Source of the DNA: Fictibacillus enclensis
GTDB taxonomy: Bacteria > Bacillota > Bacilli > Bacillales > Fictibacillaceae
Length of the DNA: 64,000 bases
NCBI RefSeq assembly: GCF_001457035.1
Contig: NZ_KQ758618.1
Coordinates: forward strand, 248,001-312,000
Direction of reading: 5' to 3'
Below the pieces are notes generated by a model. It did no database searches, had not been told where the DNA came from, and was given only the letters and a program-made list of their open reading frames with translations. Positions 1 to 64,000 of the stretch are shown piece after piece (position 1 is the stretch's first letter; every line of letters begins with the position of its first letter). The position numbers and the translations under genes were made by a program.

Positions 1-462
1 AGAGGAGAAGGAAAACTTGTCGCTCAAAATAAAAAAGCGCGGCATGATTATCATATAGAAGAAACCTTTGAGGCAGGCATCGTCCTCCAGGGTACTGAAA
101 TCAAAGCCATCCGGGCTGGCAGGATCAATTTGAAGGATTCATTCGCCCGTGTGCAAAATGGAGAACTGTTTCTTCACAACATGCACGTGAGCCCGTACGA
201 ACAGGGAAACCGGTACAACCATGATCCGCTCAGAACACGCAAACTGCTTCTTCACAAGAAGGAGATCGCCAAGCTTTTGGGCCAGACAAAAGAGCAGGGA
301 TACTCGATCGTCCCATTGAAGCTGTATCTTAAAAACGGATTTGCGAAGGTTTTAATCGGCTTGGCCAAGGGTAAAAAGAACTACGACAAGCGGCAGGATC
401 TGAAGAAAAAAGATGCAAAACGCGAGATCGAACGTGCCTTCAGGGATCGCCAAAAGGCATAA
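1..462 (+). CDS. smpB: SsrA-binding protein SmpB (5' end cut by window edge)
   Basis: SmpB binds tmRNA and brings it to stalled ribosomes for trans-translation. The frame is open from base 1 and gives 153 residues; the family is about 155 long, so only the first few residues are missing. Typical family stretches are visible: [14 protein letters not shown] near residues 30-43, an HNMH..YEQGN segment around 60, the [15 protein letters not shown] block around 75-90, and a basic tail ending AFRDRQKA. An ATG/TTG inside the frame at 130 would delete the conserved N-terminal OB-fold and is not the start. ssrA follows 126 bases downstream, the usual Bacillus order. Confidence 0.97.
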
Positions 463-480
463 ACTGGAGAGTGTGGCCGG

Positions 481-509
481 TTGAAATAACCGCGTAAAAA
501 TGCTATACT
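481..509 (+). promoter_or_regulatory. ssrA promoter
   Basis: TTGAAA at 481-486, a 17-base spacer and TATACT at 504-509 with an upstream TG (extended -10) form a strong SigA-type promoter between smpB and tmRNA. Confidence 0.8.
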
Positions 510-588
510 TTATTTTGTTGCTAATAACTGAATAAAAGGTTGCAGCAGCTTTAACCTCCCGTAAGATTCACCCCGGGATTTCTATCAT

Positions 589-949
589 GGGGACGTTACG
601 GATTCGACAGGGGTAGTTCGAGCTTAAGTTGCGAGTCGAGGGGGTCGGCCTCGTTAAAACGCCAACGCCTATAACTGGCAAAACTAACAACAACCTAGCT
701 TTAGCTGCGTAATAGCACTTTAGCTGATCCTCCCTCCATCGCCCATGTGGTAGGGTAAGGGTCTCACTCTTAGTGGGCTACGCCGGCTGTCCTCCGCCTG
801 AGGACGAAGGAAGAGCGCAATCAGGCTAGCACTTCAAACGCCTGTCGATAGGCAGCTGAAGTCGCGAAACGCGAATCTATCGACTACACTCGTAGAAGCT
901 TAAGTGCCGTTATCTTTGGACGTGGGTTCGACTCCCACCGTCTCCACCA
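589..949 (+). ncRNA. ssrA: Transfer-messenger RNA (tmRNA)
   Basis: The RNA rescues stalled ribosomes with SmpB. The 5' end GGGGACGTTACGGATTCGAC and the 3' end with GGGTTCGACTCCCACC followed by TCTCCACCA form the alanine tRNA-like domain, with CCA encoded at 947-949. The tag frame starts at GGC 677-679 and reads GKTNNNLALAA, then TAA TAG at 710-715. With the charged alanine the predicted tag is A-GKTNNNLALAA, shorter than the 15-residue B. subtilis tag but with the same ALAA protease signal. Confidence 0.97.
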
Positions 950-1024
950 ATACATACTGTTGGTGTTACTTAAAAATGTATGTTATATAATATTTTCACA
1001 TATTTCTTTGCATAGTGCTTTCAG

Positions 1025-1047
1025 ACCTAACCGAGTTAGGTTTTTTT
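1025..1047 (+). terminator. ssrA terminator
   Basis: A 7-bp stem (ACCTAAC/GTTAGGT) with a 3-base loop is followed by seven Ts. Confidence 0.85.
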
Positions 1048-1151
1048 ACATTTGTAATATCTCAAGATAACCTGTATTAAGGGTCAGCTCATTCAATGGT
1101 TGACCTGAAGAACAAGAAAGGGTGGCACCATGTTTAACGCCATCTAAATGG

Positions 1152-1721
1152 TTATTCATAATATTTTGCCCATTCATTAAAAATGGTTGGCGAAATCTGT
1201 TTGACCCCTTGAAGGAATTCCTCTGCATATCCAAGCTTTTCAAGACCCGATATTAACTTCCTGGGATAAGTTCTATCAGTGGTAAATGCCCGTTTGTGGT
1301 CGATCACTTTTACCTCCCCCTTCTCGTTGAAGTAAATATGACGGACCTCTGTATCGTGTCTCAAAAAACCGATCCTCTTTAATTCAGAAAGCATGTATAA
1401 TATTTGTCTTATTTTTGAGTCAGAAAAACGTTTCTTTTCTTTGAGGTATTTTTTTAGATTATATCCGTTGACATACTCCATGACAATATAGTTCGATCCA
1501 TACTCATAGAGTCGGGGAATGATTGGGGATGATTGTCCCTTCTTTAATGCCTCCAGTTCAAGTTTTTGGGTTTTTTCTTTCCAGAAAATTTTTACACATT
1601 TATTGTGACTAATTTGAAAAACCGCTCCATCACCGCCCTTGCCAAGCTGTTTGTATTTTTCGAGATTTTCCAATGCTAATTTTCCTTTATTTCTGGCTGC
1701 TATCGCCGTTATGCTTTCCAT
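1152..1721 (-). CDS. Small protein-kinase-like protein
   Basis: This 189-residue protein has a reduced protein-kinase fold. A glycine loop LGKGGDGAVF lies at residues 26-35, the likely ATP lysine in CVKIF at 44, a hinge-like IVMEYVNG around 79-86, a catalytic-loop-like HDTEVRHIYFN around 122-132, and IDH at 140-142 where DFG would be expected. The missing DFG glycine and short length place it with small Bacillus kinase-like proteins (YrzF/YbdM type), so activity is uncertain. The start ATG at 1721 has AAAGGAAG seven bases upstream; a longer frame to 1760 lacks such a site. It is the last gene of a minus-strand group with the phosphotransferase, ATP-grasp and glycosyltransferase genes. Confidence 0.7.
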   Translation of the reverse strand: MESITAIAARNKGKLALENLEKYKQLGKGGDGAVFQISHNKCVKIFWKEKTQKLELEALKKGQSSPIIPRLYEYGSNYIVMEYVNGYNLKKYLKEKKRFSDSKIRQILYMLSELKRIGFLRHDTEVRHIYFNEKGEVKVIDHKRAFTTDRTYPRKLISGLEKLGYAEEFLQGVKQISPTIFNEWAKYYE

Positions 1722-1775
1722 CCATACACTTCCTTTATTAAAATTGGACTTCAGCAGCAACTACGTTGATCTCTG

Positions 1776-2846
1776 CTAGTATAAACCGAATTCCTTTCCC
1801 CAGCTGTTTATTTTTTCAATGTATCTTTTTAGCAGAATACTTTGTTCTCCATTCAACACCCTTTTAAGGTGATTTAGGAGTCTTTTCTCTAATGTTCTCT
1901 GTAAATAAGTCATTTTTAATAGCTTTAGGATGTCTGTTTGGAAGGTTATTCCTTCTTTTTGCATTTCCTGAGCGTATAACAGCATGCAATGACTTCTTAT
2001 TTCTTCTTCCTTTTTATGCCAGTCGGTTCTGAAATCAATCAACAATTCAACCAGAACAACCATATCATACGAACAGGGTGCGTACTTGGCAGACTCCCAG
2101 TCGATCATTTGAATGTTCCAATTTACTTCATCTGTTCCGTTTTGGCAGCAAAGATTATGAAGATGAAGATCACCGTGGATGAGGCATTGCCCTGCTTCCA
2201 TAATTTCCGGAAAGAAAATTGGCCCTTTTTGCAGGACATTTTGAATAGTGTTGTATCCAGGTTCTACTATTCCTCTTAAACCAGGATCTTTCATAGCAAG
2301 ATCTAGATATTCTTTTGTTTTTTCAATATGGTTGCTTCTTTCTGTGTTTGCCAGCGCAGAATCATATCGGGGCAGCCAGGAATCAAACGAATCCTTGTAC
2401 CTGGTTATCCGATCACCAAATGTGCGGGCATGAAATTTTGCAGCAGTTGGAATGATAAGATCGAGATGTCTGGGCGTAATCTTGATTTGCCCGCGCAAAG
2501 GTTGAATAAATTCTGTAAATAGCCAGATTTCGTCATCATTTACTCTTTCCTCAATCCAATACATTTTTGGCATAAATTCAGCCATGGCGGTATATCCTCT
2601 GCGGTACATGTTAATTTCCACACGATGATTTTCATTAAAAGGTGGTTTAAATATTTTAAGGACGGCGGGAAGACTGTTTATGCCATCTGTAAGGATCAGT
2701 TTCCAGATACTTGTTTTTTCCCTCGAATTTTTAAGGCATTCTATTTTATCTTCAGGCAATGCAATTTCATGATCTGAAAAAAATTCAAACTTTTTTTTCC
2801 ATCTAAATTGATTCCACTGTTTTACGATTTGTTCTTTACTGCTCAA
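1776..2846 (-). CDS. APH/CotS-type phosphotransferase family protein
   Basis: A 356-residue aminoglycoside-phosphotransferase-fold protein. The Brenner-type catalytic motif HGDLHLHNL is at residues 224-232 and the metal-binding IDWE at 248-251; the N-lobe lysine is probably in AVLKIFK near 64. In bacilli this fold includes the CotS family of spore-coat kinases and small-molecule kinases; the substrate here is unknown. The TTG start at 2846 has AGGGGGG about ten bases upstream. It sits 33 bases after the ATP-grasp gene, in a minus-strand set that also has a GT4 glycosyltransferase, as CotS-type genes often do. Confidence 0.75.
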   Translation of the reverse strand: MSSKEQIVKQWNQFRWKKKFEFFSDHEIALPEDKIECLKNSREKTSIWKLILTDGINSLPAVLKIFKPPFNENHRVEINMYRRGYTAMAEFMPKMYWIEERVNDDEIWLFTEFIQPLRGQIKITPRHLDLIIPTAAKFHARTFGDRITRYKDSFDSWLPRYDSALANTERSNHIEKTKEYLDLAMKDPGLRGIVEPGYNTIQNVLQKGPIFFPEIMEAGQCLIHGDLHLHNLCCQNGTDEVNWNIQMIDWESAKYAPCSYDMVVLVELLIDFRTDWHKKEEEIRSHCMLLYAQEMQKEGITFQTDILKLLKMTYLQRTLEKRLLNHLKRVLNGEQSILLKRYIEKINSWGKEFGLY

Positions 2847-2879
2847 TGCAGAAATCCCCCCTAATTTCTATTGAAAATC

Positions 2880-4058
2880 TCACTTTCTCGCCCATAAATA
2901 TCGAATGTGGGACACAAAGCTTCTTATAAATGGGAGTGGATCCTTCCAGCTGAATAAAGCTTCTATCTTATGTCCGGAAAGGCTTTTTATCCATTCGGTA
3001 ATCGTCATTTTCCCGTTTTTTTTGTTTTGGCGGAAGGATAGAAAATCGCGGACCAGGTAAACCCATTTGATGCCTTCTGTCTGTTTCGTCACTGGGGAAG
3101 GATTTTGTCCAGTTACCAGCAAATAGTTCAAGTATGCTAAATTTACACCGCAAGCTATTGACAATCTTTGGGTTAACCCAATCCTGGGGTTAATCTCAAT
3201 AAATTTCAACTTGCCGTCTCTTTCATCCCTCTTAAATTCCGCAATTGCCAGGCCTTTTAACTTGATATTACGCAAAAATGGCACTGCCATATTTATTACG
3301 TCCTCATCTCTGATACTTAATGCCATGGCGGTTGAACCGAAGTCTGGAGGGAATTGGTGGAGTTTTTGATTCATCCAGAGTCCAATTAGATTCATTTCCT
3401 CATCAAATAAAGTTTTTACTGAATAAATGGATGCCTCTTCTCCAGGAATCACCTCTTGAATCATGAGCTCTCCAAAACGGCTGTAAAAGAGGTACTCTTC
3501 CCTTAACTGGACTGGATTTTCAACTAATATTGCTTTTTTATACAGATGATGATCGATACGTTTCCGGAAATTGGAGGAAATGACTGGTTTTAATATACAG
3601 GGGAATATTACTTCAGAAGCAATCCGCTCAAGATGATCTTCATCATCAATAATGAACGTTTTAGGACATGGAACGTTATATTTTACTGATAAATCGTAGG
3701 TTAATCTTTTATCTAACACAGCCTCGATTAATGAATGGTCAGGTAAAAGAAAAAGATAATTCAAAGACAACTGATCTCTGTATTTTGATATAAAACGTAC
3801 ATAGTCATCCGATCCAGCGTAGAGTACCGCTTTCTCCTCAAATGTTTGTCCTAGCCTTGTAAGGTGCTCTAATAATTTTTCTTCCTCAGAAACAGGATTA
3901 GGGCATACATCGCAGCTTGCATATCTGGTTTTTCCAATTTTTTGCTTACTCTCTGTATCAAATGCATATACTTTTATGCCTTGTTCGGCTAAGCTCCGAA
4001 CGATTCCGATCCCAGTCGCACTTAGATCTAAAACTACGGCTGGTAGATCATGCCTCAC
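2880..4058 (-). CDS. ATP-grasp enzyme, carboxylate-amine ligase-like
   Basis: A 392-residue ATP-grasp protein. Residues 1-110 form a pre-ATP-grasp domain (VVLDLSATGIGIVRSLAEQG). The lysine of FPCILKPV and the QEVIPGEEASIYS segment mark the ATP-binding lobes, and KFIEINPRIGLTQR near residue 290 carries the Glu and Asn that bind magnesium. Such proteins usually join a carboxylate to an amine, or act in cell-surface precursor synthesis; the substrate cannot be read. The GTG start overlaps the glycosyltransferase stop by four bases (GTGA at 4055-4058), showing translational coupling. Confidence 0.8.
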   Translation of the reverse strand: MRHDLPAVVLDLSATGIGIVRSLAEQGIKVYAFDTESKQKIGKTRYASCDVCPNPVSEEEKLLEHLTRLGQTFEEKAVLYAGSDDYVRFISKYRDQLSLNYLFLLPDHSLIEAVLDKRLTYDLSVKYNVPCPKTFIIDDEDHLERIASEVIFPCILKPVISSNFRKRIDHHLYKKAILVENPVQLREEYLFYSRFGELMIQEVIPGEEASIYSVKTLFDEEMNLIGLWMNQKLHQFPPDFGSTAMALSIRDEDVINMAVPFLRNIKLKGLAIAEFKRDERDGKLKFIEINPRIGLTQRLSIACGVNLAYLNYLLVTGQNPSPVTKQTEGIKWVYLVRDFLSFRQNKKNGKMTITEWIKSLSGHKIEALFSWKDPLPFIRSFVSHIRYLWARK

Positions 4059-5368
4059 TGCATCTCACCTCTGTGCAAAAAAGATTGATAAACTTCTTCA
4101 ATCTTTCTAGTCATACTGGCAATCGTTAAATGCTGTTCAGCAAAGCATTTAGCATTTTGTGCTAAAGAATTCCTTAGTATGGAATCATCCAGAAGGATCG
4201 TTAATTTTTCCGCTAGTTGCTGAGGGTTACCCGGTTCAGCTATAAGCCCCGAATGATTGTCCTGAATAATTTCTGGTATTCCGCCACAGTTTGTTGTAAT
4301 GATCGCCTTCCGGGCGAACATCGCCTCTATCACAGAAATGGGAAGTGTATCACTGGTAGTTGGCAGGACAAAAATATCTGATCGTTTTAATATTTTTGGA
4401 ATATCCTTTCTCTTTCCTAGAAAATGCACATTTTCCAGCTGTAAATCCTGACATTGGCGTTCAAGCTCTTCTCTCATTGATCCTTCCCCTACAATCCATA
4501 TTTCTACATTTTCAAGCTTGTTTCTAATGAGGGAAAGTGCCTCAAACAGGTATTTATGTCCTTTACGCGGCCGGAGTCGAGAGATACAGGTAATAATGGT
4601 CTTACCTGAAGTATTCTTCGATTTCTCTGGAGGATCAATTCCAAAATCGATTCCAGTGTAAACCGTTGTCATTTTTCTTTCCTCAGCACCTAATCCGTTT
4701 AGCAACGGTCGAAAATATTCACATAAATTAATGATATGGGTCGAGCTTTGAACGGCTTTTCGGTCAATGGCCAAAAAGTAGGCTTCTTCTACAGACCCTT
4801 TTTCAATTAGATTAAACTTTAGCCGTGTATGTGTCATAAATCCGTGGGGAGTGAACAGCAGCGGTTTTTGATAGTCTTTATTAAGCTGGTGCATTACATT
4901 AGCTGTAAACCGGTCCTGTGCGTGAATAATATCATATTTAGAAATATCCACGCACTTTAGCATCCATTCATATTTTTGCATTCGCCAAACGTTTTGGATG
5001 ATCTTTTCACTGAAACTTCCATACCTTTTAACAAAAAATTGTTTTACATCCTCCATAAATGTTTGTCGCATTCCTTCAATATAACTTTTTTCGAAGTGAT
5101 TAGGAGCTGCAATATGGACAGTGTGGCCTAAGCCTTCCAATCCGGATTTAAGTGCAGTGATGTAGTTTTGCAATCCGCCAACAAAAGGGTAGTCCCAGAA
5201 AGTAGTGATTAAGATTTTCATTTTTTTCTTTTGTCTTAATTCAGAGGGTTTCACGAAATCTGGTTTGTTTTTATCTTTTTTTAAAGCTTTTGTCAGTCCA
5301 TAATATTGATCCATTGCAGATACTAAATGGGGATAGGGGATAAATAATGGAGGTTTTCGGCGTGTCAT
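4055..5368 (-). CDS. GT4-family glycosyltransferase
   Basis: A 437-residue GT-B fold glycosyltransferase. The acceptor domain begins at MKILITTFWDYPFVGGLQ about 49 residues in; the donor domain has SRLRPRKGHKYLFEAL, IVGEGSMREELE, FLGKRKDI and the SDTLPISVIEAM segment of the family's E-x7-E motif. The start is ATG 5368: it sits eight bases after AGGAGG and overlaps the stop of the preceding mini-gene as ATGA. The 49-residue N-terminal extension (MTRRKPPLFIPYPHL...) is unlike most GT4 proteins and may come from a lost neighbour. The sugar and acceptor are unknown; the context suggests a surface or spore glycan. Confidence 0.85.
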   Translation of the reverse strand: MTRRKPPLFIPYPHLVSAMDQYYGLTKALKKDKNKPDFVKPSELRQKKKMKILITTFWDYPFVGGLQNYITALKSGLEGLGHTVHIAAPNHFEKSYIEGMRQTFMEDVKQFFVKRYGSFSEKIIQNVWRMQKYEWMLKCVDISKYDIIHAQDRFTANVMHQLNKDYQKPLLFTPHGFMTHTRLKFNLIEKGSVEEAYFLAIDRKAVQSSTHIINLCEYFRPLLNGLGAEERKMTTVYTGIDFGIDPPEKSKNTSGKTIITCISRLRPRKGHKYLFEALSLIRNKLENVEIWIVGEGSMREELERQCQDLQLENVHFLGKRKDIPKILKRSDIFVLPTTSDTLPISVIEAMFARKAIITTNCGGIPEIIQDNHSGLIAEPGNPQQLAEKLTILLDDSILRNSLAQNAKCFAEQHLTIASMTRKIEEVYQSFLHRGEMQ

Positions 5369-5475
5369 CTCCATACCCTCCTGATGATTTCAAACGCTTC
5401 CGCATAATTTGTTCCACCAGGGCCAAGGATTTCATCGTCTGGATGAGCAGCAATCACTATTACATCGATACTCAT
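5365..5475 (-). pseudogene. Internally deleted PIG-L deacetylase (36 codons left)
   Basis: The short frame starts at ATG 5475 behind a good GAGGTGA site and encodes 36 residues. Its first half carries IAAHPDDEILGPGGT, the zinc-binding signature at the N-terminus of PIG-L/LmbE N-acetylglucosamine deacetylases. Its second half, NYAEAFEIIRRVW, looks like the usual C-terminal end of that family (about 220 residues). The simplest reading is a clean in-frame deletion of the roughly 180 central residues. The catalytic core is gone. Its stop still overlaps the glycosyltransferase start as ATGA, so the operon architecture and coupling survive. Confidence 0.75.
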
Positions 5476-5590
5476 GTATTTCACCTCAATTTTTTTTCCG
5501 TTCTTTTATATATATGGACATACCTTTAGCTAGGAAACTGACATTAGTGGAGGTATTTATAGATTATTTATCATAGAATGAATTGGCAGT

Positions 5591-5817
5591 TTATTTATGC
5601 TCGAATCCGTAATGGTAAATTTCCACGTCATATCCCGTGTCTTCTGCTTGTGCCCAAATCCGCGGCGACCTTTTATTAAAATCTTCGCTCCACATCATCG
5701 GTCAAATTTTGGACAAAGTCCACTGCCACTTTAGGTGTAACAGCTCTCCTTGTTTTCAGTCAACGTGTACTCCATAAGTTTGCCGAGTCCATGCTGATAA
5801 CGGTCTGTGCTGTTCAT
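5591..5817 (-). pseudogene. Degraded gene remnant(s), identity uncertain
   Basis: From ATG 5817, behind AGGAGG at 5826-5831, the frame reads MNSTDRYQHGLGKLMEYT and stops after about 28 codons. The N-terminus resembles carboxymuconolactone decarboxylase-family proteins. A second open stretch to 5591 (beginning MMWSEDFNKRSP, ending VEIYHYGFEHK) may be the tail of a different gene. No intact product is possible. Confidence 0.4.
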
Positions 5818-5915
5818 GATCAATTCCTCCTGAATAGTAACTGCTTAACAAGACCCACTTTATCTCACATTGAATCATGCGATACATAGAAATATATTAA
5901 TTATTCATTTTAGGC

Positions 5916-6118
5916 ATGGAGGCAGAACGAATCTTAAAAGATTTGGATTCTAGCGTGAAGCAGGGAGCGAAAGTCCGTCTTCGCAGAAAAGTAGAAGGAA
6001 ACGTCTTTCAGCCAACTGTTTAAACGATATGCCGATCGATTCAGGACTCGGCCGTTTTAACGGTGAATGGGTCCTTGAAGAATTTACAACGCTTAAATGG
6101 CTGAAATTCCCCATCTAA
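5916..6118 (+). pseudogene. Unidentified gene fragment with internal stop
   Basis: ATG 5916 opens a frame of 35 codons ending at TAA 6021-6023. A second open stretch (GRFNGEWVLEEFTTLKWLKF) ends at TAA 6116-6118. The two pieces look like one decayed gene. I do not recognise the family. Confidence 0.3.
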
Positions 6119-6199
6119 AATAGAACCATAGGTTTGAGAGGAGCCATGGTTCATGTAAGTAGAGGGGATTTTTTTATGATCAAAGTTAGGCTTTTTTAG

Positions 6200-6607
6200 T
6201 TAAGGCTTCGCTAACTTTTCTTTCTTATGAATGTCTTCCGTTCCGCCATCCATAGCTGTCTTATAATAGGAACATTTATGTTGGATGATCTCCATTGTCT
6301 TTTTCAACTCTTCCATCTGTGCTTCCACATTGGCTTTTCGTTCCAAAAACATCTTATATCTTTGCTCTAGAGTGGAATCTCCCTCTGAACACCAATCAAT
6401 AAATGTCTTGATTTCCTTAATCGGCATCCCGGTGGCTTTGAGGCATTCGATTACTTTTAACGCACTGATATCGGATTCTTTAAACAATCGATTTCCGTTG
6501 GGTGTACGTTCTACGAATGGCATAAGTCCTTCTTTGTCGTAGTAACGCAACGTATATACGGTAAGATTCAATTCTTTCGCAACTTCGCTTATGGAATATG
6601 TCTTCAT
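6200..6607 (-). CDS. adhR: MerR-family regulator, AdhR-like
   Basis: A 135-residue MerR regulator: winged helix YSISEVAKELNLTVYTLRYYDKEGLMP at the N-terminus, then a coiled coil from about residue 75. B. subtilis AdhR, beside adhA, activates it in response to aldehydes through a cysteine; here Cys52 (KVIECLK) is the likely sensor position, with further cysteines at about 69 and 112. It is transcribed divergently from adhA, and gagttaactc palindromes lie in front of both genes, matching local autoregulation plus activation. The start has GGAG nine bases upstream. The symbol rests on family resemblance and gene context. Confidence 0.8.
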   Translation of the reverse strand: MKTYSISEVAKELNLTVYTLRYYDKEGLMPFVERTPNGNRLFKESDISALKVIECLKATGMPIKEIKTFIDWCSEGDSTLEQRYKMFLERKANVEAQMEELKKTMEIIQHKCSYYKTAMDGGTEDIHKKEKLAKP

Positions 6608-6632
6608 AACTAATCTCCTTCATATAGACTTC

Positions 6633-6766
6633 GAGTTAACTCTATGGTTTGGGAAATTTTATCACTGAACGTCCGGCATGTCAAAACCAACTTGGAGGCA
6701 ACAGAAATTGTTTTCTGAATATAGGATGTAAATGCTTGACCTAGAGTTAACTGTAAGTAATAACAT
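6633..6766. promoter_or_regulatory. AdhR operators and MerR-type adhA promoter
   Basis: gagttaactc at 6633-6642 lies in front of adhR. A near copy, agagttaactgta, at 6743-6755 lies inside the adhA promoter. That promoter has TTGACC at 6736-6741 and TAACAT at 6761-6766 with a 19-base spacer, the overlong spacing typical of promoters activated by MerR proteins through DNA distortion. Confidence 0.75.
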
Positions 6767-6821
6767 GGGGATACAAGAGAAAAACGTTCTCTTGAAAAAC
6801 ATACATAATGGAGGTTCTTTC

Positions 6822-7862
6822 ATGATAACTGCTAAAGCACGAGCTGTAGATGGTCCAGACACTCCTTTTCGAGAAGCTGAAATTAATCGGCGCGATCTTG
6901 ATACACATGATGTTCTAATTGAAATTAAGTTTGCAGGCATTTGCCATTCTGATATCCATACGGCTCATGGTGAATGGGGCGAAGTGAATTATCCACTTGT
7001 GCCAGGACACGAAATTGCGGGATTTGTCACAGAAGTAGGAGCAGAAGTCACAAAGTACAAGGTCGGTGACAGAGTAGGCGTTGGATGTATGGTCGACTCC
7101 TGTGGTGAATGTGTGAACTGCCAAAAAGGGGAAGAACAATATTGTCTTAAAGGAAATGTTCCTACTTATGCAGGTGTTGATAAATACGGAGAGCCAACTC
7201 AGGGTGGTTATTCTACCCACATCGTTGTAACAGAGGACTTCGTCGTCAGAATTCCTGATAACATCGAGCTTGACGCAGCAGCACCATTACTTTGCGCAGG
7301 GATTACGACCTATTCTCCATTACAGCATTGGGGGGCTGGTCCAGGAAAGAAAGTAGCGGTTGTTGGTATGGGTGGTCTTGGCCATATGGCGGTGAAAATT
7401 GCACATGCTATGGGTGCCGAGGTTACGGTTCTGTCCCAATCGTTGAACAAAAAGGAAGATGGTTTGGAGTTTGGCGCAAAAGATTATTATGCCACAAAAG
7501 ATCCGGAAACCTTTGAGAAGCTTGCGGGAACCTTTGATCTGATTATCAATACAGTAAGTGCAAAGATTAATATGGATGCTTACTTCTCACTTCTCACGCT
7601 TGACGGTACACTTGTCAATGTCGGTGCGCCTGCAGAGCCACTAGAAGTAAATGTGTTTTCTCTTATCGGTCATCGCCGTTCATTTGCCGGTTCTATGATC
7701 GGAGGAATCCGTCAGACACAGGAGATGCTGGATTTCTGTGCAGAGCATAACATTGCTCCTAAGATTGAGGTCATTTCAGCTGACCAAATTGACGAAGCCT
7801 ATAAGCGCGTGCTGGCTTCTGATGTAAAGTATCGTTTCGTCATTGATACAAGCACAATCTGA
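6822..7862 (+). CDS. adhA: Zinc-dependent alcohol dehydrogenase, AdhA-like
   Basis: A 346-residue medium-chain dehydrogenase of the cinnamyl-alcohol/YjgB type, probably reducing aldehydes with NADPH. Catalytic zinc ligands are Cys in AGICHSD (near residue 44), the HE pair in VPGHEIAG, and Cys in [10 protein letters not shown]. The structural zinc cysteines are in [18 protein letters not shown]. The nucleotide-binding loop is [13 protein letters not shown]. The start ATG 6822 has AATGGAGG seven bases before it; an upstream in-frame ATG at 6732 falls within the promoter. Divergent from adhR, whose operator overlaps its promoter. Confidence 0.9.
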
Positions 7863-7878
7863 GTTGTGTTGTAAGAAG

Positions 7879-7907
7879 TCCCAAAGCCTGGCTTTTGGGG
7901 CTTTTTT
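7879..7907 (+). terminator. adhA terminator
   Basis: The inverted repeat tcccaaagcc/ggcttttgggg is followed by CTTTTTT. Confidence 0.75.
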
Positions 7908-8134
7908 CGTGTGTTTTAAAGAGACAATTACGATTCATATGTTGGATAACCGTCAAATGCGGACATATTTAACGATTGAATGTAACCTATTTCCATTTAT
8001 ATTGATTGACATATGAAATCAACAGGTGTTTTTAATAATACTGCTAAGATATGAGAAGGATGGCTTTTTTTATTGACAATTTTGGAAACATGGTTGACAT
8101 CTTTCTAGGAATCTCATAAAATTGAACTCGAGAT

Positions 8135-8149
8135 TGATAATCATTTTCA
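8135..8149 (+). promoter_or_regulatory. Fur box upstream of the siderophore importer
   Basis: TGATAAT-C-ATTTTCA is a 7-1-7 Fur site with one mismatched pair, 50 bases before the ATPase gene. Iron-repressed expression is inferred. The 273 bases between the adhA terminator and this gene otherwise show no gene. Confidence 0.8.
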
Positions 8150-8200
8150 ATAGATGAAATTATATAGATTTTAGTTAAGGTTTAAAAGGAGGCCTCATTG

Positions 8201-9013
8201 ATGTCCAGGCTGCACGCTGAAAATTTGACGGTTACATACGGTGAAAGGGATATAGTGAAGAATCTCGGAGTTTCCATTCCGGATGGACAAATTACGGCGA
8301 TTATCGGGCCAAACGGCTGCGGAAAGTCAACGCTTTTGAAAACGTTGTCCCGTATTTTGAACCCGAAAACCGGCATGGTGTATCTCGACGGGAAAGGAAT
8401 CAGTAAAGAACCAACGAAGAAAATTGCTCAAAAGATGGCGATTTTGCCTCAGTCCCCGGACGCACCTGAAGGACTGACAGTGGGTGAGCTTGTTTCCTAC
8501 GGAAGATTTCCTTATCAAAAAGGTCTGGGAAAACTTACGAAAAAGGATTACGAGGTCATTGACTGGGCGCTTCAAGTTACCGGCATCCATGAATTTAAGG
8601 ACCGTCCGGTAGACGCCCTCTCAGGCGGACAGCGTCAGCGGGTATGGATTGCGATGGCTTTGGCGCAGGAAACAGACATCATCTTATTGGATGAACCGAC
8701 CACGTACTTGGATATGTGCCACCAGCTCGAAGTTCTTGAACTGTTGGACCACTTGCACAGAGTGGAAAAACGGACGATCGTGATGGTGATTCATGACCTG
8801 AACCACGCGGCCCGCTTTGCTCATCACATGGTGGCGATGAAAGACGGCTCGATTCAGAATGAGGGTACACCTGAAGAGGTGATGACACGCCAGGTGCTTC
8901 GAAACGTATTCAATATCGATGCCGAAATCGGTATTGACCCAAGAACGAGGAAGCCGGTGTGTCTGACATACGATATTATAAAGCCTGTTGAGCTTGTTGA
9001 GAACTTGGCGTAA
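8201..9013 (+). CDS. Iron-siderophore ABC importer, ATPase (FhuC/YusV-like)
   Basis: A 270-residue ATPase of the iron-siderophore/B12 import type. Walker A GPNGCGKSTL near residue 37, signature LSGGQRQR near 137, Walker B IILLDEPTTYLD near 160 and the switch histidine in VIHDLNHA. ATG 8201 has AGGAGG eight bases before it; the TTG one codon earlier is less likely. It is the first gene of a four-gene set with its own binding protein and two permeases, so it probably energises that importer; YusV-type ATPases can also serve other importers. Confidence 0.9.
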   Translation: MSRLHAENLTVTYGERDIVKNLGVSIPDGQITAIIGPNGCGKSTLLKTLSRILNPKTGMVYLDGKGISKEPTKKIAQKMAILPQSPDAPEGLTVGELVSYGRFPYQKGLGKLTKKDYEVIDWALQVTGIHEFKDRPVDALSGGQRQRVWIAMALAQETDIILLDEPTTYLDMCHQLEVLELLDHLHRVEKRTIVMVIHDLNHAARFAHHMVAMKDGSIQNEGTPEEVMTRQVLRNVFNIDAEIGIDPRTRKPVCLTYDIIKPVELVENLA

Positions 9014-9041
9014 TCTTGCGCCTTTCTTTTTTACCTTCAAT

Positions 9042-9056
9042 TGAGAATGATTATTA
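9042..9056 (+). promoter_or_regulatory. Second Fur box, before the binding-protein gene
   Basis: TGAGAAT-G-ATTATTA is a 7-1-7 Fur-like site in the 71-base gap between the ATPase and binding-protein genes. It suggests an additional iron-regulated promoter inside the cluster. Confidence 0.7.
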
Positions 9057-9084
9057 TTGATAAAGTATAGGGGGAACTTGTAAG

Positions 9085-10023
9085 ATGAAAAAGCATACAA
9101 AAAAACTGTTTATTGGCTTGATGGCCGTCGTTCTTATACTGGCGCTATCAGCTTGCGGCAATAAAACGGAAGAAAATACTGATTCTGGTAAAAAAGAATC
9201 CAAAACAAGAATCTATAAAGGCGAAAATGGCGATGTAAAAGTTCCGGCCCATCCAAAGCGTGTGGCCATGATGGCAGCGACATATGCAGGAAACCTGCTT
9301 GAGCTGGGAATTACGCCTGTAGCCGTTAACGAATATCCGAAGCAAAACAAATTTTACGGAAATAAATTGGACAATGCGGAAGTGGTGACAGCCGATTCTT
9401 ATGAAAAGCTTCTCGAGCTCAATCCTGATTTGATTATTACCTACTCCGATGATAAAAACCTCAAGAAATACAAAGAGATTGCACCAACCGTCACCATGAC
9501 GTACGACAAATATGACTACCTTGAGCAGCATGTTGAAATCGGAAAAATGGTAGGTAAAGAAAAGGAAGCAAAAGCATGGGTAAAAGAGTGGAAGAAAGAA
9601 GCCGCTGATGCCCGTGAAAAAGTACAATCTGCCATCGGTAAAGATAAAACGTTTATGGTTATGGAAGCCTATGGAAAAGACATGTATGTTTACGGAAAGA
9701 ACTGGGGACGCGGAACTGAGGTTATTTACCAGGCACTGGGACTAAAAGCACCTAAGAAGCTGCAAGAAGATGTGTTCGGGCCTGGCTGGAAAGCGATCTC
9801 TACGGAAGTCATTCCAAAATACGCAGGTGATTATATTTTTGTAGGAACGGGTACAGGGAATCCTGACAATTCCTTTATGAAGTCAAACGTATGGAAACAA
9901 CTTCCTGCTGTAAAAAACGGACATGCGATCAAATTTGATTCAGAATCGTTCTACTTCAATGACCCGATTTCCCTTGAAAAAGAACTGGACTTTGTCGTAA
10001 ATGAACTCACGAAAAAGAACTAA
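9085..10023 (+). CDS. Iron-hydroxamate binding lipoprotein, FhuD-like
   Basis: A 312-residue cluster-A solute-binding lipoprotein. A signal peptide is followed by the lipobox LSACG (Cys around 26). The mature part resembles Staphylococcus FhuD2: TPVAVNEYPKQN, LLELNPDLIITYSD, KKYKEIAPTVTMTYDK, YGKNWGRGTEVIYQALGL and FGPGWKAIS. In FhuD-type proteins this region binds hydroxamate siderophores such as ferrichrome or ferrioxamine. The exact ligand is not readable. It is anchored outside the membrane and delivers ligand to the two permeases encoded immediately downstream. Confidence 0.88.
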   Translation: MKKHTKKLFIGLMAVVLILALSACGNKTEENTDSGKKESKTRIYKGENGDVKVPAHPKRVAMMAATYAGNLLELGITPVAVNEYPKQNKFYGNKLDNAEVVTADSYEKLLELNPDLIITYSDDKNLKKYKEIAPTVTMTYDKYDYLEQHVEIGKMVGKEKEAKAWVKEWKKEAADAREKVQSAIGKDKTFMVMEAYGKDMYVYGKNWGRGTEVIYQALGLKAPKKLQEDVFGPGWKAISTEVIPKYAGDYIFVGTGTGNPDNSFMKSNVWKQLPAVKNGHAIKFDSESFYFNDPISLEKELDFVVNELTKKN

Positions 10024-10050
10024 ATCGCATTAAGAAAAGGGTAGCAAGCT

Positions 10051-11091
10051 ATGTTCAAGACAAAAACCAAACAAATTAAAGATCATACTGTATATTCTCG
10101 GCCGACAGCAGGAACAGCCATCCTGCTGCTCGGCCTTGTTCTGCTTCTTATAAGTGTCGGGGTAGCTATTTCGGTCGGAGCGGCGAAGATCAATGTTCTT
10201 ACCGTTTGGAATGCCGTTTTAAATTATGACCCTGGCAGGGAAGCCGACCGGATCATTGTCAGTCTTCGTTTGCCAAGAGAGCTCGGAGCAGCGGTGGTTG
10301 GAGCGGCTTTTGCCGTCAGCGGTGCAATCATGCAGGGGATGACCCGCAATCCGCTTGCAGATCCGGGGTTACTCGGGTTGAATGCCGGAGCTAGTTTTGC
10401 TCTTGCCTGTGTGTTTGCGTTTTACTCAGGAGCAGACTATTTAACGGTCATGATAATCTCCTTTATCGGTGCGGGTATTGGAGCGGGAATGGTATTTGGC
10501 CTGGGATCGATGAGGAGAGGCGGACTTTCTCCGATCCGCATTACGCTTGCCGGTGCCGCAGTTTCCGCCCTTCTTTCGTCATTGGGAGAAGGCATCGCGT
10601 TATACTTTAAGCTTTCGCAAGACCTTGCCTTTTGGACGGCCGGCGGGGTATCGGGCACCAGTTGGACACAGCTTAAGATTATCGTTCCCGTGGTTGTGGT
10701 GGGAATTGTGGTCGCTGTCCTGTTTTCAAGGCAATTGACGATGCTTAGTTTTGGTGAAGAAGTAGCAAAAGGGCTGGGACAGAATACGCTGCTCACGAAA
10801 ATCGTTTTGATGACCGTGGTGCTGATTCTGGCTGGTGCAGCCGTGTCACTGGTGGGTGCTATTGCCTTTGTGGGACTAATGGTTCCGCATATTGTCAGGT
10901 TTTTGGTTGGCACGGATTATCGCTGGATCATTCCTTGTTCCGCCGTATTTGGAAGTGTGCTGATGGTTTTGGCCGACACCTTCGGGCGGGTAATCAATGC
11001 GCCCTATGAGACCCCTGTGGGAGCGGTCGTGGCGATGATTGGTGTTCCGTTTTTCCTCTACCTTGCCAGAAGGGGAGGAATGAGCCGTTGA
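10051..11091 (+). CDS. Iron-siderophore ABC permease (FhuB-like)
   Basis: A 346-residue FecCD-family permease with about nine or ten hydrophobic helices. Family landmarks: LRLPRELGAAVVGAAFAVSGAIMQGMTRNPLADPGLLG near residues 75-110, and GAIAFVGLMVPHIVR near 275, the loop that contacts the ATPase. RBS-like AAAGGGTAGCAAGCT precedes ATG 10051. The stop overlaps the next ATG (TGATG at 11089-11093), so the two permeases are coupled and should form a heterodimer. Confidence 0.9.
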   Translation: MFKTKTKQIKDHTVYSRPTAGTAILLLGLVLLLISVGVAISVGAAKINVLTVWNAVLNYDPGREADRIIVSLRLPRELGAAVVGAAFAVSGAIMQGMTRNPLADPGLLGLNAGASFALACVFAFYSGADYLTVMIISFIGAGIGAGMVFGLGSMRRGGLSPIRITLAGAAVSALLSSLGEGIALYFKLSQDLAFWTAGGVSGTSWTQLKIIVPVVVVGIVVAVLFSRQLTMLSFGEEVAKGLGQNTLLTKIVLMTVVLILAGAAVSLVGAIAFVGLMVPHIVRFLVGTDYRWIIPCSAVFGSVLMVLADTFGRVINAPYETPVGAVVAMIGVPFFLYLARRGGMSR

Positions 11092-12095
11092 TGAATCCCG
11101 GTCATGCAAAAAAGGTGCGTATAACAACCATCTTCGCGATCGTGCTTTTGATCGCCGTGTTTATTGTAAGTGTGGCAACCGGTTTTGCCTCACTCACCCC
11201 AACAGAGCTGTTTCGGACGATTTTCGGGCAGGGAACACCGAAAGAAAATCTTATTTTGTTTGAGTTCAGGCTGCCGCGTATTTTTGTAGCAATCCTTGCT
11301 GGAATGGGCCTCGCGGTTTCAGGTGCCATTCTTCAAAGTTTAACGAAAAATCCGCTGTCAGATCCGGGCATCCTCGGTATAAATGCCGGTGCCGGACTGA
11401 TGGTGGTCGTTTACATTATGTTCTTTACTGTGGAATCCTCCAGTTCGCTGTATATTCTTCCGCTTTTTGCTCTGGCAGGAGGGGGGGCAACCGCAGCGAT
11501 CATCTATATCATGTCTTACAAAAAAGGGGAGGGGGTTGAACCGGCACGACTTGTGCTTGTGGGAGTCGGTTTGGCAGCCGCTCTCGCGGGAGCTACCCTT
11601 ACCCTGGCGACCAGGCTGGATATGGAGAACTACGCGTTCATGGCCAATTGGCTCGCAGGGCGGATTTGGGGTGATGATTGGGTTTTCGTCCTTTCATTGC
11701 TTCCCTGGATTTTATTGCTATTTCCGCTATCCATGGTTAAATCAAATGTATTGAACATGCTGAACTTGAACGAAAACGTGGCGATTGGGACTGGTGTGAA
11801 TGCCGGAAGAGAACGAATTGTGCTGATCATCATCGCTGTTGCCCTTGCTTCAGCGTCAGTGGCTGTCAGCGGCGGCATTGCCTTTGTGGGCCTTATGGCT
11901 CCGCATATCGCAAGGTCACTCGTCGGTCCGCGGCACCAATCCTTTCTGCCGCTGGCAGCGCTGATCGGAGCGATTCTGCTTCTGGCCGCGGATACGATTG
12001 GAAGAATCATTCTTGATCCAAGCGGCATTCCGGCTGGAATTATCGTAACTTTAATTGGAGCGCCATATTTTATGTACCTGTTGGCGAGAAAATAA
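11091..12095 (+). CDS. Iron-siderophore ABC permease (FhuG-like)
   Basis: A 334-residue second FecCD permease. LRLPRIFVA-type (here FRLPRIFVAILAGMGLAVSGA) and SGGIAFVGLMAPHIARSLVG segments match the family. The start is the ATG at 11091 that overlaps the previous stop, with AGGGGAGG about ten bases upstream; the TTG one codon before is possible. Last gene of the Fur-boxed importer. Confidence 0.9.
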   Translation: MNPGHAKKVRITTIFAIVLLIAVFIVSVATGFASLTPTELFRTIFGQGTPKENLILFEFRLPRIFVAILAGMGLAVSGAILQSLTKNPLSDPGILGINAGAGLMVVVYIMFFTVESSSSLYILPLFALAGGGATAAIIYIMSYKKGEGVEPARLVLVGVGLAAALAGATLTLATRLDMENYAFMANWLAGRIWGDDWVFVLSLLPWILLLFPLSMVKSNVLNMLNLNENVAIGTGVNAGRERIVLIIIAVALASASVAVSGGIAFVGLMAPHIARSLVGPRHQSFLPLAALIGAILLLAADTIGRIILDPSGIPAGIIVTLIGAPYFMYLLARK

Positions 12096-12110
12096 GTGAT
12101 GCATGAAGCT

Positions 12111-12140
12111 GAGGCTGGTATTTAACCGGCCTCTCTTTTA
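12111..12140 (+). terminator. Terminator of the siderophore importer
   Basis: GAGGCTGGTatttaACCGGCCTC hairpin followed by TCTTTTA. Confidence 0.7.
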
Positions 12141-12153
12141 TAGGATGTAAAAG

Positions 12154-12200
12154 TTGACATGATCAGTTGATTGCCATATTATTATGTAGACCGATCACTA
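12154..12200 (+). promoter_or_regulatory. lmrA-like promoter with operator
   Basis: TTGACA at 12154-12159, a 17-base spacer and TATTAT at 12177-12182. The partly symmetric tagaccgatcacta at 12187-12200 covers the start region and resembles the tagacc-type sites of LmrA/YxaF regulators, so autorepression is likely. Confidence 0.6.
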
Positions 12201-12219
12201 TAATTTCGAGGTGGGAAAT

Positions 12220-12798
12220 GTGGCTAATAAAAAGGAAAGCACGAGGAATTGTATATTAGGTACTGCTTCCCGTCTGTTTCAATGCCAAGGATACCATGGA
12301 ACAGGTTTGAAGCAGATCATAGAGGAAAGCGGAGCACCGAAAGGCTCCATTTATTATCATTTTCCAGACGGTAAAGAAGAGATTGCTCTTGAAGCGATTG
12401 AATTGATGAAACAGCATGTACTGCAGGCAGCAAAAATGGATTTAAGCGGCAAGGGATCAGCTGTAGAAGGCTTTGTGCATCATATTGAGAAGGTTTCTTT
12501 TTTATTTGATTCTGAACAGAAGACCACGGGATTGCCCATCGGACTGATTGCTTCGGAAACAGCTGAATCCAATCCGAAACTCCGTGAAGCCTGTAATTCC
12601 GCTTTTTCAAACTGGCAGTCTTTGTACGCTGAGGTACTTGTGGGATTCGGTTTTAATGAAAATAAAGCAGCCGATTTGGGTGTGACCATTAATGCGCTGA
12701 TTGAAGGAGGCTGTATTTTATCGATGACAAATGGCAGTGGGGAACCATTGCGTTCAATTGCAAAGCAAATACCATTTTTGCTTATGAATGAAGAATAA
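12220..12798 (+). CDS. TetR-family repressor, LmrA/YxaF-like
   Basis: A TetR regulator of about 192 residues. Helix-turn-helix TASRLFQCQGYHGTGLKQIIEESGAPKGSIYYHF near the N-terminus is characteristic of the LmrA/QacR-like bacilli group; the C-terminal ligand domain has GLPIGLIASETAESNPKLREAC. In B. subtilis LmrA represses itself and the efflux gene lmrB; the same gene pair is present here with a 35-base gap. GTG 12220 is chosen because AGGTGG lies five bases before it and the length matches LmrA; GTG 12211 is the alternative. Confidence 0.85.
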   Translation: MANKKESTRNCILGTASRLFQCQGYHGTGLKQIIEESGAPKGSIYYHFPDGKEEIALEAIELMKQHVLQAAKMDLSGKGSAVEGFVHHIEKVSFLFDSEQKTTGLPIGLIASETAESNPKLREACNSAFSNWQSLYAEVLVGFGFNENKAADLGVTINALIEGGCILSMTNGSGEPLRSIAKQIPFLLMNEE

Positions 12799-12833
12799 AG
12801 AAAAAGTATCACTAGTATAGGGGGAATAAAAAA

Positions 12834-14288
12834 ATGGCATCTGAATCACAAGTAACCGCCAGTGAAAGCGGTCTTGATCATATAAAAGTAACACCCGTAA
12901 TCATCTCTTTTGTGGTAGCCGGGTTTATCGGGTTATTCAGTGAAACAGCCTTAAATATGGCGTTAAGCCATTTAATTCATAGTCTGGGAATCCACGAAAC
13001 GACAGCACAATGGCTGACAACGGGGTATTTGCTTACCCTCGGGATCCTGGTTCCTGTATCTGGCATTATTCTGCAATGGTTCACGACCCGGCAGCTGTTT
13101 ATTACTTCACTGATATTTTCAATTATAGGTACATTTATAGCCGCTATAGCACCTGCCTTCAGCGTATTGATGATCGCACGCGTTGTGCAGGCACTTGGAA
13201 CCGCATTGCTGTTGCCGCTCATGTTTAATACGATCTTATTCATTGTGCCGCCTTATAAACGGGGAAAAATCATGGGGATTATAGGTTTGGTGATCATGTT
13301 TGCCCCGGCAGTAGGTCCAACACTGTCCGGCCTGATTCTTAAGAATCTAACATGGCACTGGATCTTCTGGATATCGCTTCCTCTCTTAGTGATGGCCCTC
13401 ATTTTTGGTCTGTTTTTTATGCAAAATGTAACAACACCAACTAAACCAAAAATTGATTTGATTTCTATCGTACTATCCTCTATTGGATTTGGTGGGATTG
13501 TATATGGATTCAGTTCTGCTGGAGAAAGCGGCGGATGGAGCAGCACGCCGGTCATTATTGCACTTGTCGTTGGTGCGATTGGCCTGCTTTTATTTGTCAC
13601 TCGCCAGCTGAACATGGAAAAGCCAATGCTGAATCTGAAAGCTTTCCGCTATCCGATGTTCTCGCTTGGCGTGCTTATGGTTATTGTAAGCATGATGGTT
13701 ATTTTGTCTTCCATGATCCTATTACCGCTTTACCTTCAAACTTCTTTGGCACTAAGCACATTTGCCGCAGGGCTTCTTCTCCTTCCAGGAGGTGTGATCA
13801 ATGGTCTTCTGTCTCCTGTTATGGGAAGTCTTTTTGATAAATTTGGACCTAAGTGGCTCGTGATCTCCGGACTGGTGATTACCCTGGGGTCCATGCTTGG
13901 CTTTTCAAGAATCACATTGGACACAACTTCAGGAAAGATTGTCATTCTGCACATTTTAATGATGGTCGGAGTTTCTATGGTGATGATGCCCGCCCAAACG
14001 AATGGCTTGAATCAGCTTCCCAAGGAATTATATCCGGACGGAACGGCGATCATGAATACCCTGCAGCAAGTGGCTGGGGCAATCGGAACCGCAGTTGCGA
14101 TTTCTATTTTATCTTCTGGGGTACAGCGTTATATGGAAACAACCGATGATAAGACCAACCCGTTGAATCCGCTTCTTGCTTTTACAGAAGGGGTACAGCA
14201 GGCATTTCTATTTGCGATTATCATTACGATTGTCGGATTGATCATTTCATTCTTCATCAAGCGTGTAAAAGTCTATCGAGAAGCGTAA
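12834..14288 (+). CDS. DHA2-family drug efflux transporter, LmrB-like
   Basis: A 484-residue major-facilitator protein of the 14-helix DHA2 (EmrB/QacA) group, expected to exchange drugs for protons at the membrane. MALSHLIHSLGI, TAQWLTTGYLLTLGILVPVSG (motif C region), VVQALGTALLLPLMF and FAPAVGPTLSGLIL (antiporter motif) are visible. LmrB of B. subtilis gives lincomycin/puromycin resistance. It lies directly after the LmrA-like repressor, with RBS TAGGGGGAA. Confidence 0.85.
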   Translation: MASESQVTASESGLDHIKVTPVIISFVVAGFIGLFSETALNMALSHLIHSLGIHETTAQWLTTGYLLTLGILVPVSGIILQWFTTRQLFITSLIFSIIGTFIAAIAPAFSVLMIARVVQALGTALLLPLMFNTILFIVPPYKRGKIMGIIGLVIMFAPAVGPTLSGLILKNLTWHWIFWISLPLLVMALIFGLFFMQNVTTPTKPKIDLISIVLSSIGFGGIVYGFSSAGESGGWSSTPVIIALVVGAIGLLLFVTRQLNMEKPMLNLKAFRYPMFSLGVLMVIVSMMVILSSMILLPLYLQTSLALSTFAAGLLLLPGGVINGLLSPVMGSLFDKFGPKWLVISGLVITLGSMLGFSRITLDTTSGKIVILHILMMVGVSMVMMPAQTNGLNQLPKELYPDGTAIMNTLQQVAGAIGTAVAISILSSGVQRYMETTDDKTNPLNPLLAFTEGVQQAFLFAIIITIVGLIISFFIKRVKVYREA

Positions 14289-14297
14289 TTTTGTTTA

Positions 14298-14329
14298 GAG
14301 TGAGTGCCTATGGTGCTCACTCTTTTTTT
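14298..14329 (+). terminator. lmrB-like terminator
   Basis: gagtgagtgcc/ggtgctcactc stem followed by a run of seven Ts. Confidence 0.85.
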
Positions 14330-14413
14330 CTCACCAAATTTTAATCTTTCTCCAAAGTTGTTCTAATGTGGCATGGGTAGGATTTAATCATAACTACTAA
14401 GGAGGAATATAGG

Positions 14414-14553
14414 ATGAAAAAGAAAACGAAAATGATGACAGGTGCATTGGCTTTATCTCTTTTAACGTAGAGATCTTTCATCCTTTCAATGAGCAGCAAA
14501 TCATCTGGGCAAACCGGGAAGGGTTAAAGCATAGATTACGGTCCATTCAATAA
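14414..14553 (+). pseudogene. Collapsed gene: signal peptide joined to an unrelated tail
   Basis: ATG 14414, behind AAGGAGGA, begins a perfect secretion signal (MKKKTKMMTGALALSLL) that hits TAG after 18 codons. A second frame then runs on to TAA 14551-14553 with the C-terminal-looking sequence VEIFHPFNEQQIIWANREGL. The middle of one gene, or of two, has been deleted with a frameshift. The family is not identified. Confidence 0.45.
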
Positions 14554-14562
14554 ATAAAAAAA

Positions 14563-14594
14563 ATGAGAGCCTCAGCTTAGTTGAGGCTCTCATT
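14563..14594. terminator. Bidirectional terminator
   Basis: atgagagcctca/tgaggctctcat 12-bp stem with A-rich and T-rich flanks, between the remnant and the convergent monooxygenase gene. Confidence 0.8.
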
Positions 14595-14597
14595 TTG

Positions 14598-14891
14598 TTA
14601 TTTAACTTGCTGGGCATTAAATACTTTTACATCGAGTGGACGGATTAAATAGTTTTGGGCTTTGCCGACAAACTGAGTGAAATGGCTGCTCTTGTTGTGA
14701 GCGTCTACTGCCTCTAAGTCTTTCCATCCTTCTACCATGAGGTAAGCACTGTCTTCCACGGTATCTTTAAAAAGTTCATAAGACACATTGCCGCTCTCTT
14801 CCTGAGATGCGGAGATCAACTGTTGTACTTCTGCAAGAAATTCTTCTTCCTTTGTTGGATTAACGAACATTTTTGCGTGAATTAATATCAT
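14598..14891 (-). CDS. Antibiotic-biosynthesis-monooxygenase (ABM) domain protein
   Basis: A 97-residue ABM-family protein (dimeric alpha-beta barrel), beginning MILIHAKMFVNPTKEEEFL and containing SYELFKDTVEDSAYLMVEGWKD. Relatives include quinol monooxygenases (YgiN type); here a role in quinone or reactive-electrophile handling is inferred from the adjacent nitroreductase and MarR genes. ATG 14891 has AAAGGGGAG just upstream; a longer frame to 14945 overlaps the nitroreductase and is unlikely. Confidence 0.8.
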   Translation of the reverse strand: MILIHAKMFVNPTKEEEFLAEVQQLISASQEESGNVSYELFKDTVEDSAYLMVEGWKDLEAVDAHNKSSHFTQFVGKAQNYLIRPLDVKVFNAQQVK

Positions 14892-14919
14892 TATTATTCT
14901 CCCCTTTGTAAATGTTGGA

Positions 14920-15555
14920 TTATTTCCATTCTGCCACTTTTTCAACAGGTAAGCGAACAGATTCGTATCCGGGATTTGCTGCTTTTCCGATGGAAATCAG
15001 CATAACCGGTACATACCGGTCCTTGTCCAATCCAAAGGCTTCAGCAATTTGGTCTTTTTCATAACCGCCGATCGGGCATGTATCATAGCCATGCGCACGG
15101 GCAGCCAGCATAAGACTCATGGATACAATTCCACCATCGACGAGAACAACGTCTTTATTGTCTGCGGGATCGATGGTTTCAAAGTGAGCAGAAAGCTTTT
15201 CCATCATTTGTTCTTTCACTTCTTGTGGCATAAATCCTTGTTCAACCGCATTGCTGTAAATTTCTTCTCCGTTGTCAAAGTTGTTCAGATCGCCAAAGAC
15301 TGCGATCATAGCAGCTGATGTTTCTACCTGAGAAGAATTGAATTTCGCCAAAGGCAATAGGGTTTGTTTGGCTTCGTCGCTTTCAATGACTAGAAAACGC
15401 CAAGGCTGCATGTTGGTAGAAGAAGGCGCCAACGTCGCTTTTGACAGGATTTCTGTCATTTCTTCTTTGCTGATTTTAACAGAAGGATCGTAATAACGGA
15501 TCGAACGGCGTCCTGTTAGGATTTCATTATAGTCATTGATGAGTGTTGTATTCAT
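14920..15555 (-). CDS. Nitroreductase-family protein (MhqN/YodC-like)
   Basis: A 211-residue FMN-dependent NAD(P)H nitroreductase. RRSIRYYDPSVKISKEEM, LAPSSTNMQPWRFLVIE and the C-terminal GYDTCPIGGYEKDQIAEAFGLD are family hallmarks for FMN and substrate binding. In B. subtilis MhqN and YodC are induced by quinones and are controlled by MarR-type regulators. Here the gene lies between an ABM protein and a MarR gene on the same strand, 44 bases after the latter. ATG 15555 has AAAGGAG nine bases upstream. Confidence 0.87.
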   Translation of the reverse strand: MNTTLINDYNEILTGRRSIRYYDPSVKISKEEMTEILSKATLAPSSTNMQPWRFLVIESDEAKQTLLPLAKFNSSQVETSAAMIAVFGDLNNFDNGEEIYSNAVEQGFMPQEVKEQMMEKLSAHFETIDPADNKDVVLVDGGIVSMSLMLAARAHGYDTCPIGGYEKDQIAEAFGLDKDRYVPVMLISIGKAANPGYESVRLPVEKVAEWK

Positions 15556-15599
15556 GAGTACATTCTCCTTTATTTATGCTGTTCTAAGGTGTCTGAAGG

Positions 15600-16034
15600 T
15601 TAACCTTCAATTTGTTCGGCGTTCTGCTGCATGCGCTGAAGCATGTCAACAAGTACAGGGAGTTCTTTTTCTGTAAAACCTTGAAGAAGGTTGGTGACAA
15701 ACTGATCCCTTTCCTTTCGATAGGAAAGGATTTTGCTGCGGCCCTGCTCCGTCAAGCTTACAAGGGTGACGCGGTTATCCTGCGGGTTCTTTCTGCGGTT
15801 CACCATTCCTGAAGCCTCCAGTTGTTTTAAATGCCTGGTGACCGCTGCGTTATCAATGTGCACCACTTTTTGCAGCGTTGTTTGGCTGATCTCTTCCGCA
15901 TCATATAAATGCTGAAGAAGCTCCAGGCGGGACTGGCTGATCCCGGTACAACGTTCAAACTTGGGACTGATCTGGTAGTGAAGCTCCCGTAATATATAAG
16001 CAATTTGCGCTTTTGACGCGCATGAATGGTCCAT
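15600..16034 (-). CDS. MarR-family repressor
   Basis: A 144-residue MarR regulator with winged helix SQTTLQKVVHIDNAAVTRHLKQLEASGMVNRRKNPQDNRVTLVSLTEQG. A cysteine at position 5 (MDHSCASK) and one near 28 could be redox sensors, as in quinone-responsive MarR/DUF24 regulators; this is inference. It heads the minus-strand MarR-nitroreductase-ABM group and has a perfect palindrome upstream, which fits autoregulation. RBS GAGGAG precedes ATG 16034. Confidence 0.87.
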   Translation of the reverse strand: MDHSCASKAQIAYILRELHYQISPKFERCTGISQSRLELLQHLYDAEEISQTTLQKVVHIDNAAVTRHLKQLEASGMVNRRKNPQDNRVTLVSLTEQGRSKILSYRKERDQFVTNLLQGFTEKELPVLVDMLQRMQQNAEQIEG

Positions 16035-16093
16035 GGAATCTCCTCTTTCCTATCCAAAAAATAGAGTGAAGGGATAATCTTTGATACCTCAAT

Positions 16094-16109
16094 GTTTGAT
16101 ACGTCAAAC
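16094..16109. promoter_or_regulatory. MarR operator palindrome
   Basis: GTTTGATACGTCAAAC is a 16-base inverted repeat with perfect 6-bp arms, 60 bases before the MarR start. A half copy, tttgatac, lies at 16080-16087. Confidence 0.65.
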
Positions 16110-16248
16110 AATATAACGCGATTAAAATATTTTGTCAACAAGAGTGTTTTAAAGTTAAGGATTTATTAAGCTTCACGAATTAAACTTTGTTTATACCTCA
16201 TGAAGAACAGAGATCTACTGAACTTTTAAATACAGGAGTGTGTGATAA

Positions 16249-16323
16249 CTGAATAAAAAAGTGAAGTGGTCGGTCATCTCCGTTAGCGCAGTGACGGAGG
16301 AACCATTTATCTTGGAGCTGTAA
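16249..16323 (+). pseudogene. N-terminal gene remnant
   Basis: After AGGAGTGTG a CTG-led frame reads LNKKVKWSVISVSAV, like the beginning of a secreted or membrane protein, then runs into TEEPFILEL and stops at 16321-16323. Probably the stub of a deleted gene. Nothing else is seen in 16142-16353. Confidence 0.35.
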
Positions 16324-16353
16324 TGATACGTGCAAAAAACTTAGTCATTGATA

Positions 16354-16387
16354 AAAAAAGCCCGCGGCATACACCGTGGGCATTTTT
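16354..16387 (-). terminator. Bidirectional terminator near yerO-like gene
   Basis: gcccgcgg/accgtgggc hairpin with poly-A before it and poly-T after it, just beyond the stop of the minus-strand TetR gene. Confidence 0.75.
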
Positions 16388-16390
16388 TAT

Positions 16391-17278
16391 CTATAAAAGC
16401 TCAATGCCCATAATACGGGCGATATCCTTTCGGTCGCTTTCCAGCTCCTTGATGCCTTTTAAGTTTGCCAGCATTCCTTGAAACACCATTTTGTTCGGTG
16501 TTTCTTTTTCATTTTCACTCAGCAAAAATTCTATGACACTTTTCAGTTCATCCCTTTTTTCTGCCGAAAGGGGAAGGCCGTCCATGGTTTGTGCCATTGT
16601 AAAAAGGCGCTGGTGGATGGTATCCTGCAAGGTTTGTTCGCTATGAAGATGCAATCGCGAAAACAGTTTTTCCAGATTATCACTGGAGATCATCACTGCC
16701 TTCTTTTTCTTCAGGCCAGCTACAATATCATCAAGCCGCTGAAGCAAAAACTCTGCCAGGGCCTCCGGCTGGAGAAGCTGGTCATCGAAAACAAATATAC
16801 GGATGTAGGTGTTTTGCAGCCCCTGAGCCATCAGGATTAAGTCTCCCAAATGAGGAGTAATATGCTCTCCATACAGTGCGAGCAGGTTTTTCTCCAGCCA
16901 TTTCATCGACTTGTACTGCGTTTTCAGCATATGCTTCCGCATTTCTTCGTTGATCGTGGAATTTTGTTCCCTGAAATGCATGATGATAAAGTTTTTATGT
17001 TCCGTAAAGGAAGTAAATAGCGCAATCATCTGCTTTTTGATTGTTTCACGTGGAGGCAGGTTTTGGCCTTCGATTTCTGAAATTCTATGGGTGATTTTAT
17101 CATTATAGAAATGAAAAAGAGCTACCATCAATTCTTCTTTTGATGAAAAATAATTATAAAATGCTCCTTTTGACATTCCGGCATGATCGGTTATATCCTG
17201 GATCGATGTTGAATGAAATCCTTTCTCTGCAAACAGAGCAATCGCAGATTCAATTATTTCGACTTTTCTTTGTTTCAT
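16391..17278 (-). CDS. yerO: TetR-family regulator, YerO-like
   Basis: A 295-residue TetR protein, longer than usual, as YerO is. The N-terminal helix-turn-helix is ALFAEKGFHSTSIQDITDHAGMSKGAFYNYFSSKEEL. B. subtilis yerO is divergent from and adjacent to swrC (yerP) and represses it; the same arrangement is present here with a 180-base intergenic region. ATG 17278 was chosen as the first in-frame ATG after a GGAGG-like CGGAGGTT. Confidence 0.85.
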   Translation of the reverse strand: MKQRKVEIIESAIALFAEKGFHSTSIQDITDHAGMSKGAFYNYFSSKEELMVALFHFYNDKITHRISEIEGQNLPPRETIKKQMIALFTSFTEHKNFIIMHFREQNSTINEEMRKHMLKTQYKSMKWLEKNLLALYGEHITPHLGDLILMAQGLQNTYIRIFVFDDQLLQPEALAEFLLQRLDDIVAGLKKKKAVMISSDNLEKLFSRLHLHSEQTLQDTIHQRLFTMAQTMDGLPLSAEKRDELKSVIEFLLSENEKETPNKMVFQGMLANLKGIKELESDRKDIARIMGIELL

Positions 17279-17458
17279 CCTAAACCTCCGAGTAACTGTT
17301 TTTCCAATTAAATTGCCAAAAGATACCTATTGATCATTCGTTCTGTATAATTCCTTGCATTACAGCTGACGGTCCGATATATTTAAATCTGTTATGACCG
17401 TTCGTTTATATTATAGCATAATCCGACTGGTCAGTCATTAGTGGAGGGAGCAAGAAGA
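17279..17458. promoter_or_regulatory. Divergent yerO/swrC control region
   Basis: Contains gactggtcagtc at 17425-17436, an imperfect TetR-type palindrome 23 bases before the swrC start, and a related gaccgttcg at 17396-17404. Probable YerO operators; exact promoters were not resolved. Confidence 0.45.
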
Positions 17459-20400
17459 ATGAGTGCAATTATCCGATTCTGTTTAAAGAATAAATTTGCC
17501 GTTTGGCTGTTAACGCTGCTTGTCGTAGCCGCCGGATTGTATTCCGGTTTAAATATGAAGCTCGAGACGATGCCGAACATCAATACACCGATTGTGTCCG
17601 TATCAGCAGCCTATCCAGGTGCAACACCTGAAGAGGTAGCAGATAAAGTGACCATTCCGATTGAGAAGAAGATCAAGAATCTGTCAGGAGTGAATTCGGT
17701 CACTTCCTCTTCTTATCAAAACGTCTCATCGGTACAAATCGAATACAGTTTTGATAAAGACATGGAAAAAGCAAAAGAGGAAGTACAGGAAGCTCTTGCC
17801 AACATTAATCTCCCTGATTCAGTGGACGATCCAAACGTGTCACGGCAAAGCTTTAATGACCTTCCGATTTTGTCGTTAAGTGTATCCGACAAGGACAAAT
17901 CGCTGAAGGAACTTACCAAGGTCGTTGAAGATGATGTCGTTCCAACTCTTGAAGGAGTGGAGGGCGTTTCATCCGTACAGGTAGCCGGACAAAACGTGGA
18001 AGAACTCCAGCTTGATTTTAAAGACGATGAATTAAAGAAAAACGGATTGACGGAAGACAGCGTCAAGCAATTCATTAAAGGCGCCAATTCCTCCATGCCG
18101 CTTGGTTTGTACAATTTTAACAACACCGAAAAATCGGTTGTTGTTGATGGAAATATTACCACTGTAAAAGAACTGAAAAACCTTGAAATCCCGGTAACAC
18201 CTCAAGCATCTGGTGAAGGAAGTCAGGGCGCAGGCGCATCTGCGGGTCAAGGAGCCCAGCAACAGTCGGGCGGTCAAGGAGCCCAGCAGCAGTCGGGCGG
18301 TCAAGGAGCTTCCCTGCAGGCTGCTGCAAACCAGCAAGCGCAGCCAACAGAACTTCCGACTGTAAAGTTAAAAGATGTTGCTACCATCAAAACCGTCGGA
18401 AAAGCAGAGTCCATTTCAAGAACGAATGGCCAGGAATCCATCGGTCTTCAAGTGATCAAATCCGCCGATGCCAATACGGTAAATGTGGCTGATGCAGTAA
18501 ATAAAGAATTAAAGCAGTTGAAAAAAGAGCACGAAGGTTTGAAGACGGTCAACGTATTTGACCAGGCAACACCAATCAAGGATTCAGTCAGCACGATGCT
18601 GAACAAAGCGTTGATCGGCGGATTGTTTGCCATCATCATTATCCTGCTGTTTTTACGGAATTTCCGCTCTACCATTATCGCAGTTATTTCTATCCCGCTA
18701 TCGCTGTTAATGGCGATTCTGGCGTTAAAACAAATGGACATCACGCTGAACATTATGACCCTTGGAGCGATGACGGTTGCCATCGGCCGGGTAGTGGATG
18801 ACTCTATTGTAGTGATCGAAAATATCTATCGCCGGATGTCACTTAAAGGGGAAGGGATTCGAGGCAAACAGCTCATTACAGCTGCTACCCGAGAAATGTT
18901 CATTCCGATCATGTCTTCCACGATTGTAACCATTGCGGTATTTTTACCATTGGGTCTAGTAAAAGGGCCGGTCGGTGAGCTCTTTATGCCGTTTGCCCTG
19001 ACGATTGTTTTTGCTCTTGTGGCATCCTTAATCGTGGCGATTACCGTTGTACCGGCTTTTGCTGATTCTTTATTTAAAAAAGGACTTAGCAAAAAGAAAG
19101 AAGTGGACAACGAAAAGCCTGGCGCCCTTGCCGGTTTTTACAAAAGAGTATTGAACTGGTCGCTAAGCCATAAGATTGTTTCGTTTGGTCTTGCCATTCT
19201 TTTGCTTGCTGGCAGCTTGTTCCTGGTACCGAAGATTGGCGTCAGCTTCCTGCCGTCAGATGAACAGAAGATGGTCATTGCTACCTTTAATCCGGAACCG
19301 GGCCAGACGAAAAAAGAAGTGGAAGTTGAGGCACTAAAAGCAGAGAAACTTCTGCTGGACCGCAACCATGTTAAAACGATTCAATATTCCGTTGGCGGGG
19401 AGAACCCGATGAACCCCGCGGCCAGCAATCAGGCCATGTTCTTTATGGAGTATGACAAAGATACGCCTAACTTTGAAAAAGAACAGAAGAAGGTCATTGA
19501 TGATCTCAAGGGAACCACCGACAAGGGAGAATGGAAGGCGCAGGACTTTGGCGCTACCGGTGGAAGCAACAAACTTGAAATCCAAGTCTACGGAAATAAC
19601 ATGAACGACATCAAACCGGTCACCGAGAAGGTCCAAAGGATTCTCAGCGACCGGAACGATTTGAGAAACGTAGGTTCCAGCCTTTCCAAAGCGTATCAAG
19701 AATACACACTTGCCGCAGATCAGGAAAAGTTAAGCAAGCTTGGTCTTACAGCCAGCCAGATTGGCATGGCATTGAACGATTCAGGTGATCAATCCGCCTT
19801 AACAACCCTGAAGAAAGATGGAAAAGACGTCAACGTTTATGTGAAAGTGGATAAAAACAGCTACAAGAATATTGATGATCTTACCGGCAAGAAGCTGCAG
19901 TCAGCGACTGGAAAAGAAGTAGCCATCAGTGATGTCGCAAAAGTAAAAGAAGGTGAAACCGCAGATACCGTTACACGTAAGGATGATAAGATTTATGCGA
20001 GTATAAGCGGTGATGTGACGAGCAAGAACGTGAACAAAGTGTCCACGGACGTCCAAAAAGATATCGACAAACTGGATCTTCCAGATGGAGTGGACTTCAA
20101 GATGGGCGGCGTTACTGAGGATATTAACGAGTCCTTTACTCAACTCGGCCTGGCCATGCTTGCCGCGATTGCGATTGTCTATTTTGTACTTGTCGTGACG
20201 TTTGGCGGCGCTCTTGCACCATTTGCGATTTTGTTCTCCCTTCCGTTTACGGTGATCGGTGCGCTCTTGGCTCTGTATATCGCGGGTGAAAGCATCAGCA
20301 TTTCTGCCATGATTGGCGCTCTGATGCTGATCGGAATCGTGGTAACAAACGCAATCGTGCTGATTGACCGCGTGATCCATAAGGAAAACGAAGGACTGTC

Positions 20401-20656
20401 AACAAGAGAAGCACTCTTAGAGGCAGCTGCCACCCGCTTGCGTCCGATTCTGATGACCGCATTGGCCACCATTGGCGCATTAATCCCGCTCGCCCTCGGG
20501 TTTGAAGGCGGAGGCTTAATCTCCAAAGGCCTTGGCGTTACGGTTATCGGCGGTCTCACCAGCTCCACGCTGCTGACCCTGATCATCGTGCCAGTGGTTT
20601 ATGAGTTTTTAATGAAGTTAACGAGAAAAAACAGAAAGCGCAAAACCGCTGAATAA
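17459..20656 (+). CDS. swrC: RND-family efflux transporter SwrC
   Basis: A 1065-residue RND exporter, about the B. subtilis SwrC (YerP) length, which extrudes surfactin and acriflavine. TM1 is followed by ETMPNINTPIVSVSAAYPGATPEEVADKVT. Proton-relay aspartates lie in TM4 at GRVVDDSIVVIENIY; the second half has GALMLIGIVVTNAIVLIDRV. About residues 258-295 form a Gln/Gly/Ser-rich insert encoded by a 27-bp tandem repeat. ATG 17459 follows TGGAGGG. Divergent from yerO, its probable repressor. Confidence 0.93.
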   Translation: MSAIIRFCLKNKFAVWLLTLLVVAAGLYSGLNMKLETMPNINTPIVSVSAAYPGATPEEVADKVTIPIEKKIKNLSGVNSVTSSSYQNVSSVQIEYSFDKDMEKAKEEVQEALANINLPDSVDDPNVSRQSFNDLPILSLSVSDKDKSLKELTKVVEDDVVPTLEGVEGVSSVQVAGQNVEELQLDFKDDELKKNGLTEDSVKQFIKGANSSMPLGLYNFNNTEKSVVVDGNITTVKELKNLEIPVTPQASGEGSQGAGASAGQGAQQQSGGQGAQQQSGGQGASLQAAANQQAQPTELPTVKLKDVATIKTVGKAESISRTNGQESIGLQVIKSADANTVNVADAVNKELKQLKKEHEGLKTVNVFDQATPIKDSVSTMLNKALIGGLFAIIIILLFLRNFRSTIIAVISIPLSLLMAILALKQMDITLNIMTLGAMTVAIGRVVDDSIVVIENIYRRMSLKGEGIRGKQLITAATREMFIPIMSSTIVTIAVFLPLGLVKGPVGELFMPFALTIVFALVASLIVAITVVPAFADSLFKKGLSKKKEVDNEKPGALAGFYKRVLNWSLSHKIVSFGLAILLLAGSLFLVPKIGVSFLPSDEQKMVIATFNPEPGQTKKEVEVEALKAEKLLLDRNHVKTIQYSVGGENPMNPAASNQAMFFMEYDKDTPNFEKEQKKVIDDLKGTTDKGEWKAQDFGATGGSNKLEIQVYGNNMNDIKPVTEKVQRILSDRNDLRNVGSSLSKAYQEYTLAADQEKLSKLGLTASQIGMALNDSGDQSALTTLKKDGKDVNVYVKVDKNSYKNIDDLTGKKLQSATGKEVAISDVAKVKEGETADTVTRKDDKIYASISGDVTSKNVNKVSTDVQKDIDKLDLPDGVDFKMGGVTEDINESFTQLGLAMLAAIAIVYFVLVVTFGGALAPFAILFSLPFTVIGALLALYIAGESISISAMIGALMLIGIVVTNAIVLIDRVIHKENEGLSTREALLEAAATRLRPILMTALATIGALIPLALGFEGGGLISKGLGVTVIGGLTSSTLLTLIIVPVVYEFLMKLTRKNRKRKTAE
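18245..18309 (+). repeat. 27-bp in-frame tandem repeat within swrC
   Basis: Two full copies (18245-18271 and 18272-18298) and a partial third (18299-18309) of a unit encoding GQGAQQQSG. The copies differ by one base, so the expansion is recent. Confidence 0.9.
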
Positions 20657-20666
20657 TTGGTTTTAA

Positions 20667-20696
20667 GAGGTCTGCCCGGCTGGGGCGGACCTTTTT
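20667..20696 (+). terminator. swrC terminator
   Basis: aggtctgccc/ggggcggacct stem then TTTTT. Confidence 0.8.
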
Positions 20697-20753
20697 ATGT
20701 GGAGGGGTTTTAGGGTAGTGAAGCGAATTATAAGTAAGTGAGGTGATGAAAAA

Positions 20754-21461
20754 ATGACAGTAGAAGAAATCATGAACCAGCTGGAAGAAATGGGCTCAGA
20801 GCAAACGATGAAAACCTTTAAGAATCATGGCGCACAGGAACCGTTTTTTGGCGTGAAGGTAGGTGACTTGAAGAAGCTGGTTAAGTTTGTGAAGAAGGAT
20901 CAAGAGCTGGCTCTCGCATTGTATGATACAGGAAACCATGATGCGATGTACCTCGCCGGACTTGCGGTGGATCCGAAAAAGCTGACAAAAGAGCAGCTGG
21001 AACAGTGGGTAGATAAAGCGTATTGGTACATGCTTGCGGAGTATACCTTAGCCAATGCGGCAGCAGAAAGCCCGTTTGCGCTGGAGTTGGCGCACAAGTG
21101 GATGGATGATGACCGGGAGATGGTGGCTGCATGCGGCTGGAGCACCTATGCGGGCTATATGTCGATTACCGCGGACGAAGAACTGGACATGGAGGAAATT
21201 TGCGGGTTGCTGAAACGGGTGGAAGAGACCATCCACGGGGAGCGAAATCGTGTTCGTTACGCCATGAACGGTTTTGTGATCATGGCCGGAAGTGCCGTAG
21301 CCGAACTGCATGACGAAGCCTTTGCTGTCGCAAACCGGATCGGCAAGGTTGATGTGAATGTCGGCGACACCGCCTGTAAAGTCCCGCTTGCTGCTGACTA
21401 TATCTTAAAAGTGAAGAACCGCGGCAAGGTCGGCGTGAAAAAGAAGACATGTATTTGCTAG
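20754..21461 (+). CDS. DNA alkylation repair protein (AlkD-like HEAT repeats)
   Basis: A 235-residue protein of the DNA-alkylation-repair (AlkD/AlkC) HEAT-repeat family. It begins MTVEEIMNQLEEMGSEQTMK and has FFGVKVGDLKKLVK and YDTGNHDAMYLAGLAVDP, typical of the Bacillus subgroup. AlkD excises alkylated purines without base flipping; whether this subgroup is active is not established, and it ends in an unusual KKKTCIC. RBS AGTGAGGTGATG precedes ATG 20754. It stands alone after swrC. Confidence 0.85.
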   Translation: MTVEEIMNQLEEMGSEQTMKTFKNHGAQEPFFGVKVGDLKKLVKFVKKDQELALALYDTGNHDAMYLAGLAVDPKKLTKEQLEQWVDKAYWYMLAEYTLANAAAESPFALELAHKWMDDDREMVAACGWSTYAGYMSITADEELDMEEICGLLKRVEETIHGERNRVRYAMNGFVIMAGSAVAELHDEAFAVANRIGKVDVNVGDTACKVPLAADYILKVKNRGKVGVKKKTCIC

Positions 21462-21546
21462 TTTGGATGTTGATGGGGAAGGAGGTGGGGCTTTGTGATG
21501 TGAATAAATGGGTCGAAATTAGTCGAAATGCATTGAGGTTAATCGG

Positions 21547-21618
21547 TTTGAGAATATTTAAACCAAATTTGAGAATAAAGTGACTTGTTTTGAGAATATA
21601 TAAGATTTTTTGAGAATA
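21547..21618. repeat. Four TTTGAGAATA repeats phased at 20-21 bp
   Basis: TTTGAGAATA occurs at 21547, 21568, 21589 and 21609, that is every 21, 21 and 20 bases, about two helical turns. Two gtcgaaat copies lie just upstream around 21512-21530. The array ends right where a truncated NERD gene begins. It could be a multi-site protein binding region or a transposon end; no function is assigned. Confidence 0.8.
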
Positions 21619-21622
21619 AAAG

Positions 21623-22190
21623 CAGGTACCCGATCAGGTCCTTCAAGTGAAACGGCATGAGACTCAGCTTAGTTCTTGGCTAAACAAACATAAAACCCCT
21701 GAAATTCCTATTAAATCTTTTGTAGTAATCAGCAATCCAAACTCCCAAATTGCAATTTCCCCCGAACATAAATATCTTCGTAAAAATATCCTTCATCGGG
21801 AAGCCCTCCCTCTTAAAGTCTCTGAATTAGATACTTTTCATGAGAATGTACTTACGGATAAACAGTTAAGGAAAATCATTCGTCTTCTATTATAACAACA
21901 CAGCGAGGCAAACTCCGATATCTTAGAGCAGTTTGATATAAGAAGACATGAATTACTAAAAGGAGTTATATGCATGGACTGTGGCCTCACACCAATGGAA
22001 AGAAGACATGGAAGCGGGTTTTGTGCAAACTGTTATTGTACCTGCAAAAATGCGGATATTGATGCTCTTAAAGACTATTCCTGTCTGATTAGCCAGGCGA
22101 TCACCAACCAGCAAGCAAGGGAGTTTCTTTGTATCTCTTCAATTCATTTAACCACTCGATTATTGCAATCAATACCACACACCACCAACG
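21623..22190 (+). pseudogene. 5'-truncated NERD-domain protein with a nonsense codon
   Basis: The open frame begins inside the gene (YPDQVLQVKRHETQLSSWL), continues to LLL and meets TAA at 21893-21895. It then resumes in the same frame with QHSEANSDILEQFDIRRH, a zinc-ribbon-like ICMDCGLTPMERRHGSGFCANCYC and AREFLCISSIHLTTRLLQS. This is the C-terminal half of the nuclease-related (NERD) proteins common in bacilli; the N-terminal NERD core is missing. The natural end is uncertain because the frame runs on to 22285 into low-complexity Thr/Pro sequence. Confidence 0.7.
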
Positions 22191-22296
22191 AAATCACAAA
22201 TCCACCATCTACCACCTCCCCTCCAGCGACTAGCCCACTTTTTCATTTCACTTTTCCGCTCCAATGCCGTATACTCAGATACTAAAAGGCAAAGAA

Positions 22297-23187
22297 ATGG
22301 AGATTGGGCAAATGAATGAACAGGCACGAAACACGAATAAAGCGAGACTGCTGATCAGCTGTGGGGACCAGCCGGGAATTGTGGCGGCAGTATCACAGTT
22401 TTTATATGGCCAGGGAGCAAATATTGTGGAATCCAACCAGCATTCCACGGACCCGGAAGCGGGAATGTTCTTTATGCGCGTGGAGTTCGAAATCGATAAC
22501 CTGCACGAGCGGGCGGACGGGCTGAAACAAGCGTTTTCGAAAATCGCCTCCGAGTTTAACATGGACTGGCGGCTGTCACTGGCATCCAAACGAAAAAGGA
22601 CAGCCATTTTTGTTTCAAAAGAACCGCACTGTCTGCTTGAACTTTTATGGGAATACCAAAACGGGGATTTGGATGCAGATATTTCGCTTGTCATCAGCAA
22701 TCATGAAACCTCAAAAGGGTTGGTGGAGTCGCTAGGCATTCCGTTTTATTACATACCGGCGAACAAAGACATTCGCCAGGAAGTGGAGGAAAAACAGCTT
22801 CAGCTGCTGGCTGAGTATAACATTGAACTCATCATACTGGCGCGTTACATGCAGATTTTAACACCTAATTTTGTATCAAAACATCCGCACCGCATCATCA
22901 ACATTCATCATTCATTCCTGCCGGCTTTCATTGGGGCCAATCCGTATGAAAGAGCCTATAACCGGGGTGTGAAGCTGATTGGGGCAACGTCTCATTATGT
23001 AACGAATGATCTCGATGAAGGTCCAATTATCGAGCAGGGAGTTGAGCGCGTTAGCCACCACCATAATGCGGAGGATCTGAAGAAAATTGGCCGTTCGATC
23101 GAACGAAGTGTGCTGGCGCGTGCGGTAAACTGGCATCTGCAGGACCGTGTGCTCGTTCACGAAAACAAAACCATTGTTTTTAATTAA
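22297..23187 (+). CDS. purU: Formyltetrahydrofolate deformylase PurU
   Basis: PurU hydrolyses 10-formyl-THF to formate and THF. The 296-residue protein has an N-terminal ACT domain (ARLLISCGDQPGIVAAVSQFL) and a formyltransferase-like domain with the N-H-D catalytic set: Asn in RIINIHHSFLPAF, the following His, and Asp in DLDEGPIIEQ. It is nearly the B. subtilis length. ATG 22297 has AAAAGG seven bases before it; ATG 22312, with GGAG nine bases before it, is an equally plausible start. It ends 89 bases before the riboswitch of nupG. Confidence 0.93.
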   Translation: MEIGQMNEQARNTNKARLLISCGDQPGIVAAVSQFLYGQGANIVESNQHSTDPEAGMFFMRVEFEIDNLHERADGLKQAFSKIASEFNMDWRLSLASKRKRTAIFVSKEPHCLLELLWEYQNGDLDADISLVISNHETSKGLVESLGIPFYYIPANKDIRQEVEEKQLQLLAEYNIELIILARYMQILTPNFVSKHPHRIINIHHSFLPAFIGANPYERAYNRGVKLIGATSHYVTNDLDEGPIIEQGVERVSHHHNAEDLKKIGRSIERSVLARAVNWHLQDRVLVHENKTIVFN

Positions 23188-23276
23188 TTCAAAAAGTTTT
23201 TTAAAATAGGACTTTTTTCGCAGATATTGTCAAACCATGACGTATGTACTAAAATGACCATTATTAGCAAAGAATA

Positions 23277-23356
23277 ATCCTTGTATAGTATCAGTACAAT
23301 CGAATTCGGTCTGATAGTCTCTACCTGGCAGCCGTTAAATGCCGGACTACAAGGAA
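23277..23356 (+). ncRNA. Guanine-type purine riboswitch aptamer with atypical P2 loop
   Basis: P1 pairs CCTTGTA 23279-23285 with TACAAGG 23348-23354. J2/3 is GTCTCTACC at 23317-23325, P3 pairs GGCA 23327-23330 with TGCC 23340-23343 around a CCGTTAAA-type loop, and J3/1 is GGACTAC, with C at the specificity position (guanine rather than adenine). P2 (TATCAG/CTGATA) closes a 16-base loop instead of the usual seven-base GATATGG-like loop, so the canonical loop-loop contact looks absent. B. subtilis nupG also has a guanine riboswitch. Confidence 0.85.
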
Positions 23357-23432
23357 GTATGAATACATCAATGGAATGGTCACTTATCTTTGTTGGGAAA
23401 AAAACCTTTTTTCTCATATGGATAGACCCATT

Positions 23433-23489
23433 GCCCTTGCTTTCATGCTTTCTGTCCGGTGGACGGTGAGCAGGAAATAAGGGCTTTTT
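23433..23489 (+). terminator. Riboswitch expression-platform terminator
   Basis: GCCCTT at 23433-23438 pairs with AAGGGC at 23479-23484, with inner pairing CTTTC/GGAAA and a gtccggtggac hairpin, followed by TTTTTATA. This is the off-state hairpin 30 bases before the nupG start. Confidence 0.75.
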
Positions 23490-23519
23490 ATATACGGAAA
23501 AAAAGTGGGAGTGGTTGGT

Positions 23520-24713
23520 TTGTATTTTTTGATTAATCTGCTTGGCATCCTGGTTGTGGTTGGCGTTGTTTTTGCGTGTTCCCCAAACCGAAGAAATGTG
23601 AAATGGAAATCGATCGGCGTTTTGTTTGTTGTTGAGCTGCTGATTACGTGGTTTATGCTCGGAACGAAAATTGGTACGGCGATCATTGACCGGTTTGCGG
23701 CGTTTTTCTCCTGGCTCATTCAATGTGCAAATGACGGTACGGCGTTTGTTTTTCCATCCGTTATGGCGAACGAAAACGTTGATTTCTTCTTTAGTGCCTT
23801 GCTTCCTATTATTTTTGTTGTTACCTTTTTTGATATTCTTTCGTATTTCGGTATTTTAACGTGGATCATTGATAAGGTCGGCTGGGTCATTTCGAAAATT
23901 TCAGGTTTGCCAAAGCTTGAAAGTTTCTTCTCCATTCAGATGATGTTTCTCGGGAATACCGAAGCGCTTGCAGTTATCCGCCAGCAACTGGTGGTGCTTA
24001 AACAACACAGGCTTTTGACGTTCGGTTTGATGAGCATGAGCAGTATCAGCGGCTCTATTATCGGCGCGTACTTAACGATGGTGCCCGCAACCTATGTGTT
24101 TGCGGCGATTCCGCTTAACTGTCTGAACGCGCTGTTGCTTGCTAGTATTTTGCACCCGGTGGATGTATCGAAAGAGGAGGACGTGGTTTACGTTCCGCCG
24201 AAGGAAGAAAAGAAAGATTTCTTCTCCACCATTTCAAACAGTATGCTTGTTGGTATTCGCATGGTCATTGTCATTCTCGCCATGGTCATCGGATATGTGG
24301 CATTAACGTCTGCGGTAAACGGCATTCTCGGCTTTTTCATCCATGGTCTTACGATTCAAAAAATCTTCTCATTCATCTTCAGTCCGTTTGCGTTCCTTCT
24401 GGGGCTTCCTAAACATGATGCCATGTACGTGGCGAAGTTAATGGGGATTAAACTGGCAACCAATGAATTCGTGGCCATGATGGATTTGAAAACACAATTG
24501 AAATCACTCCCGCCGCACACCGTTGCGGTTGCCACAACCTTCTTAACCTCATTTGCGAACTTTAGTACGGTCGGTATGATTTATGGAACGTACAACTCCA
24601 TCCTCGGAGAAGAAAAGTCTGTGGTGATCGGTAAGAACGTTTGGAAACTGCTTGTGAGCGGAATGGCCGTATCACTATTGAGTGCGATGCTTGTTGGACT
24701 TTTTGTTTGGTAA
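23520..24713 (+). CDS. nupG: Nucleoside transporter NupG (CNT family)
   Basis: A concentrative nucleoside transporter of 397 residues with several membrane helices; B. subtilis NupG (YxjA) imports purine nucleosides such as guanosine. Hallmarks: FAFPSVMANE-like FVFPSVMANENVDFFFSALLPIIF, SFFSIQMMFLGNTEALAVIRQQL and SMSSISGSIIGAYLTMVPATYV. The start is taken as TTG 23520 (LYFLINLLG), matching the B. subtilis N-terminus MYFLLNL and following GGGAGTGG; GTG 23505 and 23511 are upstream options. Expression should fall when guanine binds the leader riboswitch. Confidence 0.92.
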   Translation: MYFLINLLGILVVVGVVFACSPNRRNVKWKSIGVLFVVELLITWFMLGTKIGTAIIDRFAAFFSWLIQCANDGTAFVFPSVMANENVDFFFSALLPIIFVVTFFDILSYFGILTWIIDKVGWVISKISGLPKLESFFSIQMMFLGNTEALAVIRQQLVVLKQHRLLTFGLMSMSSISGSIIGAYLTMVPATYVFAAIPLNCLNALLLASILHPVDVSKEEDVVYVPPKEEKKDFFSTISNSMLVGIRMVIVILAMVIGYVALTSAVNGILGFFIHGLTIQKIFSFIFSPFAFLLGLPKHDAMYVAKLMGIKLATNEFVAMMDLKTQLKSLPPHTVAVATTFLTSFANFSTVGMIYGTYNSILGEEKSVVIGKNVWKLLVSGMAVSLLSAMLVGLFVW

Positions 24714-24721
24714 AAAATAAG

Positions 24722-24760
24722 AAGGCCTTTCGGAATTATTTTCCGGAAGGTCTTTTTTTT
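24722..24760 (+). terminator. nupG terminator
   Basis: aaggcctttcggaa/ttccggaaggtctt stem followed by Ts. Confidence 0.85.
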
Positions 24761-24781
24761 CATTTTTTTACAAAAATTAAT

Positions 24782-24832
24782 TTGACAATAAACAAACGAT
24801 ATCATATTATGTTTGTAAATAACTAAACGATA
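24782..24832 (+). promoter_or_regulatory. Promoter and candidate operator of the DUF2087 operon
   Basis: TTGACA at 24782-24787, a 17-base spacer and TATTAT at 24805-24810 make a near-consensus promoter. ACAAAC 24792-24797 and GTTTGT 24811-24816 form an inverted repeat across it, and AAACGATA recurs at 24794 and 24825. Autoregulation by the first gene product is likely but inferred. Confidence 0.6.
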
Positions 24833-24850
24833 ATAGGAGTTGTTTGTTTA

Positions 24851-25603
24851 ATGGTTATATCCGATCGTTTTTGGGAAGCGCCGCTTGAGGATCTGAAAAA
24901 GGGTTATCTCGAAGAAAAGGAACAGTTTGTTTGCCTGCTCTGCGGAAATGAGGTAGAGAAGGGCATTATTTATCCACAGGACAATATTCTGTATGAAGCA
25001 GAAAAATTCATGAATCTTCATATTCAAAACGAACACGGATCGGTTTTTGATTATCTTATCGGTCTTAATAAAAAGCTGACCGGACTTACGGATCACCAAA
25101 ACCGGCTGCTGCGTCTTTTTTATGAAGGAAAAAGTGACACCGAAATCAAGAAGGAGATGGAAGTCGGAAGTACTTCGACCATCCGGAACCACCGGTTTGT
25201 TTTAAAGGAAAAAGAACGACAGGCGAAAATGCTGCTGACACTGATGGAACTGATGAAAGAAAAGGATGAGCATGCGCCGTCATTGATCGCGCCTCACCAA
25301 ACAGCTACCATGGTGGATGACCGGTACAATGTGACAAAAGAAGAGCAGGAGAAGATGCTTAAAAAGTATTTTATTGAGGGAAGCAAGTCATTAAAAACAT
25401 TTCCGGCAAAAGAGAAGCAAAAGCTTGTGGTATTGCGTGAAATTTCTACCTTGTTTCATCCAAAAGAGACCTACTCTGAAAAGGATGTGAATGAGGTATT
25501 GAAAAGTGTTTATCACGATTTTGTCACGTTGCGAAGATATATGATCGAGTATGGGTTTCTGGATCGAAAACCGGATGGAAGTTCCTATTGGCTGAAAAAA
25601 TAA
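24851..25603 (+). CDS. DUF2087 domain transcriptional regulator
   Basis: A 250-residue protein in three parts. Residues about 26-60 have CLLCGNEVEKG followed by LHIQNEH, which may bind zinc. Residues about 77-115 resemble a LuxR/sigma-70 region 4-type helix-turn-helix (GLTDHQNRLLRLFYEGKSDTEIKKEM). Residues about 160-250 are a DUF2087 domain with FPAKEKQKLVVLREISTLF and YHDFVTLRRYMIEYGFLDR. Members are annotated as regulators in bacilli. RBS AGGAG is 11 bases from ATG 24851. First gene of an operon with a GIY-YIG protein and a MATE exporter. Confidence 0.8.
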   Translation: MVISDRFWEAPLEDLKKGYLEEKEQFVCLLCGNEVEKGIIYPQDNILYEAEKFMNLHIQNEHGSVFDYLIGLNKKLTGLTDHQNRLLRLFYEGKSDTEIKKEMEVGSTSTIRNHRFVLKEKERQAKMLLTLMELMKEKDEHAPSLIAPHQTATMVDDRYNVTKEEQEKMLKKYFIEGSKSLKTFPAKEKQKLVVLREISTLFHPKETYSEKDVNEVLKSVYHDFVTLRRYMIEYGFLDRKPDGSSYWLKK

Positions 25604-25622
25604 GAGAAGGAAGGAAACAGTT

Positions 25623-25979
25623 TTGAACAGAAAGAAAGAATTAAAGCAGCAATATCTTGAAACAAAAATTGAAGCGGGTGTTTACGCCATAAAAAATACC
25701 GTGAATCATAAAGTGTTTGTGGGAAGCACCCGGAATTTAAAAACATTAAACGGTCGAAAGTTTGAGCTGGAGCAAGGTTCCAGTACGAACAGAGAGCTTC
25801 AGGCTGACTGGAATTTCTACGGAAAAGATGCATTCCAATTCGAGGTGCTGGAAACGCTGGAGAAAAAAGAAACAGGTTACTTTAATGAAAAACGGGAACT
25901 TGAAGTACTGGAGGACAAATGGCTACAAGAGCTGAAGCCATTTGGAAGCCGTGGCTATAATAAGGAAAAACCGCGATGA
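25623..25979 (+). CDS. GIY-YIG domain protein
   Basis: A 118-residue single-domain GIY-YIG protein. The signature is altered to GVYAIKNTVNHKVFVGSTRN (residues about 19-38), the helix-borne Arg is in LNGRKFELEQG and the metal-binding Glu region is LEDKWLQEL; ELQADWNFYGKDAFQFEVLE is typical of the stand-alone Bacillus group. The nuclease residues seem present but no DNA-binding domain is attached. The TTG start at 25623 follows AAGGAAGG. It overlaps the MATE gene by four bases (ATGA 25976-25979) and lies 19 bases after the DUF2087 gene. Confidence 0.8.
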   Translation: MNRKKELKQQYLETKIEAGVYAIKNTVNHKVFVGSTRNLKTLNGRKFELEQGSSTNRELQADWNFYGKDAFQFEVLETLEKKETGYFNEKRELEVLEDKWLQELKPFGSRGYNKEKPR

Positions 25980-27361
25980 ATGGAAATGAAGCGTTACAGG
26001 AACAGCCTTCACAGATGACGGTGATGAAGCCGATGATGCTTTTCCTCGTACCGCTGCTGTTCAGCAATGTGATGCAATCCGCTGGACAGCTGGTGGGCAT
26101 GGTCATTATCGGGAGATGGCTTGGGGTCGACAGCGTGGCTGCGATCTCTGCCTTTTTTCCGTTGTTCTTTTTGCTCATATCGTTTGTGATCGGCATCGGT
26201 TCAGGAAGCTCCATCCTGATCGGGCAGGCGTTTGGGGCAAACAATGAGGAAAAGCTGAAGGCGATCGTTGGCACCACGTTAACCTTTACCTTTTTGCTCG
26301 GGGTGGTGCTTGCTATACTGGGCGGCATTTTCACGTATGAAGTGTTGCGAATCATTGGTACACCTGACAACATTATTCAGGTGAGCGCCCATTATGCGCG
26401 CATTCTTTTCTGGTCGCTCCCGGTTTTGTTTCTTTATTCGGTGTACACAACCTTCATGAGGGGAACCGGGGATTCCAAGACTCCGTTTTACTTTCTGGTT
26501 GTGAGTACGGTACTGAATATTGCTTTAATGCCGGTGTTTGTGTTTGGCTGGATGGGTTTCCCTGAGACGGGTGTTTACGGTGCGGCTTATTCATCGTTAG
26601 TCTCTACCGTTGTTGCCTTTATCGCGATGATTTTTTATTTGCGAAAAACCAGTCATCCGCTACAGTTTGATTCCTCAATTGCCAGCAAACTGAAAATCAA
26701 CAAGGAACTGCTGAAGCTGTTGCTAAAGCTGGGCATTCCATCCAGTATCAGCATGATCCTGCTGTCCATATCGGAGATTGCAGTCATTTCGTTCGTTAAC
26801 CTATATGGATCGGATGCTACGGCCGCCTACGGGGTCGTTAACCAGGTGGCAAGCTATGTGCAGATGCCGGCCATCTCATTGAGTATCGCGGTATCAATTT
26901 TTGCGGCTCAATCGATTGGAGCCAACCAGATGGAACGGCTGAAACTGGTCATTCGGTCAGGACTGTTGCTTAACTACTTGCTTGGAGGAACAATCATTAT
27001 CCTGATCTACCTTTTCTCCCGGCCGATTTTGAGTTTGTTCCTGACCAACGGGGAGACGGTGGATATCGCTCACAGTCTTTTGGTGATCACGTTGTGGAGC
27101 TATGTGATTATGGGCCACTCCGCGATATTAAATGCCACAATGAGAGCGAGCGGTACTGTCCTGTGGCCAACGATATTGAGTATCCTGCCCATTTGGCTGG
27201 TTGAGGTTCCGCTTGCTTATTACCTCTCCCAATATACCAGTCTTGAAATCAGAGGAATCTGGGTCGGGTATCCCGCCGCCTTTATTGTTACGCTTGCCCT
27301 GCAGTATGCGTATTACCGGTTGTCATGGAAGAATAAACAGATTGTCCGTTTGATTGATTAG
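25976..27361 (+). CDS. MATE-family multidrug efflux transporter
   Basis: A 461-residue MATE (NorM/DinF superfamily) exporter with about 12 hydrophobic helices, using a Na+ or H+ gradient. GSSILIGQAFGANNEEKLKAIV and YTTFMRGTGDSKTPFYFLVVSTVLNIALMPVFVFG are characteristic; the second half repeats the fold (SIGANQMERLKLVIRSG). Translationally coupled to the GIY-YIG gene and presumably controlled by the DUF2087 regulator. Substrate unknown. Confidence 0.9.
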   Translation: MNGNEALQEQPSQMTVMKPMMLFLVPLLFSNVMQSAGQLVGMVIIGRWLGVDSVAAISAFFPLFFLLISFVIGIGSGSSILIGQAFGANNEEKLKAIVGTTLTFTFLLGVVLAILGGIFTYEVLRIIGTPDNIIQVSAHYARILFWSLPVLFLYSVYTTFMRGTGDSKTPFYFLVVSTVLNIALMPVFVFGWMGFPETGVYGAAYSSLVSTVVAFIAMIFYLRKTSHPLQFDSSIASKLKINKELLKLLLKLGIPSSISMILLSISEIAVISFVNLYGSDATAAYGVVNQVASYVQMPAISLSIAVSIFAAQSIGANQMERLKLVIRSGLLLNYLLGGTIIILIYLFSRPILSLFLTNGETVDIAHSLLVITLWSYVIMGHSAILNATMRASGTVLWPTILSILPIWLVEVPLAYYLSQYTSLEIRGIWVGYPAAFIVTLALQYAYYRLSWKNKQIVRLID

Positions 27362-27363
27362 TA

Positions 27364-27398
27364 AAAAAACCGCTTTGGGTTGAAACCAAAGCATTTTT
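27364..27398 (+). terminator. MATE gene terminator
   Basis: gctttgggtt/aaccaaagc-type hairpin with Ts after it. Confidence 0.7.
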
Positions 27399-27441
27399 CA
27401 TTCGTAGTAGGTAAGGGAGTGCAAGCGTTCAGGAGGTTTTT

Positions 27442-28050
27442 ATGCAAAACTGGATTACTGATGTGATCGAACAATTCGGGTATATCGGCGTGTTCTTTAT
27501 GATTGCCCTTGAAAATATTTTTCCGCCGATTCCCTCCGAAGTTATTCTTACATTCGGGGGAATGATGACGTCCTTTTCCAAGCTTACGGTGTGGGGTGTG
27601 ATTCTGGCTTCCACGGCGGGTTCTGTATTTGGAGCAGCAGTGCTATTTAAAATCGGTACCTATCTCGATGTTCCGCGACTCGAACGAATCGTTGACCGAT
27701 GGGGACATATACTAAGGTTGAAAAAGGAAGACATTCATAAAGCGGACAGCTGGTTTGACCGTTTTGGCTATTGGGCGGTGTTCCTTTGCCGGCTCGTTCC
27801 CTTAATCAGAAGTTTGATTTCTATTCCGGCGGGGATGTCAGGCATGAGGTTCAGCCTTTTTCTGTTGTTCACAACGCTCGGCACATTGATTTGGAATACG
27901 ATTCTGGTCTATGTCGGCGCCGCGTTTGGCCGAAACTGGGAGCAGGTGGTTTATTTTATGGACATCTATTCCAACTTGATGTATGCCTTGCTTGCTGCTG
28001 GACTGTTGCTCTTCTTGTTTTTATATGTAAAGAAGAGAAGAGGAAGATAA
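27442..28050 (+). CDS. DedA-family membrane protein (YngC-like)
   Basis: A 202-residue DedA/SNARE-associated protein. Landmarks are ENIFPPIPSEVILTFGG near residues 26-42 with the functional Glu and Arg/Pro pattern, and FLCRLVPLIRSLISIPAGMSGM near 113-134, followed by C-terminal helices and a basic tail. DedA proteins include flippases for undecaprenyl phosphate and phosphatidylethanolamine; this member's substrate is not known. RBS CAGGAGG precedes ATG 27442. Confidence 0.88.
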   Translation: MQNWITDVIEQFGYIGVFFMIALENIFPPIPSEVILTFGGMMTSFSKLTVWGVILASTAGSVFGAAVLFKIGTYLDVPRLERIVDRWGHILRLKKEDIHKADSWFDRFGYWAVFLCRLVPLIRSLISIPAGMSGMRFSLFLLFTTLGTLIWNTILVYVGAAFGRNWEQVVYFMDIYSNLMYALLAAGLLLFLFLYVKKRRGR

Positions 28051-28057
28051 GAAAAAA

Positions 28058-28082
28058 CAGGAGAAGATTCATGCTTCTCCTG
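28058..28082. terminator. Bidirectional terminator
   Basis: CAGGAGAAG/CTTCTCCTG 9-bp stem with poly-A on its left, so the T-run serves the minus-strand transporter remnant. Confidence 0.75.
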
Positions 28083-28094
28083 ATTCTTGTGCCA

Positions 28095-28410
28095 TCATTT
28101 TCCTATAGGTGTTCCACCATCCTGGGTAAGAACCGTTTTTGAAGGGGTAAGAGGAAAAACACCGGACGCAGTCAGTACACCCAAAATAACAAATCCTACT
28201 CCAAACAGCTGTGGGTAAGTAACCGCTGCTCCTGAAGGACGTTTTACCAGATCCTATTTTTTGTATGCCTAGATTCCACCATAAATAACCGAACACGGAC
28301 GTACAAAAACCATAAAGAGAATGGCAGGCGAAAAAAAACTTACAGCATATTTCCCAAGATTGAATGTGGCTCCGGTAAATACTGCAAAAGCCGAATAAGA
28401 ATATAGACTC
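28095..28410 (-). pseudogene. DMT/EamA-family transporter remnant
   Basis: Three separate pieces of an EamA-type drug/metabolite transporter are readable on the minus strand. They are an N-terminal FAVFTGATFNLGKYAVSFFSP, a central GYLWWNLGIQKIGSGKTS, and a C-terminal VTYPQLFGVGFVILGVLTASG running to TGA at 28095-28097. The pieces are joined by deletions and a frame change, leaving about 315 bases of a gene normally near 900. The upstream MerR gene is also broken. Confidence 0.7.
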
Positions 28411-28419
28411 TCTGATTTT

Positions 28420-28818
28420 TCATCTCCTCGCATCCTCTTCCAATAATGTGTTTTGCAGTTTTTCCTTGGTGATCATCATGATGCCTTCCAGTTCCCGCTT
28501 TTTCTCTTCCATGTTTCTCAGATGCTTTTCCAGGATGTTTACTCTTTCCGTCAGAACAGGGACGGCCTTGTAATCCGGGTCTTCCGCAAGACTGTCCCAG
28601 ATGTACCCATCCTGCACGAATTCTTTCATTTCTTCCAAGGGCATCCCGGTATCCTTCAGGGTTTTTAAAAACATGATGAATGCCATAACTGTTTTCGAAT
28701 ATAAGCGCTTATGGCCATTCTGCCTTTCGGGTTTTGGAAGTCATCCCAGCTTTTCATAGTAACACAGTGTATGGGCACTGATGCCCGTATTTATTGCCGC
28801 TTCACCGATCGTATACAT
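28420..28818 (-). pseudogene. MerR-family regulator with in-frame stop
   Basis: From ATG 28818, after an AAGGGG site, the frame reads MYTIGEAAINTGISAHTLCYYEKLG, then TGA at 28741-28743 (codon 26). It continues in the same frame with LPKPERQNGHKRLYS and a coiled-coil segment to the natural stop at 28420. The expected residue at the stop is Leu or similar (YYEKLGLL). The single nonsense change kills DNA binding; restart at ATG 28686 would give only the coiled coil. Confidence 0.8.
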
Positions 28819-29026
28819 AATAAATCATCCCCTTCTTTTTTAATCAAGATTACAACTTAGAGTCAGCTTTAAGTCAATGGTAATTTGGAAAAATAAGCAA
28901 ACCATCTATGGGATTTTTATTTTCAGGTACATATATATTTTTGCTCCTTTCACCGTAAGATAGCACATAAGGTTTGTTACAATAAGAAAGAAAAACAAAT
29001 CACAGACAAAGAAGGGGTCTGGCAAA

Positions 29027-29371
29027 ATGAGTAAATTAGTAAAGATGAAAACGGTGCTTGTTACGGGATATGCGAAAGCGCCACAGGGAAGTTCCATGTT
29101 TGAACTATACAAAACTTCCGGCATTGTTATGGAAATTGACACAGAGACCAATTTGATTGTGAATGCTGAATTTACCTTTGTTACAGAACTGGCAAGGGAC
29201 TTCTTGAGAAGAGTGATCGTGGGTTATGATCTTTCTCAGGGACTTGACGGTTTGGTTCAGAGAATAGAAGATTATTATTATACGCCATCCACCAATTCAG
29301 TCATTATGGCGGTAAAAGCGGCGTACAAAAGATATATGGAAAAGATGAGACAGTCGCAAACAACTCATTGA
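29027..29371 (+). CDS. DUF3870 domain protein
   Basis: A 114-residue protein matching the DUF3870 family as I remember it: VLVTGYAKAPQGSSMFELYKTSGIVMEIDTETNLIVNAEFTFVT followed by a basic C-terminus with KAAYKRYMEKM. The function is unknown; relatives are found near amino-acid and metal catabolic genes in Firmicutes. RBS AAGGGG precedes ATG 29027. It appears monocistronic. The 200 bases before it show only the dead MerR promoter region. Confidence 0.7.
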   Translation: MSKLVKMKTVLVTGYAKAPQGSSMFELYKTSGIVMEIDTETNLIVNAEFTFVTELARDFLRRVIVGYDLSQGLDGLVQRIEDYYYTPSTNSVIMAVKAAYKRYMEKMRQSQTTH

Positions 29372-29439
29372 AACCGTTTGCAGATCTTGCTAAAATAAAC
29401 AATAATTAAAGAGTATACGATTGGAAAGTGTCTTCTTAA

Positions 29440-29547
29440 TGGTGAAACACACCCATTTCACAGTAATTAGGAAAGTCCCGCTATCCATAGCAGTAGGGAA
29501 TCGCGTCAGACTCCTTATGCCTATGGTTTAGTGCGGGCTTTTTTTGG
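29440..29547 (+). ncRNA. Structured leader ending in a terminator, before the Nramp-like gene
   Basis: A small hairpin GTGAAA/TTTCAC (29442-29461) precedes a long interrupted hairpin. In it CCCGC 29477-29481 pairs with GCGGG 29533-29537, CCATAG 29485-29490 with CTATGG 29521-29526, and TAGGGA 29494-29499 with TCCTTA 29512-29517. The hairpin ends in seven Ts at 29539-29545. It lies 140 bases before the next gene, a good layout for an attenuator or riboswitch, but it matches no class I know. It could also be a long terminator for DUF3870. Confidence 0.55.
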
Positions 29548-29687
29548 TGCTCTTTGGAAAGGAGATGGATATTTAAATATTAAGTATTCAAAATTTTCTA
29601 TACTAGTGACATAATAGATTTGAAGGAAAAGTTTTATCGTGACGAGTTTAGAAAACGCTTTACTAAATTATGAAAAGGGGACTGGAG

Positions 29688-30992
29688 ATGAAAAGTGAAG
29701 CAAGTGCAGGCACGGAACTCAACCATACGTCTATGAAAAACGCGGGAGCTCCGCCACAGACATGGGGCCAAAAATTGAAAATGATCGGTCCGGGCTTTGT
29801 TGTGGCGGCTACCGGTGTGGGAACAGCTGATATGATCACAGCTATCGTTATCGGAACATCGTTCGGGATGACCTTTGTTTGGGCGGTTATTGTAGGGGCT
29901 ATTTTAAAATACTTTTTGAATGAAGGAGTAGGCCGCTGGTATTTGGCCACCGGACAAACGATCTTGCAAGGGTGGCATTCACTGGGAAGATGGGCAACAG
30001 GTTATTTCGGTGTTTATACTGTCATCTGGGGATACATATACGGTGCTGCTGCAGCCTTAACGTGCGGTCTTGGCATGCATGCGATGTTTCCCATCATGCC
30101 GGTTTGGGCTTGGGCGGTTGTCCATTCGCTATTGGGCTTTGTCCTCGTTTGGACAGGGCGTTACCTTTTGTTTGAACGGATTATGACCGTGTTGATTGGT
30201 GTGATGTTTATTACGATTATCGGGACTGCCCTTCTCTTTTTACCAAGCTTGGGAGAATTTGCGGGTGGTATTGTTCCTAAAGTTCCAGATGGGTCCTTCG
30301 TGCTTGCGCTCGGTTTGATTGGCGGAGTAGGCGGAACCATCACCATGGCATCCTATGGCTACTGGCTGAAGGAGAAAGGATGGAACGGCAGGGGATGGAT
30401 TTCTATTATGAGACTGGATGCCAAAGCTGCGTATGCCATGACGGGCCTTTTCTGCATGGCAGCACTTATAATTGGTGCTAAATTTTTATATGGTACAGAT
30501 GTTGAACTTCGTGGAGACCAGGGGCTAATCAACCTTGCCCAAATGCTGGGTGAAGAATTTGGAACTCCGATGAGATGGCTGTTCCTGGTTGCCTTTTGGT
30601 CAGCGGCCTTTACCTCACTTCTTGGCGTATGGAACGGTGTGCCTTATCTGTTTGCTGATTTTATTAAAACGATTCGTTTGAAAAAAGGAGAAGTGAAAGC
30701 GATAAAGCCGGTCTCAGAAAAGGAGCCGATGTATCGTCTATACCTGGCATGGCTGACGTTTCCTCCAATGCTGATCTTTTTCTTCGGAAAACCGGTGGAA
30801 TTGATTATCCTGTATGGAGCACTTGGCGCGTTGTTCATGCCGTTTTTGGCCATATCTCTTGTGGTTCTTCTGAATTCGAAGCGGGTTGAGGCGGAATATC
30901 GAAACAAGTGGCTCGCCAATGCCGTACTTATTGGATGTATACTGATGTTTGCTTTTCTTGGAATCAATGAGCTGCAAAACATCTTTAAATAA
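29688..30992 (+). CDS. Nramp-related transporter lacking the DPGN motif
   Basis: A 434-residue Nramp-superfamily protein with about 11 helices. In metal-transporting Nramps TM1 carries DPGN and TM6 carries MPH; here the TM1 segment reads GPGFVVAATGVGTADMITAI and TM6 reads GGTITMASYGYWLKEKG. Both canonical metal-binding motifs are therefore replaced. It may transport another ion, such as Mg2+ in NRMT relatives, or something else. ATG 29688 sits eight bases after AAGGGG; ATG 29670 is a weaker choice. A structured leader lies upstream. Confidence 0.8.
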   Translation: MKSEASAGTELNHTSMKNAGAPPQTWGQKLKMIGPGFVVAATGVGTADMITAIVIGTSFGMTFVWAVIVGAILKYFLNEGVGRWYLATGQTILQGWHSLGRWATGYFGVYTVIWGYIYGAAAALTCGLGMHAMFPIMPVWAWAVVHSLLGFVLVWTGRYLLFERIMTVLIGVMFITIIGTALLFLPSLGEFAGGIVPKVPDGSFVLALGLIGGVGGTITMASYGYWLKEKGWNGRGWISIMRLDAKAAYAMTGLFCMAALIIGAKFLYGTDVELRGDQGLINLAQMLGEEFGTPMRWLFLVAFWSAAFTSLLGVWNGVPYLFADFIKTIRLKKGEVKAIKPVSEKEPMYRLYLAWLTFPPMLIFFFGKPVELIILYGALGALFMPFLAISLVVLLNSKRVEAEYRNKWLANAVLIGCILMFAFLGINELQNIFK

Positions 30993-31003
30993 TCCTCAAG
31001 GAA

Positions 31004-31038
31004 GGGCTTGTCCAAAGGGACAGGCTCTTTTTGTATGG
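31004..31038 (+). terminator. Terminator of the Nramp-like gene
   Basis: gggcttgtcc/ggacaggctc stem followed by TTTTTG. Confidence 0.8.
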
Positions 31039-31099
31039 AAAAAAGGATTTTTGGTAAAATAGAGCCAATTAACTATAGAAGAAAGTAAGATTATTATAG

Positions 31100-31131
31100 A
31101 AGGATGTGAGCAGCAGATACGATCTGCTGAA
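31100..31131 (+). promoter_or_regulatory. Shine-Dalgarno and hairpin before the response regulator
   Basis: AAGGATGTGAG is separated from ATG 31132 by a perfect hairpin, CAGCAGAT 31111-31118 / ATCTGCTG 31122-31129. Folding would shorten the distance to a normal spacing. The same bases also form a possible protein operator. Confidence 0.5.
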
Positions 31132-31776
31132 ATGAAAATGACAATAAAAATTGTGATTGCGGATGATAATTCCTTTATACGGGAGGGCATGAAAATCATC
31201 TTGAGCACATATGGAGATTTTGAGGTGCTCGCAACGCTTAATGACGGACAGGAGGCCGTGGACTATTGTAAATGGAACAAAGTGGATATCGCTTTGCTTG
31301 ATGTACGGATGCCGAACATGAACGGAGTGGAGGCAACAAAGCTGATTGCGGAACAGACAGTCACAAAGCCGGTAATCCTTACTACCTTTGATGATGATGA
31401 ATACATATTTGATGCCATTAAAAACGGGGCAAAAGGGTATCTGTTAAAAAATACAGAGCCCGAGCGGATCAGAGAGGCTATAAAAAGTGTTTATCATGGC
31501 AATACCGTGATGCAGGATGTAGTGCTGGATAAATTAAAATCAAATATGGACGGAAGCAAAAAAGATGAGCACAAGATTGACGCCAGCTTGTTTACCGAGC
31601 GTGAAATGGGCATCATGGCACTGATCGCCAAAGGATACTCCAATAAATCCATTGCCAAGCAGCTCTTCATATCGGAAGGTACGGTTGCCAACCATATCAC
31701 GTCTATTCTGGGCAAAACCGGACTGGAGCATCGGACACAGATTGCCATCTATTATTTAACCGGGTCTGTTGGGTAG
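31132..31776 (+). CDS. NarL-family response regulator (LnrK-like)
   Basis: A 214-residue response regulator. Receiver domain with acidic pair in IVIADDN, phospho-acceptor Asp in IALLDVRMPNMNG near residue 56, and Lys in AKGYLLKNTEPE; a C-terminal LuxR-type helix-turn-helix (FTEREMGIMALIAKGYSNKSIAKQLFISEGTVANHI). It is followed 11 bases later by its histidine kinase and then by an ABC exporter, as in B. subtilis LnrJK-LnrLMN (linearmycin sensing), although there the kinase comes first. Probably activates the ABC genes. Confidence 0.9.
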   Translation: MKMTIKIVIADDNSFIREGMKIILSTYGDFEVLATLNDGQEAVDYCKWNKVDIALLDVRMPNMNGVEATKLIAEQTVTKPVILTTFDDDEYIFDAIKNGAKGYLLKNTEPERIREAIKSVYHGNTVMQDVVLDKLKSNMDGSKKDEHKIDASLFTEREMGIMALIAKGYSNKSIAKQLFISEGTVANHITSILGKTGLEHRTQIAIYYLTGSVG

Positions 31777-31787
31777 AGGCGAAATAA

Positions 31788-32888
31788 ATGGAACTATGGA
31801 TCATTTACACCAAGCTGGTCGTTGTGCTTTTTCTTGCGGTCAGCTATGCCCACGCCAATGTGGATAACCTGCCGAACATCGTTTTTTGCCTTCTTTTGTA
31901 TATCAGCATGAATAGTATCTTGTATGTATTCAGCAAGGAAAGAATCAGACAAGGGATTCTGCTGGGGTCGGTCATCCTCATCTGTCTGTCCTTTTACGAT
32001 GTGAACCCGCTGTTGATTCTGCTGCTGCCCATCAATTTTTATGAGTTGGCATCTCCTTTTATTAAAGTGAAGTGGGCCCTTTTGGCACTGGGATTAATTC
32101 CGGTTTTTTACTTGCCGGAAGCAGAATATCTTTATGGCCTGGTGTCCGCTTTTAGCTTCGTGTTGTTTACGATGGCTACCCGCTATTCGGAAAAAATGAT
32201 GATGTATGAAGATAAGCTCGATAAAATGAGGCATGATATACAGCGTCTTACGGCCAGTCTCAATGAGAATCAGGAATACATTAAACAGTCGGAATACACC
32301 AACCGCCTAGAGGAAAGAAACCGGATCTCCCAGCAAATTCATGACAGCATCGGACACTCCATGACCGGAGCACTCATTCAGATGGAAGCGGCGAAAAGTC
32401 TGCTCAGCCTGGATACGGAAAAAGCAAAGGAGCTTATGCAAAACGCCATTGCCATTTCCAAACAAGGCATTGAAGATATTCGGATCACCTTAAAGAACAT
32501 GAAACCTCCAACAGAACAGATGGGAGTACAACGGTTGAAGCTGATTCTCGAAGAGTTTTCCGTCAAACACCGGATCAAGGTTCCTTTTGTCTATAAAGGG
32601 AACATGGATATGATCACACCAATTCAGTGGAAGATTATCACAGAAAATGTTACGGAAGCATTGACGAACGCCTTAAAATACAGCAGAGCAACGGAGATTT
32701 CCATTGAAATTCATGTACTCAACCGGATGGTCAAAGCAGAGGTTAAAGATAATGGAAAAGGTGCCCAAAGGGTTGTAAAAGGCCTTGGCATCATGGGGAT
32801 GGAAGAGAGGACCGCATCAGTGAACGGAACCGTCATTGTTGATGGGACGAACGGATTTTCCGTTACGACCCTTCTTCCCATGGGCTAA
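31788..32888 (+). CDS. Sensor histidine kinase, HisKA_3 type (LnrJ-like)
   Basis: A 366-residue NarX/DesK-type kinase. About five N-terminal hydrophobic helices (residues 1-130) with little extracellular loop suggest intramembrane sensing. A coiled coil follows, then the H-box EERNRISQQIHDSIGHSMTG near residues 173-192 with phospho-His in QIHDSIGH, and the ATPase domain with N-box VTEALTNALKYS and G-boxes DNGKGA and GLGIMGMEER. RBS GAGGCG precedes ATG 31788. Coupled with the preceding regulator. Confidence 0.9.
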   Translation: MELWIIYTKLVVVLFLAVSYAHANVDNLPNIVFCLLLYISMNSILYVFSKERIRQGILLGSVILICLSFYDVNPLLILLLPINFYELASPFIKVKWALLALGLIPVFYLPEAEYLYGLVSAFSFVLFTMATRYSEKMMMYEDKLDKMRHDIQRLTASLNENQEYIKQSEYTNRLEERNRISQQIHDSIGHSMTGALIQMEAAKSLLSLDTEKAKELMQNAIAISKQGIEDIRITLKNMKPPTEQMGVQRLKLILEEFSVKHRIKVPFVYKGNMDMITPIQWKIITENVTEALTNALKYSRATEISIEIHVLNRMVKAEVKDNGKGAQRVVKGLGIMGMEERTASVNGTVIVDGTNGFSVTTLLPMG

Positions 32889-32911
32889 AGGAAGGTACTC
32901 ATGGAAAGAAC

Positions 32912-32967
32912 ATGAGAATTCTCATATGAAAAGAGTGAACTAATGCACTGCGTTGGTTCGCTCTTTT
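32912..32967 (+). terminator. Palindrome and terminator between kinase and ABC genes
   Basis: ATGAGAATTCTCAT at 32912-32925 is a perfect 14-base palindrome. It is followed by an aagagtgaac/ggttcgctctt hairpin at 32929-32965 with Ts. This splits the two-component genes from the ABC genes, which then need their own promoter, perhaps TATACT/TATAAA around 32972-32988. Confidence 0.55.
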
Positions 32968-33009
32968 TCCGTATACTGACACTATAAAGAATAACTAGAG
33001 GTGAGATGG

Positions 33010-33945
33010 ATGAACGTTTTGGAAATTAATAATCTTACAAAAAAATTCGGTGACTTCATCGCTGTAGACAATATGTCCCTAACAATTAAAGAAGGAGAAA
33101 TCTTCGGCTTTCTTGGTTCGAATGGAGCCGGGAAAAGTACCACAATTAATATGATTGCAGGGTTGCTGAGGAGCAACGAAGGAGAAATCAAAATTCTTGG
33201 CAAGAACATTGCAAGTCAAAGCAAGTTTGCCAAAAGAAACATCGGCATTGTTCCACAGGATTTGGCCATTTACGAAGATTTGACAGCCTATGAGAATGTC
33301 CGCTTTTTTGCCGGGCTTTATGGCCTCAGAGGTACAGAACTGAAAGACCGGGTAGAGGAGGCGCTAAAGTTCGTTGGCTTGCTCGATAAACAGAAGAGCT
33401 TGCCGAAAAACTTTTCCGGCGGCATGAAGAGAAGGCTTAACATCGCATGTGCCATTGCCCATAAGCCCAAACTCATTATCATGGATGAACCAACAGTAGG
33501 CATTGATCCGCAGTCGAGAAATTATATCCTGAATTCGGTTAGGCAATTGAACGAGATGGGATGCACCGTTATCTACACGAGCCATTACATGGAAGAAGTT
33601 GAAGAGATTTGTACGAGAATTGCCATCGTAGATCACGGCAAAGTCATCGCAGAAGGAACCAAAGAACAGTTGAAAGCCATTATCACCGATACGAAAGACA
33701 TCTGGGTCGATGTAAAATCCAACGATAGCCTGGAAGAAAGTGCCATCAAGGAAATTAACGGAGTAAATACCGTTCAAGTCGAAGAAAACGTCGTTAAAAT
33801 CAACTCCCAGGCCGAGGTAAGCAACCTGAATAAAATCATCCAGTATTTTATCAACCGCAACATCGAAATCCGTTCCCTCAAGGAGCAAGCACCCAACCTC
33901 GAAACCGTCTTCCTCACCCTAACCGGAAGAAACTTGAGGGATTAA
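33010..33945 (+). CDS. ABC exporter ATPase (LnrL-like)
   Basis: A 311-residue drug-export-type ATPase. Walker A GSNGAGKSTT near residue 38, Q-loop GIVPQDLAIYEDLTAYEN, signature FSGGMKRR near 138, Walker B LIIMDEPTVGIDP and switch His in TSHYMEEVEE. The extra C-terminal domain of about 90 residues is typical of DrrA/LnrL-type ATPases. ATG 33010 follows GAGGTGAGATGG. In the B. subtilis Lnr system the equivalent subunit works with two permeases to expel polyene linearmycins; ligand here unknown. Confidence 0.88.
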   Translation: MNVLEINNLTKKFGDFIAVDNMSLTIKEGEIFGFLGSNGAGKSTTINMIAGLLRSNEGEIKILGKNIASQSKFAKRNIGIVPQDLAIYEDLTAYENVRFFAGLYGLRGTELKDRVEEALKFVGLLDKQKSLPKNFSGGMKRRLNIACAIAHKPKLIIMDEPTVGIDPQSRNYILNSVRQLNEMGCTVIYTSHYMEEVEEICTRIAIVDHGKVIAEGTKEQLKAIITDTKDIWVDVKSNDSLEESAIKEINGVNTVQVEENVVKINSQAEVSNLNKIIQYFINRNIEIRSLKEQAPNLETVFLTLTGRNLRD

Positions 33946-33950
33946 GGAAT

Positions 33951-34075
33951 TTTGGCAAAGCCAAAAGTTCCTACCATTAACAAATGGCGATAGCCAAAAT
34001 CTCCTACCATTAACAAATGGCAAAGCCAAAAGTTCCTACCATTAAAAACAGCGCTAGCCAAAAGTTTTTACCTTA
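33951..34075. repeat. Four imperfect ~33-bp tandem repeats
   Basis: Units start near 33953, 33985, 34018 and 34050. Each begins with a short palindrome (tggcaaagcca, tggcgatagcca, tggcaaagcca, agcgctagcc) followed by aaaagttcctacc and attaacaaa. The fourth copy is the most diverged. They lie inside the ABC gene set, between ATPase and first permease. Confidence 0.85.
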
Positions 34076-34118
34076 ATGAGCCTAACAGAGAAGCTCAATT
34101 TGTTTGTAGCTTCATTGG

Positions 34119-34247
34119 GGTTGATTGTAGTGAAGGTGCGAGACTCCGACGGGAGATGCGTGCCAGGTGAAACCAGTGAGGCGCTTGCACCGGTAAAGTA
34201 GGCGCTTGCACCGGTAAAAGCGAGCAACCTGAAACGAGAAATCAACC
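34119..34247. repeat. Dispersed Bacillus-type intergenic element with terminal inverted repeats
   Basis: The ends GGTTGATT (34119-34126) and AATCAACC (34240-34247) are perfect inverted repeats. Inside are gcgagactcc, gacgggagatgcgtgccagg and two copies of aggcgcttgcaccggtaaa (34173 and 34201 regions), then aaagcgagcaacctgaaac. This resembles short non-coding elements often seen between genes of bacilli (recall, not searched). No coding potential. Confidence 0.65.
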
Positions 34248-34292
34248 AAACTCCGAAGTGAATTTTATAAAAAATCAAGGAGGTCCTCCCCT

Positions 34293-35414
34293 GTGAACGT
34301 GTTAAACATTGCACTTCTGCAGTTGAAAATCAGCATCAGGGATAAACGAACGATTATCTTCATGCTGGCGTTTCCTATCGTCATGATGCTGGTTCTTGGA
34401 TCAGCGTTATCCAATGCGTTTGATAACCAAGTAAAAATAGATAAAATGAAGGTCCTTTATAAAGAAACGGACAACACGAGCATAGCACCCTATTTTGAAC
34501 AATTCACGGAAGCGGCCAAAAAGGAAAATATTCATTTTTATAAAGCCTCGGATACAACCGATGGTAAAAAGGCAGTAAGGCAAAACCACTATGATGCCTA
34601 TGTAGAGGTTTCCAATAAGGGAATGAATTTCTACGGCAGTGAACGAAACAGCATCGAAAGCAGTATTGTTCAGGGCATGCTGACTGCGTTTGCGGATAAG
34701 TATAATCTTGTGAGCCAGGTGGCCAAAGTGAAGCCCGATCAGACACAAGCGGTGCTGGCGAGCGGAACCTCACATGATTATGTAAAGGAAACATCATTAA
34801 ACGCCAAAAAAGCACCAGGTTCGATGGATTATTATGCGGTGGCGGTAACCACAATGATTGCCCTATATGGAGCGATTGGAGCAACCTTCCTGCTCAGAGG
34901 AGAAAGAACCCGAAATACAGCAGTGCGCCTTGCCGTTGCACCGATCAACAAAGCTGAAATCTTTCTGGGTAAAATCATCGGGAGCATTGTGCTAAACCTG
35001 TTGTCTCTTTTATTGATCGTTGCTGTAAGTTCATTCTTGTTTAAAGCGAACTGGGGAGATCATCTCGGTTTCGTTATCATCATTCTACTGTCAGAAGTTT
35101 TCCTTGCTGTCAGTTTCGGCCTTGGCATCAGCTACATGGTGAAAACCGGTGAGGCTGCAAGAACGCTCATTCTGATTATCCTTCAGCTTGCCTCATTCTT
35201 TGGGGGTGCGTATTTCAAAATTGAAGGCGCAGACGGTATTATGAAGTTCATCATGAACCTTTCCCCGATTACATGGGCGAATACAGCCATAACCAAAATT
35301 ATTTATAACAATGATCTCGCTGCCTCTCTTCAAGTTATTGGTTTAAACCTGGGTATTGCGATTGTCTTTTTAAGCATTGCCATCGTCTCGTTTAAAAGAA
35401 GGGAAGGGTTTTAA
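34293..35414 (+). CDS. ABC-2 type exporter permease (LnrM-like)
   Basis: A 373-residue ABC-2 permease: one N-terminal helix (TIIFMLAFPIVMMLVLGSALS), a large extracytoplasmic domain to about residue 175, then five helices with FLLRGERTRNTAVRLAVAPINKAEIFLGKI, the cytoplasmic elbow typical of the family. GTG 34293 has GGAGG ten bases upstream. It abuts the next permease gene with no gap. It is 348 bases from the ATPase gene because of two repeat elements, unusual within such an operon. Confidence 0.87.
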   Translation: MNVLNIALLQLKISIRDKRTIIFMLAFPIVMMLVLGSALSNAFDNQVKIDKMKVLYKETDNTSIAPYFEQFTEAAKKENIHFYKASDTTDGKKAVRQNHYDAYVEVSNKGMNFYGSERNSIESSIVQGMLTAFADKYNLVSQVAKVKPDQTQAVLASGTSHDYVKETSLNAKKAPGSMDYYAVAVTTMIALYGAIGATFLLRGERTRNTAVRLAVAPINKAEIFLGKIIGSIVLNLLSLLLIVAVSSFLFKANWGDHLGFVIIILLSEVFLAVSFGLGISYMVKTGEAARTLILIILQLASFFGGAYFKIEGADGIMKFIMNLSPITWANTAITKIIYNNDLAASLQVIGLNLGIAIVFLSIAIVSFKRREGF

Positions 35415-36560
35415 ATGAAAGAAGTTCTTTGGCTCATCTCAAATTCGTTGAGATCTATCGTAAAAAACAAAAAAAGATTATTTACCTACCTGTTTGTTCC
35501 GCTGATTGGTATTCTTATCGGGATCGCCGCTTACGGGAACACGGGCCCGAGTACGATGTATGCAGGTGTCGTTAATCATGACAATGGAAAAATAGCAAAA
35601 GATACTGTGAAATTCATCAGCGGAATCAACCATGTTAAGGTCTCTAACATCGATTCTTCAAAAATAAACGACCAGATTGCATCTGGAAAACTGGATTGTG
35701 TAATCATCCTGGATTCAGGCTTTTCAAAAAGTGTGATGAATGGAAACCCGGACCATATCGAGATGGTTTCGATTAAAGGTGCCTCTATCACAGGCTTTGT
35801 AAAATCCTATGTGAACAATTATCTGTCCAATGTGGCTTCCTTGAGCAAAGCGGCAGGAGGAGATCACACCGCATTCCAAAAAATGTACGATCAGTACAAA
35901 GATTCAAGCTTCAAGGTTAATGCTCAATCATTAAAGGATACGTCCAAAAATAATGACATTACCGGCCAGACGATCGGCTTCCTCATCATGATTATGCTCT
36001 CCAGTGCAGGTGGATTATCCGAGATTATCATTCGTGAAAAGGAAAACAGAACGTATTTACGCTTAATGTCATCGCCAATCAACAGCCGGATCTATGTCTT
36101 TTCCAATGTGGTTGTGAACATGATTATCATGACTGTGCAAATTTTAATTACACTCACAGTGATGACAAAGGTATTTCACATTTCTCCAGGTGTTCCATTC
36201 TGGACGATGGTTGGAGTGCTATTGATCTTCGCGCTTGCCGGAGTAGGACTATCGCTTGTTATTACTTCCTTTGCGTCTACTACCGCTTCCTCAGGAGCGA
36301 TGCAAAACTTGATCATGACGCCAACATGCCTTCTGGCAGGCTGCTTCTGGCCAGTGGAAATCATGCCAAAGACCATGCAGAAAATTGCAGAATTCCTGCC
36401 TCAGAGATGGCTGCTTGATACCATCACCCAGCTGCAAAAAGGGCATTCGCTTAGCAGCCTTTCCATGAACATTTCCATTCTATTCGCCTTTGCGTTGGCA
36501 TTCTTCATGATCGCCATTTACAAATTCAGCCGCGGAAACAACGTAAGAAACTTTATTTAA
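35415..36560 (+). CDS. ABC-2 type exporter permease (LnrN-like)
   Basis: A 381-residue paralogue of the preceding permease with the same layout: N-terminal helix, extracytoplasmic domain (residues about 45-180), and C-terminal helices with EIIIREKENRTYLRLMSSPINSRIY and LMTPTCLLAGCFWPVEIMP-like ABC-2 sequence. It starts at the base after the previous stop, so translation is coupled, and probably forms a heterodimer with its neighbour on the LnrL-like ATPase. Confidence 0.87.
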   Translation: MKEVLWLISNSLRSIVKNKKRLFTYLFVPLIGILIGIAAYGNTGPSTMYAGVVNHDNGKIAKDTVKFISGINHVKVSNIDSSKINDQIASGKLDCVIILDSGFSKSVMNGNPDHIEMVSIKGASITGFVKSYVNNYLSNVASLSKAAGGDHTAFQKMYDQYKDSSFKVNAQSLKDTSKNNDITGQTIGFLIMIMLSSAGGLSEIIIREKENRTYLRLMSSPINSRIYVFSNVVVNMIIMTVQILITLTVMTKVFHISPGVPFWTMVGVLLIFALAGVGLSLVITSFASTTASSGAMQNLIMTPTCLLAGCFWPVEIMPKTMQKIAEFLPQRWLLDTITQLQKGHSLSSLSMNISILFAFALAFFMIAIYKFSRGNNVRNFI

Positions 36561-36565
36561 TAGTA

Positions 36566-36594
36566 AATCCCCTTTGGTTATCCAAAGGGGATTT
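36566..36594. terminator. Bidirectional terminator between convergent operons
   Basis: AAATCCCCTTTGG/CCAAAGGGGATTT perfect stem between the ABC genes and the minus-strand dehydrogenase. Confidence 0.85.
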
Positions 36595-36598
36595 TGCG

Positions 36599-37738
36599 TT
36601 ATGGCTTTAATACGACCTTAATGCATTCATCCTGATGATCGTTGAAGGTTTGATAGGCCGCGCTTGCCTGATCCAGAGGAACGCGGTGGGTAATAATTTC
36701 TGTCGGGTCGAACTCCTTATTGGCGATTTTATCAAAAAGCATTGGCATGTAATGAATTACCGGAGCCTGCCCCATTTTCAGGGTGATGTTCCGTTCAAAG
36801 ATATTTCCAAGCGGAAACATATTATACATGGACCCGTATACACCGGTCATTTGAATGGTACCGAACTTTTTAACCGCTCTGATGGCAATCTGGACCGCAC
36901 TCAGTGTCCCGCCCTGAAGCTTTAATTTTTGTTCAATGGCTTCCACGGCTGACTTTTTGCCATCCATCCCGACACAGTCGATGACTACATCAGATCCTCC
37001 GTTGGTAATCTCATGAATATGGGCGCCCATATCATCGAACTGATCAAAATTAAAGGCTTCCACATTGTTCATCTTGACGGCGTGGTTCAAGCGATATGGA
37101 ACATTGTCCACAGCGATGACCCGCTTGGCGCCTTTCATCCAGGCGAATTTTTGCGTCATCAGGCCAATAGGTCCGCAACCAAGAACGACAACCGTATCTC
37201 CTTCTTTAACCCCGGCGTTTTCCACGCTCCAGTAGGCAGTAGGAAGAACATCTGACATGAAGAGGACGGCCTCGTCTTCGAGTTCAGCGGATTCCGGTAT
37301 GACAAACGGCATAAAGTTCCCATATGGGACGCGCAGGTACTCAGCCTGTCCGCCGCTGTAGTCACCATAGCGCTCTGTAAATCCGAAATATCCTCCGGTA
37401 TCAAATTCAGGATTACGGTTGGAATTATCACATTGGCTTTCCATCTCATGCTGGCAATAATAACAGTGGCCGCATGAAATGTTAAATGGTAAGACGACAC
37501 GGTCCCCTTTTTTTACACGGGTAACATCAGGACCCACTTCTTCCACTATGCCCATTGGTTCATGTCCAATGACATAATCCTTATGTGCAGGCAGAGCGCC
37601 CTGATAAATGTGCAAATCCGATCCACAAATGGCAGTGGAGGTAATACGTACAATAATATCTTCTTTTTCCTGCAGTCTGGGATCTTCTACATTTTTTACT
37701 TCGATCTCTTTTGCTCCCTGGAACGTAACGGCCTTCAT
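36599..37738 (-). CDS. Zinc-dependent dehydrogenase, AdhB/formaldehyde-dehydrogenase-like
   Basis: A 379-residue medium-chain dehydrogenase resembling B. subtilis AdhB and glutathione-independent formaldehyde dehydrogenases. Catalytic zinc ligands Cys in STAICGSDLH and HE in VIGHEPMG; structural zinc cysteines in ISCGHCYYCQHEMESQC; Rossmann loop VLGCGPIGLM. The start is ATG 37738, six bases after a perfect AGGAGG. It lies beside yoxD and the hxl genes, which supports a role in aldehyde removal; the true substrate is unproved. Confidence 0.87.
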   Translation of the reverse strand: MKAVTFQGAKEIEVKNVEDPRLQEKEDIIVRITSTAICGSDLHIYQGALPAHKDYVIGHEPMGIVEEVGPDVTRVKKGDRVVLPFNISCGHCYYCQHEMESQCDNSNRNPEFDTGGYFGFTERYGDYSGGQAEYLRVPYGNFMPFVIPESAELEDEAVLFMSDVLPTAYWSVENAGVKEGDTVVVLGCGPIGLMTQKFAWMKGAKRVIAVDNVPYRLNHAVKMNNVEAFNFDQFDDMGAHIHEITNGGSDVVIDCVGMDGKKSAVEAIEQKLKLQGGTLSAVQIAIRAVKKFGTIQMTGVYGSMYNMFPLGNIFERNITLKMGQAPVIHYMPMLFDKIANKEFDPTEIITHRVPLDQASAAYQTFNDHQDECIKVVLKP

Positions 37739-37811
37739 AATCAACCTCCTAAATATGGTATAAAATCCTATACCCTTTGTGAGATATTTTATCCACCATT
37801 TACATAAACGT

Positions 37812-37845
37812 TAAAAAAGCAGCTCTCGCAAGGAGAAGCTGCTTC
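37812..37845 (-). terminator. yoxD-like gene terminator
   Basis: On the minus strand agcagcttctc/gagagctgct pairs and is followed by TTTTTT. Confidence 0.8.
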
Positions 37846-37855
37846 CGTCATTCAT

Positions 37856-38572
37856 TTATGGATTGGTTGACCACATGCCTGCATTTTTGATGAAAATACG
37901 CGGGTTTAATTTGAGTTGGTAAACCATGAACTCCGCCATGTCTTCCGGCTGCATGACTTTTTCAGGATTGCCGTCCGTCAGGTTGGTTTCAATCGCCAGG
38001 TCTGTTGCGACAGTACTTGGTGTAAGGGCACTGACCCGGATATTGTGTTTTCTTACTTCGAGCATGAGTGATTCTGTTAATCCAAGAACTGCAAATTTGG
38101 AGGCACTGTAGGCACTCGTTACCGGTGCTCCTTTTTGTCCTGCAGAGGATGAAATGTTAATGATGTCGCCCGCTTTTCGTTTAATCATTTCTGGCAAGAC
38201 CGCTCGGGTGACATTGTAGACACCCATAACATTCACGTCTATGATGTTTTTCCACTCTTCTGGCGAAAGCTCGAGAAATCCGCCAAATTTGGCGACCCCG
38301 GCATTGTTGATTAATATATCAATTTGATTTAAATCAGAAGTAAGGGTTTCTACCGCTTTTACAACTGCATCATAGTCGGTGACGTCAGCTTCAGCGACGG
38401 ATACTTTTACTCCATATTCCTTCAGTTCTGCTGCCGTTTTTTCCAGGTTGGCAAGGGTCCTTCCCAGAAGACCGACATGAATGCCTTCTTTCGCAAAAGC
38501 GATGGCAGTGGCACGGCCGATCCCCCGGCCAGCTCCGGTAATAAGCGCCGTTTTTCCCTTTAATGTCTGCAT
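37856..38572 (-). CDS. yoxD: Short-chain dehydrogenase, YoxD-like
   Basis: A 238-residue SDR with cofactor loop [12 protein letters not shown] at the floor of the fold, catalytic Ser in ISSSAGQKG and YSASK (Tyr/Lys). The C-terminal [13 protein letters not shown] and the length match B. subtilis YoxD, annotated as a 3-oxoacyl-ACP reductase-like enzyme; the real substrate is unknown. RBS AGGAGG precedes ATG 38572. It lies 66 bases downstream of hxlB on the same strand, so cotranscription with hxlAB is possible. Confidence 0.87.
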
Positions 38573-38638
38573 AAATATTCCTCCTTTATGTACACGGAAA
38601 GGACCGCTAAAAGCAGTCCAATCCCTGTAAATCTTCTT

Positions 38639-39196
38639 CTACTCCAGATTGGCATGACGGCCGAACATGGTGTCGGTATCAAGCCCTTTTCTTTCCATAA
38701 AACGCAGAATCACCGCATCGAAAAACAACAGCAGTGTTTGTTCGAATAAGGATCCCATTGGTTGAATGGTTTTATACTCGTTATCCGATTGGTCCTTTGG
38801 AGAGCCTGGCAGTTTCACGCAGGCATCTGCCATTTTTCCCAGCGTTGAGTCAGGGAAAATGGTAACGGCCATTACTTTTCCACCAATGCTTTTGGCTTTT
38901 TCCGCCATCGTGATCAAGCTTTTCGTTTCCCCAGAGCCTGAGGCGAAAATGATAAGGTCATTTTCGGTAAAGTTGGGAGTCACCGTTTCACCGATTACAT
39001 AGGAATCAAGCCCCATATGCATCATCCGCATCACGAAGGATTTTCCCATCAATCCGCTTCGGCCGGCTCCTGCAACAAAGATCTTTTTGGCAAGGAGAAT
39101 TTCATCCACAAGCTTTTCTGCTTCTTGATCTGAAATTAAGTCCGCAGCTCTGCTTAATTCCTTCACAATTTCCGAATAATAATGTGAAGCTTTCAT
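38639..39196 (-). CDS. hxlB: 6-phospho-3-hexuloisomerase HxlB
   Basis: Converts D-arabino-3-hexulose 6-phosphate to fructose 6-phosphate, the second step of the ribulose monophosphate formaldehyde pathway. The 185-residue protein is a SIS domain: IFVAGAGRSGLMGKSFVMRMMHMG near the N-terminus, SGSGETKSLITMAEKAKSIGG in the centre and a C-terminal EQTLLLFFDAVILRFME helix. Length equals the B. subtilis enzyme. It lies ten bases after hxlA, one operon. Confidence 0.94.
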   Translation of the reverse strand: MKASHYYSEIVKELSRAADLISDQEAEKLVDEILLAKKIFVAGAGRSGLMGKSFVMRMMHMGLDSYVIGETVTPNFTENDLIIFASGSGETKSLITMAEKAKSIGGKVMAVTIFPDSTLGKMADACVKLPGSPKDQSDNEYKTIQPMGSLFEQTLLLFFDAVILRFMERKGLDTDTMFGRHANLE

Positions 39197-39206
39197 AGTT
39201 AATTCC

Positions 39207-39839
39207 TTAGTTTTGCTTGATTAATTCTTGGATTTTAGCTGCAGTTTCTTTTTTGTCATCTTGTCCGGTAATACCACCGCCGACAATGACAAGATCAGGC
39301 TGTGCTGCCACAACTTCAGATAAGGTTTCAAGTTTGATGCCGCCAGCAACAGCAGTCTTTGCGTTTTTTACCACGCGTTTGATGGCTTTCAAGTCTTCAA
39401 ACGAATTTTTTCCTGCCGCTTGTAAATCATAACCGGTATGAACACAAATATAATCAACACCAAGATTATCGAGTTCTTTCGCGCGTGTTTCAATGTCTTT
39501 AACAGCGATCATATCAACAAGGATTTTTTTGTTTTGTTTTTTGGCTTCTTCCACAGCACCCTGGATGGATGCATCTTCAGCAGCGCCAAGAATCGTAATA
39601 ATGTCTGCACCTGCTTCGGAAGCTTTCATTACTTCGTATCCTGCAGCATCCATGATCTTCAGGTCAGCCAGAACCTTCAAATTCGGGAATGCTTCTTTCA
39701 TCGCTTTAACGGCTCCAAGGCCTTCATTAATAACAACCGGAGTACCGATCTCCACGATATCAATGTGATCTTCTACTTCTTTCACCAATTGGATGGCTTC
39801 TTCTGTATTGACAAGGTCTATCGCTAGTTGTAATTCCAT
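39207..39839 (-). CDS. hxlA: 3-hexulose-6-phosphate synthase HxlA
   Basis: Fixes formaldehyde onto ribulose 5-phosphate. The 210-residue protein is an orotidine-decarboxylase-superfamily barrel: MELQLAIDLVNTEEAI at the start, ADLKIMDAAGYEV with the D-x-K-x-x-D catalytic motif near residue 60, DYICVHTGYD and VAGGIKLETLSEV phosphate-binding end. RBS GGAGGAG precedes ATG 39839. First gene of the minus-strand hxlAB operon, with hxlR divergent upstream. Confidence 0.95.
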   Translation of the reverse strand: MELQLAIDLVNTEEAIQLVKEVEDHIDIVEIGTPVVINEGLGAVKAMKEAFPNLKVLADLKIMDAAGYEVMKASEAGADIITILGAAEDASIQGAVEEAKKQNKKILVDMIAVKDIETRAKELDNLGVDYICVHTGYDLQAAGKNSFEDLKAIKRVVKNAKTAVAGGIKLETLSEVVAAQPDLVIVGGGITGQDDKKETAAKIQELIKQN

Positions 39840-39930
39840 TGTTAGTTCTCCTCCTGTGATGTCTTATCTAGGTTGATGCTACCTGTAATATTTCCTTAAA
39901 CGATAATCGTCATTCGAAAAGGATAGTTGT

Positions 39931-39997
39931 AAGTATACCTCTTATTTACATTTTGTGAAGTACTGACTTTAATATTACATAGTGTCAAAAAGTATAC
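39931..39997. promoter_or_regulatory. Possible HxlR sites between hxlA and hxlR
   Basis: AAGTATAC occurs at 39931-39938 and 39990-39997 in the 191-base divergent region. HxlR is known to bind two repeats upstream of hxlAB; matching these repeats to it is inference. Confidence 0.35.
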
Positions 39998-40030
39998 TAT
40001 GAGTTATACTAGGGGTGGAGGTGATAAAAG

Positions 40031-40387
40031 ATGTCTAGAATGGATGGAAAGATGTTTAACTGCGAAAAAGAATTAACACTGTCCGTCATCGGAGGCAAAT
40101 GGAAGATGATCATTTTATGGCATTTGGGGAAAGAAGGGACCAAACGTTTTGGTGAACTGAAAGCGTTGATTCCCGGCATAACACAGCGCATGCTCGTCAA
40201 CCAGCTGCGAGAGTTGGAAGAAGACAAGATTATTCATCGAGAAGTCTATCCCGTTGTTCCGCCTAAAGTGGAGTACTCATTAACAAAGCAAGGCGAAAGC
40301 CTGATGCCGATATTGGATGCCATGTACCAGTGGGGAAAAGATTACATGGTCACCATGGATATGAAACCGCTGGATGACGCAAAATAA
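40031..40387 (+). CDS. hxlR: HxlR-family activator of the hxlAB operon
   Basis: A 118-residue winged-helix protein of the HxlR/DUF24 family: [54 protein letters not shown] and [17 protein letters not shown]. In B. subtilis HxlR activates hxlAB on formaldehyde exposure; Cys13 (MFNCEKE) is the conserved aldehyde-sensing cysteine position. Divergent from hxlA. The SD GGAGGTGAT is almost perfect and seven bases from ATG 40031. Confidence 0.93.
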
Positions 40388-40416
40388 TCCCGTCTTACCA
40401 TGGACGGGATTTTTTC
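40385..40416 (+). terminator. hxlR terminator
   Basis: AATCCCGTC/GACGGGATT stem followed by TTTTT. Confidence 0.85.
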
Positions 40417-40492
40417 TTTCAAAAACTATTTGTGTTTCATGAATGCAAAGGGTTACAATGAGTATTATTCGAATGCCGTGTGGTGATCAAAA

Positions 40493-40942
40493 TTGAAACT
40501 AAGTGAAACAGACCGGAAAATTTTAGAGCTTCTTTCGCAAAATGGACGAATGTCCTATGCGGAAATCGGCAAGGAATTGAACATTTCCCGAGTATCTATC
40601 CGGGATCGTGTGCATCAGATGATGGAAGCTGGCATCATTGAAAAGTTCAGTGTTGTCATCAATTCGGAATTGGTCGGAAAAACGGTATCTGCCTTTTTTG
40701 AAGTGGACTGTGAACCCGCTTATCTCGTGACAGTCGCAGAGAAACTGGTAAACAATCCAAGTGTGGCAAGCTGCTATCAGATGACAGGTCCAAGTACCTT
40801 GCATATGCACGTGCTGGTAGAAGACTTTCCGTCATTGGAAAGCTTCATCAATAATGAACTTTACGGGATAGAAGGAATTACAAGAGTTGAATCCCACATT
40901 CTGCTGCGGCGATTTAAAAGCCGGTCGGGATTAAAACTGTAG
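40493..40942 (+). CDS. Lrp/AsnC-family regulator (YwrC-like)
   Basis: A 149-residue Lrp/AsnC protein: helix-turn-helix TDRKILELLSQNGRMSYAEIGKELNISRVSIRDRVHQMMEAGII, then a RAM domain with SAFFEVDCEPAYL and a C-terminal basic tail. B. subtilis has ywrC, an Lrp-type regulator, in the ywrABCD group with chromate transporters and a gamma-glutamyltransferase-like gene; both occur further downstream here (45226-48008). The TTG start at 40493 follows GGTGATC. Confidence 0.83.
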   Translation: MKLSETDRKILELLSQNGRMSYAEIGKELNISRVSIRDRVHQMMEAGIIEKFSVVINSELVGKTVSAFFEVDCEPAYLVTVAEKLVNNPSVASCYQMTGPSTLHMHVLVEDFPSLESFINNELYGIEGITRVESHILLRRFKSRSGLKL

Positions 40943-40957
40943 GCATCTTACATACAA

Positions 40958-40993
40958 GAGCCGCTCGGGTCACCAGGACCCGGTGGCTTTTTG
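40958..40993 (+). terminator. Terminator of the Lrp-family gene
   Basis: gagccgctcgggtc/gacccggtggct stem then TTTTT. Confidence 0.8.
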
Positions 40994-41013
40994 TCATTTA
41001 ACGAATAGGCCAG

Positions 41014-41181
41014 ATGCTGTATTTAAGCAAGAATGAACAAAACATGCTGGCACAGATGGGCATCTTTCAGGATGTGGGCAAATTCAAGATCGATCCGGGC
41101 ATCCTGAACAAACCAGGGCGCTTGACGGACGAAGAATTTGAGATTATGAAAAGTCATCCGCAGTATGCGGTACTTTATTGA
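41014..41181 (+). pseudogene. HD-GYP phosphodiesterase fragment
   Basis: A 55-residue open stretch, LAQMGIFQDVGKFKIDPGILNKPGRLTDEEFEIMKSHP, matches the core of HD-GYP domains (normally FHDIGK...ILNKPG.LT..E). The metal-binding His is replaced by Gln (FQDVGK) and the rest of the gene, including GYP, is missing. Confidence 0.7.
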
Positions 41182-41193
41182 AAAGACGACACA

Positions 41194-41373
41194 ATGGAGA
41201 GTGCCATTACGAGCAGCGCTAAGAGCAGAAGAAAGAATGTAATTGGGGATATCTATCCTAATGGTTTCAGTTTTATTTTATATTCTAACGGTAAGTGGAT
41301 GTCTAAAAAGAAGCTGGGCATTCATACGATTGATGAGGCTATCGATTGGGTTAGAAAGATATTCGGCGAATGA
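41194..41373 (+). CDS. Small hypothetical protein
   Basis: A 59-residue frame from ATG 41194: a Lys/Arg/Ser-rich start, then GDIYPNGFSFILYSNGKWM, then a helical tail KKLGIHTIDEAIDWVRKIFG. No clear ribosome site (aaagacgaca). It could be a small real protein or the tail of a lost gene. I do not recognise the family. Confidence 0.4.
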   Translation: MESAITSSAKSRRKNVIGDIYPNGFSFILYSNGKWMSKKKLGIHTIDEAIDWVRKIFGE

Positions 41374-41519
41374 GTAGAGATTCAAAAAAACAGTAGATTA
41401 TCTTACTATTTTAGTAGCAAAAAAACCTTTACTGAATATGTTAGTTATTGAATGATGCGAATGTTGGACAAGCATAGCATTTATTCACTGATTAACTTTT
41501 ACGGAAAAGGGTTGGTAAT

Positions 41520-41975
41520 ATGGGGAACATGAGGAACACAAGGAATTTAAGCCTATTTAACAATTTTAACAACTTGTCATCAGACGAGGTATTTGAAATT
41601 GGCGCTAATTGCCTGTTAGTATTAAAAAACCGCTTTTTTGCAGTCGTAGAAATAGAGTCGGAGGTTCCAGGGGTTGATCTAGAAGTGTTTGTGATCATCC
41701 GTATAGATGAACAAACCGCTAAGAAACTCCACGATGCAGGATTGGAATTTTGTGAAATCGTGAATAGAATACCGGAAGCAACAGAGGGTGTAAATGTAGA
41801 GTTCAAATGTATTTTTATCAATAAAAACCAAGCGTTTGCATTGTTTGATGTAGAAGATGATTTTGACGAGGCAGTATTTGTGAGAATTTCTTTGGATGAG
41901 GCTAAGCGTTTAATCCGCAGAGGCGCCATGCAATGCACCGTAATTGATGCTCGAAACAATAATTCTAATTGCTAG
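41520..41975 (+). CDS. Unknown conserved protein, copy 1 of a tandem pair
   Basis: A 151-residue protein with a short Asn-rich N-terminus, then EVFEIGANCLLVLKNRFFAVVEIES, LEVFVIIRIDEQTAKKL, and VEFKCIFINKNQAFALFDVEDDFDEAVFVRISLDEAKRLIRRGAMQCTVIDAR. It ends NNSNC. Two similar beta-rich halves (FFAVVEIES...VFVIIRID and AFALFDVE...VFVRISLD) suggest an internal duplication. No family is recognised; no signal peptide or membrane helix. Start ATG 41520 with a weak GGGTTGG upstream. The neighbouring copy at 42289 shares most residues. Confidence 0.75.
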   Translation: MGNMRNTRNLSLFNNFNNLSSDEVFEIGANCLLVLKNRFFAVVEIESEVPGVDLEVFVIIRIDEQTAKKLHDAGLEFCEIVNRIPEATEGVNVEFKCIFINKNQAFALFDVEDDFDEAVFVRISLDEAKRLIRRGAMQCTVIDARNNNSNC

Positions 41976-41995
41976 ATATAAAAAGGTGCATTAAA

Positions 41996-42046
41996 GGTGC
42001 CAGGCATCACTCATTACACAAGTGTGTAATGGGGGTGCCTGGCACC
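41996..42046 (+). repeat. REP-like hairpin 1
   Basis: GGTGCCAGGCATCAC...GGGGTGCCTGGCACC forms a long stem around cattacacaagtgtgtaatg. It probably also ends transcription of the first copy. Such GGTGCCTGGCACC palindromes are dispersed in many bacilli (recall). Confidence 0.8.
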
Positions 42047-42288
42047 TTATTGTTGTTTTGGTAAACACCATATCTTTTTAATAGCCGCACAGCGGCTACT
42101 ATGATTGTGAATCTTTGGCAGTCTTACTATTTTTGCTCTGCTTAATTGGTTAACTTACTATTTTAGTAGCAAAAAAACCTTTACGGAATATGCTAGTTAT
42201 TGAATGATGCAAGAGTGCTGCCATAGGAAAGGCTTATTGGACAAGCATGGCATTATTCACTTAACTTATACGGTAAAGGGTTGGTAAA

Positions 42289-42735
42289 ATGGGGAAAATG
42301 AGGAACACGAATAATAGTCTTTTTGGAAATTTGAGCAACATGGCACCAGAAGAGATTTTTGAGATTGGGGCCAACTGCTTGTTGGTACTGGACAATAAGT
42401 TTTTTGCTGTCGTTGAAATTGAATCTGCTGTTATGGGTGTGGAGCTCGAGGTGTTTGTAATCATTCGAATTGATGAAGCCACTGCACGGAGACTTCATAA
42501 AGCTGGTCTTGAATTTTGTGAAGTAACACGAACAGTTCCGCGCGAGAGAAACGGAGTTACGGTAGAGTTTAAATGTGTGTTTATTCAAGGCAACAATGCT
42601 TTTGCTTTGTTTGATGTGGAAAATGATTTTGACGAAGCTGTATTCGTAAAAATCTCACTCTCTGAGGCTAAGCGTTTAATCCGCCAAGGCGCCATGCAAT
42701 GTACCGTAATTGATGCTCGAAATACGAATTGCTAG
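42289..42735 (+). CDS. Unknown conserved protein, copy 2 of a tandem pair
   Basis: A 148-residue paralogue of the 41520 gene, aligned along its whole length: EEIFEIGANCLLVLDNKFFAVVEIES, LEVFVIIRIDEATARRL, NAFALFDVENDFDEAVFVKISLSEAKRLI and GAMQCTVIDARNTNC. The C-terminal Cys and the GANC and QC cysteines are kept in both copies. Upstream and downstream sequences are also duplicated, so the event copied a whole transcription unit. The divergence in the N-terminus and at 85-95 shows it is not very recent. Function unknown. Confidence 0.75.
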   Translation: MGKMRNTNNSLFGNLSNMAPEEIFEIGANCLLVLDNKFFAVVEIESAVMGVELEVFVIIRIDEATARRLHKAGLEFCEVTRTVPRERNGVTVEFKCVFIQGNNAFALFDVENDFDEAVFVKISLSEAKRLIRQGAMQCTVIDARNTNC

Positions 42736-42756
42736 ATATGAAATGGTGTTATTAAA

Positions 42757-42816
42757 GGTGCCTGGCACCACTCATTACACAAGTATGTAAAGGGGGTGCC
42801 AGGCACCTGTTTTTTT
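42757..42816 (+). repeat. REP-like hairpin 2, with T-run
   Basis: GGTGCCTGGCACCACTC...GGGGGTGCCAGGCACC followed by eight Ts at 42809-42816; a second copy of the palindromic element, working as a terminator. Confidence 0.8.
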
Positions 42817-42818
42817 CG

Positions 42819-42945
42819 TTATCTCTTTGCTGCGTCTAGGCTAAGACCTTCGACTTCAGGGTCGACGGTTTTGATTTTTGCTACGTAGTCGCGAAGGTTC
42901 TCCCAGTCAGAGAAGCCAAGGTCGGTTACGAAGGAGGCAGACTAC
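42819..42945 (-). pseudogene. 3' fragment of an unidentified gene
   Basis: The minus strand has an open stretch, ASFVTDLGFSDWENLRDY then VAKIKTVDPEVEGLSLDAAKR, ending at a TAA at 42819-42821. It looks like a normal protein C-terminus cut off at about 42945. Family not recognised. Confidence 0.4.
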
Positions 42946-43050
42946 TCGTATGTCTATTCGCATGGTGAATTTAATAGCGCATTGGTTCAAACCGGCAGGA
43001 TATCTGCTCGTCCGGACTGCCAATCCCTATTTTCAAATCAAGGACAGTGA
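42943..43050 (+). pseudogene. Short fragment resembling family-A DNA polymerase
   Basis: The frame reads VYSHGEFNSALVQTGRISAR and PDCQSLFSN before TGA 43048-43050. The pattern H-x-x-F-N-x-x-x-x-x-T-G-R-x-S resembles the region of family-A polymerases before motif A (usually followed by PNLQ). At only 35 codons the match could be chance. Confidence 0.25.
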
Positions 43051-43069
43051 TGGTGATCAAAAAGAATAT

Positions 43070-43611
43070 ATGCTGCTGTTTTACCTTGATTCCACGCCGA
43101 TTACTTCCAACTACCCCGGGAATACACAGAATCTTATTGAGAGGAGCGGAAACAGTGTTTCGCACTTTTCTTCACTACTTCAAAAAAGAATTTAAAAACT
43201 TCCAACCTGGCAGGTTTTTTTTTGGGGATTTGTGGAATTCTTCTGTATGCAGATTATCACTTTCTGTTAACAGCGAGCGGTGCCTTTCGGATTACGGCAG
43301 CACTCCTGCTGCTCTTCCTGTTTTGTTATAGCCAGACTGTACTGTTCTTTTTTCCTGTTTTCGTTCATTACGAGCTGGATTTGTTCGGATACATAAAAAC
43401 GGCGTTTTTGATTGGGATGATGAACCTCCACACTGTATTTTTCATGGCTGTGGGGCTGGGGGCTCTGGTTTATCTTCAAATCAGTTATCCCGGATTTCTC
43501 CCTTTTTTTGGAGCCGTTTCTCCAGCCATACTGATCATGGCAGGAGGCTGCTATGGATTCAATCGTATGAAAAGGCTGCAGTTGAGCAGAACAGAACCAG
43601 GACACAGATGA
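43070..43611 (+). pseudogene. DUF624 (YesL-like) membrane protein, frameshifted
   Basis: The first part reads RLLPTTPGIHRILLRGAETVFRTFLHYFKKEFK, like the first cytoplasmic loop of DUF624 proteins. At the A5 run near 43192-43196 the frame must shift to continue TSNLAGFFLGICGILLYADY and further helices (FFFPVFVHYELDLFGYIKTAFLIGMMNLH) to TGA 43609-43611. The N-terminal helix is also missing. One extra A explains the shift, so a sequencing error at that point should be excluded. Confidence 0.6.
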
Positions 43612-43634
43612 TGAATTGAAAAGGAGCGTGTCTT

Positions 43635-44618
43635 ATGAATTACCGTGAATTGGGAAACACCGGAATGAAGGTAAGTGAAGTAAGCTTTGGCACATGGGCG
43701 ATTGGCGGATCCTGGGGACATACAAATGACGAGGATTCGTTAAAAGCAATGGATTATGCGATTTCAGAAGGTGTGAATTTTTTTGATACGGCCGATGTAT
43801 ATGGAGACGGTCACAGTGAAGAACTGCTGGCAAAGGCAACAAAGGGAAAAAAGGACCAAATTTATATCGCGACGAAGTTTTGCAGGCAGGGGGACATCCA
43901 GTCCCCGGAAAACTATTCCTATGAAACGGTTAAGAAGTATTGTGAGGACAGCCTGAGAAGGCTTGGCCGTGAAGCAATCGATCTTTACCAAATTCATTGC
44001 CCGGCAACAGAGATTTTAAGGGACGGGCAAGTTTTTGATGTGCTTGACACATTAAAGAAGGAAGGAAAAGTCCGGAATTACGGAGTCAGTGTGGAGACCG
44101 TGGAAGAAGGGTTAATCTGTCTGGAGCATCCGAATGTATCCAGTCTTCAGGTGATCTTCAATATGTTCCGTCAAAAGCCGCTCGAAGCATTGTTTCCCCA
44201 GGCGGCAAGCAAACAAGTCGGTATTTTGGTAAGGCTTCCGCTTGCCAGCGGACTGCTTACGGGCAAATATCAAAAAGGCCATGTATTTGAGGAGGACGAT
44301 CACCGGAATTTTAATGAAAACGGCGAAGCATTTAATGTGGGTGAAACCTTTGCAGGACTCGGTTTTAATAAAGGTGTGGAACTGTCTGATCAGCTGAAGT
44401 GGATCGCGGATGGCAGACCTTCCATGGCAAGTGCCGCCCTTCGTTGGATTATGGACCAGTCAGAGGTCACCTGTGTGATCCCAGGGTTTAGAAACGAGAG
44501 GCAGATCGAACAAAATCTACAGGCGCTTGATACACGCCCGTTTTCTCAAGAAGAACTAGGGCGCATCAGGAGCTTTTATGACTCTGACGTGAAGCAATTT
44601 ATCAGAGGAGCTTATTAA
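43635..44618 (+). CDS. Aldo/keto reductase
   Basis: A 327-residue aldo/keto reductase barrel. Catalytic Asp and Tyr lie in FFDTADVYGDGHSEELL near residues 50-66, Lys in YIATKFCRQG near 80 and His in YQIHCPA near 121; the C-terminal NADPH site is CVIPGFRNERQIEQNL. Members reduce sugar aldehydes or xenobiotic carbonyls; the substrate is unknown. RBS AAAAGGAG precedes ATG 43635. Single-gene unit with its own terminator. Confidence 0.9.
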   Translation: MNYRELGNTGMKVSEVSFGTWAIGGSWGHTNDEDSLKAMDYAISEGVNFFDTADVYGDGHSEELLAKATKGKKDQIYIATKFCRQGDIQSPENYSYETVKKYCEDSLRRLGREAIDLYQIHCPATEILRDGQVFDVLDTLKKEGKVRNYGVSVETVEEGLICLEHPNVSSLQVIFNMFRQKPLEALFPQAASKQVGILVRLPLASGLLTGKYQKGHVFEEDDHRNFNENGEAFNVGETFAGLGFNKGVELSDQLKWIADGRPSMASAALRWIMDQSEVTCVIPGFRNERQIEQNLQALDTRPFSQEELGRIRSFYDSDVKQFIRGAY

Positions 44619-44639
44619 GGACGAAAACGAGATGGCTAA

Positions 44640-44672
44640 AACACTTCCTTTCAGGTGGTGTTTTTTTATTTT
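44640..44672 (+). terminator. Aldo/keto reductase terminator
   Basis: aaaacacttcc/aggtggtgttt hairpin followed by Ts. Confidence 0.65.
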
Positions 44673-44762
44673 AGCCCGTTGAAAAAATATTCAAGAAATT
44701 TGCAAAATTATGTAGAAAATATTCAGAATTTATTTTATAATCTAAAACAACACAATGACGTT

Positions 44763-44832
44763 TGTAAATTTAATATCTATTTTTAGCTAACAAACGTAAT
44801 TTCGTTTTAATTTTTATAAACGAATGTTATAA
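44763..44832 (+). repeat. Promoter-region repeat, copy 1
   Basis: About 70 bases (tgtaaatttaat, tttttagctaacaaacgtaattt, cgaatgttat) closely match 45112-45181. It precedes the OppF fragment. Confidence 0.75.
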
Positions 44833-44904
44833 GGGGGCTTGAAGTTGGCTGATTAATTGTTCAACGGTTATACAGTTGATAGTGCTGTTGATCGGAATTT
44901 CATT

Positions 44905-45042
44905 GCATTCTTTCATGATCCTTATGCCTCGCTTAATCCAAAACAGACGGTGGGAGAGGCACTTGAAGACCATTGTGCGGTTGAACGTCCGGAACGGCGG
45001 GAAATTGAAGAAGGCCATTATATCGCATGCCACGAAAGATAG
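44905..45042 (+). pseudogene. Oligopeptide ABC ATPase (OppF-like) fragment
   Basis: FIAFFHDPYASLNPKQTVGEALEDHCAVERPERREIEEGHY matches the Q-loop and helical region of OppD/OppF ATPases (usual form FQDPYASLNPR.TV). No Walker A, signature or Walker B remain. The insert is framed by two copies of the same upstream repeat. Confidence 0.6.
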
Positions 45043-45111
45043 TACGTTAAGCAGAAAATGATATGAAAAATTCCGAATGAATTCGATAATCAAAAACATA
45101 TGATGTACATA

Positions 45112-45181
45112 TGTAAATTAATCATTTCATTTTTATTAACAAACGGAATTTAATTGTAAGTTTTTTGACCGAATGTTAGAA
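45112..45181 (+). repeat. Promoter-region repeat, copy 2
   Basis: tgtaaattaat, attaacaaacggaattt, ttttttgaccgaatgttag: second copy, directly before the gamma-glutamyltransferase-like gene. Confidence 0.75.
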
Positions 45182-45225
45182 TTATGAGGATTATTTATAT
45201 CCTCATGGCAAGAGAGGGGATCACA

Positions 45226-46872
45226 ATGGATCAGCATACGATTGAAAAAACAGAAGAACAATTGCTATTTAATCATCAGCGGTACCCATATGCTTCACAG
45301 CGTTCAGCCATGTACAGTAAAAGAGGAATGGTAGCGACGTCCCAGCCTCTTGCAGCACAGGCGGGACTTGATATGCTGAAAAAAGGCGGCAATGCGATTG
45401 ATGCTGCGATTGCAACAGCTGCCTGTCTGACGGTAGTTGAGCCCACATCCAATGGAATCGGCGGCGATGCCTTCGCATTGGTGTGGACAAAAGGGAAACT
45501 CCATGGATTGAATTCCAGTGGACCTGCTCCGCAAGGTATTTCTGCGGATGCCTTGAGAGAAAGGGGCTATGAAAAGATACCAAAGTTTGGCTGGGAGCCT
45601 GTCACTGTGCCCGGTGCCCCGGCAGCCTGGGCAGAATTATCCCGGCGTTTTGGCAAGCTGCCTCTCACAGAGGCCCTGAAGCCGGCCATTGCCTATGCAG
45701 AAGAAGGCTATCCGGTTTCACCTGTTTTAGGGAATTATTGGAATAAGGCTTATCATGAATATAAGAAGGCGCAAAAACATAATGAATTTCAAAGCTGGTT
45801 TGATACCTTTGCGCCAAATGGAAGAGCTCCTGAAATCGGGGAAGTATGGCGCTCACCGGGTCATGCCGCTACATTAAGGGAAATTGCGGAAACAGAGGCT
45901 GAATCGTTTTACCGTGGCGCGCTTGCTAATCAGATTAGTGCGGCTTCCGAGGCGGAAGGCGGTTTTTTGAGAAAAGAAGATCTGGCCGCTTTTTATCCGG
46001 AATGGGTGGAGCCAATCAAAGCGGACTACAAAGGATATGAAGTTTGGGAAATCCCGCCAAACGGGCAGGGCATTGTCGCTTTAATGGCATTAAATCTCTT
46101 AAAAGAGTATGATTTCCCTGAGATAGAATCTGCAGAACGTTATCACAAACAGATTGAAGCCATTAAACTTAGCTTTATGGATGCCAAAAAATATGTAACA
46201 GATACTACCCATATGAAGGTGACAGCTGATGCTCTTTTGTCCGAGGAATATGCGGAAAAAAGACGACAATTGATCGGGGAGGAAGCCCTTCTTCCTGAAC
46301 CGGGTACTCCGCCTAAAGGGGGGACCGTTTACCTGGCAGCAGCAGATGAAGAAGGAAATATGGTTTCTTTTATACAAAGTAATTACATGGGCTTTGGCTC
46401 AGGGATTGTGGTTCCGGACACAGGAATCAGTCTTCAAAACAGAGGACATGATTTTTCCCTGGACGAAGATCACCACAACTGCCTTTGCCCGGGAAAAAGA
46501 ACCTATCATACAATTATTCCCGGCTTTCTGACCAAGGATGGAAAACCGGTCGGCCCGTTTGGTGTGATGGGGGGCTACATGCAACCGCAGGGTCATGTCC
46601 AGGTGATCATGAACACGATTGATTTCGGCCTCAACCCGCAATCTGCACTTGATGCACCGAGATGGCAATGGATAGAAGGAAAAGAAGTTCTTGTGGAACG
46701 CTCGGTGCCGCAGCACATTGCAGAGGAACTGGTTCGAAAAGGCCATGATGTAAAAGTTGCGACGGATGGCGGAGCCTTCGGGCGGGGACAGATTATTTGG
46801 AGAAATTCAGAAACTGGGGTCCTCACAGGAGGAACCGAAGGACGAACAGATGGAGCTGTAGCTGCCTGGTAG
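45226..46872 (+). CDS. Gamma-glutamyltransferase-family protein (YwrD-like)
   Basis: A 548-residue Ntn-hydrolase of the gamma-glutamyltransferase family. GMVATSQPLAAQAGLDMLKKGGNAIDAAIATAACLTVVEP is the N-terminal signature. The autocleavage Thr is in PPKGGTVYLAAADEEGNMVSFIQSNY near residue 380, and GVMGGYMQPQGHVQVIMN lies in the small subunit. There is no signal peptide, like YwrD of B. subtilis, so a cytosolic hydrolase is likely. ATG 45226 follows AGAGGGGAT. Two chromate transporter genes follow, matching the ywr gene group. Confidence 0.87.
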   Translation: MDQHTIEKTEEQLLFNHQRYPYASQRSAMYSKRGMVATSQPLAAQAGLDMLKKGGNAIDAAIATAACLTVVEPTSNGIGGDAFALVWTKGKLHGLNSSGPAPQGISADALRERGYEKIPKFGWEPVTVPGAPAAWAELSRRFGKLPLTEALKPAIAYAEEGYPVSPVLGNYWNKAYHEYKKAQKHNEFQSWFDTFAPNGRAPEIGEVWRSPGHAATLREIAETEAESFYRGALANQISAASEAEGGFLRKEDLAAFYPEWVEPIKADYKGYEVWEIPPNGQGIVALMALNLLKEYDFPEIESAERYHKQIEAIKLSFMDAKKYVTDTTHMKVTADALLSEEYAEKRRQLIGEEALLPEPGTPPKGGTVYLAAADEEGNMVSFIQSNYMGFGSGIVVPDTGISLQNRGHDFSLDEDHHNCLCPGKRTYHTIIPGFLTKDGKPVGPFGVMGGYMQPQGHVQVIMNTIDFGLNPQSALDAPRWQWIEGKEVLVERSVPQHIAEELVRKGHDVKVATDGGAFGRGQIIWRNSETGVLTGGTEGRTDGAVAAW

Positions 46873-46896
46873 GAATATGTGTAAGGATTTGATGAA

Positions 46897-47481
46897 ATGA
46901 CATATCTTAATTTATTTATTGCCTTCTTTCGTTCGGGCATTTTGGGATATGGAGGAGGACCTTCCTCCATACCGCTTGTTCATAAAGAAGTGGTAGGAAA
47001 CTTTAAATGGATGAATGATGAAGAATTTGGTGATGTGCTGGCACTTGGAAATGCGCTTCCCGGGCCGATCAATACGAAAATGGCCGGCTATATCGGCTAC
47101 CGTGTTGCCGGTATATTGGGGATGCTGGTTGCCATCCTGTCATCGATTCTGCCCACCATCATTCTTATGATCGTGCTTCTGACTTCATTGGCACAATACA
47201 AGGACCAGCCATGGGTACAGGGCATGACCAAGGGTGTGCTTCCTGTTGTTGCTGTGATGATGGGAGTATTGACCTGGCAATTCTTTTCCAGCTCTAAAAA
47301 GGGTCTGGGCATTAAACTCAGCCTGATCCATATTGTAGTTGGAGTGATTTTACTTCAGGTGCTCGGTGTTCATCCCGCTTTTCTCATTGGTGCCCTGCTG
47401 GCATATGCGCTGCTGAAGCCGGAAAATAAGAAACAAGAGGAACCTGTTGAGGAAGCAAAGAGGGGAGAAGGTATGGGATGA
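46897..47481 (+). CDS. Half-size chromate transporter (ChrA-type, YwrB/YwrA-like), first subunit
   Basis: A 194-residue single-domain CHR protein. RSGILGYGGGPSSIPLVHKEVV and ALGNALPGPINTKMAGYIGYRVAG are the CHR signatures, followed by about five helices. Paired short CHR proteins form heterodimeric chromate exporters in bacilli. It begins 24 bases after the YwrD-like gene and overlaps the next subunit by four bases (ATGA at 47478). Confidence 0.9.
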   Translation: MTYLNLFIAFFRSGILGYGGGPSSIPLVHKEVVGNFKWMNDEEFGDVLALGNALPGPINTKMAGYIGYRVAGILGMLVAILSSILPTIILMIVLLTSLAQYKDQPWVQGMTKGVLPVVAVMMGVLTWQFFSSSKKGLGIKLSLIHIVVGVILLQVLGVHPAFLIGALLAYALLKPENKKQEEPVEEAKRGEGMG

Positions 47482-48008
47482 TTCTATGGCATATCTTTCT
47501 CGCATTCTTTATCCCGGGCATACTGGGATATGGAGGAGGACCTTCCTCCATTCCACTGATCGAAAATGAAGTGGTCGGACGTTATCACTGGATGACGGTG
47601 AATCAGTTTACTGAAGTTCTTGCGCTGGGAAATGCGCTTCCCGGACCGATTGCCACCAAGATGTCAGGCTATATCGGCTACATGCAGGGAGGTATTCTCG
47701 GTTCAATCGTTGCTACAGTTGCTACGGTAGGCCCGTCATTATTTTTGATGATTGTGTTTCTCGGTGTGATCTACAAATACAAGGATTCACCCCGGGTGAA
47801 AAAAATGACCTTGTATGTGAAACCCACCATCGCCGTCCTTCTTGGCATTATGACGTATAACTTTTTTATGGAATCGGTGGATACGTCCGGATGGATACAA
47901 ACAGCGGCCATTGCCCTGCTAAGTTTTCTGTTAATGGAAAGGCTGAAGGTTTCACCTGTGATCGTCATTGTCGCCGCCATTGGGTACGGAGCCCTTTTTA
48001 TGGTGTAA
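47478..48008 (+). CDS. Half-size chromate transporter, second subunit
   Basis: A 176-residue CHR-domain paralogue: FIPGILGYGGGPSSIPLIENEVV and ALGNALPGPIATKMSGYIGYMQGG. Translationally coupled to the first subunit; the pair should assemble with opposite membrane orientation. Chromate or sulfate-like oxyanion transport is inferred from the family. Confidence 0.9.
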   Translation: MILWHIFLAFFIPGILGYGGGPSSIPLIENEVVGRYHWMTVNQFTEVLALGNALPGPIATKMSGYIGYMQGGILGSIVATVATVGPSLFLMIVFLGVIYKYKDSPRVKKMTLYVKPTIAVLLGIMTYNFFMESVDTSGWIQTAAIALLSFLLMERLKVSPVIVIVAAIGYGALFMV

Positions 48009-48013
48009 ATCAA

Positions 48014-48057
48014 AAAAGAGGACATCCTGCGCGCACGCAGAATATCCTCTTTTTCTT
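48014..48057. terminator. Bidirectional terminator
   Basis: aaaagaggacatcctgcg/cgcagaatatcctcttttt hairpin between convergent chromate and exporter genes. Confidence 0.8.
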
Positions 48058-48058
48058 A

Positions 48059-48502
48059 TTATTTAACGGTTCTTGTGCTTCTCAGAATAATGGGTAAGAT
48101 CGTCCCGGCAAGTACCAGCCCAAAAGCGATTGCCCCCGAAATTAAAAAGGTTTGGGATGCAAGCTGAATCGCTTCATTATAATCATTTTCAACGAGCTGC
48201 CTCATCGTATCATACGCCCCGCCACCGGGAACGAGCGGAATGATGCCTGCGACACTGAAAATAATGACCGGCATTCGGTAAATCCTTGCGTAAAGATGAC
48301 TGATGGCTGCAACGACAAAAGAGGCCAGCGCGGTGGCGAGAACCAGGTCGAATTGATTGTTGCCTGACATCCCTTCAAAAATCAGCCAGCCGATCATGCC
48401 GCAGATACCTCCTGGAATTACCGCTTTTCTCGGTACATTAAAAAGAATACCGAAGCCTGCCGAAGCAATGAAACTCGTCCAAATGGCTTCAAAGATGTGC
48501 AT
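48059..48502 (-). CDS. Threonine/serine exporter, ThrE C-terminal half (YjjB-like)
   Basis: A 147-residue integral membrane protein with about four helices matching the ThrE_2 half of split threonine/serine exporters: IFNVPRKAVIPGGICGMIGWLIFE and GIIPLVPGGGAYDTMRQLVEND. The partner gene lies 11 bases upstream. The pair should export Thr/Ser or, in other bacteria, dicarboxylates. Confidence 0.88.
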   Translation of the reverse strand: MHIFEAIWTSFIASAGFGILFNVPRKAVIPGGICGMIGWLIFEGMSGNNQFDLVLATALASFVVAAISHLYARIYRMPVIIFSVAGIIPLVPGGGAYDTMRQLVENDYNEAIQLASQTFLISGAIAFGLVLAGTILPIILRSTRTVK

Positions 48503-48513
48503 AGGGTTCCTCC

Positions 48514-49275
48514 TTACAGCGTTACAATGACAAAGGCAATTCCTGTGCCGATGGCGAAGGCAGTGAGCATGGCCTCTGCACCCAGAGAGATTCCGGAAAC
48601 CAGATGGCCGGCCATCAGGTCCCGTACGGCATTGGTGATTAAAACACCAGGCACAAGCGGCATGACAGCGCCAATAATGATTTTATCCAGTTGGCTTCCC
48701 ATCCCGGATGTTATCGCCAGTTTAGCGACTAATCCGATAACAAAGGCAGCAAGCAGTTCAGAGAAAAAACGGACCGAAATATAGCGTTTGATCACGAGAA
48801 AAACAACATATCCTGCGCCCCCGGCAATCATGGCCGGCATAAAATCACGCCAGTTTCCCTGAAACATGAGGGCGAAGCAGCCACTGACAAGAATAGCGGC
48901 CAACGTTTGCACCCATGCTGGATAAGCCTCGGGTGTTTTTTCTATTTTTTTAAGCTCTTTTCTCGCTGTATCCAAGGAAAGAGACTCGCTCGCCACTTTT
49001 CTTGAAAGATCATTAACGAGGACGACCACATGCAAATCGGTGGAGCGGTCAACAATCCTGACAATCTTTGTATAATCCATGGTGCGTCCTTTTTCAAAGA
49101 GAGAAAGAATGATCGCTGTCGGTGTAACAAAAACTTGAGCGGCTTTCATGCCGTAATTTTGCGCAAGGCGGGTAATGGTATCCTCTACACGGTAGGTTTC
49201 TGCACCGTTTTGAAGCATAAGCCTGCCCGCCAAAAGGCAGACTTCCATTACGTCTTCAATTTTATTTTGGGTCAA
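48514..49275 (-). CDS. Threonine/serine exporter, ThrE N-terminal half (YjjP-like)
   Basis: A 253-residue protein. A soluble N-terminal domain (LLAGRLMLQNGAETYRVEDTI, then VTPTAIILSLF) is followed by five helices including PLVPGVLITNAVRDLMAGHLVSG. This is the ThrE_1 half of the split exporter. Operon with the ThrE_2 gene. Start ATG 49275 follows AAGGGGACTT. Confidence 0.9.
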   Translation of the reverse strand: MTQNKIEDVMEVCLLAGRLMLQNGAETYRVEDTITRLAQNYGMKAAQVFVTPTAIILSLFEKGRTMDYTKIVRIVDRSTDLHVVVLVNDLSRKVASESLSLDTARKELKKIEKTPEAYPAWVQTLAAILVSGCFALMFQGNWRDFMPAMIAGGAGYVVFLVIKRYISVRFFSELLAAFVIGLVAKLAITSGMGSQLDKIIIGAVMPLVPGVLITNAVRDLMAGHLVSGISLGAEAMLTAFAIGTGIAFVIVTL

Positions 49276-49302
49276 TGTAAGTCCCCTTTCAGCAAATTAA
49301 TT

Positions 49303-50469
49303 TTATTGATAGCGATCGGTCTTTGTAAACTGGCGCCGGGCAAAGAGAACAGTAAGAGCGAACAAAAAGGCCGCAAACAAAAATTCCACCCGGTTTCCAA
49401 GCTGATAGAAAACAGAACCAAAAATTGGACCCGCAGCCATCCCCAGGTACCTGAAAAAGTTATACACACCAATCGCTGTCGCCCGATTTTGGGTAAAGGC
49501 TCTGGCCAAGAGCGTCGTCTGGACAGGAAGCGAAAGACCGAGGCATAGCCCGAACAGGGAGATGCTTACGATCAATACAGGCAAAGATACTGGTGAGAGA
49601 ATGACGAATAATATGGTTGCCAGGACATTCAACGACGAAGTGACTAACAAAAATGTCCTTGGGTTGCTCTTCTCCTGAAGCCGTCCGCCGGTAAAGCTGC
49701 CAAGCACAAGAAAAAGTGACATGGGAAGAAAAACAAGTCCTTTTTGTGCAGCTGACAGCCCATAAAAGGAGGCTAAAAGATTGGGAAGAAAAACAAGGAA
49801 ATTATAAAACGAATAATATTGAATAAATCCAAGAAGGATGACTGCAAGCCCCGTCCTATCCTTTAAAACGATTGTAAAATCAGAAAAGCTGAATCCTTTT
49901 CGTTCCGGACCCTCCGGCTTGGTTTCCGGAAGCAGCTTTACATTGGCAAGAAACATGATGAGTCCGGTGCCAGTCAGCACCCAAAAAACTCCTTGATACC
50001 CAGTATACCCTCCAACAAAGCCGCCTACAACGGGGCCGATTACGGGTCCTAGTGTAACGAGAGTCTGAAAGGTTCCCATGGATCGCCCAAGTGATTTACC
50101 TTCAAACAAGTCCCCAATAACCGTGGTGGCCACTACCGATCCAGCTGCAATACCCGCTGCCTGAAAGGCACGGAAAAACAACAGAACCCAGATGGAAGTT
50201 GATAGGGCAGCGCCTGCAGAAGCAACAATATAGAGTAAGATGGCCGGCAGCAAAATTTTGCGCCGTCCAAGCTTATCTGTCAGCGGTCCGTATACCATCT
50301 GCATCATTGCCAGTACGAACGTAAAAATAGAAATCGTCAGGTTCACAATAAATCCTGACGTCTGAAAATCATGCTGGATTTCAGGCAAAATAGGAGTGTA
50401 AATCGTTTGGGTAAACGGTCCAAAAAACGCAGCAAACCCCACACAATAAAGAATGACTTTCTTATTCAA
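49303..50469 (-). CDS. MFS drug:proton antiporter (DHA1, 12 helices)
   Basis: A 388-residue major-facilitator exporter. Motif A is GPLTDKLGRRKILLP near residue 60, motif C-like GPVIGPVVGGFVGGYTG near 130, and FRAFQAAGIAAGSVV typical of the Bcr/CflA and tetracycline-type group. The start is taken as TTG 50469 (LNKKVILYC), which follows AGGCGG; an extension to 50523 adds 18 polar residues unlike the family. Substrate unknown. The 202 bases before the ger operon show no gene. Confidence 0.82.
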   Translation of the reverse strand: MNKKVILYCVGFAAFFGPFTQTIYTPILPEIQHDFQTSGFIVNLTISIFTFVLAMMQMVYGPLTDKLGRRKILLPAILLYIVASAGAALSTSIWVLLFFRAFQAAGIAAGSVVATTVIGDLFEGKSLGRSMGTFQTLVTLGPVIGPVVGGFVGGYTGYQGVFWVLTGTGLIMFLANVKLLPETKPEGPERKGFSFSDFTIVLKDRTGLAVILLGFIQYYSFYNFLVFLPNLLASFYGLSAAQKGLVFLPMSLFLVLGSFTGGRLQEKSNPRTFLLVTSSLNVLATILFVILSPVSLPVLIVSISLFGLCLGLSLPVQTTLLARAFTQNRATAIGVYNFFRYLGMAAGPIFGSVFYQLGNRVEFLFAAFLFALTVLFARRQFTKTDRYQ

Positions 50470-50671
50470 TGAACAAATCCGCCTTTCAAGAAAAAAACGT
50501 TCTACGCAATCTGCCTCAATCATTACATAGAAACAGCCTTTAACTATTCGTTATATGTACTTTTCTTTTTCTCATTTTACACCTTTACGTACCCCTGGCA
50601 AAGAATAAATAACCTCTCTTTCGTTCAATCTAAAACATAGAAATACTAGGCTTTAGAGGGCAGGTGACCAA

Positions 50672-52153
50672 ATGAAGAACCATCGAAGCAATAAAAACTC
50701 AAAGCCGGTAACCATGAATGCAGATGAAAACCTGCATGTTATTCAATCTATCCTTCATGGAACAAGTGATTTAAAAACCAGAACCATAACCTATCAGAAA
50801 TCTTCAGGAGTTATTATCTATCTAGAATCTATTGCGGATACAGAGAAAATACAGCAAAGCGTGATTGAACCATTAAACAGAGCCATGGATGATGAAGGGA
50901 CCGTTGAGACGGTCATCACCAATACGGAGCTTTCATTCATCGAAGAGCTGCATGAGGGAGTTGGAAAGCTTCTGACCGGTTCCTGTCTTTTATCATTTGA
51001 TGGCATGTGCGGCATGTATGCGGTCAATGTTACCAGCCAATTGACAAGGACTCCGGAGGAACCAACCAACGAAAAAGTGGTCCGCGGATCTCATGAAGGA
51101 TTTGTGGACAGTCTGACTCAAAATCTTGGGTTGATCCGAAAGCGTCTTGAAAATAAAAATTTGGTAGTCAAACAGTATGTCATCGGGCAATCCACCAATA
51201 CAAAAGTGGCGTTAGTTTATATGGATGATCTCGTGAATAAAGAAGTGCTGTCAGAGATCTTCAGGAGAATCGAATCGATATCGGCCGACATGGGGTTTAG
51301 TCCAGGTTATTTGGAAGAGTTTATGGAGGACAAAACATTTTCTCCATTTCCCCAAATGCTTCCCACGGAGCGGCCGGACCGTACCATGGCCCATTTACTC
51401 GACGGAAGGGTGGCGGTTTTATCGGAAGGCACTGCAACCGCATTAATTCTGCCGGTAACATTTCTATCCTTTTTTCAGTCCCCGGACGATTTTAACAGCA
51501 GGGTACTGTCAGGGTCGTTTTTCCGGTTGCTTAGAATGGTAAGTTTTCTAGTCGCCATGACACTGCCAGCTGTTTATATCGCAATCATCGGATTTCATTT
51601 TGAGATCCTTCCGAACGAATTGATTCTTCCAGTGAAAGCCTCATTGGAAGGAATCCCTTTTCCTCCAATCATTGAGGCATTTGTTATGGTGTTTACGATC
51701 GAATTGATCCGGGAGGCGGGGGTCAGGCTTCCTACTCCCATCGGCCAGACCATCGGTATTGTGGGCGGTTTGGTGATCGGGGATGCGGTTGTAAGCGCGG
51801 GTTTCATTTCCAATGTTATGGTCATTGTCATTGCTTTGACAGCGGTCGCTTCATTTACGGTGCCCACCTATGAGATGGGGGCCTCGATACGGATTTTGAC
51901 CTTCCCCTTAATGATTGCCGCGTCACTTCTTGGTTTTCTTGGAATTGTGATGGGATTGATGGTGATCCTGCTTCATTTATGCAAATTGGAGTCTATTGGC
52001 ACGCCGTATTTTGCCCCTTTTGCGCCATTGAATTTAAGTGGATTAAAAGATGCTGTCATCCGTTTTCCGCTTTGGAAAATGAACAATCGGGCCATGGACG
52101 CGCTGCCGCAAAAAAGAAGTCAGCGTAATACAAAAGGATGGAAGAACAAATGA
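50672..52153 (+). CDS. Spore germinant receptor subunit A (GerA family)
   Basis: A 493-residue GerAA-type protein. A hydrophilic N-terminal domain with [18 protein letters not shown] and [12 protein letters not shown] is followed by [34 protein letters not shown]-like sequence (TERPDRT.AHLLDGR) and about five helices with [18 protein letters not shown] and [25 protein letters not shown]. Germinant receptors sit in the inner spore membrane and act as ligand-gated channels. RBS GGCAGGTGA. First of three coupled genes. Confidence 0.95.
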   Translation: [493 protein letters not shown]

Positions 52154-53250
52154 AGCTGAAAAGAGAAGACACCATTACTTCCTTTCAATTCATTTTTCTT
52201 ATTATTCAGGCTCAAGTTGGGGTCGGGATATTGTCCATGCCGTTTAACATTTACACGGCAGCGGGGCATGATAGCTGGATTTCCGTTCTCATAGGCGGGT
52301 GCGTCGTACAAGTTCTGCTTATTTTGTTTTGGATTCTGATGAAACGGTTTCCGTCCATGACGCTGTATGAAGTTTTGGATAGCACCACCGGGATCTTCAT
52401 CGGCGGGGTCATCAAAGGCTTATATATTATTTATTTTATTCTCGTGGGATCGAACATCCTTTCTTTGTTTTCCGAAATAATCAATATATGGATCCTTCCG
52501 TTAACTCCACGCTGGCTGTTGATCGTACTTATGGCAGGGATAGGGATTTATGCCGTAAGAGGGCCGGTAAAGTTTTTAGCGAGATTTTATGTTTTTGTCT
52601 CCCTTTTGCTTATCGTTTTTGTGCTGCTTGTCATTTATTCATTTTGGGAAGTCGATTACTTAAATATTTTTCCCATTGGAGAAAAAGGGATCATGCCTAT
52701 TTTAAAAGGAACCGAAAAAGCACTTTTTTCAATGATCGGTTTTGAGATGTATTTAATTGTTGCTCCATATGTTAATTCCAGTTCCATTAAAAAACTGAAA
52801 GCAGCCAGTATTTCCAATGTGGTTGTGACGATTTTTTATTCCTTTTTAACGTTGATTTGTATTTTGTTTTTTGGCATCAAGGAATTCATCCTCGTGCCGG
52901 AGCCGCTGTTATACATGATCAAATCGTTTTCATTCAAAATATTGGAGCGTATTGATTTGTTGTTTTTATCCGTGTGGATCGTGTCTGTCGCCACCTCTTA
53001 CATGGCTTATTTGTTCGCTGCTTCAAGGGGGCTGATGTCGTTTTCCAAAAAAAATAAAGAACATTCCCCTTATGTTTTCTATGCAGCCATTCTATCTGTC
53101 CTTATTTCACTAATGCCGGAGGGCGTTTACAAAGTGGGGCAGTTTTCGACGTTTGTCACCTATTTGAGTTATATCTTTGTCCTTGGGCTGCCTGTTTTGC
53201 TTTTATTGCTTTCATTACTTACTCATCGAAAGGAGAAACAGCAATCATGA
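52150..53250 (+). CDS. Spore germinant receptor subunit B (GerB family)
   Basis: A 366-residue amino-acid-permease-like protein with about ten helices. The B subunit forms the ligand-binding pocket of the receptor. TITSFQFIFLIIQAQVGVGILSMPFNIYTAAGHDSWISVLIGG is the standard N-terminus, and GTEKALFSMIGFEMYLIVAPYV lies midway. The start ATG 52150 overlaps the previous stop as ATGA; an upstream ATG at 52138 would extend it four residues. Confidence 0.95.
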   Translation: MKLKREDTITSFQFIFLIIQAQVGVGILSMPFNIYTAAGHDSWISVLIGGCVVQVLLILFWILMKRFPSMTLYEVLDSTTGIFIGGVIKGLYIIYFILVGSNILSLFSEIINIWILPLTPRWLLIVLMAGIGIYAVRGPVKFLARFYVFVSLLLIVFVLLVIYSFWEVDYLNIFPIGEKGIMPILKGTEKALFSMIGFEMYLIVAPYVNSSSIKKLKAASISNVVVTIFYSFLTLICILFFGIKEFILVPEPLLYMIKSFSFKILERIDLLFLSVWIVSVATSYMAYLFAASRGLMSFSKKNKEHSPYVFYAAILSVLISLMPEGVYKVGQFSTFVTYLSYIFVLGLPVLLLLLSLLTHRKEKQQS

Positions 53251-54389
53251 ATACATTGTTGACAAAAAAGAAATGGTTTCTCCTGGGTACGCTGTTAATG
53301 GTCATCGTGTTGCTTACCGGATGCTGGGATCAGCGCCTGATCAAAGAATCAAGGCTAATTCTGGCAGTGGGACTGGATCTGGAGCCAAATGGGAAAATCA
53401 TTGATACGGTGGTTTATCCGGTCGTAAACAAAGGCTCCAACGCGATGTCATTGGTGAAAAGTGTAGTGGTTTCATCCACTGGGGTAACAACAAGGGATGC
53501 CCGAATTAATCTGGATAAGAAGGTTTCCCAGATGTTTGATGCGTCCAAAAACAGGGTTTTTTTGATCGGTGAAAAACTGGCTCGAAAAGAAATCTATTCA
53601 AGTCTCGATGTCATCTACAGGGATCCCAGAGGGTCGGTAAACGCAATGGTGGCAGTTGTGAAAGGCAAGGCGAAAAAAAGTCTTGAAATTCAGCCTCAGG
53701 ATTCTACTCTTATGAACATCTATTATCCTGAGCTTCTGCAGAGCACCAGTGCGATCGGTTTATTTGAAATTGAAACGGTACAGTCCATTTGTACTCTGAT
53801 GTTTGATGAAGGAAACGATTATCTGCTTCCGTACTTGAGGATTAATGAACAGCAGCAGCGTGCGGAAGTAATCGGCACAGCCATGTTTCATAAAAGAAAG
53901 ATGACCGGAACCTTAACCGGAAAAGAATCGACGTTGCTGCTTCTCATGAATGGAGTGAAACAGGATTATCCCAGGTTCACCTTTAAGATTAATGATCAAA
54001 AGGAAATGAAGGAACGAAATTATATTACGGTCCTTGTCAATGATATCGAACGGAAAATGAAAATACACATCACCCCTGACCAGAAAGTAAGGGTAAAACT
54101 CGCATTGAAGATGGATGTTAACGTGAACGAGCTGCCCGTGGATCATCTCGATAGTGCCGGGAAAGCAAACGAGCTAAACAAGACACTGACACGGGAGATC
54201 ACCGCACTCGCTAAAAAAACTCTGGCAAAAACACAAAAGGCTAATTGTGATGAGCTGGGAGTCGGCAAACGAATCCGTTCGTTTCATTACGGAGATTGGA
54301 AAAAAATGAATTGGGAAAAAGATTATCGAAACATTTCCATTGAACCCGAAATTAAAGTAACCATTGTACAGCATGGGATTATTAACTGA
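53247..54389 (+). CDS. Spore germinant receptor lipoprotein subunit C (GerC family)
   Basis: A 380-residue lipoprotein. A signal peptide ends in the lipobox LLTGC followed by the family motif WDQRLIKESRLILAVGLD; later segments include FDASKNRVFLIGEKLARKEIYSSLDVIYRDPR and the C-terminal LTREITALAKKTLAKTQKANCDELGVGKRI. Start overlaps the B gene stop by four bases (ATGA). The C subunit is anchored on the outer face of the inner spore membrane and is needed for receptor function. Confidence 0.95.
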   Translation: MNTLLTKKKWFLLGTLLMVIVLLTGCWDQRLIKESRLILAVGLDLEPNGKIIDTVVYPVVNKGSNAMSLVKSVVVSSTGVTTRDARINLDKKVSQMFDASKNRVFLIGEKLARKEIYSSLDVIYRDPRGSVNAMVAVVKGKAKKSLEIQPQDSTLMNIYYPELLQSTSAIGLFEIETVQSICTLMFDEGNDYLLPYLRINEQQQRAEVIGTAMFHKRKMTGTLTGKESTLLLLMNGVKQDYPRFTFKINDQKEMKERNYITVLVNDIERKMKIHITPDQKVRVKLALKMDVNVNELPVDHLDSAGKANELNKTLTREITALAKKTLAKTQKANCDELGVGKRIRSFHYGDWKKMNWEKDYRNISIEPEIKVTIVQHGIIN

Positions 54390-54399
54390 ACACAAAAAA

Positions 54400-54427
54400 A
54401 GAAGGACCTAAAGAGTCCTTCTTTTTA
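54400..54427. terminator. Bidirectional terminator after the ger operon
   Basis: GAAGGAC/GTCCTTC stem flanked by A and T runs, between convergent genes. Confidence 0.85.
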
Positions 54428-54438
54428 CTGCCCAAGGA

Positions 54439-54810
54439 TTAGAAAATCCATCCCCAGTTATTACAGCAGCAGTGTCTTCTGCGTCTGCAGCATCTCTTCT
54501 TTTTCTTCTTTTTGAAGCAGCAAGAAGAAGAGGAAGAGGAAGAGGAAGATTCACATTTTTTATGCTTTTTCTTTTTGCCGTACCCGTGGTGGCCTCCATC
54601 ATATGATTGCTTGCCGCCACCTTTTCCACCGTCTAACAATTGGCTGTAGTCAGCAGATTGTTTGTGGTAGTTAACAGAGTAGTTAACGTTTTTGGAGTAG
54701 GTTGGCGGAATGTGCGCCTTTTCCACACGATAGAACTTGCTAGAGCTGCTAGAGCTGCTAGAGCTGCTTTCATGCTTTATGTGCTTTCCGTGTTTTGGTT
54801 CGTAGCCCAT
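54439..54810 (-). CDS. Ser/Lys/His/Cys-rich low-complexity protein, possible spore coat component
   Basis: A 123-residue protein of unusual make-up. Two runs of nine to ten serines (residues 15-24 and 87-95), a Tyr/Asn-rich middle, a Gly/His/Lys stretch and a Lys/Arg/Cys tail with CCF, RCCRRRRHCCC and an aromatic NNWGWIF end. The first Ser run is encoded by a 9-bp repeat. Composition suggests a cross-linked or phosphorylated spore-coat protein (CotB/CotG-like), which fits its place beside a ger operon; this is inference. ATG 54810 follows AAGGGGGATG. Confidence 0.65.
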   Translation of the reverse strand: MGYEPKHGKHIKHESSSSSSSSSSKFYRVEKAHIPPTYSKNVNYSVNYHKQSADYSQLLDGGKGGGKQSYDGGHHGYGKKKKHKKCESSSSSSSSSCCFKKKKKKRCCRRRRHCCCNNWGWIF

Positions 54811-54960
54811 CAGAGCATCCCCCTTGAATTAATTTCCAGAATTGCATTCCGGTTAAGATATCATATGAAGGGCTGCAAAAGGTGGACTAGACCCCTGCTC
54901 TATTTTTTTGAAATATTTTTTTAGCTTCAAAAATCTTTATTCGGCGATCTTTAGAGGCTT

Positions 54961-56397
54961 CTATTCCATTCCGTTACGGTTGCGCAATTCCCGAATCCAT
55001 TTTTTCAAAAAGGAAATACCAAGCAATAGACTTGCGGCAATGCCTGTAATCGTTACAAACAAAGCGAGATACTCAAAAAAACCAAAAGAAGATATCTTGC
55101 TCAATTTGATGGGGCTCTTTAATTCCTCAATCACCATATTCATACCAAAGATCCCTGTAATCACTGTATAAATCGTTAGGATGGAAATAAGATAGTTATT
55201 TCTTTTAGCTGATTTTTGGTCCTGATATTGATAGAGAGTGGACAAGGTTTGTTTTACATCATCATAAAGCTCTTGGTTTTGCAGGACCTCTTTCAGTTTA
55301 ATAAAAATATTTCTTCCCTGGCTTTGCGCAGCAAGCTCCAAAAAGAAATATCGTGCTGAAAAGAGAGTAATTTCTCCAATTAGTTTTTCCGTTTCTTCAT
55401 TATCTTTTTCAAGGTGCACCTGGGAATAGCGGTTGGATAAACGAAGAAGCACAATTTTATGAAACAGATTCAGCAATAAGCCATAATAAAACTCTCCGTA
55501 CATCTGATCCAGTTGGTTATCTCTTTCCAGCCCTGTGGCGTTGGTCATGCAACTAAAGACATGTTCATCGATCAGATAATAGGTGTTTGGGGCCCACCGG
55601 TGATAACCATTTTCTATGCAATAATCGTGGATATAGTCTTTATTGCAGGAACTGATCTCAGGCTGCCCCTCATCATTTAAACCATCAAGCTGCGATCCTC
55701 TAAACAAGTCGCTCTCATGCAATTTGGTGCCTTTTTCAAATTGAAATAGGACTTGTACATACATTCTTTCATCAATAAAAAAGGGCAATGATTCGTAATG
55801 AGATCCATTTACCTGACCGACATCCAGATAACGGGTAAAGTCGGGAAGAAGGACATTAAAAAGAAAAGTCTCTACTTGCAGGTACGTTTCGTTTTCAAAC
55901 AAAACCACAGCCTTACGGTCATCCCTTGTACGATTCTCAAGTACTCTGAACCGTGCGGCAAATTCAATCGCTTCGGAATACGAGACATCCTTTATGCTGA
56001 TCCGCAAGGTAATGAACCCCAGCTCATACGGCAGGAGAAACACATCTATGGAATTAATCGTAAAAGGCACTTTGATGAGATTGGATTGGAGTTCAGCGGT
56101 GATCCCAGTTGCTTTTGAATACCTTCGAAAGGTTAACCGGTGTTCTTTTTTGGGAAAAAGCACGTCTGAAGTAAAAGGAAGGAAGTAATGCTCCAATTCT
56201 TTATGAGAAATTTTATTGTTTCCACCGTAGTAAGCCTTTTCCTGTGTCTTGCTTGTTAAGGAAAAGAATTCATACCCTTTATGTTTTAAGTAATTGATCG
56301 CTTCCCCGGCACAATCCTCTTTCATTGAAAAAGGAAAAATAAAATGAAAATAGGAGGATTCCAAAGGGGGATCTTCTTTATTCAGTACCGTTGTCAT
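54961..56397 (-). CDS. CorA-superfamily-like membrane protein
   Basis: A 478-residue protein with a large soluble N-terminal part (about 400 residues) and two C-terminal helices. The first ends in YTVITGIFGMNM, which carries the GMN signature of CorA magnesium channels; a basic tail follows the second helix. The N-terminal part does not look like standard CorA, and the protein is longer than the usual 320-370. It may be a divergent ion channel. ATG 56397 is nine bases from GAGGTGA. It lies between the ger region and divergent genes. Confidence 0.65.
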   Translation of the reverse strand: MTTVLNKEDPPLESSYFHFIFPFSMKEDCAGEAINYLKHKGYEFFSLTSKTQEKAYYGGNNKISHKELEHYFLPFTSDVLFPKKEHRLTFRRYSKATGITAELQSNLIKVPFTINSIDVFLLPYELGFITLRISIKDVSYSEAIEFAARFRVLENRTRDDRKAVVLFENETYLQVETFLFNVLLPDFTRYLDVGQVNGSHYESLPFFIDERMYVQVLFQFEKGTKLHESDLFRGSQLDGLNDEGQPEISSCNKDYIHDYCIENGYHRWAPNTYYLIDEHVFSCMTNATGLERDNQLDQMYGEFYYGLLLNLFHKIVLLRLSNRYSQVHLEKDNEETEKLIGEITLFSARYFFLELAAQSQGRNIFIKLKEVLQNQELYDDVKQTLSTLYQYQDQKSAKRNNYLISILTIYTVITGIFGMNMVIEELKSPIKLSKISSFGFFEYLALFVTITGIAASLLLGISFLKKWIRELRNRNGME

Positions 56398-56530
56398 TCG
56401 AATTTTTCACCTCTTCTACATCCTTCCCTTAACGTAAAATGAAGTAACCTCCATTTTTTCATTTATGGTCTGCACTTGTGAACGTTATGAACATAACAAT
56501 CAATATGCATAAAATCTTTTTAAACTAAAA

Positions 56531-56570
56531 ACTCCTGCTATGATAGGAGTGGAAGCGCTATTTTAGCGCT
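56531..56570. other. Two inverted repeats in the divergent intergenic region
   Basis: ACTCCT/AGGAGT (56531-56550) and AGCGCTA/TAGCGCT (56554-56570) lie between the CorA-like and AbrB-type genes. They may be operators or a transcription stop. Nothing else is seen in 56398-56659. Confidence 0.45.
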
Positions 56571-56659
56571 GGATTTGCAGGACGAAGTAAAGAATAATCT
56601 GGTAAAATATAAACAATACAAACTAATATCACGGTTAATGAAAGAAGGATGTTATACCG

Positions 56660-57739
56660 ATGAAACAACACGGCAATGATATAGTTGATATTTTCCGTAC
56701 TGCTATGATTGGGAGTGCCGGTGCTCTTTTGTTTTTGTTGATACATAGCCCGCTTCCCTGGCTGTTGGGGTCACTCACCGCCGTTGTGCTGGTGAGAAAA
56801 TTCCTGAAACTTCGATTGAAGTGGCCGGTTGGCTTCAGGCATACCGCCATCATATTTTTGGGAGCGATGCTTGGTACATCATTTACGTCAGGCACCATCA
56901 AAGAGATGGGTTTGCAATTTCCATTTATGGCGGCATCCACAGTCATCACGGTGCTGTTTTGCCTGGTACTGGCTTATTTCACTGTGAAACATATCAAAAT
57001 TGATCTGGCCAGCAGCATATTTGGAAGTGTACCTGGTGGAATGTCTCAAGTCGTTGTGATGAGTGAGGAAACAAAGGAGGTTGATACGACCACCGTTGTG
57101 CTCATGCAGACGATCCGATCGGTTTCTGTCATATTTTTTGTACCCTTTTTAACGATTCATGGCATAGGAGGTGACGCCCGTCCTTCTGTGTCTCCACATG
57201 TCAATAGTGCTGATACAGGAAGCTGGACCCTCTATGCCTTTTTCGTAGCGATAGCGCTTATAGGTGCATGGGCGGGAAGAAAAGTTAAACTTCCTGCCGG
57301 TTTTTTAACCGGCCCGTTGATTGCAGTCGCGCTCACAATGTTAACCGGTCTTGATGCACCGCATATTCCGTCTTATCTTTTAATTATTGCCCAGGTTTTT
57401 TTAGGGATACATATTGGACGTCAGTTTAATCCTCAAATGGAGGGCAAGATAAGAAAACTTGGGTTTTACACGATTGGCAACAGCCTGCTTCTTGTTTTAT
57501 TTTCACTGCTGATTGCATTTCTTCTTACAAAATGGACACCGATGAATTTTACGACTGCATTTTTAAGCGCAGCGCCGGGTGGAATTGCTGAAATGGGTGT
57601 AACGGCATCAACCGTCCATGCGGATCTTTCCATGGTGACCAGTTATCAGCTGTTTCGTATCTTTTTTATCATGTTCGCTGTTTTGCCATTCGCACAATGG
57701 GGTGTGAAAAAGTGGAAAAAACTGGAGGAAACAGCCTAA
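56660..57739 (+). CDS. AbrB-type membrane protein (PF05145-like)
   Basis: A 359-residue membrane protein of the duplicated AbrB family (named after E. coli AbrB, unrelated to the Bacillus regulator AbrB). Each half repeats the pattern PWLLGSLTAVVLVRKF...GAMLGTSFTSG and SVPGGMSQVVVMSEE / SAAPGGIAEMGVTASTVHADLSMV. It has about ten helices. Substrate unknown, probably a transporter. RBS AAGGATG precedes ATG 56660. Confidence 0.8.
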   Translation: MKQHGNDIVDIFRTAMIGSAGALLFLLIHSPLPWLLGSLTAVVLVRKFLKLRLKWPVGFRHTAIIFLGAMLGTSFTSGTIKEMGLQFPFMAASTVITVLFCLVLAYFTVKHIKIDLASSIFGSVPGGMSQVVVMSEETKEVDTTTVVLMQTIRSVSVIFFVPFLTIHGIGGDARPSVSPHVNSADTGSWTLYAFFVAIALIGAWAGRKVKLPAGFLTGPLIAVALTMLTGLDAPHIPSYLLIIAQVFLGIHIGRQFNPQMEGKIRKLGFYTIGNSLLLVLFSLLIAFLLTKWTPMNFTTAFLSAAPGGIAEMGVTASTVHADLSMVTSYQLFRIFFIMFAVLPFAQWGVKKWKKLEETA

Positions 57740-57786
57740 AAAAAGCTTGAAGAGCCATCAATCGATGATTCTTCAAGCTTTTTTGA
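57738..57786. terminator. Bidirectional terminator
   Basis: aaaaagcttgaaga/tcttcaagctttttt stem between convergent genes. Confidence 0.85.
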
Positions 57787-57802
57787 TTTCGGTCAATTCA
57801 GA

Positions 57803-59008
57803 TTACGCCGTTCTTTGTTCTGATTGGGAGGAGCGTTTCTTTCTCTGCCAAATGGAAACAACAAGATAAAGAACAAGGAACAATCCCATAAATAGAGCAG
57901 AAATGCGGTACATTCCTGAATAATCGGCATGCATGGCAATTACACCAAGCAGCATGGAGCCGGCGGCAACACCAAAATCCAGTGAATTAAAGAACATGCT
58001 GTTTGCAAGACCACGCTGCTCGACAGGAACTTCCTTGATCATCCATGCCTGAATGGACGGCTGAATCATTCCGTAGCCCAGTCCATAAAGGAGGGCAGCC
58101 AAAATAATATATAAAGTGGACGTCGCCAGGGAAAGGGTAACCAGACCGCCCATTGTAAAAACAGCTCCTGCAATCATGATGCTAAAGTGGCCTTTGCTGT
58201 CAAAAATCCTACCGGAAAAGGGCCGGACAAGAAAAATTGCCAGCGCATTAAATAAAAAGAAGCTGCCGATGTGGGAGAGGTGAGCTTCTTTTCCATAGAG
58301 GGCAAGAAAGCTCAATAATCCCCCATAGGTAACGGAAAGCAGCAAATTCAACAATCCCGGTAAAGCAATCTTTTTTAATGCAGCACCGGTATTCTTTTTT
58401 GATGAGGAAGTAGAGGCTGCGGATCCGGCTTGGGACAAGTCCACTGACCGATTGGCAAATGCAAGGGGAAAAATAAGAATAAGTACGAGGGTACCTGCAG
58501 TAGTCAATGTTCCGAAACCGAAGCTTCCAAGTAACGAAAGGCCAATGATTGGCCCGATGGACATGGCCAGGCTGGTGGAGAGACCGAAATATCCGATACC
58601 TTCACCCATCCGGTGCGGCGGGATGACATGTGCGGCCATGGTTGGCAGTGTTGTACTTGCCAATCCGAAACCAATACCAAATAGTACCCGCATGACGAGG
58701 AGAAGGGCAATCGAACCGCACCAGTAGTAACCGGCTGTTGCCAATACAGCAATTGCGGCGCCTGTGTACAGAATGATGGATACTTTTCCTTTTCGCAGGA
58801 TACCTGCGGCAAAAAAGCGTGTAGCGATGGCCGATAAAGCAAAAAGACTCGTTACCAGACTAACGGTAAAATCACTGGCATTAAACGCATCTTTCGTATA
58901 AACAGGGAACGAGGGAAGAAGCATTTGCAGGTTAAGAAATAAAAGCAGGTTACACAGGGTGATCAGAATAAATTCCTTGCTCCACAGTTTTTCTTGATGG
59001 GTATTCAA
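57803..59008 (-). CDS. MFS transporter, YwoG-like
   Basis: A 401-residue major-facilitator exporter with 12 helices. It begins LWSKEFILITLCNLLLFLNLQMLLPSFPVY and has FGIGFGLASTTLPTMAAHVIPPHRMGEGIGYFGLSTSLAMSIGPIIGL, close to B. subtilis YwoG. The order MarR gene then MFS gene (ywoH-ywoG) is also the same; only six bases separate them. Probably drug export controlled by the MarR protein. Confidence 0.85.
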   Translation of the reverse strand: MNTHQEKLWSKEFILITLCNLLLFLNLQMLLPSFPVYTKDAFNASDFTVSLVTSLFALSAIATRFFAAGILRKGKVSIILYTGAAIAVLATAGYYWCGSIALLLVMRVLFGIGFGLASTTLPTMAAHVIPPHRMGEGIGYFGLSTSLAMSIGPIIGLSLLGSFGFGTLTTAGTLVLILIFPLAFANRSVDLSQAGSAASTSSSKKNTGAALKKIALPGLLNLLLSVTYGGLLSFLALYGKEAHLSHIGSFFLFNALAIFLVRPFSGRIFDSKGHFSIMIAGAVFTMGGLVTLSLATSTLYIILAALLYGLGYGMIQPSIQAWMIKEVPVEQRGLANSMFFNSLDFGVAAGSMLLGVIAMHADYSGMYRISALFMGLFLVLYLVVSIWQRKKRSSQSEQRTA

Positions 59009-59014
59009 TAAACA

Positions 59015-59464
59015 TTACTCCTTACTATTCATTGCTGCATCAATATTTTCATTCATTTGGTGCAGCCATTGTTTTATTTGTTCAATCTGCTTTGGCTCCA
59101 ATCCGGCGACCACTTCATTCATGGTGCTTTCTTCAATAGGGGCGATCTGTTCCGTGATCTCTCTTCCTTTGTCGGACAGGGAAACAATAAAGGCACGGCG
59201 GTCATTCTCGCTCATTTGCTTTTGAATCAAGTCTTTTTTTATAAGCAAATCCAGAATACGGGCTGTGGTCGGCTGATCCTTGGCCGTCCGTCGCGCGAGC
59301 TCTTTTTGATTGATGCCCCGTCCTTTATGCAGCTGATAAAGGACAGACCATTGCTCCGGCGTTACGTCATATTCCCGAAATCGGTGCATAAGCAGGTGAA
59401 TGATTTTTCGGCTTGTTTGGTTCATTAAAAAGCCAATTGAAACATGCTGATTTGGAGAATCCAT
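59015..59464 (-). CDS. MarR-family regulator, YwoH-like
   Basis: A 149-residue MarR repressor: FLMNQTSRKIIHLLMHRFREYDVTPEQWSVLYQLHKGRGINQKELARRTAKDQPTTARILDLLIKKDLIQKQMSENDRRAFIVSLSDKG covers dimer and winged-helix regions. ATG 59464 has AAAGGAAAA in front; a longer frame to 59563 would run through the operator. It probably represses itself and the following MFS gene. Confidence 0.87.
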   Translation of the reverse strand: MDSPNQHVSIGFLMNQTSRKIIHLLMHRFREYDVTPEQWSVLYQLHKGRGINQKELARRTAKDQPTTARILDLLIKKDLIQKQMSENDRRAFIVSLSDKGREITEQIAPIEESTMNEVVAGLEPKQIEQIKQWLHQMNENIDAAMNSKE

Positions 59465-59493
59465 CTTTGAATTTTCCTTTCTTAACAAAATAA

Positions 59494-59505
59494 TTGTCAT
59501 AACAA
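59494..59505. promoter_or_regulatory. Candidate MarR operator
   Basis: TTGTCATAACAA inverted repeat, 30 bases before the MarR start and overlapping its likely promoter. Confidence 0.5.
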
Positions 59506-59550
59506 CTATAAGTTTAACATGTAAATTAAAAAATGCAAGACAGTAAAAAA

Positions 59551-59574
59551 CCTCCGCAGGCAATCCTGCGGAGG
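59551..59574 (-). terminator. Terminator of the micro-ORF unit
   Basis: CCTCCGCAGG/CCTGCGGAGG perfect 10-bp stem; on the minus strand it is followed by TTTTTT, so it serves the two small ORFs upstream. Confidence 0.85.
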
Positions 59575-59582
59575 CGAAAGGG

Positions 59583-59714
59583 CTATACCCATTTATATAT
59601 GAGTTTTTGATAAATTTTATCTGCTGGTTTTTCGGTATCAGGGTAAATATCGATAATCATCATTTTTTCACCGTCAATGTTTTTTTCGAATGATTCCCCA
59701 ATCCATACCTTCAT
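59583..59714 (-). CDS. 43-residue micro-protein, second of an overlapping pair
   Basis: ATG 59714 overlaps the stop of the first micro-ORF (ATGA). The product, MKVWIGESFEKNIDGEKMM then IIDIYPDTEKPADKIYQKL, is well mixed in composition and ends just before a strong terminator. No family is recognised. Coupling, terminator and spacing support a real gene. Confidence 0.55.
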   Translation of the reverse strand: MKVWIGESFEKNIDGEKMMIIDIYPDTEKPADKIYQKLIYKWV

Positions 59715-59830
59715 TTTTTTGCACTTCCAAAATCGTTTTGAACAGCAAGCAGCGACGTTCGAGAACAGAAGTCAATATTTACTCCTTGCTTTTGAAGTTT
59801 TTCAATAAGCTCCTTTAATTTTTTTGTCAT
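59711..59830 (-). CDS. 39-residue micro-protein, first of an overlapping pair
   Basis: ATG 59830 with AAGGA nine bases upstream. MTKKLKELIEKLQKQGVNID is an amphipathic helix, then FCSRTSLLAVQNDFGSAKK. It overlaps the second micro-ORF by four bases. Such pairs can be small regulatory or toxin-type proteins, but nothing recognisable is seen. Confidence 0.5.
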   Translation of the reverse strand: MTKKLKELIEKLQKQGVNIDFCSRTSLLAVQNDFGSAKK

Positions 59831-60013
59831 TCCATCTCATTCCTTTTTATTAGAATTATGGTCAACGGTTACTTATTTCATCTGGTCTTATCATGCTGCC
59901 GGTCATTGCTTATCATACTCTTAGTATAACGGGGGCAAGTCGTTTTAGTTGACTTTTGAAAAAAATCACACAACTATCTTTTTCCGTTCTAAAACGAATG
60001 CCAAATAAAAGTG

Positions 60014-60067
60014 TTGACCAACCTGTATATACAAGTTACAATGAAAAATGTAGTACATGTATATACA
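60014..60067 (+). promoter_or_regulatory. tre promoter with two TreR operators
   Basis: TTGACC at 60014-60019 and TACAAT at 60037-60042 with 17-base spacing. TGTATATACA occurs at 60024-60033 inside the spacer and again at 60058-60067 downstream, 34 bases apart; these match the TreR operator core. Confidence 0.88.
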
Positions 60068-60082
60068 AGTTTCGCTTTTGTT

Positions 60083-60197
60083 TGAAAGCGATTTAATCGT
60101 TAAAAACCGTTAGAAACACAATCTAATAAATATAAGCTTTGGCAATTTAACGTTTGTACAGAGCTTTTTTTTGAAAAAGATGTTGTAAACGGTAACA
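60083..60197 (+). promoter_or_regulatory. Two cre sites before treP
   Basis: TGTAAACGGTAACA at 60184-60197 fits the CcpA cre consensus exactly and lies just before the treP ribosome site. TGAAAGCGATTTAA at 60083-60096 fits with one mismatch. Catabolite repression by roadblock is likely. Confidence 0.75.
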
Positions 60198-60211
60198 AGG
60201 GGGAAATCAAT

Positions 60212-61621
60212 ATGGATATCAGACAAACAGCGGAACAGATTACAGAAGCTGTAGGCGGCAGGGAAAATATCGCGGCAGCGACACATTGTGTAACCCGGCT
60301 TCGCTTTGCGCTGAATGATGAGTCAAAGGTTAATAAAGAAATGCTGGAGAACATTGATGCGGTCAAAGGGTCATTCTCCACTAATGGCCAATTTCAGGTG
60401 GTGATTGGCCAGGGAACGGTTGATAAAGTATACCAAGAATTGGTTGCGGTTACAGGCATCGGTACAGCAACAAAGGAAGACATTAAAAATGCAGCTGAAA
60501 GGAAATTGAATCCTCTTCAAAGAGCTGTTAAAACGTTAGCGGATATTTTTATTCCAATCCTGCCTGCCATTGTAACAGCTGGTCTGTTAATGGGTATCAA
60601 TAATATTCTTACAGGCCCTGGTATTTTTTATGATGGAAAGTCATTTGTTGATGTGAATACCGCGTGGAAAGATTTCGCGGATATGATCAATGTGATCGCC
60701 AATACGGCTTTTGCATTCCTGCCTGCACTGATTGGCTGGTCCGCTGTCAAAAAGTTTGGCGGCAATCCTTTGCTTGGAATCGTGCTCGGGTTGATGCTCG
60801 TCCATCCAAGCCTGCTGAATGCATGGGATTATGGTAAAGCGCTTGAAGCAGGAAAAGTGCCGCACTGGAATTTGTTCGGCCTTGAAATTCAAAAGATCGG
60901 ATACCAGGGACAAGTTCTGCCTGTTTTGCTGGCATCCTATGTACTCGCTAAAATTGAAGTGTTTTTAAGAAAAAAGATTCCTGATGCTTTTCAATTGCTC
61001 GTGGTTGCACCCGTCGCTTTACTCGTTACAGGATTCCTTTCTTTTATCGTGATCGGTCCGATTACATTTGGAATTGCGAACTGGCTCACAGATGGACTTG
61101 TTGGTATTTTCGATCAATATGCAGCTTTAGGCGGCTTGATCTATGGCGGAATCTACGCCTTGCTTGTTGTAACAGGTATGCATCATACCTTTCTCGCTGT
61201 TGACCTTCAGCTTATAGGCAGCAAGGGGGGAACGTTTTTATGGCCGATGCTGGCTCTTTCAAATATTGCGCAAGGATCTGCAGCACTGGCGATGATGTTC
61301 CTTTCTAAGGATGAAAAAGTGAAGGGCTTATCCTTTACTTCAGCTATTTCAGCTTACCTTGGAATAACCGAACCCGCGCTTTTTGGGGTGAATTTGCGCT
61401 TCAGGTTCCCGTTTATCTGTGCCATTATTGGTTCAGCCATTGCGGGCATCCTGATTACAGTAAATAAAGTACAAGCCTCTTCCATTGGGGTAGGTGGTAT
61501 ACCCGGATTTTTATCCATCTTTCCTGACAAATGGGGACCATTCTTTATCGGCATGGCAATTGCCATTGTGGTTCCGTTCGTATTAACATACGTGTTCGGA
61601 AGGATAAAAAAAGTAAAATAG
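60212..61621 (+). CDS. treP: PTS trehalose-specific EIIBC component
   Basis: Imports trehalose and phosphorylates it to trehalose 6-phosphate. The 469-residue protein has an EIIB domain (residues about 1-80) with phospho-Cys in ATHCVTRLRFALND near residue 28, then an EIIC domain of about ten helices (VTGMHHTFLAVDLQLIGSKGG and ITEPALFGVNLRFRFPF). No EIIA domain is fused; glucose EIIA from elsewhere is needed, as in B. subtilis. ATG 60212 follows AAGGGGGAAA. Confidence 0.95.
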   Translation: MDIRQTAEQITEAVGGRENIAAATHCVTRLRFALNDESKVNKEMLENIDAVKGSFSTNGQFQVVIGQGTVDKVYQELVAVTGIGTATKEDIKNAAERKLNPLQRAVKTLADIFIPILPAIVTAGLLMGINNILTGPGIFYDGKSFVDVNTAWKDFADMINVIANTAFAFLPALIGWSAVKKFGGNPLLGIVLGLMLVHPSLLNAWDYGKALEAGKVPHWNLFGLEIQKIGYQGQVLPVLLASYVLAKIEVFLRKKIPDAFQLLVVAPVALLVTGFLSFIVIGPITFGIANWLTDGLVGIFDQYAALGGLIYGGIYALLVVTGMHHTFLAVDLQLIGSKGGTFLWPMLALSNIAQGSAALAMMFLSKDEKVKGLSFTSAISAYLGITEPALFGVNLRFRFPFICAIIGSAIAGILITVNKVQASSIGVGGIPGFLSIFPDKWGPFFIGMAIAIVVPFVLTYVFGRIKKVK

Positions 61622-61631
61622 ATGATATGTG

Positions 61632-61658
61632 AGCTGGCTCCGAGAATCTGAGCCGGCT
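61632..61658 (+). other. Intercistronic hairpin treP-treA
   Basis: agctggctc/gagccggct stem without a T-run; possibly an mRNA processing or stabilising element that sets the treP:treA ratio. Confidence 0.5.
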
Positions 61659-61693
61659 TGACATAGTTTTAAATCACGTAAGGCGGTGGCAAT

Positions 61694-63358
61694 GTGGAAC
61701 AACCATGGTGGAAAAAGTCGGTGGTATATCAGATTTATCCAAAAAGCTTTAAGGATACGACCGGCAGCGGAACAGGCGATTTGAACGGAATTATTGAAAA
61801 GCTCGATTACTTAAAGGTTCTTGGGATCGATGTGATCTGGCTCACCCCGATCTATGAATCACCACAAAAAGATAACGGCTATGACATCAGTGATTATTAC
61901 AAAATTCATGAAGAATATGGTTCAATGGAGGATTTCGAGAGACTGCTGTCGGAAGCACATCAACGGGACATTAATATCATCATGGACATCGTGGTCAACC
62001 ATACATCAACCGAGCATGCCTGGTTCAAGCAAGCACGCTCATCCAAAGACAACGAATTCAGGGATTTTTACATTTGGAAGGACAAGCCGAACAACTGGAA
62101 ATCCAAATTTGGCGGTTCGGCATGGAAATATGATGAAGTGACCAATCAGCATTATCTTCATCTTTTTGACGTAACACAAGCGGATTTGAACTGGGAAAAT
62201 GAAAAGGTTCGTGAAAAAGTTTATGAGATGATGAACTTCTGGTTTGATAAAGGTGTGGATGGCTTCAGGCTGGATGTGATTAATCTGATCTCCAAAAATC
62301 AGGACTTCCCTGATGATGACGGTACAGTAAAGCCGGGAGACGGCCGGAGATTTTATACAGACGGACCCAGGGCTCACGAGTTTTTGAAGGAAATGAACAG
62401 AGAAATCTTTTCGAAGCATGAGAGTTTGACAGTGGGAGAGATGTCTTCCACTTCCATCGATCACTGCATTCAGTATTCAAATCCTGAAAGCAAAGAGCTT
62501 AGTATGACCTTTAATTTTCACCATCTGAAAGTGGATTATCCTGACGGCGAGAAATGGACAGTCGCCGATTTTGATTTTGTAGCACTGAAACGAATTTTAT
62601 CCGAGTGGCAAATCAGGATGCATGAAGGGGGAGGCTGGAACGCCTTGTTCTGGTGCAACCATGATCAGCCGAGAATTGTTTCCCGCTATGGAAACAATAG
62701 AGAGTACAGGGAACAATCGGCGAAAATGCTGGCTACCGTCATTCATTGCATGCAGGGCACCCCATACATTTATCAAGGGGAAGAGCTCGGAATGACAAAT
62801 CCCGGTTTTGAGCGTATTAATAAATACCGGGATGTTGAAAGTTTAAACATCTATAAAGAATTAACCCATGCAGGGATGAATGAGGAAGAAGTTCTGGCCA
62901 TTTTGAACCAAAAATCCAGAGACAATTCACGGACTCCGGTTCAATGGGATTCCACGGAAAATGCCGGATTTACCACAGGCACCCCGTGGATCGATGTAGC
63001 GCAAAATTATAAGGACATCAATGCTGAAAAAGCAATACAGGATAAAAATTCAGTATTCAGCCATTATCAAAAATTAATTTCCATGAGAAAAACGATGAAT
63101 ATTTTCACCGATGGAGACTATCAATGGATCGATGAAGAACACCCCGCCATTTTCGCGTATACAAGGAATGCAGAAAATGAAAGCCTGATGGTGGTGAATA
63201 ACTTTTATGGAACGGACGCGGAATGGATTCTTCCGGAGGAAATTGAGTTCGCCCCCCATAAAGCAACTGTTCTGTTATCTAACTATGAGGATTCACCAAC
63301 CCTTGCGAAAACGGTACTAAGACCCTACGAATCCATTGTTTATCATATAAAAAAGTAG
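61694..63358 (+). CDS. treA: Trehalose-6-phosphate hydrolase (phospho-alpha-1,1-glucosidase)
   Basis: Cleaves trehalose 6-phosphate to glucose and glucose 6-phosphate. A 554-residue GH13 enzyme: region I IIMDIVVNHTS, region II GFRLDVINL with nucleophile Asp near residue 194, region III VGEMSS with acid/base Glu near 249, and region IV WCNHDQPRIVSRYG. IYQGEELGMTNPGF and a C-terminal beta domain follow. GTG 61694 has AAGGCGG seven bases upstream. Same operon order as B. subtilis trePAR. Confidence 0.94.
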   Translation: MEQPWWKKSVVYQIYPKSFKDTTGSGTGDLNGIIEKLDYLKVLGIDVIWLTPIYESPQKDNGYDISDYYKIHEEYGSMEDFERLLSEAHQRDINIIMDIVVNHTSTEHAWFKQARSSKDNEFRDFYIWKDKPNNWKSKFGGSAWKYDEVTNQHYLHLFDVTQADLNWENEKVREKVYEMMNFWFDKGVDGFRLDVINLISKNQDFPDDDGTVKPGDGRRFYTDGPRAHEFLKEMNREIFSKHESLTVGEMSSTSIDHCIQYSNPESKELSMTFNFHHLKVDYPDGEKWTVADFDFVALKRILSEWQIRMHEGGGWNALFWCNHDQPRIVSRYGNNREYREQSAKMLATVIHCMQGTPYIYQGEELGMTNPGFERINKYRDVESLNIYKELTHAGMNEEEVLAILNQKSRDNSRTPVQWDSTENAGFTTGTPWIDVAQNYKDINAEKAIQDKNSVFSHYQKLISMRKTMNIFTDGDYQWIDEEHPAIFAYTRNAENESLMVVNNFYGTDAEWILPEEIEFAPHKATVLLSNYEDSPTLAKTVLRPYESIVYHIKK

Positions 63359-63383
63359 TGATAGAATATTCTTGGTGGTAAAC

Positions 63384-64000
63384 ATGAAAACAAATAAATA
63401 CCTGATGATCTATCAGGAAATTTCACAACAGATTGAAAGAGGAGAATGGGCTCCCGGAGTTCAGCTGCCTTCGGAAAACGAGCTTGCCGAACGATATGAG
63501 ACCTCCCGTGAAACCATTCGAAAGGCATTAACTCTTTTGGCGCAACGAGGTTTTATTCAAAAAATCCGGGGGAAAGGTTCCATTGTACTCGATTTAGCAA
63601 AATTTGATTTCCCGGTATCCGGTCTTGTCAGCTTTAAAGAACTCGCATTAAAATCCGGAAAGTCCTGGAAAACAAAAGTCCATGAGCTGGATGTGGTGAC
63701 ACCGGACCGCTTTCTGCAGCAGCAGTTAAAAGTAGAGAGAGAAGACAGAGTCTGGAAAGTAACAAGAGTAAGGGAAATGAACGGGGAGAAAATTATCCTC
63801 GATAAGGATTTCTTTAACCAGCAATATGTAACAGAGCTAACCTATGAAATTTGCGAAAACTCAATTTATGAATATATCGAGAATGAGTTGGGGTTAAACA
63901 TCAGTTTTGCCAAAAAAGAAATTGTGGTGGAACAGCCGACGGAAGAAGACCGTGCGCTATTGTCTCTCGATGGTTTTCATAATGTTGTCGTGGTGAAAAA
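63384..64000 (+). CDS. treR: Trehalose operon repressor TreR (3' end beyond window)
   Basis: GntR-family regulator of the HutC/FarR type; 205 residues are visible of an expected 235-240. The helix-turn-helix is IERGEWAPGVQLPSENELAERYETSRETIRKALTLLAQRGFI, and the UTRA effector domain starts near residue 90 (FKELALKSGKSWKTKVHELD). In B. subtilis TreR is released from tre operators by trehalose 6-phosphate. It follows treA by 25 bases. Confidence 0.94.
   Translation, partial: MKTNKYLMIYQEISQQIERGEWAPGVQLPSENELAERYETSRETIRKALTLLAQRGFIQKIRGKGSIVLDLAKFDFPVSGLVSFKELALKSGKSWKTKVHELDVVTPDRFLQQQLKVEREDRVWKVTRVREMNGEKIILDKDFFNQQYVTELTYEICENSIYEYIENELGLNISFAKKEIVVEQPTEEDRALLSLDGFHNVVVVK

Follow-up and report, generated by a model that had tools for sequence, protein, structure and literature searches.

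Guanine control of a nucleoside transporter gene has been described for Bacillus subtilis yxjA (nupG), an OFF switch that works through a central helix in which the P1 3' side takes part; its reporter was a C79U version responding to 2-aminopurine (PMC9756952). In purine aptamers, L2 docks on L3 through a pair of base quadruples, one joining G38-C60 to A33-A66 and the other G37-C61 to U34-A65 (PMC3764141), U34 being part of the upper quadruple (PMC3764141, PMC5480868). U34, G37, G38, C60, C61 and A65 are named as universally conserved (PMC3764141), the G37-C61 and G38-C60 pairs are reported as the most crucial for docking, with changes outside the quadruples mattering little (PMC5480868), and the contact as a whole is said to be highly conserved and to be required for binding weaker ligands (PMC3764141, PMC5480868). 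The purine riboswitch variants described differ in their joining regions (PMC9295807): where the guanine class has U51, 2'-dG-I and -II have C (PMC8872408), and xanthine-II combines U51G with insertions in J2/3 and J3/1 (PMC9295807).

We analysed a stretch of 64,000 nucleotides from Fictibacillus enclensis (contig NZ_KQ758618.1, positions 248,001 to 312,000; hereafter the window), in which a covariance model search with RF00167 gave a match at 23261-23369 on the plus strand (64.7 bits, E 5.1e-9; gathering score 37) with an insertion in L2. This confirmed a purine riboswitch aptamer 5' of a NupC/NupG-type transporter gene, and with GACUA in the alignment it bore out the preliminary description, which had placed a guanine-type aptamer with C74 before nupG and had called for such a search. 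The claim that P2 closes a 16-base loop containing cgaattcg also held, as six pairs plus the apical bases 23295-23310 (Table 1), and a search for a better alternative fold with a standard seven-base L2, which would have spoken against the long loop, found none. Position 23489, where the element was first said to end, is the last base of the terminator U-run. Folded alone, the aptamer reached -23.7 kcal/mol, equalled by 1 of 200 shuffles (z -2.66), and no shuffle of 200 was as good as the leader 23277-23500 (z -4.77).

Table 1. Features of the nupG leader and its surroundings, in window positions.
Feature	Position	Strand	Basis or remark
purU	22264-23187		upstream neighbour; the riboswitch lies between purU and the transporter gene
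Candidate sigma-70-like promoter, TTGTCA-17-TAAAAT	23227..23255	+	consensus scan, 10/12 matches
P1	23278-23285 / 23348-23355	+	RF00167 alignment and fold; aptamer core spans 23278..23355
J1/2, UAG	23286-23288	+	RF00167 alignment and fold
P2, 6 pairs, UAUCAG / CUGAUA	23289-23294 / 23311-23316	+	alignment, fold; near-identical P2 in nupG-type orthologs
Apical U-U mismatch on P2	23295/23310	+	canonical 7-pair frame
P2 apical bases, 16 nt, UACAAUCGAAUUCGGU	23295-23310	+	cgaattcg inside
Extended L2, 14 nt, ACAAUCGAAUUCGG	23296-23309	+	canonical 7-pair frame
CGG at L2 3' end, including docking pair G37-G38	23307-23309	+	GG in 9/9 distinct loops of at least 10 nt
J2/3, GUCUCUAC	23317..23324	+	sequence, alignment; G46, U47, U51 kept; C48 for usual U
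P3	23325-23330 / 23340-23345	+	alignment; P3 with L3 spans 23325..23345
L3, GCCGUUAAA	23331-23339	+	alignment
CCG in L3	23332-23334	+	complementary to L2 CGG
C74 in J3/1, guanine over adenine specificity	23347	+	GACUA in RF00167 alignment
Candidate antiterminator (central helix), 5' strand	23352..23363	+	overlaps P1 3' side; 12 pairs with 23442-23453
A/U-rich hairpin, GGGAAAAAAACCUUUUUUCUC	23395..23415	+	between aptamer and terminator; sequence; paired in leader fold
Candidate antiterminator, 3' strand	23442-23453	+	in 5' half of terminator
Intrinsic terminator: hairpin 23433-23484 and U-run 23485-23489	23433..23489	+	folds; 7 genus leaders and 9 others compared
Probable Shine-Dalgarno, GGGAGUGG	23507..23514	+	sequence; 5 nt 5' of UUG 23520
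CNT-family nucleoside transporter gene (NupC/NupG)	23520..24713	+	probable UUG start, by ortholog comparison

The aptamer shares with Guanine-I RF00167 the three-way junction, the pocket bases and the GG/CC docking bases. It differs in that L2 is doubled, U34 is off its usual place, and at the seventh pair P2 has a U-U and P3 a G-A mismatch. Where RF00167 has the trait of a seven-nucleotide L2 with U34, L2 here has 14 nt with A as its third base; since the cut-off was passed despite the insertion, we treat the seven-nucleotide loop as a usual, not a defining, trait. The score is the lowest among the six purine aptamers of the genome, of which four others were parsed with a 7-nt L2 and the fifth, L005, has no L2 insertion in the Rfam alignment. 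With yxjA the locus has in common the kind of gene, the aptamer fold, and a terminator; a candidate helix that would draw on the P1 3' side resembles the one described there (PMC9756952). With subtilis-group relatives, the yxjA sequence itself lying outside the loci compared, it shares a P2 starting xxUCAG and the apical U-U mismatch, which is common to 39 of 45 distinct nupG-type aptamers; unlike those loci, where L2 has 7 nt, it has a 14-nt L2, and C36 for U, A or G. In our reading, which we hold to be probable, it is a transcription-terminating guanine OFF riboswitch of a nucleoside importer, similar to yxjA, whose long L2 is a lineage expansion that is expected to dock, probably with a third pair. 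It is a modest loop variant, ordinary in kind, and for the genome the outcome is likewise ordinary, namely purine-controlled nucleoside uptake.

In the RF00167 alignment the pocket bases are intact (U22 at 23286, U47 at 23318, U51 at 23322 and C74 at 23347), and comparison of orthologous leaders finds the same pocket across genera. J1/2 and J2/3 carry G24 and C48 instead of the commoner A and U, C48 being found also in same-genome paralogs with 7-nt loops (L002, L003 and L004). The 2'-dG-I model RF01510 had no match at E<=10 anywhere in the genome, and the 2'-dG-II model RF03165 (cut-off 60 bits) gave five subthreshold genome loci of 39-45 bits, the window locus being absent. Guanine is thus the expected ligand, because U22, U47, U51 and C74 are kept, the 2'-dG models miss the locus, and C48 is shared with paralogs that have 7-nt loops. 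Covariation between positions 24 and 48 was considered and rejected: C48 is found together with G24 in the window and in L038, yet together with A24 in L033, L036 and L030.

The preliminary description had instead raised a different ligand of the 2'-deoxyguanosine type and had proposed covariance searches with the corresponding models; the window locus appeared in neither search, its contact bases are canonical, and the similarly placed yxjA is described as guanine-binding (PMC9756952). More broadly, the ligand could have changed to 2'-deoxyguanosine, guanosine, xanthine or another purine, with the loop as part of the change; this would accommodate the small departures at positions 24 and 48, the variants on record do alter joining regions (PMC9295807), and a nucleoside would be a sensible ligand for a gene whose product carries nucleosides. 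We regard such a change as highly improbable. U51 is kept, against C in 2'-dG-I and -II (PMC8872408), and membership in these two classes was rejected on that base and on the absence of the locus from both models. U51G and the J2/3 and J3/1 insertions that mark xanthine-II (PMC9295807) are lacking, and no J2/3 or J3/1 insertion as in the definitions given for xanthine-II and guanine-II (PMC9295807) was seen in the RF00167 alignment of the window. The C48 paralogs with 7-nt loops and the constancy of the pocket across genera in orthologous leaders argue the same way. The 2'-dG-III variant goes with a purine nucleoside hydrolase gene and departs from the guanine consensus in all three joining regions; the gene here encodes a transporter, and J3/1 is canonical. 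The locus has the three-stem architecture of 2'-dG-I, -II and -III, xanthine-II and guanine-II; those classes have changed joining regions (U51C, U51G, insertions), whereas here these are near-canonical and the distal loop is changed. A new ligand is therefore unlikely as judged from the sequence.

Another purine-type aptamer of the same genome, outside the window (L005:1501-1603; G000:C1:741871-741973), has J3/1 AUGCUA, with one inserted base, versus GACUA, and A at position 48. It lies 5' of an amidohydrolase gene assigned by NCBIfam to 5'-deoxyadenosine deaminase (722 bits, cut-off 522) and has the best subthreshold 2'-dG-II score of the genome (45.3 bits). As its joining regions are changed, L005 is a better candidate for an altered ligand than the window locus. 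Similar aptamers occur in L039 and L040, and L042 is an RF00167 match of equal length.

The switch precedes nupG in all seven Fictibacillus genomes analysed, with a near-identical P2 and an L2 of 11-14 nt ending CGG; the six distinct loops measure 11, 12, 12, 13, 14 and 14 nt, identical aptamers being counted once in the tallies of distinct aptamers. Among 60 other distinct purine aptamers parsed, L2 has 7 nt in 59 and 6 nt in one. The order was sampled evenly with 249 genomes, and 15 of them matched a pattern for an L2 of 10-17 nt ending GG; two of these, both Fictibacillus, were real by eye, the other 13 matches being 6- or 7-nt loops with a chance TATA upstream. Among 397 genomes of the order, 14 fitted a pattern built on the nupG-type P2, and four of these had an L2 of at least 10 nt, three from Fictibacillus and G725. 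The genus of G725 has a 10-nt L2 in five of its six genomes and an 8-nt L2 in the sixth; two of the six (G775 and G776) have loops identical to those of the Metabacillus kandeliae and M. mangrovi loci, and this second long-loop genus is probably Metabacillus. A class-wide pattern matched 2 of 398 genomes. For the order-wide pattern that in effect asks for an L2 of at least 18 nt, the loops among the matches listed were about 6-8 nt by eye, with TATA upstream. These long-loop patterns demand GG, GTNTCTACC and GACTA, so that their counts cover loops having all three and those without them escape.

For nupG loci in named genomes, a purine aptamer was found upstream in 48 of 66 (45 by the parser and three by Rfam, two of these among a further 20 loci). 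The remaining 18 (e.g. L080, L082, L083 and L084) showed no purine riboswitch in the available upstream DNA, which for two of them, L090 and L126, amounts to only 418 and 252 bases; these close NupG relatives may be unregulated or otherwise regulated. Close to the nupG locus of L118, from a metagenome-assembled Bacillota genome, a PreQ1 riboswitch (RF00522, 45.2 bits) was seen at L118:1967-2009 on the minus strand.

The NupG tree has 53 rows, L201, L202 and L203 being excluded as same-species or near copies judged by their loops. Every L2 parsed on one side of its deepest split has 7 nt; this side includes Priestia, the Bacillus subtilis and licheniformis groups, and part of Peribacillus and Psychrobacillus. 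Across the split, L2 is 6-9 nt long in the remaining Peribacillus and Psychrobacillus and in Neobacillus, Heyndrickxia, Gottfriedia and M. kandeliae, 10 nt long in Metabacillus and 11-14 nt long in Fictibacillus. The length of L2 therefore tracks the gene clade, not the genus name. The added length lies in the 5' and central portions of the loop, and in our reading the long L2 arose in this lineage by expansion of the segment without docking bases. We also weighed a decaying aptamer, with the loop drifting after docking and regulation had lost their importance in the lineage. Loop length and sequence do vary even within Fictibacillus, and the RF00167 score is the genome's lowest, but GG, CC, C74, U22, U47, U51, P1 and the terminator are kept in 7/7 Fictibacillus genomes while the loop letters change, and we regard decay as highly improbable.

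The bases most important for docking are present in the window (G37-G38 at 23308-23309 and C60-C61 at 23332-23333), and the GG of L2 and the CC of L3 are kept together in all seven Fictibacillus genomes. Among 38 distinct nupG-type aptamers found through the protein or RF00167, where GG was not required, GG occurs in 37 and CC in 38; this set omits L092, L116 and L118, which are nupG-linked and were detected by Rfam but missed by the parser. Adding loci from the patterns that require GG gives 44/45 and 45/45, the 45 being set by P2 (xxUCAG) and including L164, which has a 7-nt L2 and a P3 of another aptamer kind. The exception is the aptamer at about position 1083 of L121 (Bacillus sp. V59.32b), whose 6-nt L2, GUAUAG, ends in AG while the CC of L3 is kept, offering a natural test of docking loss. 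The preliminary description had allowed for a fold without loop docking; this is opposed by GG and CC, which are retained across nearly the whole range of loop lengths. Although the energy model pairs G37 inside L2 across the genus, we grade the absence of docking as unlikely. From the sequences, the long L2 most likely still docks.

The base before GG is C in 9/9 distinct loops of at least 10 nt, versus 0/36 nupG-type loops of 6-9 nt (7/7 long versus 0/31 short with pattern-found loci removed), and in none of the 59 canonical loops parsed. C36 does occur in some 7-nt loops too, as in the ACGG of L005 in the same genome and in a few of the order-wide pattern matches listed. U34 stands third in L2 in 59/59 canonical 7-nt loops, 15/16 nupG-type 7-nt loops, 5/16 8-nt loops and 0/12 loops of at least 9 nt, insertions making its register ambiguous; its absence from third place in all nine loops of at least 10 nt counts against our reading. 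In all nine, CGG at the end of L2 stands against CCG in L3; as C36 faces G62, the two could possibly form three pairs instead of base quadruples. Presented at the 3' end of L2, GG would face the 5'-terminal CC of L3. Docking is thus expected to remain, and a third pair C36-G62 would probably take the place of some of the non-canonical contacts.

On the NupG tree, the combination of long loop and C requires two changes, which well-supported branches force, and none of 200 bootstrap trees allowed a single change. We hypothesize, post hoc and from two events, which are few, that it was gained twice, or was gained and then lost in M. kandeliae, whose 8-nt loop has U. More tentatively, and with greater doubt than confidence, we propose that on one branch of the nupG riboswitches quadruple docking gave way to a simple kissing helix with two to three Watson-Crick pairs (GG-CC, then CGG-CCG). 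L2 would thereby have been free to grow from 7 to 14 nt while the ligand stayed the same, and C36 and loops of at least 10 nt would have arisen together twice, or arisen once and then been lost together. The natural series of loops of 6, 7, 8, 9, 10 and 11-14 nt, nearly all with GG/CC, provides a ready test of which parts of the contact guanine binding needs, and suggests that an odd distal loop alone is no sign of a ligand change. A literature search of mainly open-access text found no description of this L2 series and no paper linking Fictibacillus with a riboswitch.

L2 might instead fold on itself, in the window as an extension of P2 (AUCG-AAUU-CGGU), hiding G37-G38 and leaving guanine to be bound without docking, perhaps at lower affinity. 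For the window aptamer this fold has the lowest predicted energy, the secondary-structure ensemble giving pairing probabilities within L2 of 0.56 for C36, 0.93 for G37 and 0.62 for G38, and G37 is predicted to pair inside L2 at 0.46-0.99 across all seven Fictibacillus genomes. Since the energy model cannot weigh a loop-loop contact, competition between docking and self-pairing of L2 is a live possibility. The palindrome cgaattcg is present in the window and two sister genomes and absent from the other four Fictibacillus; a conserved mini-hairpin in L2 was rejected as a candidate because its core is found in 3/7 genomes. Likewise, the core CGAAUUCG of the self-folded form occurs in three of the seven, while the others (11-12 nt) keep CGG and lose its partner letters. 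For the four genomes without the palindrome the minimum-energy fold of L2 has one or two isolated pairs, or none, and three 10-nt loops of the second long-loop genus leave GG mostly free (0.09-0.28). Constant GG/CC with no shared hairpin fits the prediction from docking and not that from a self-folded L2, which we judge unlikely.

By analogy with yxjA, we infer an OFF mechanism through a central helix. When guanine is absent, the P1 3' strand together with the bases that follow would form a helix with the terminator's 5' half, and transcription would continue; guanine, pairing with C74 in the junction, would lock P1 and let the terminator form. Comparison shows the terminator to be recurrent, a terminator-like hairpin being predicted in 16/16 loci folded (the window and 15 others), and a simple terminator scan did not flag 23433-23489. 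In the window, the terminator stretch has a predicted energy of about -32 kcal/mol, compared with -16.0 kcal/mol for the central-helix duplex and -9.2 kcal/mol for the P1 strands alone. When 180 bases downstream were searched freely and the 5' strand was shuffled 300 times, 7 of 300 shuffles paired as well as the candidate central helix of the window; nine of the 16 loci, the window included, lay at 3-12 of 300, and the other seven at 24-91, with subtilis-group L138 at 91. In L200, pairing was better at another site. In places the pairing is kept through letter changes, as with AGGAAGUAUGAA and UUCAUGCUUUCU in the window and ACAGGGAAGUGUG and CACGCUUUUCUGU in F. macauensis. A hairpin similar to the A/U-rich one occurs in L036, and the other Fictibacillus have a different sequence there.

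The transporter protein matched Pfam Nucleos_tra2_N and Nucleos_tra2_C over their cut-offs, with Gate at 28.6 bits, just under 29.6, and the NCBIfam nupC subfamily at 429.5 bits, slightly below the cut-off of 442; the mechanical ORF start is 23505. The promoter candidate is weak, because the consensus scan found two sites in the region where shuffles yielded 1.3 on average. Elsewhere in the window, a tmRNA gene was identified at 589-949 (RF00023, 216 bits).
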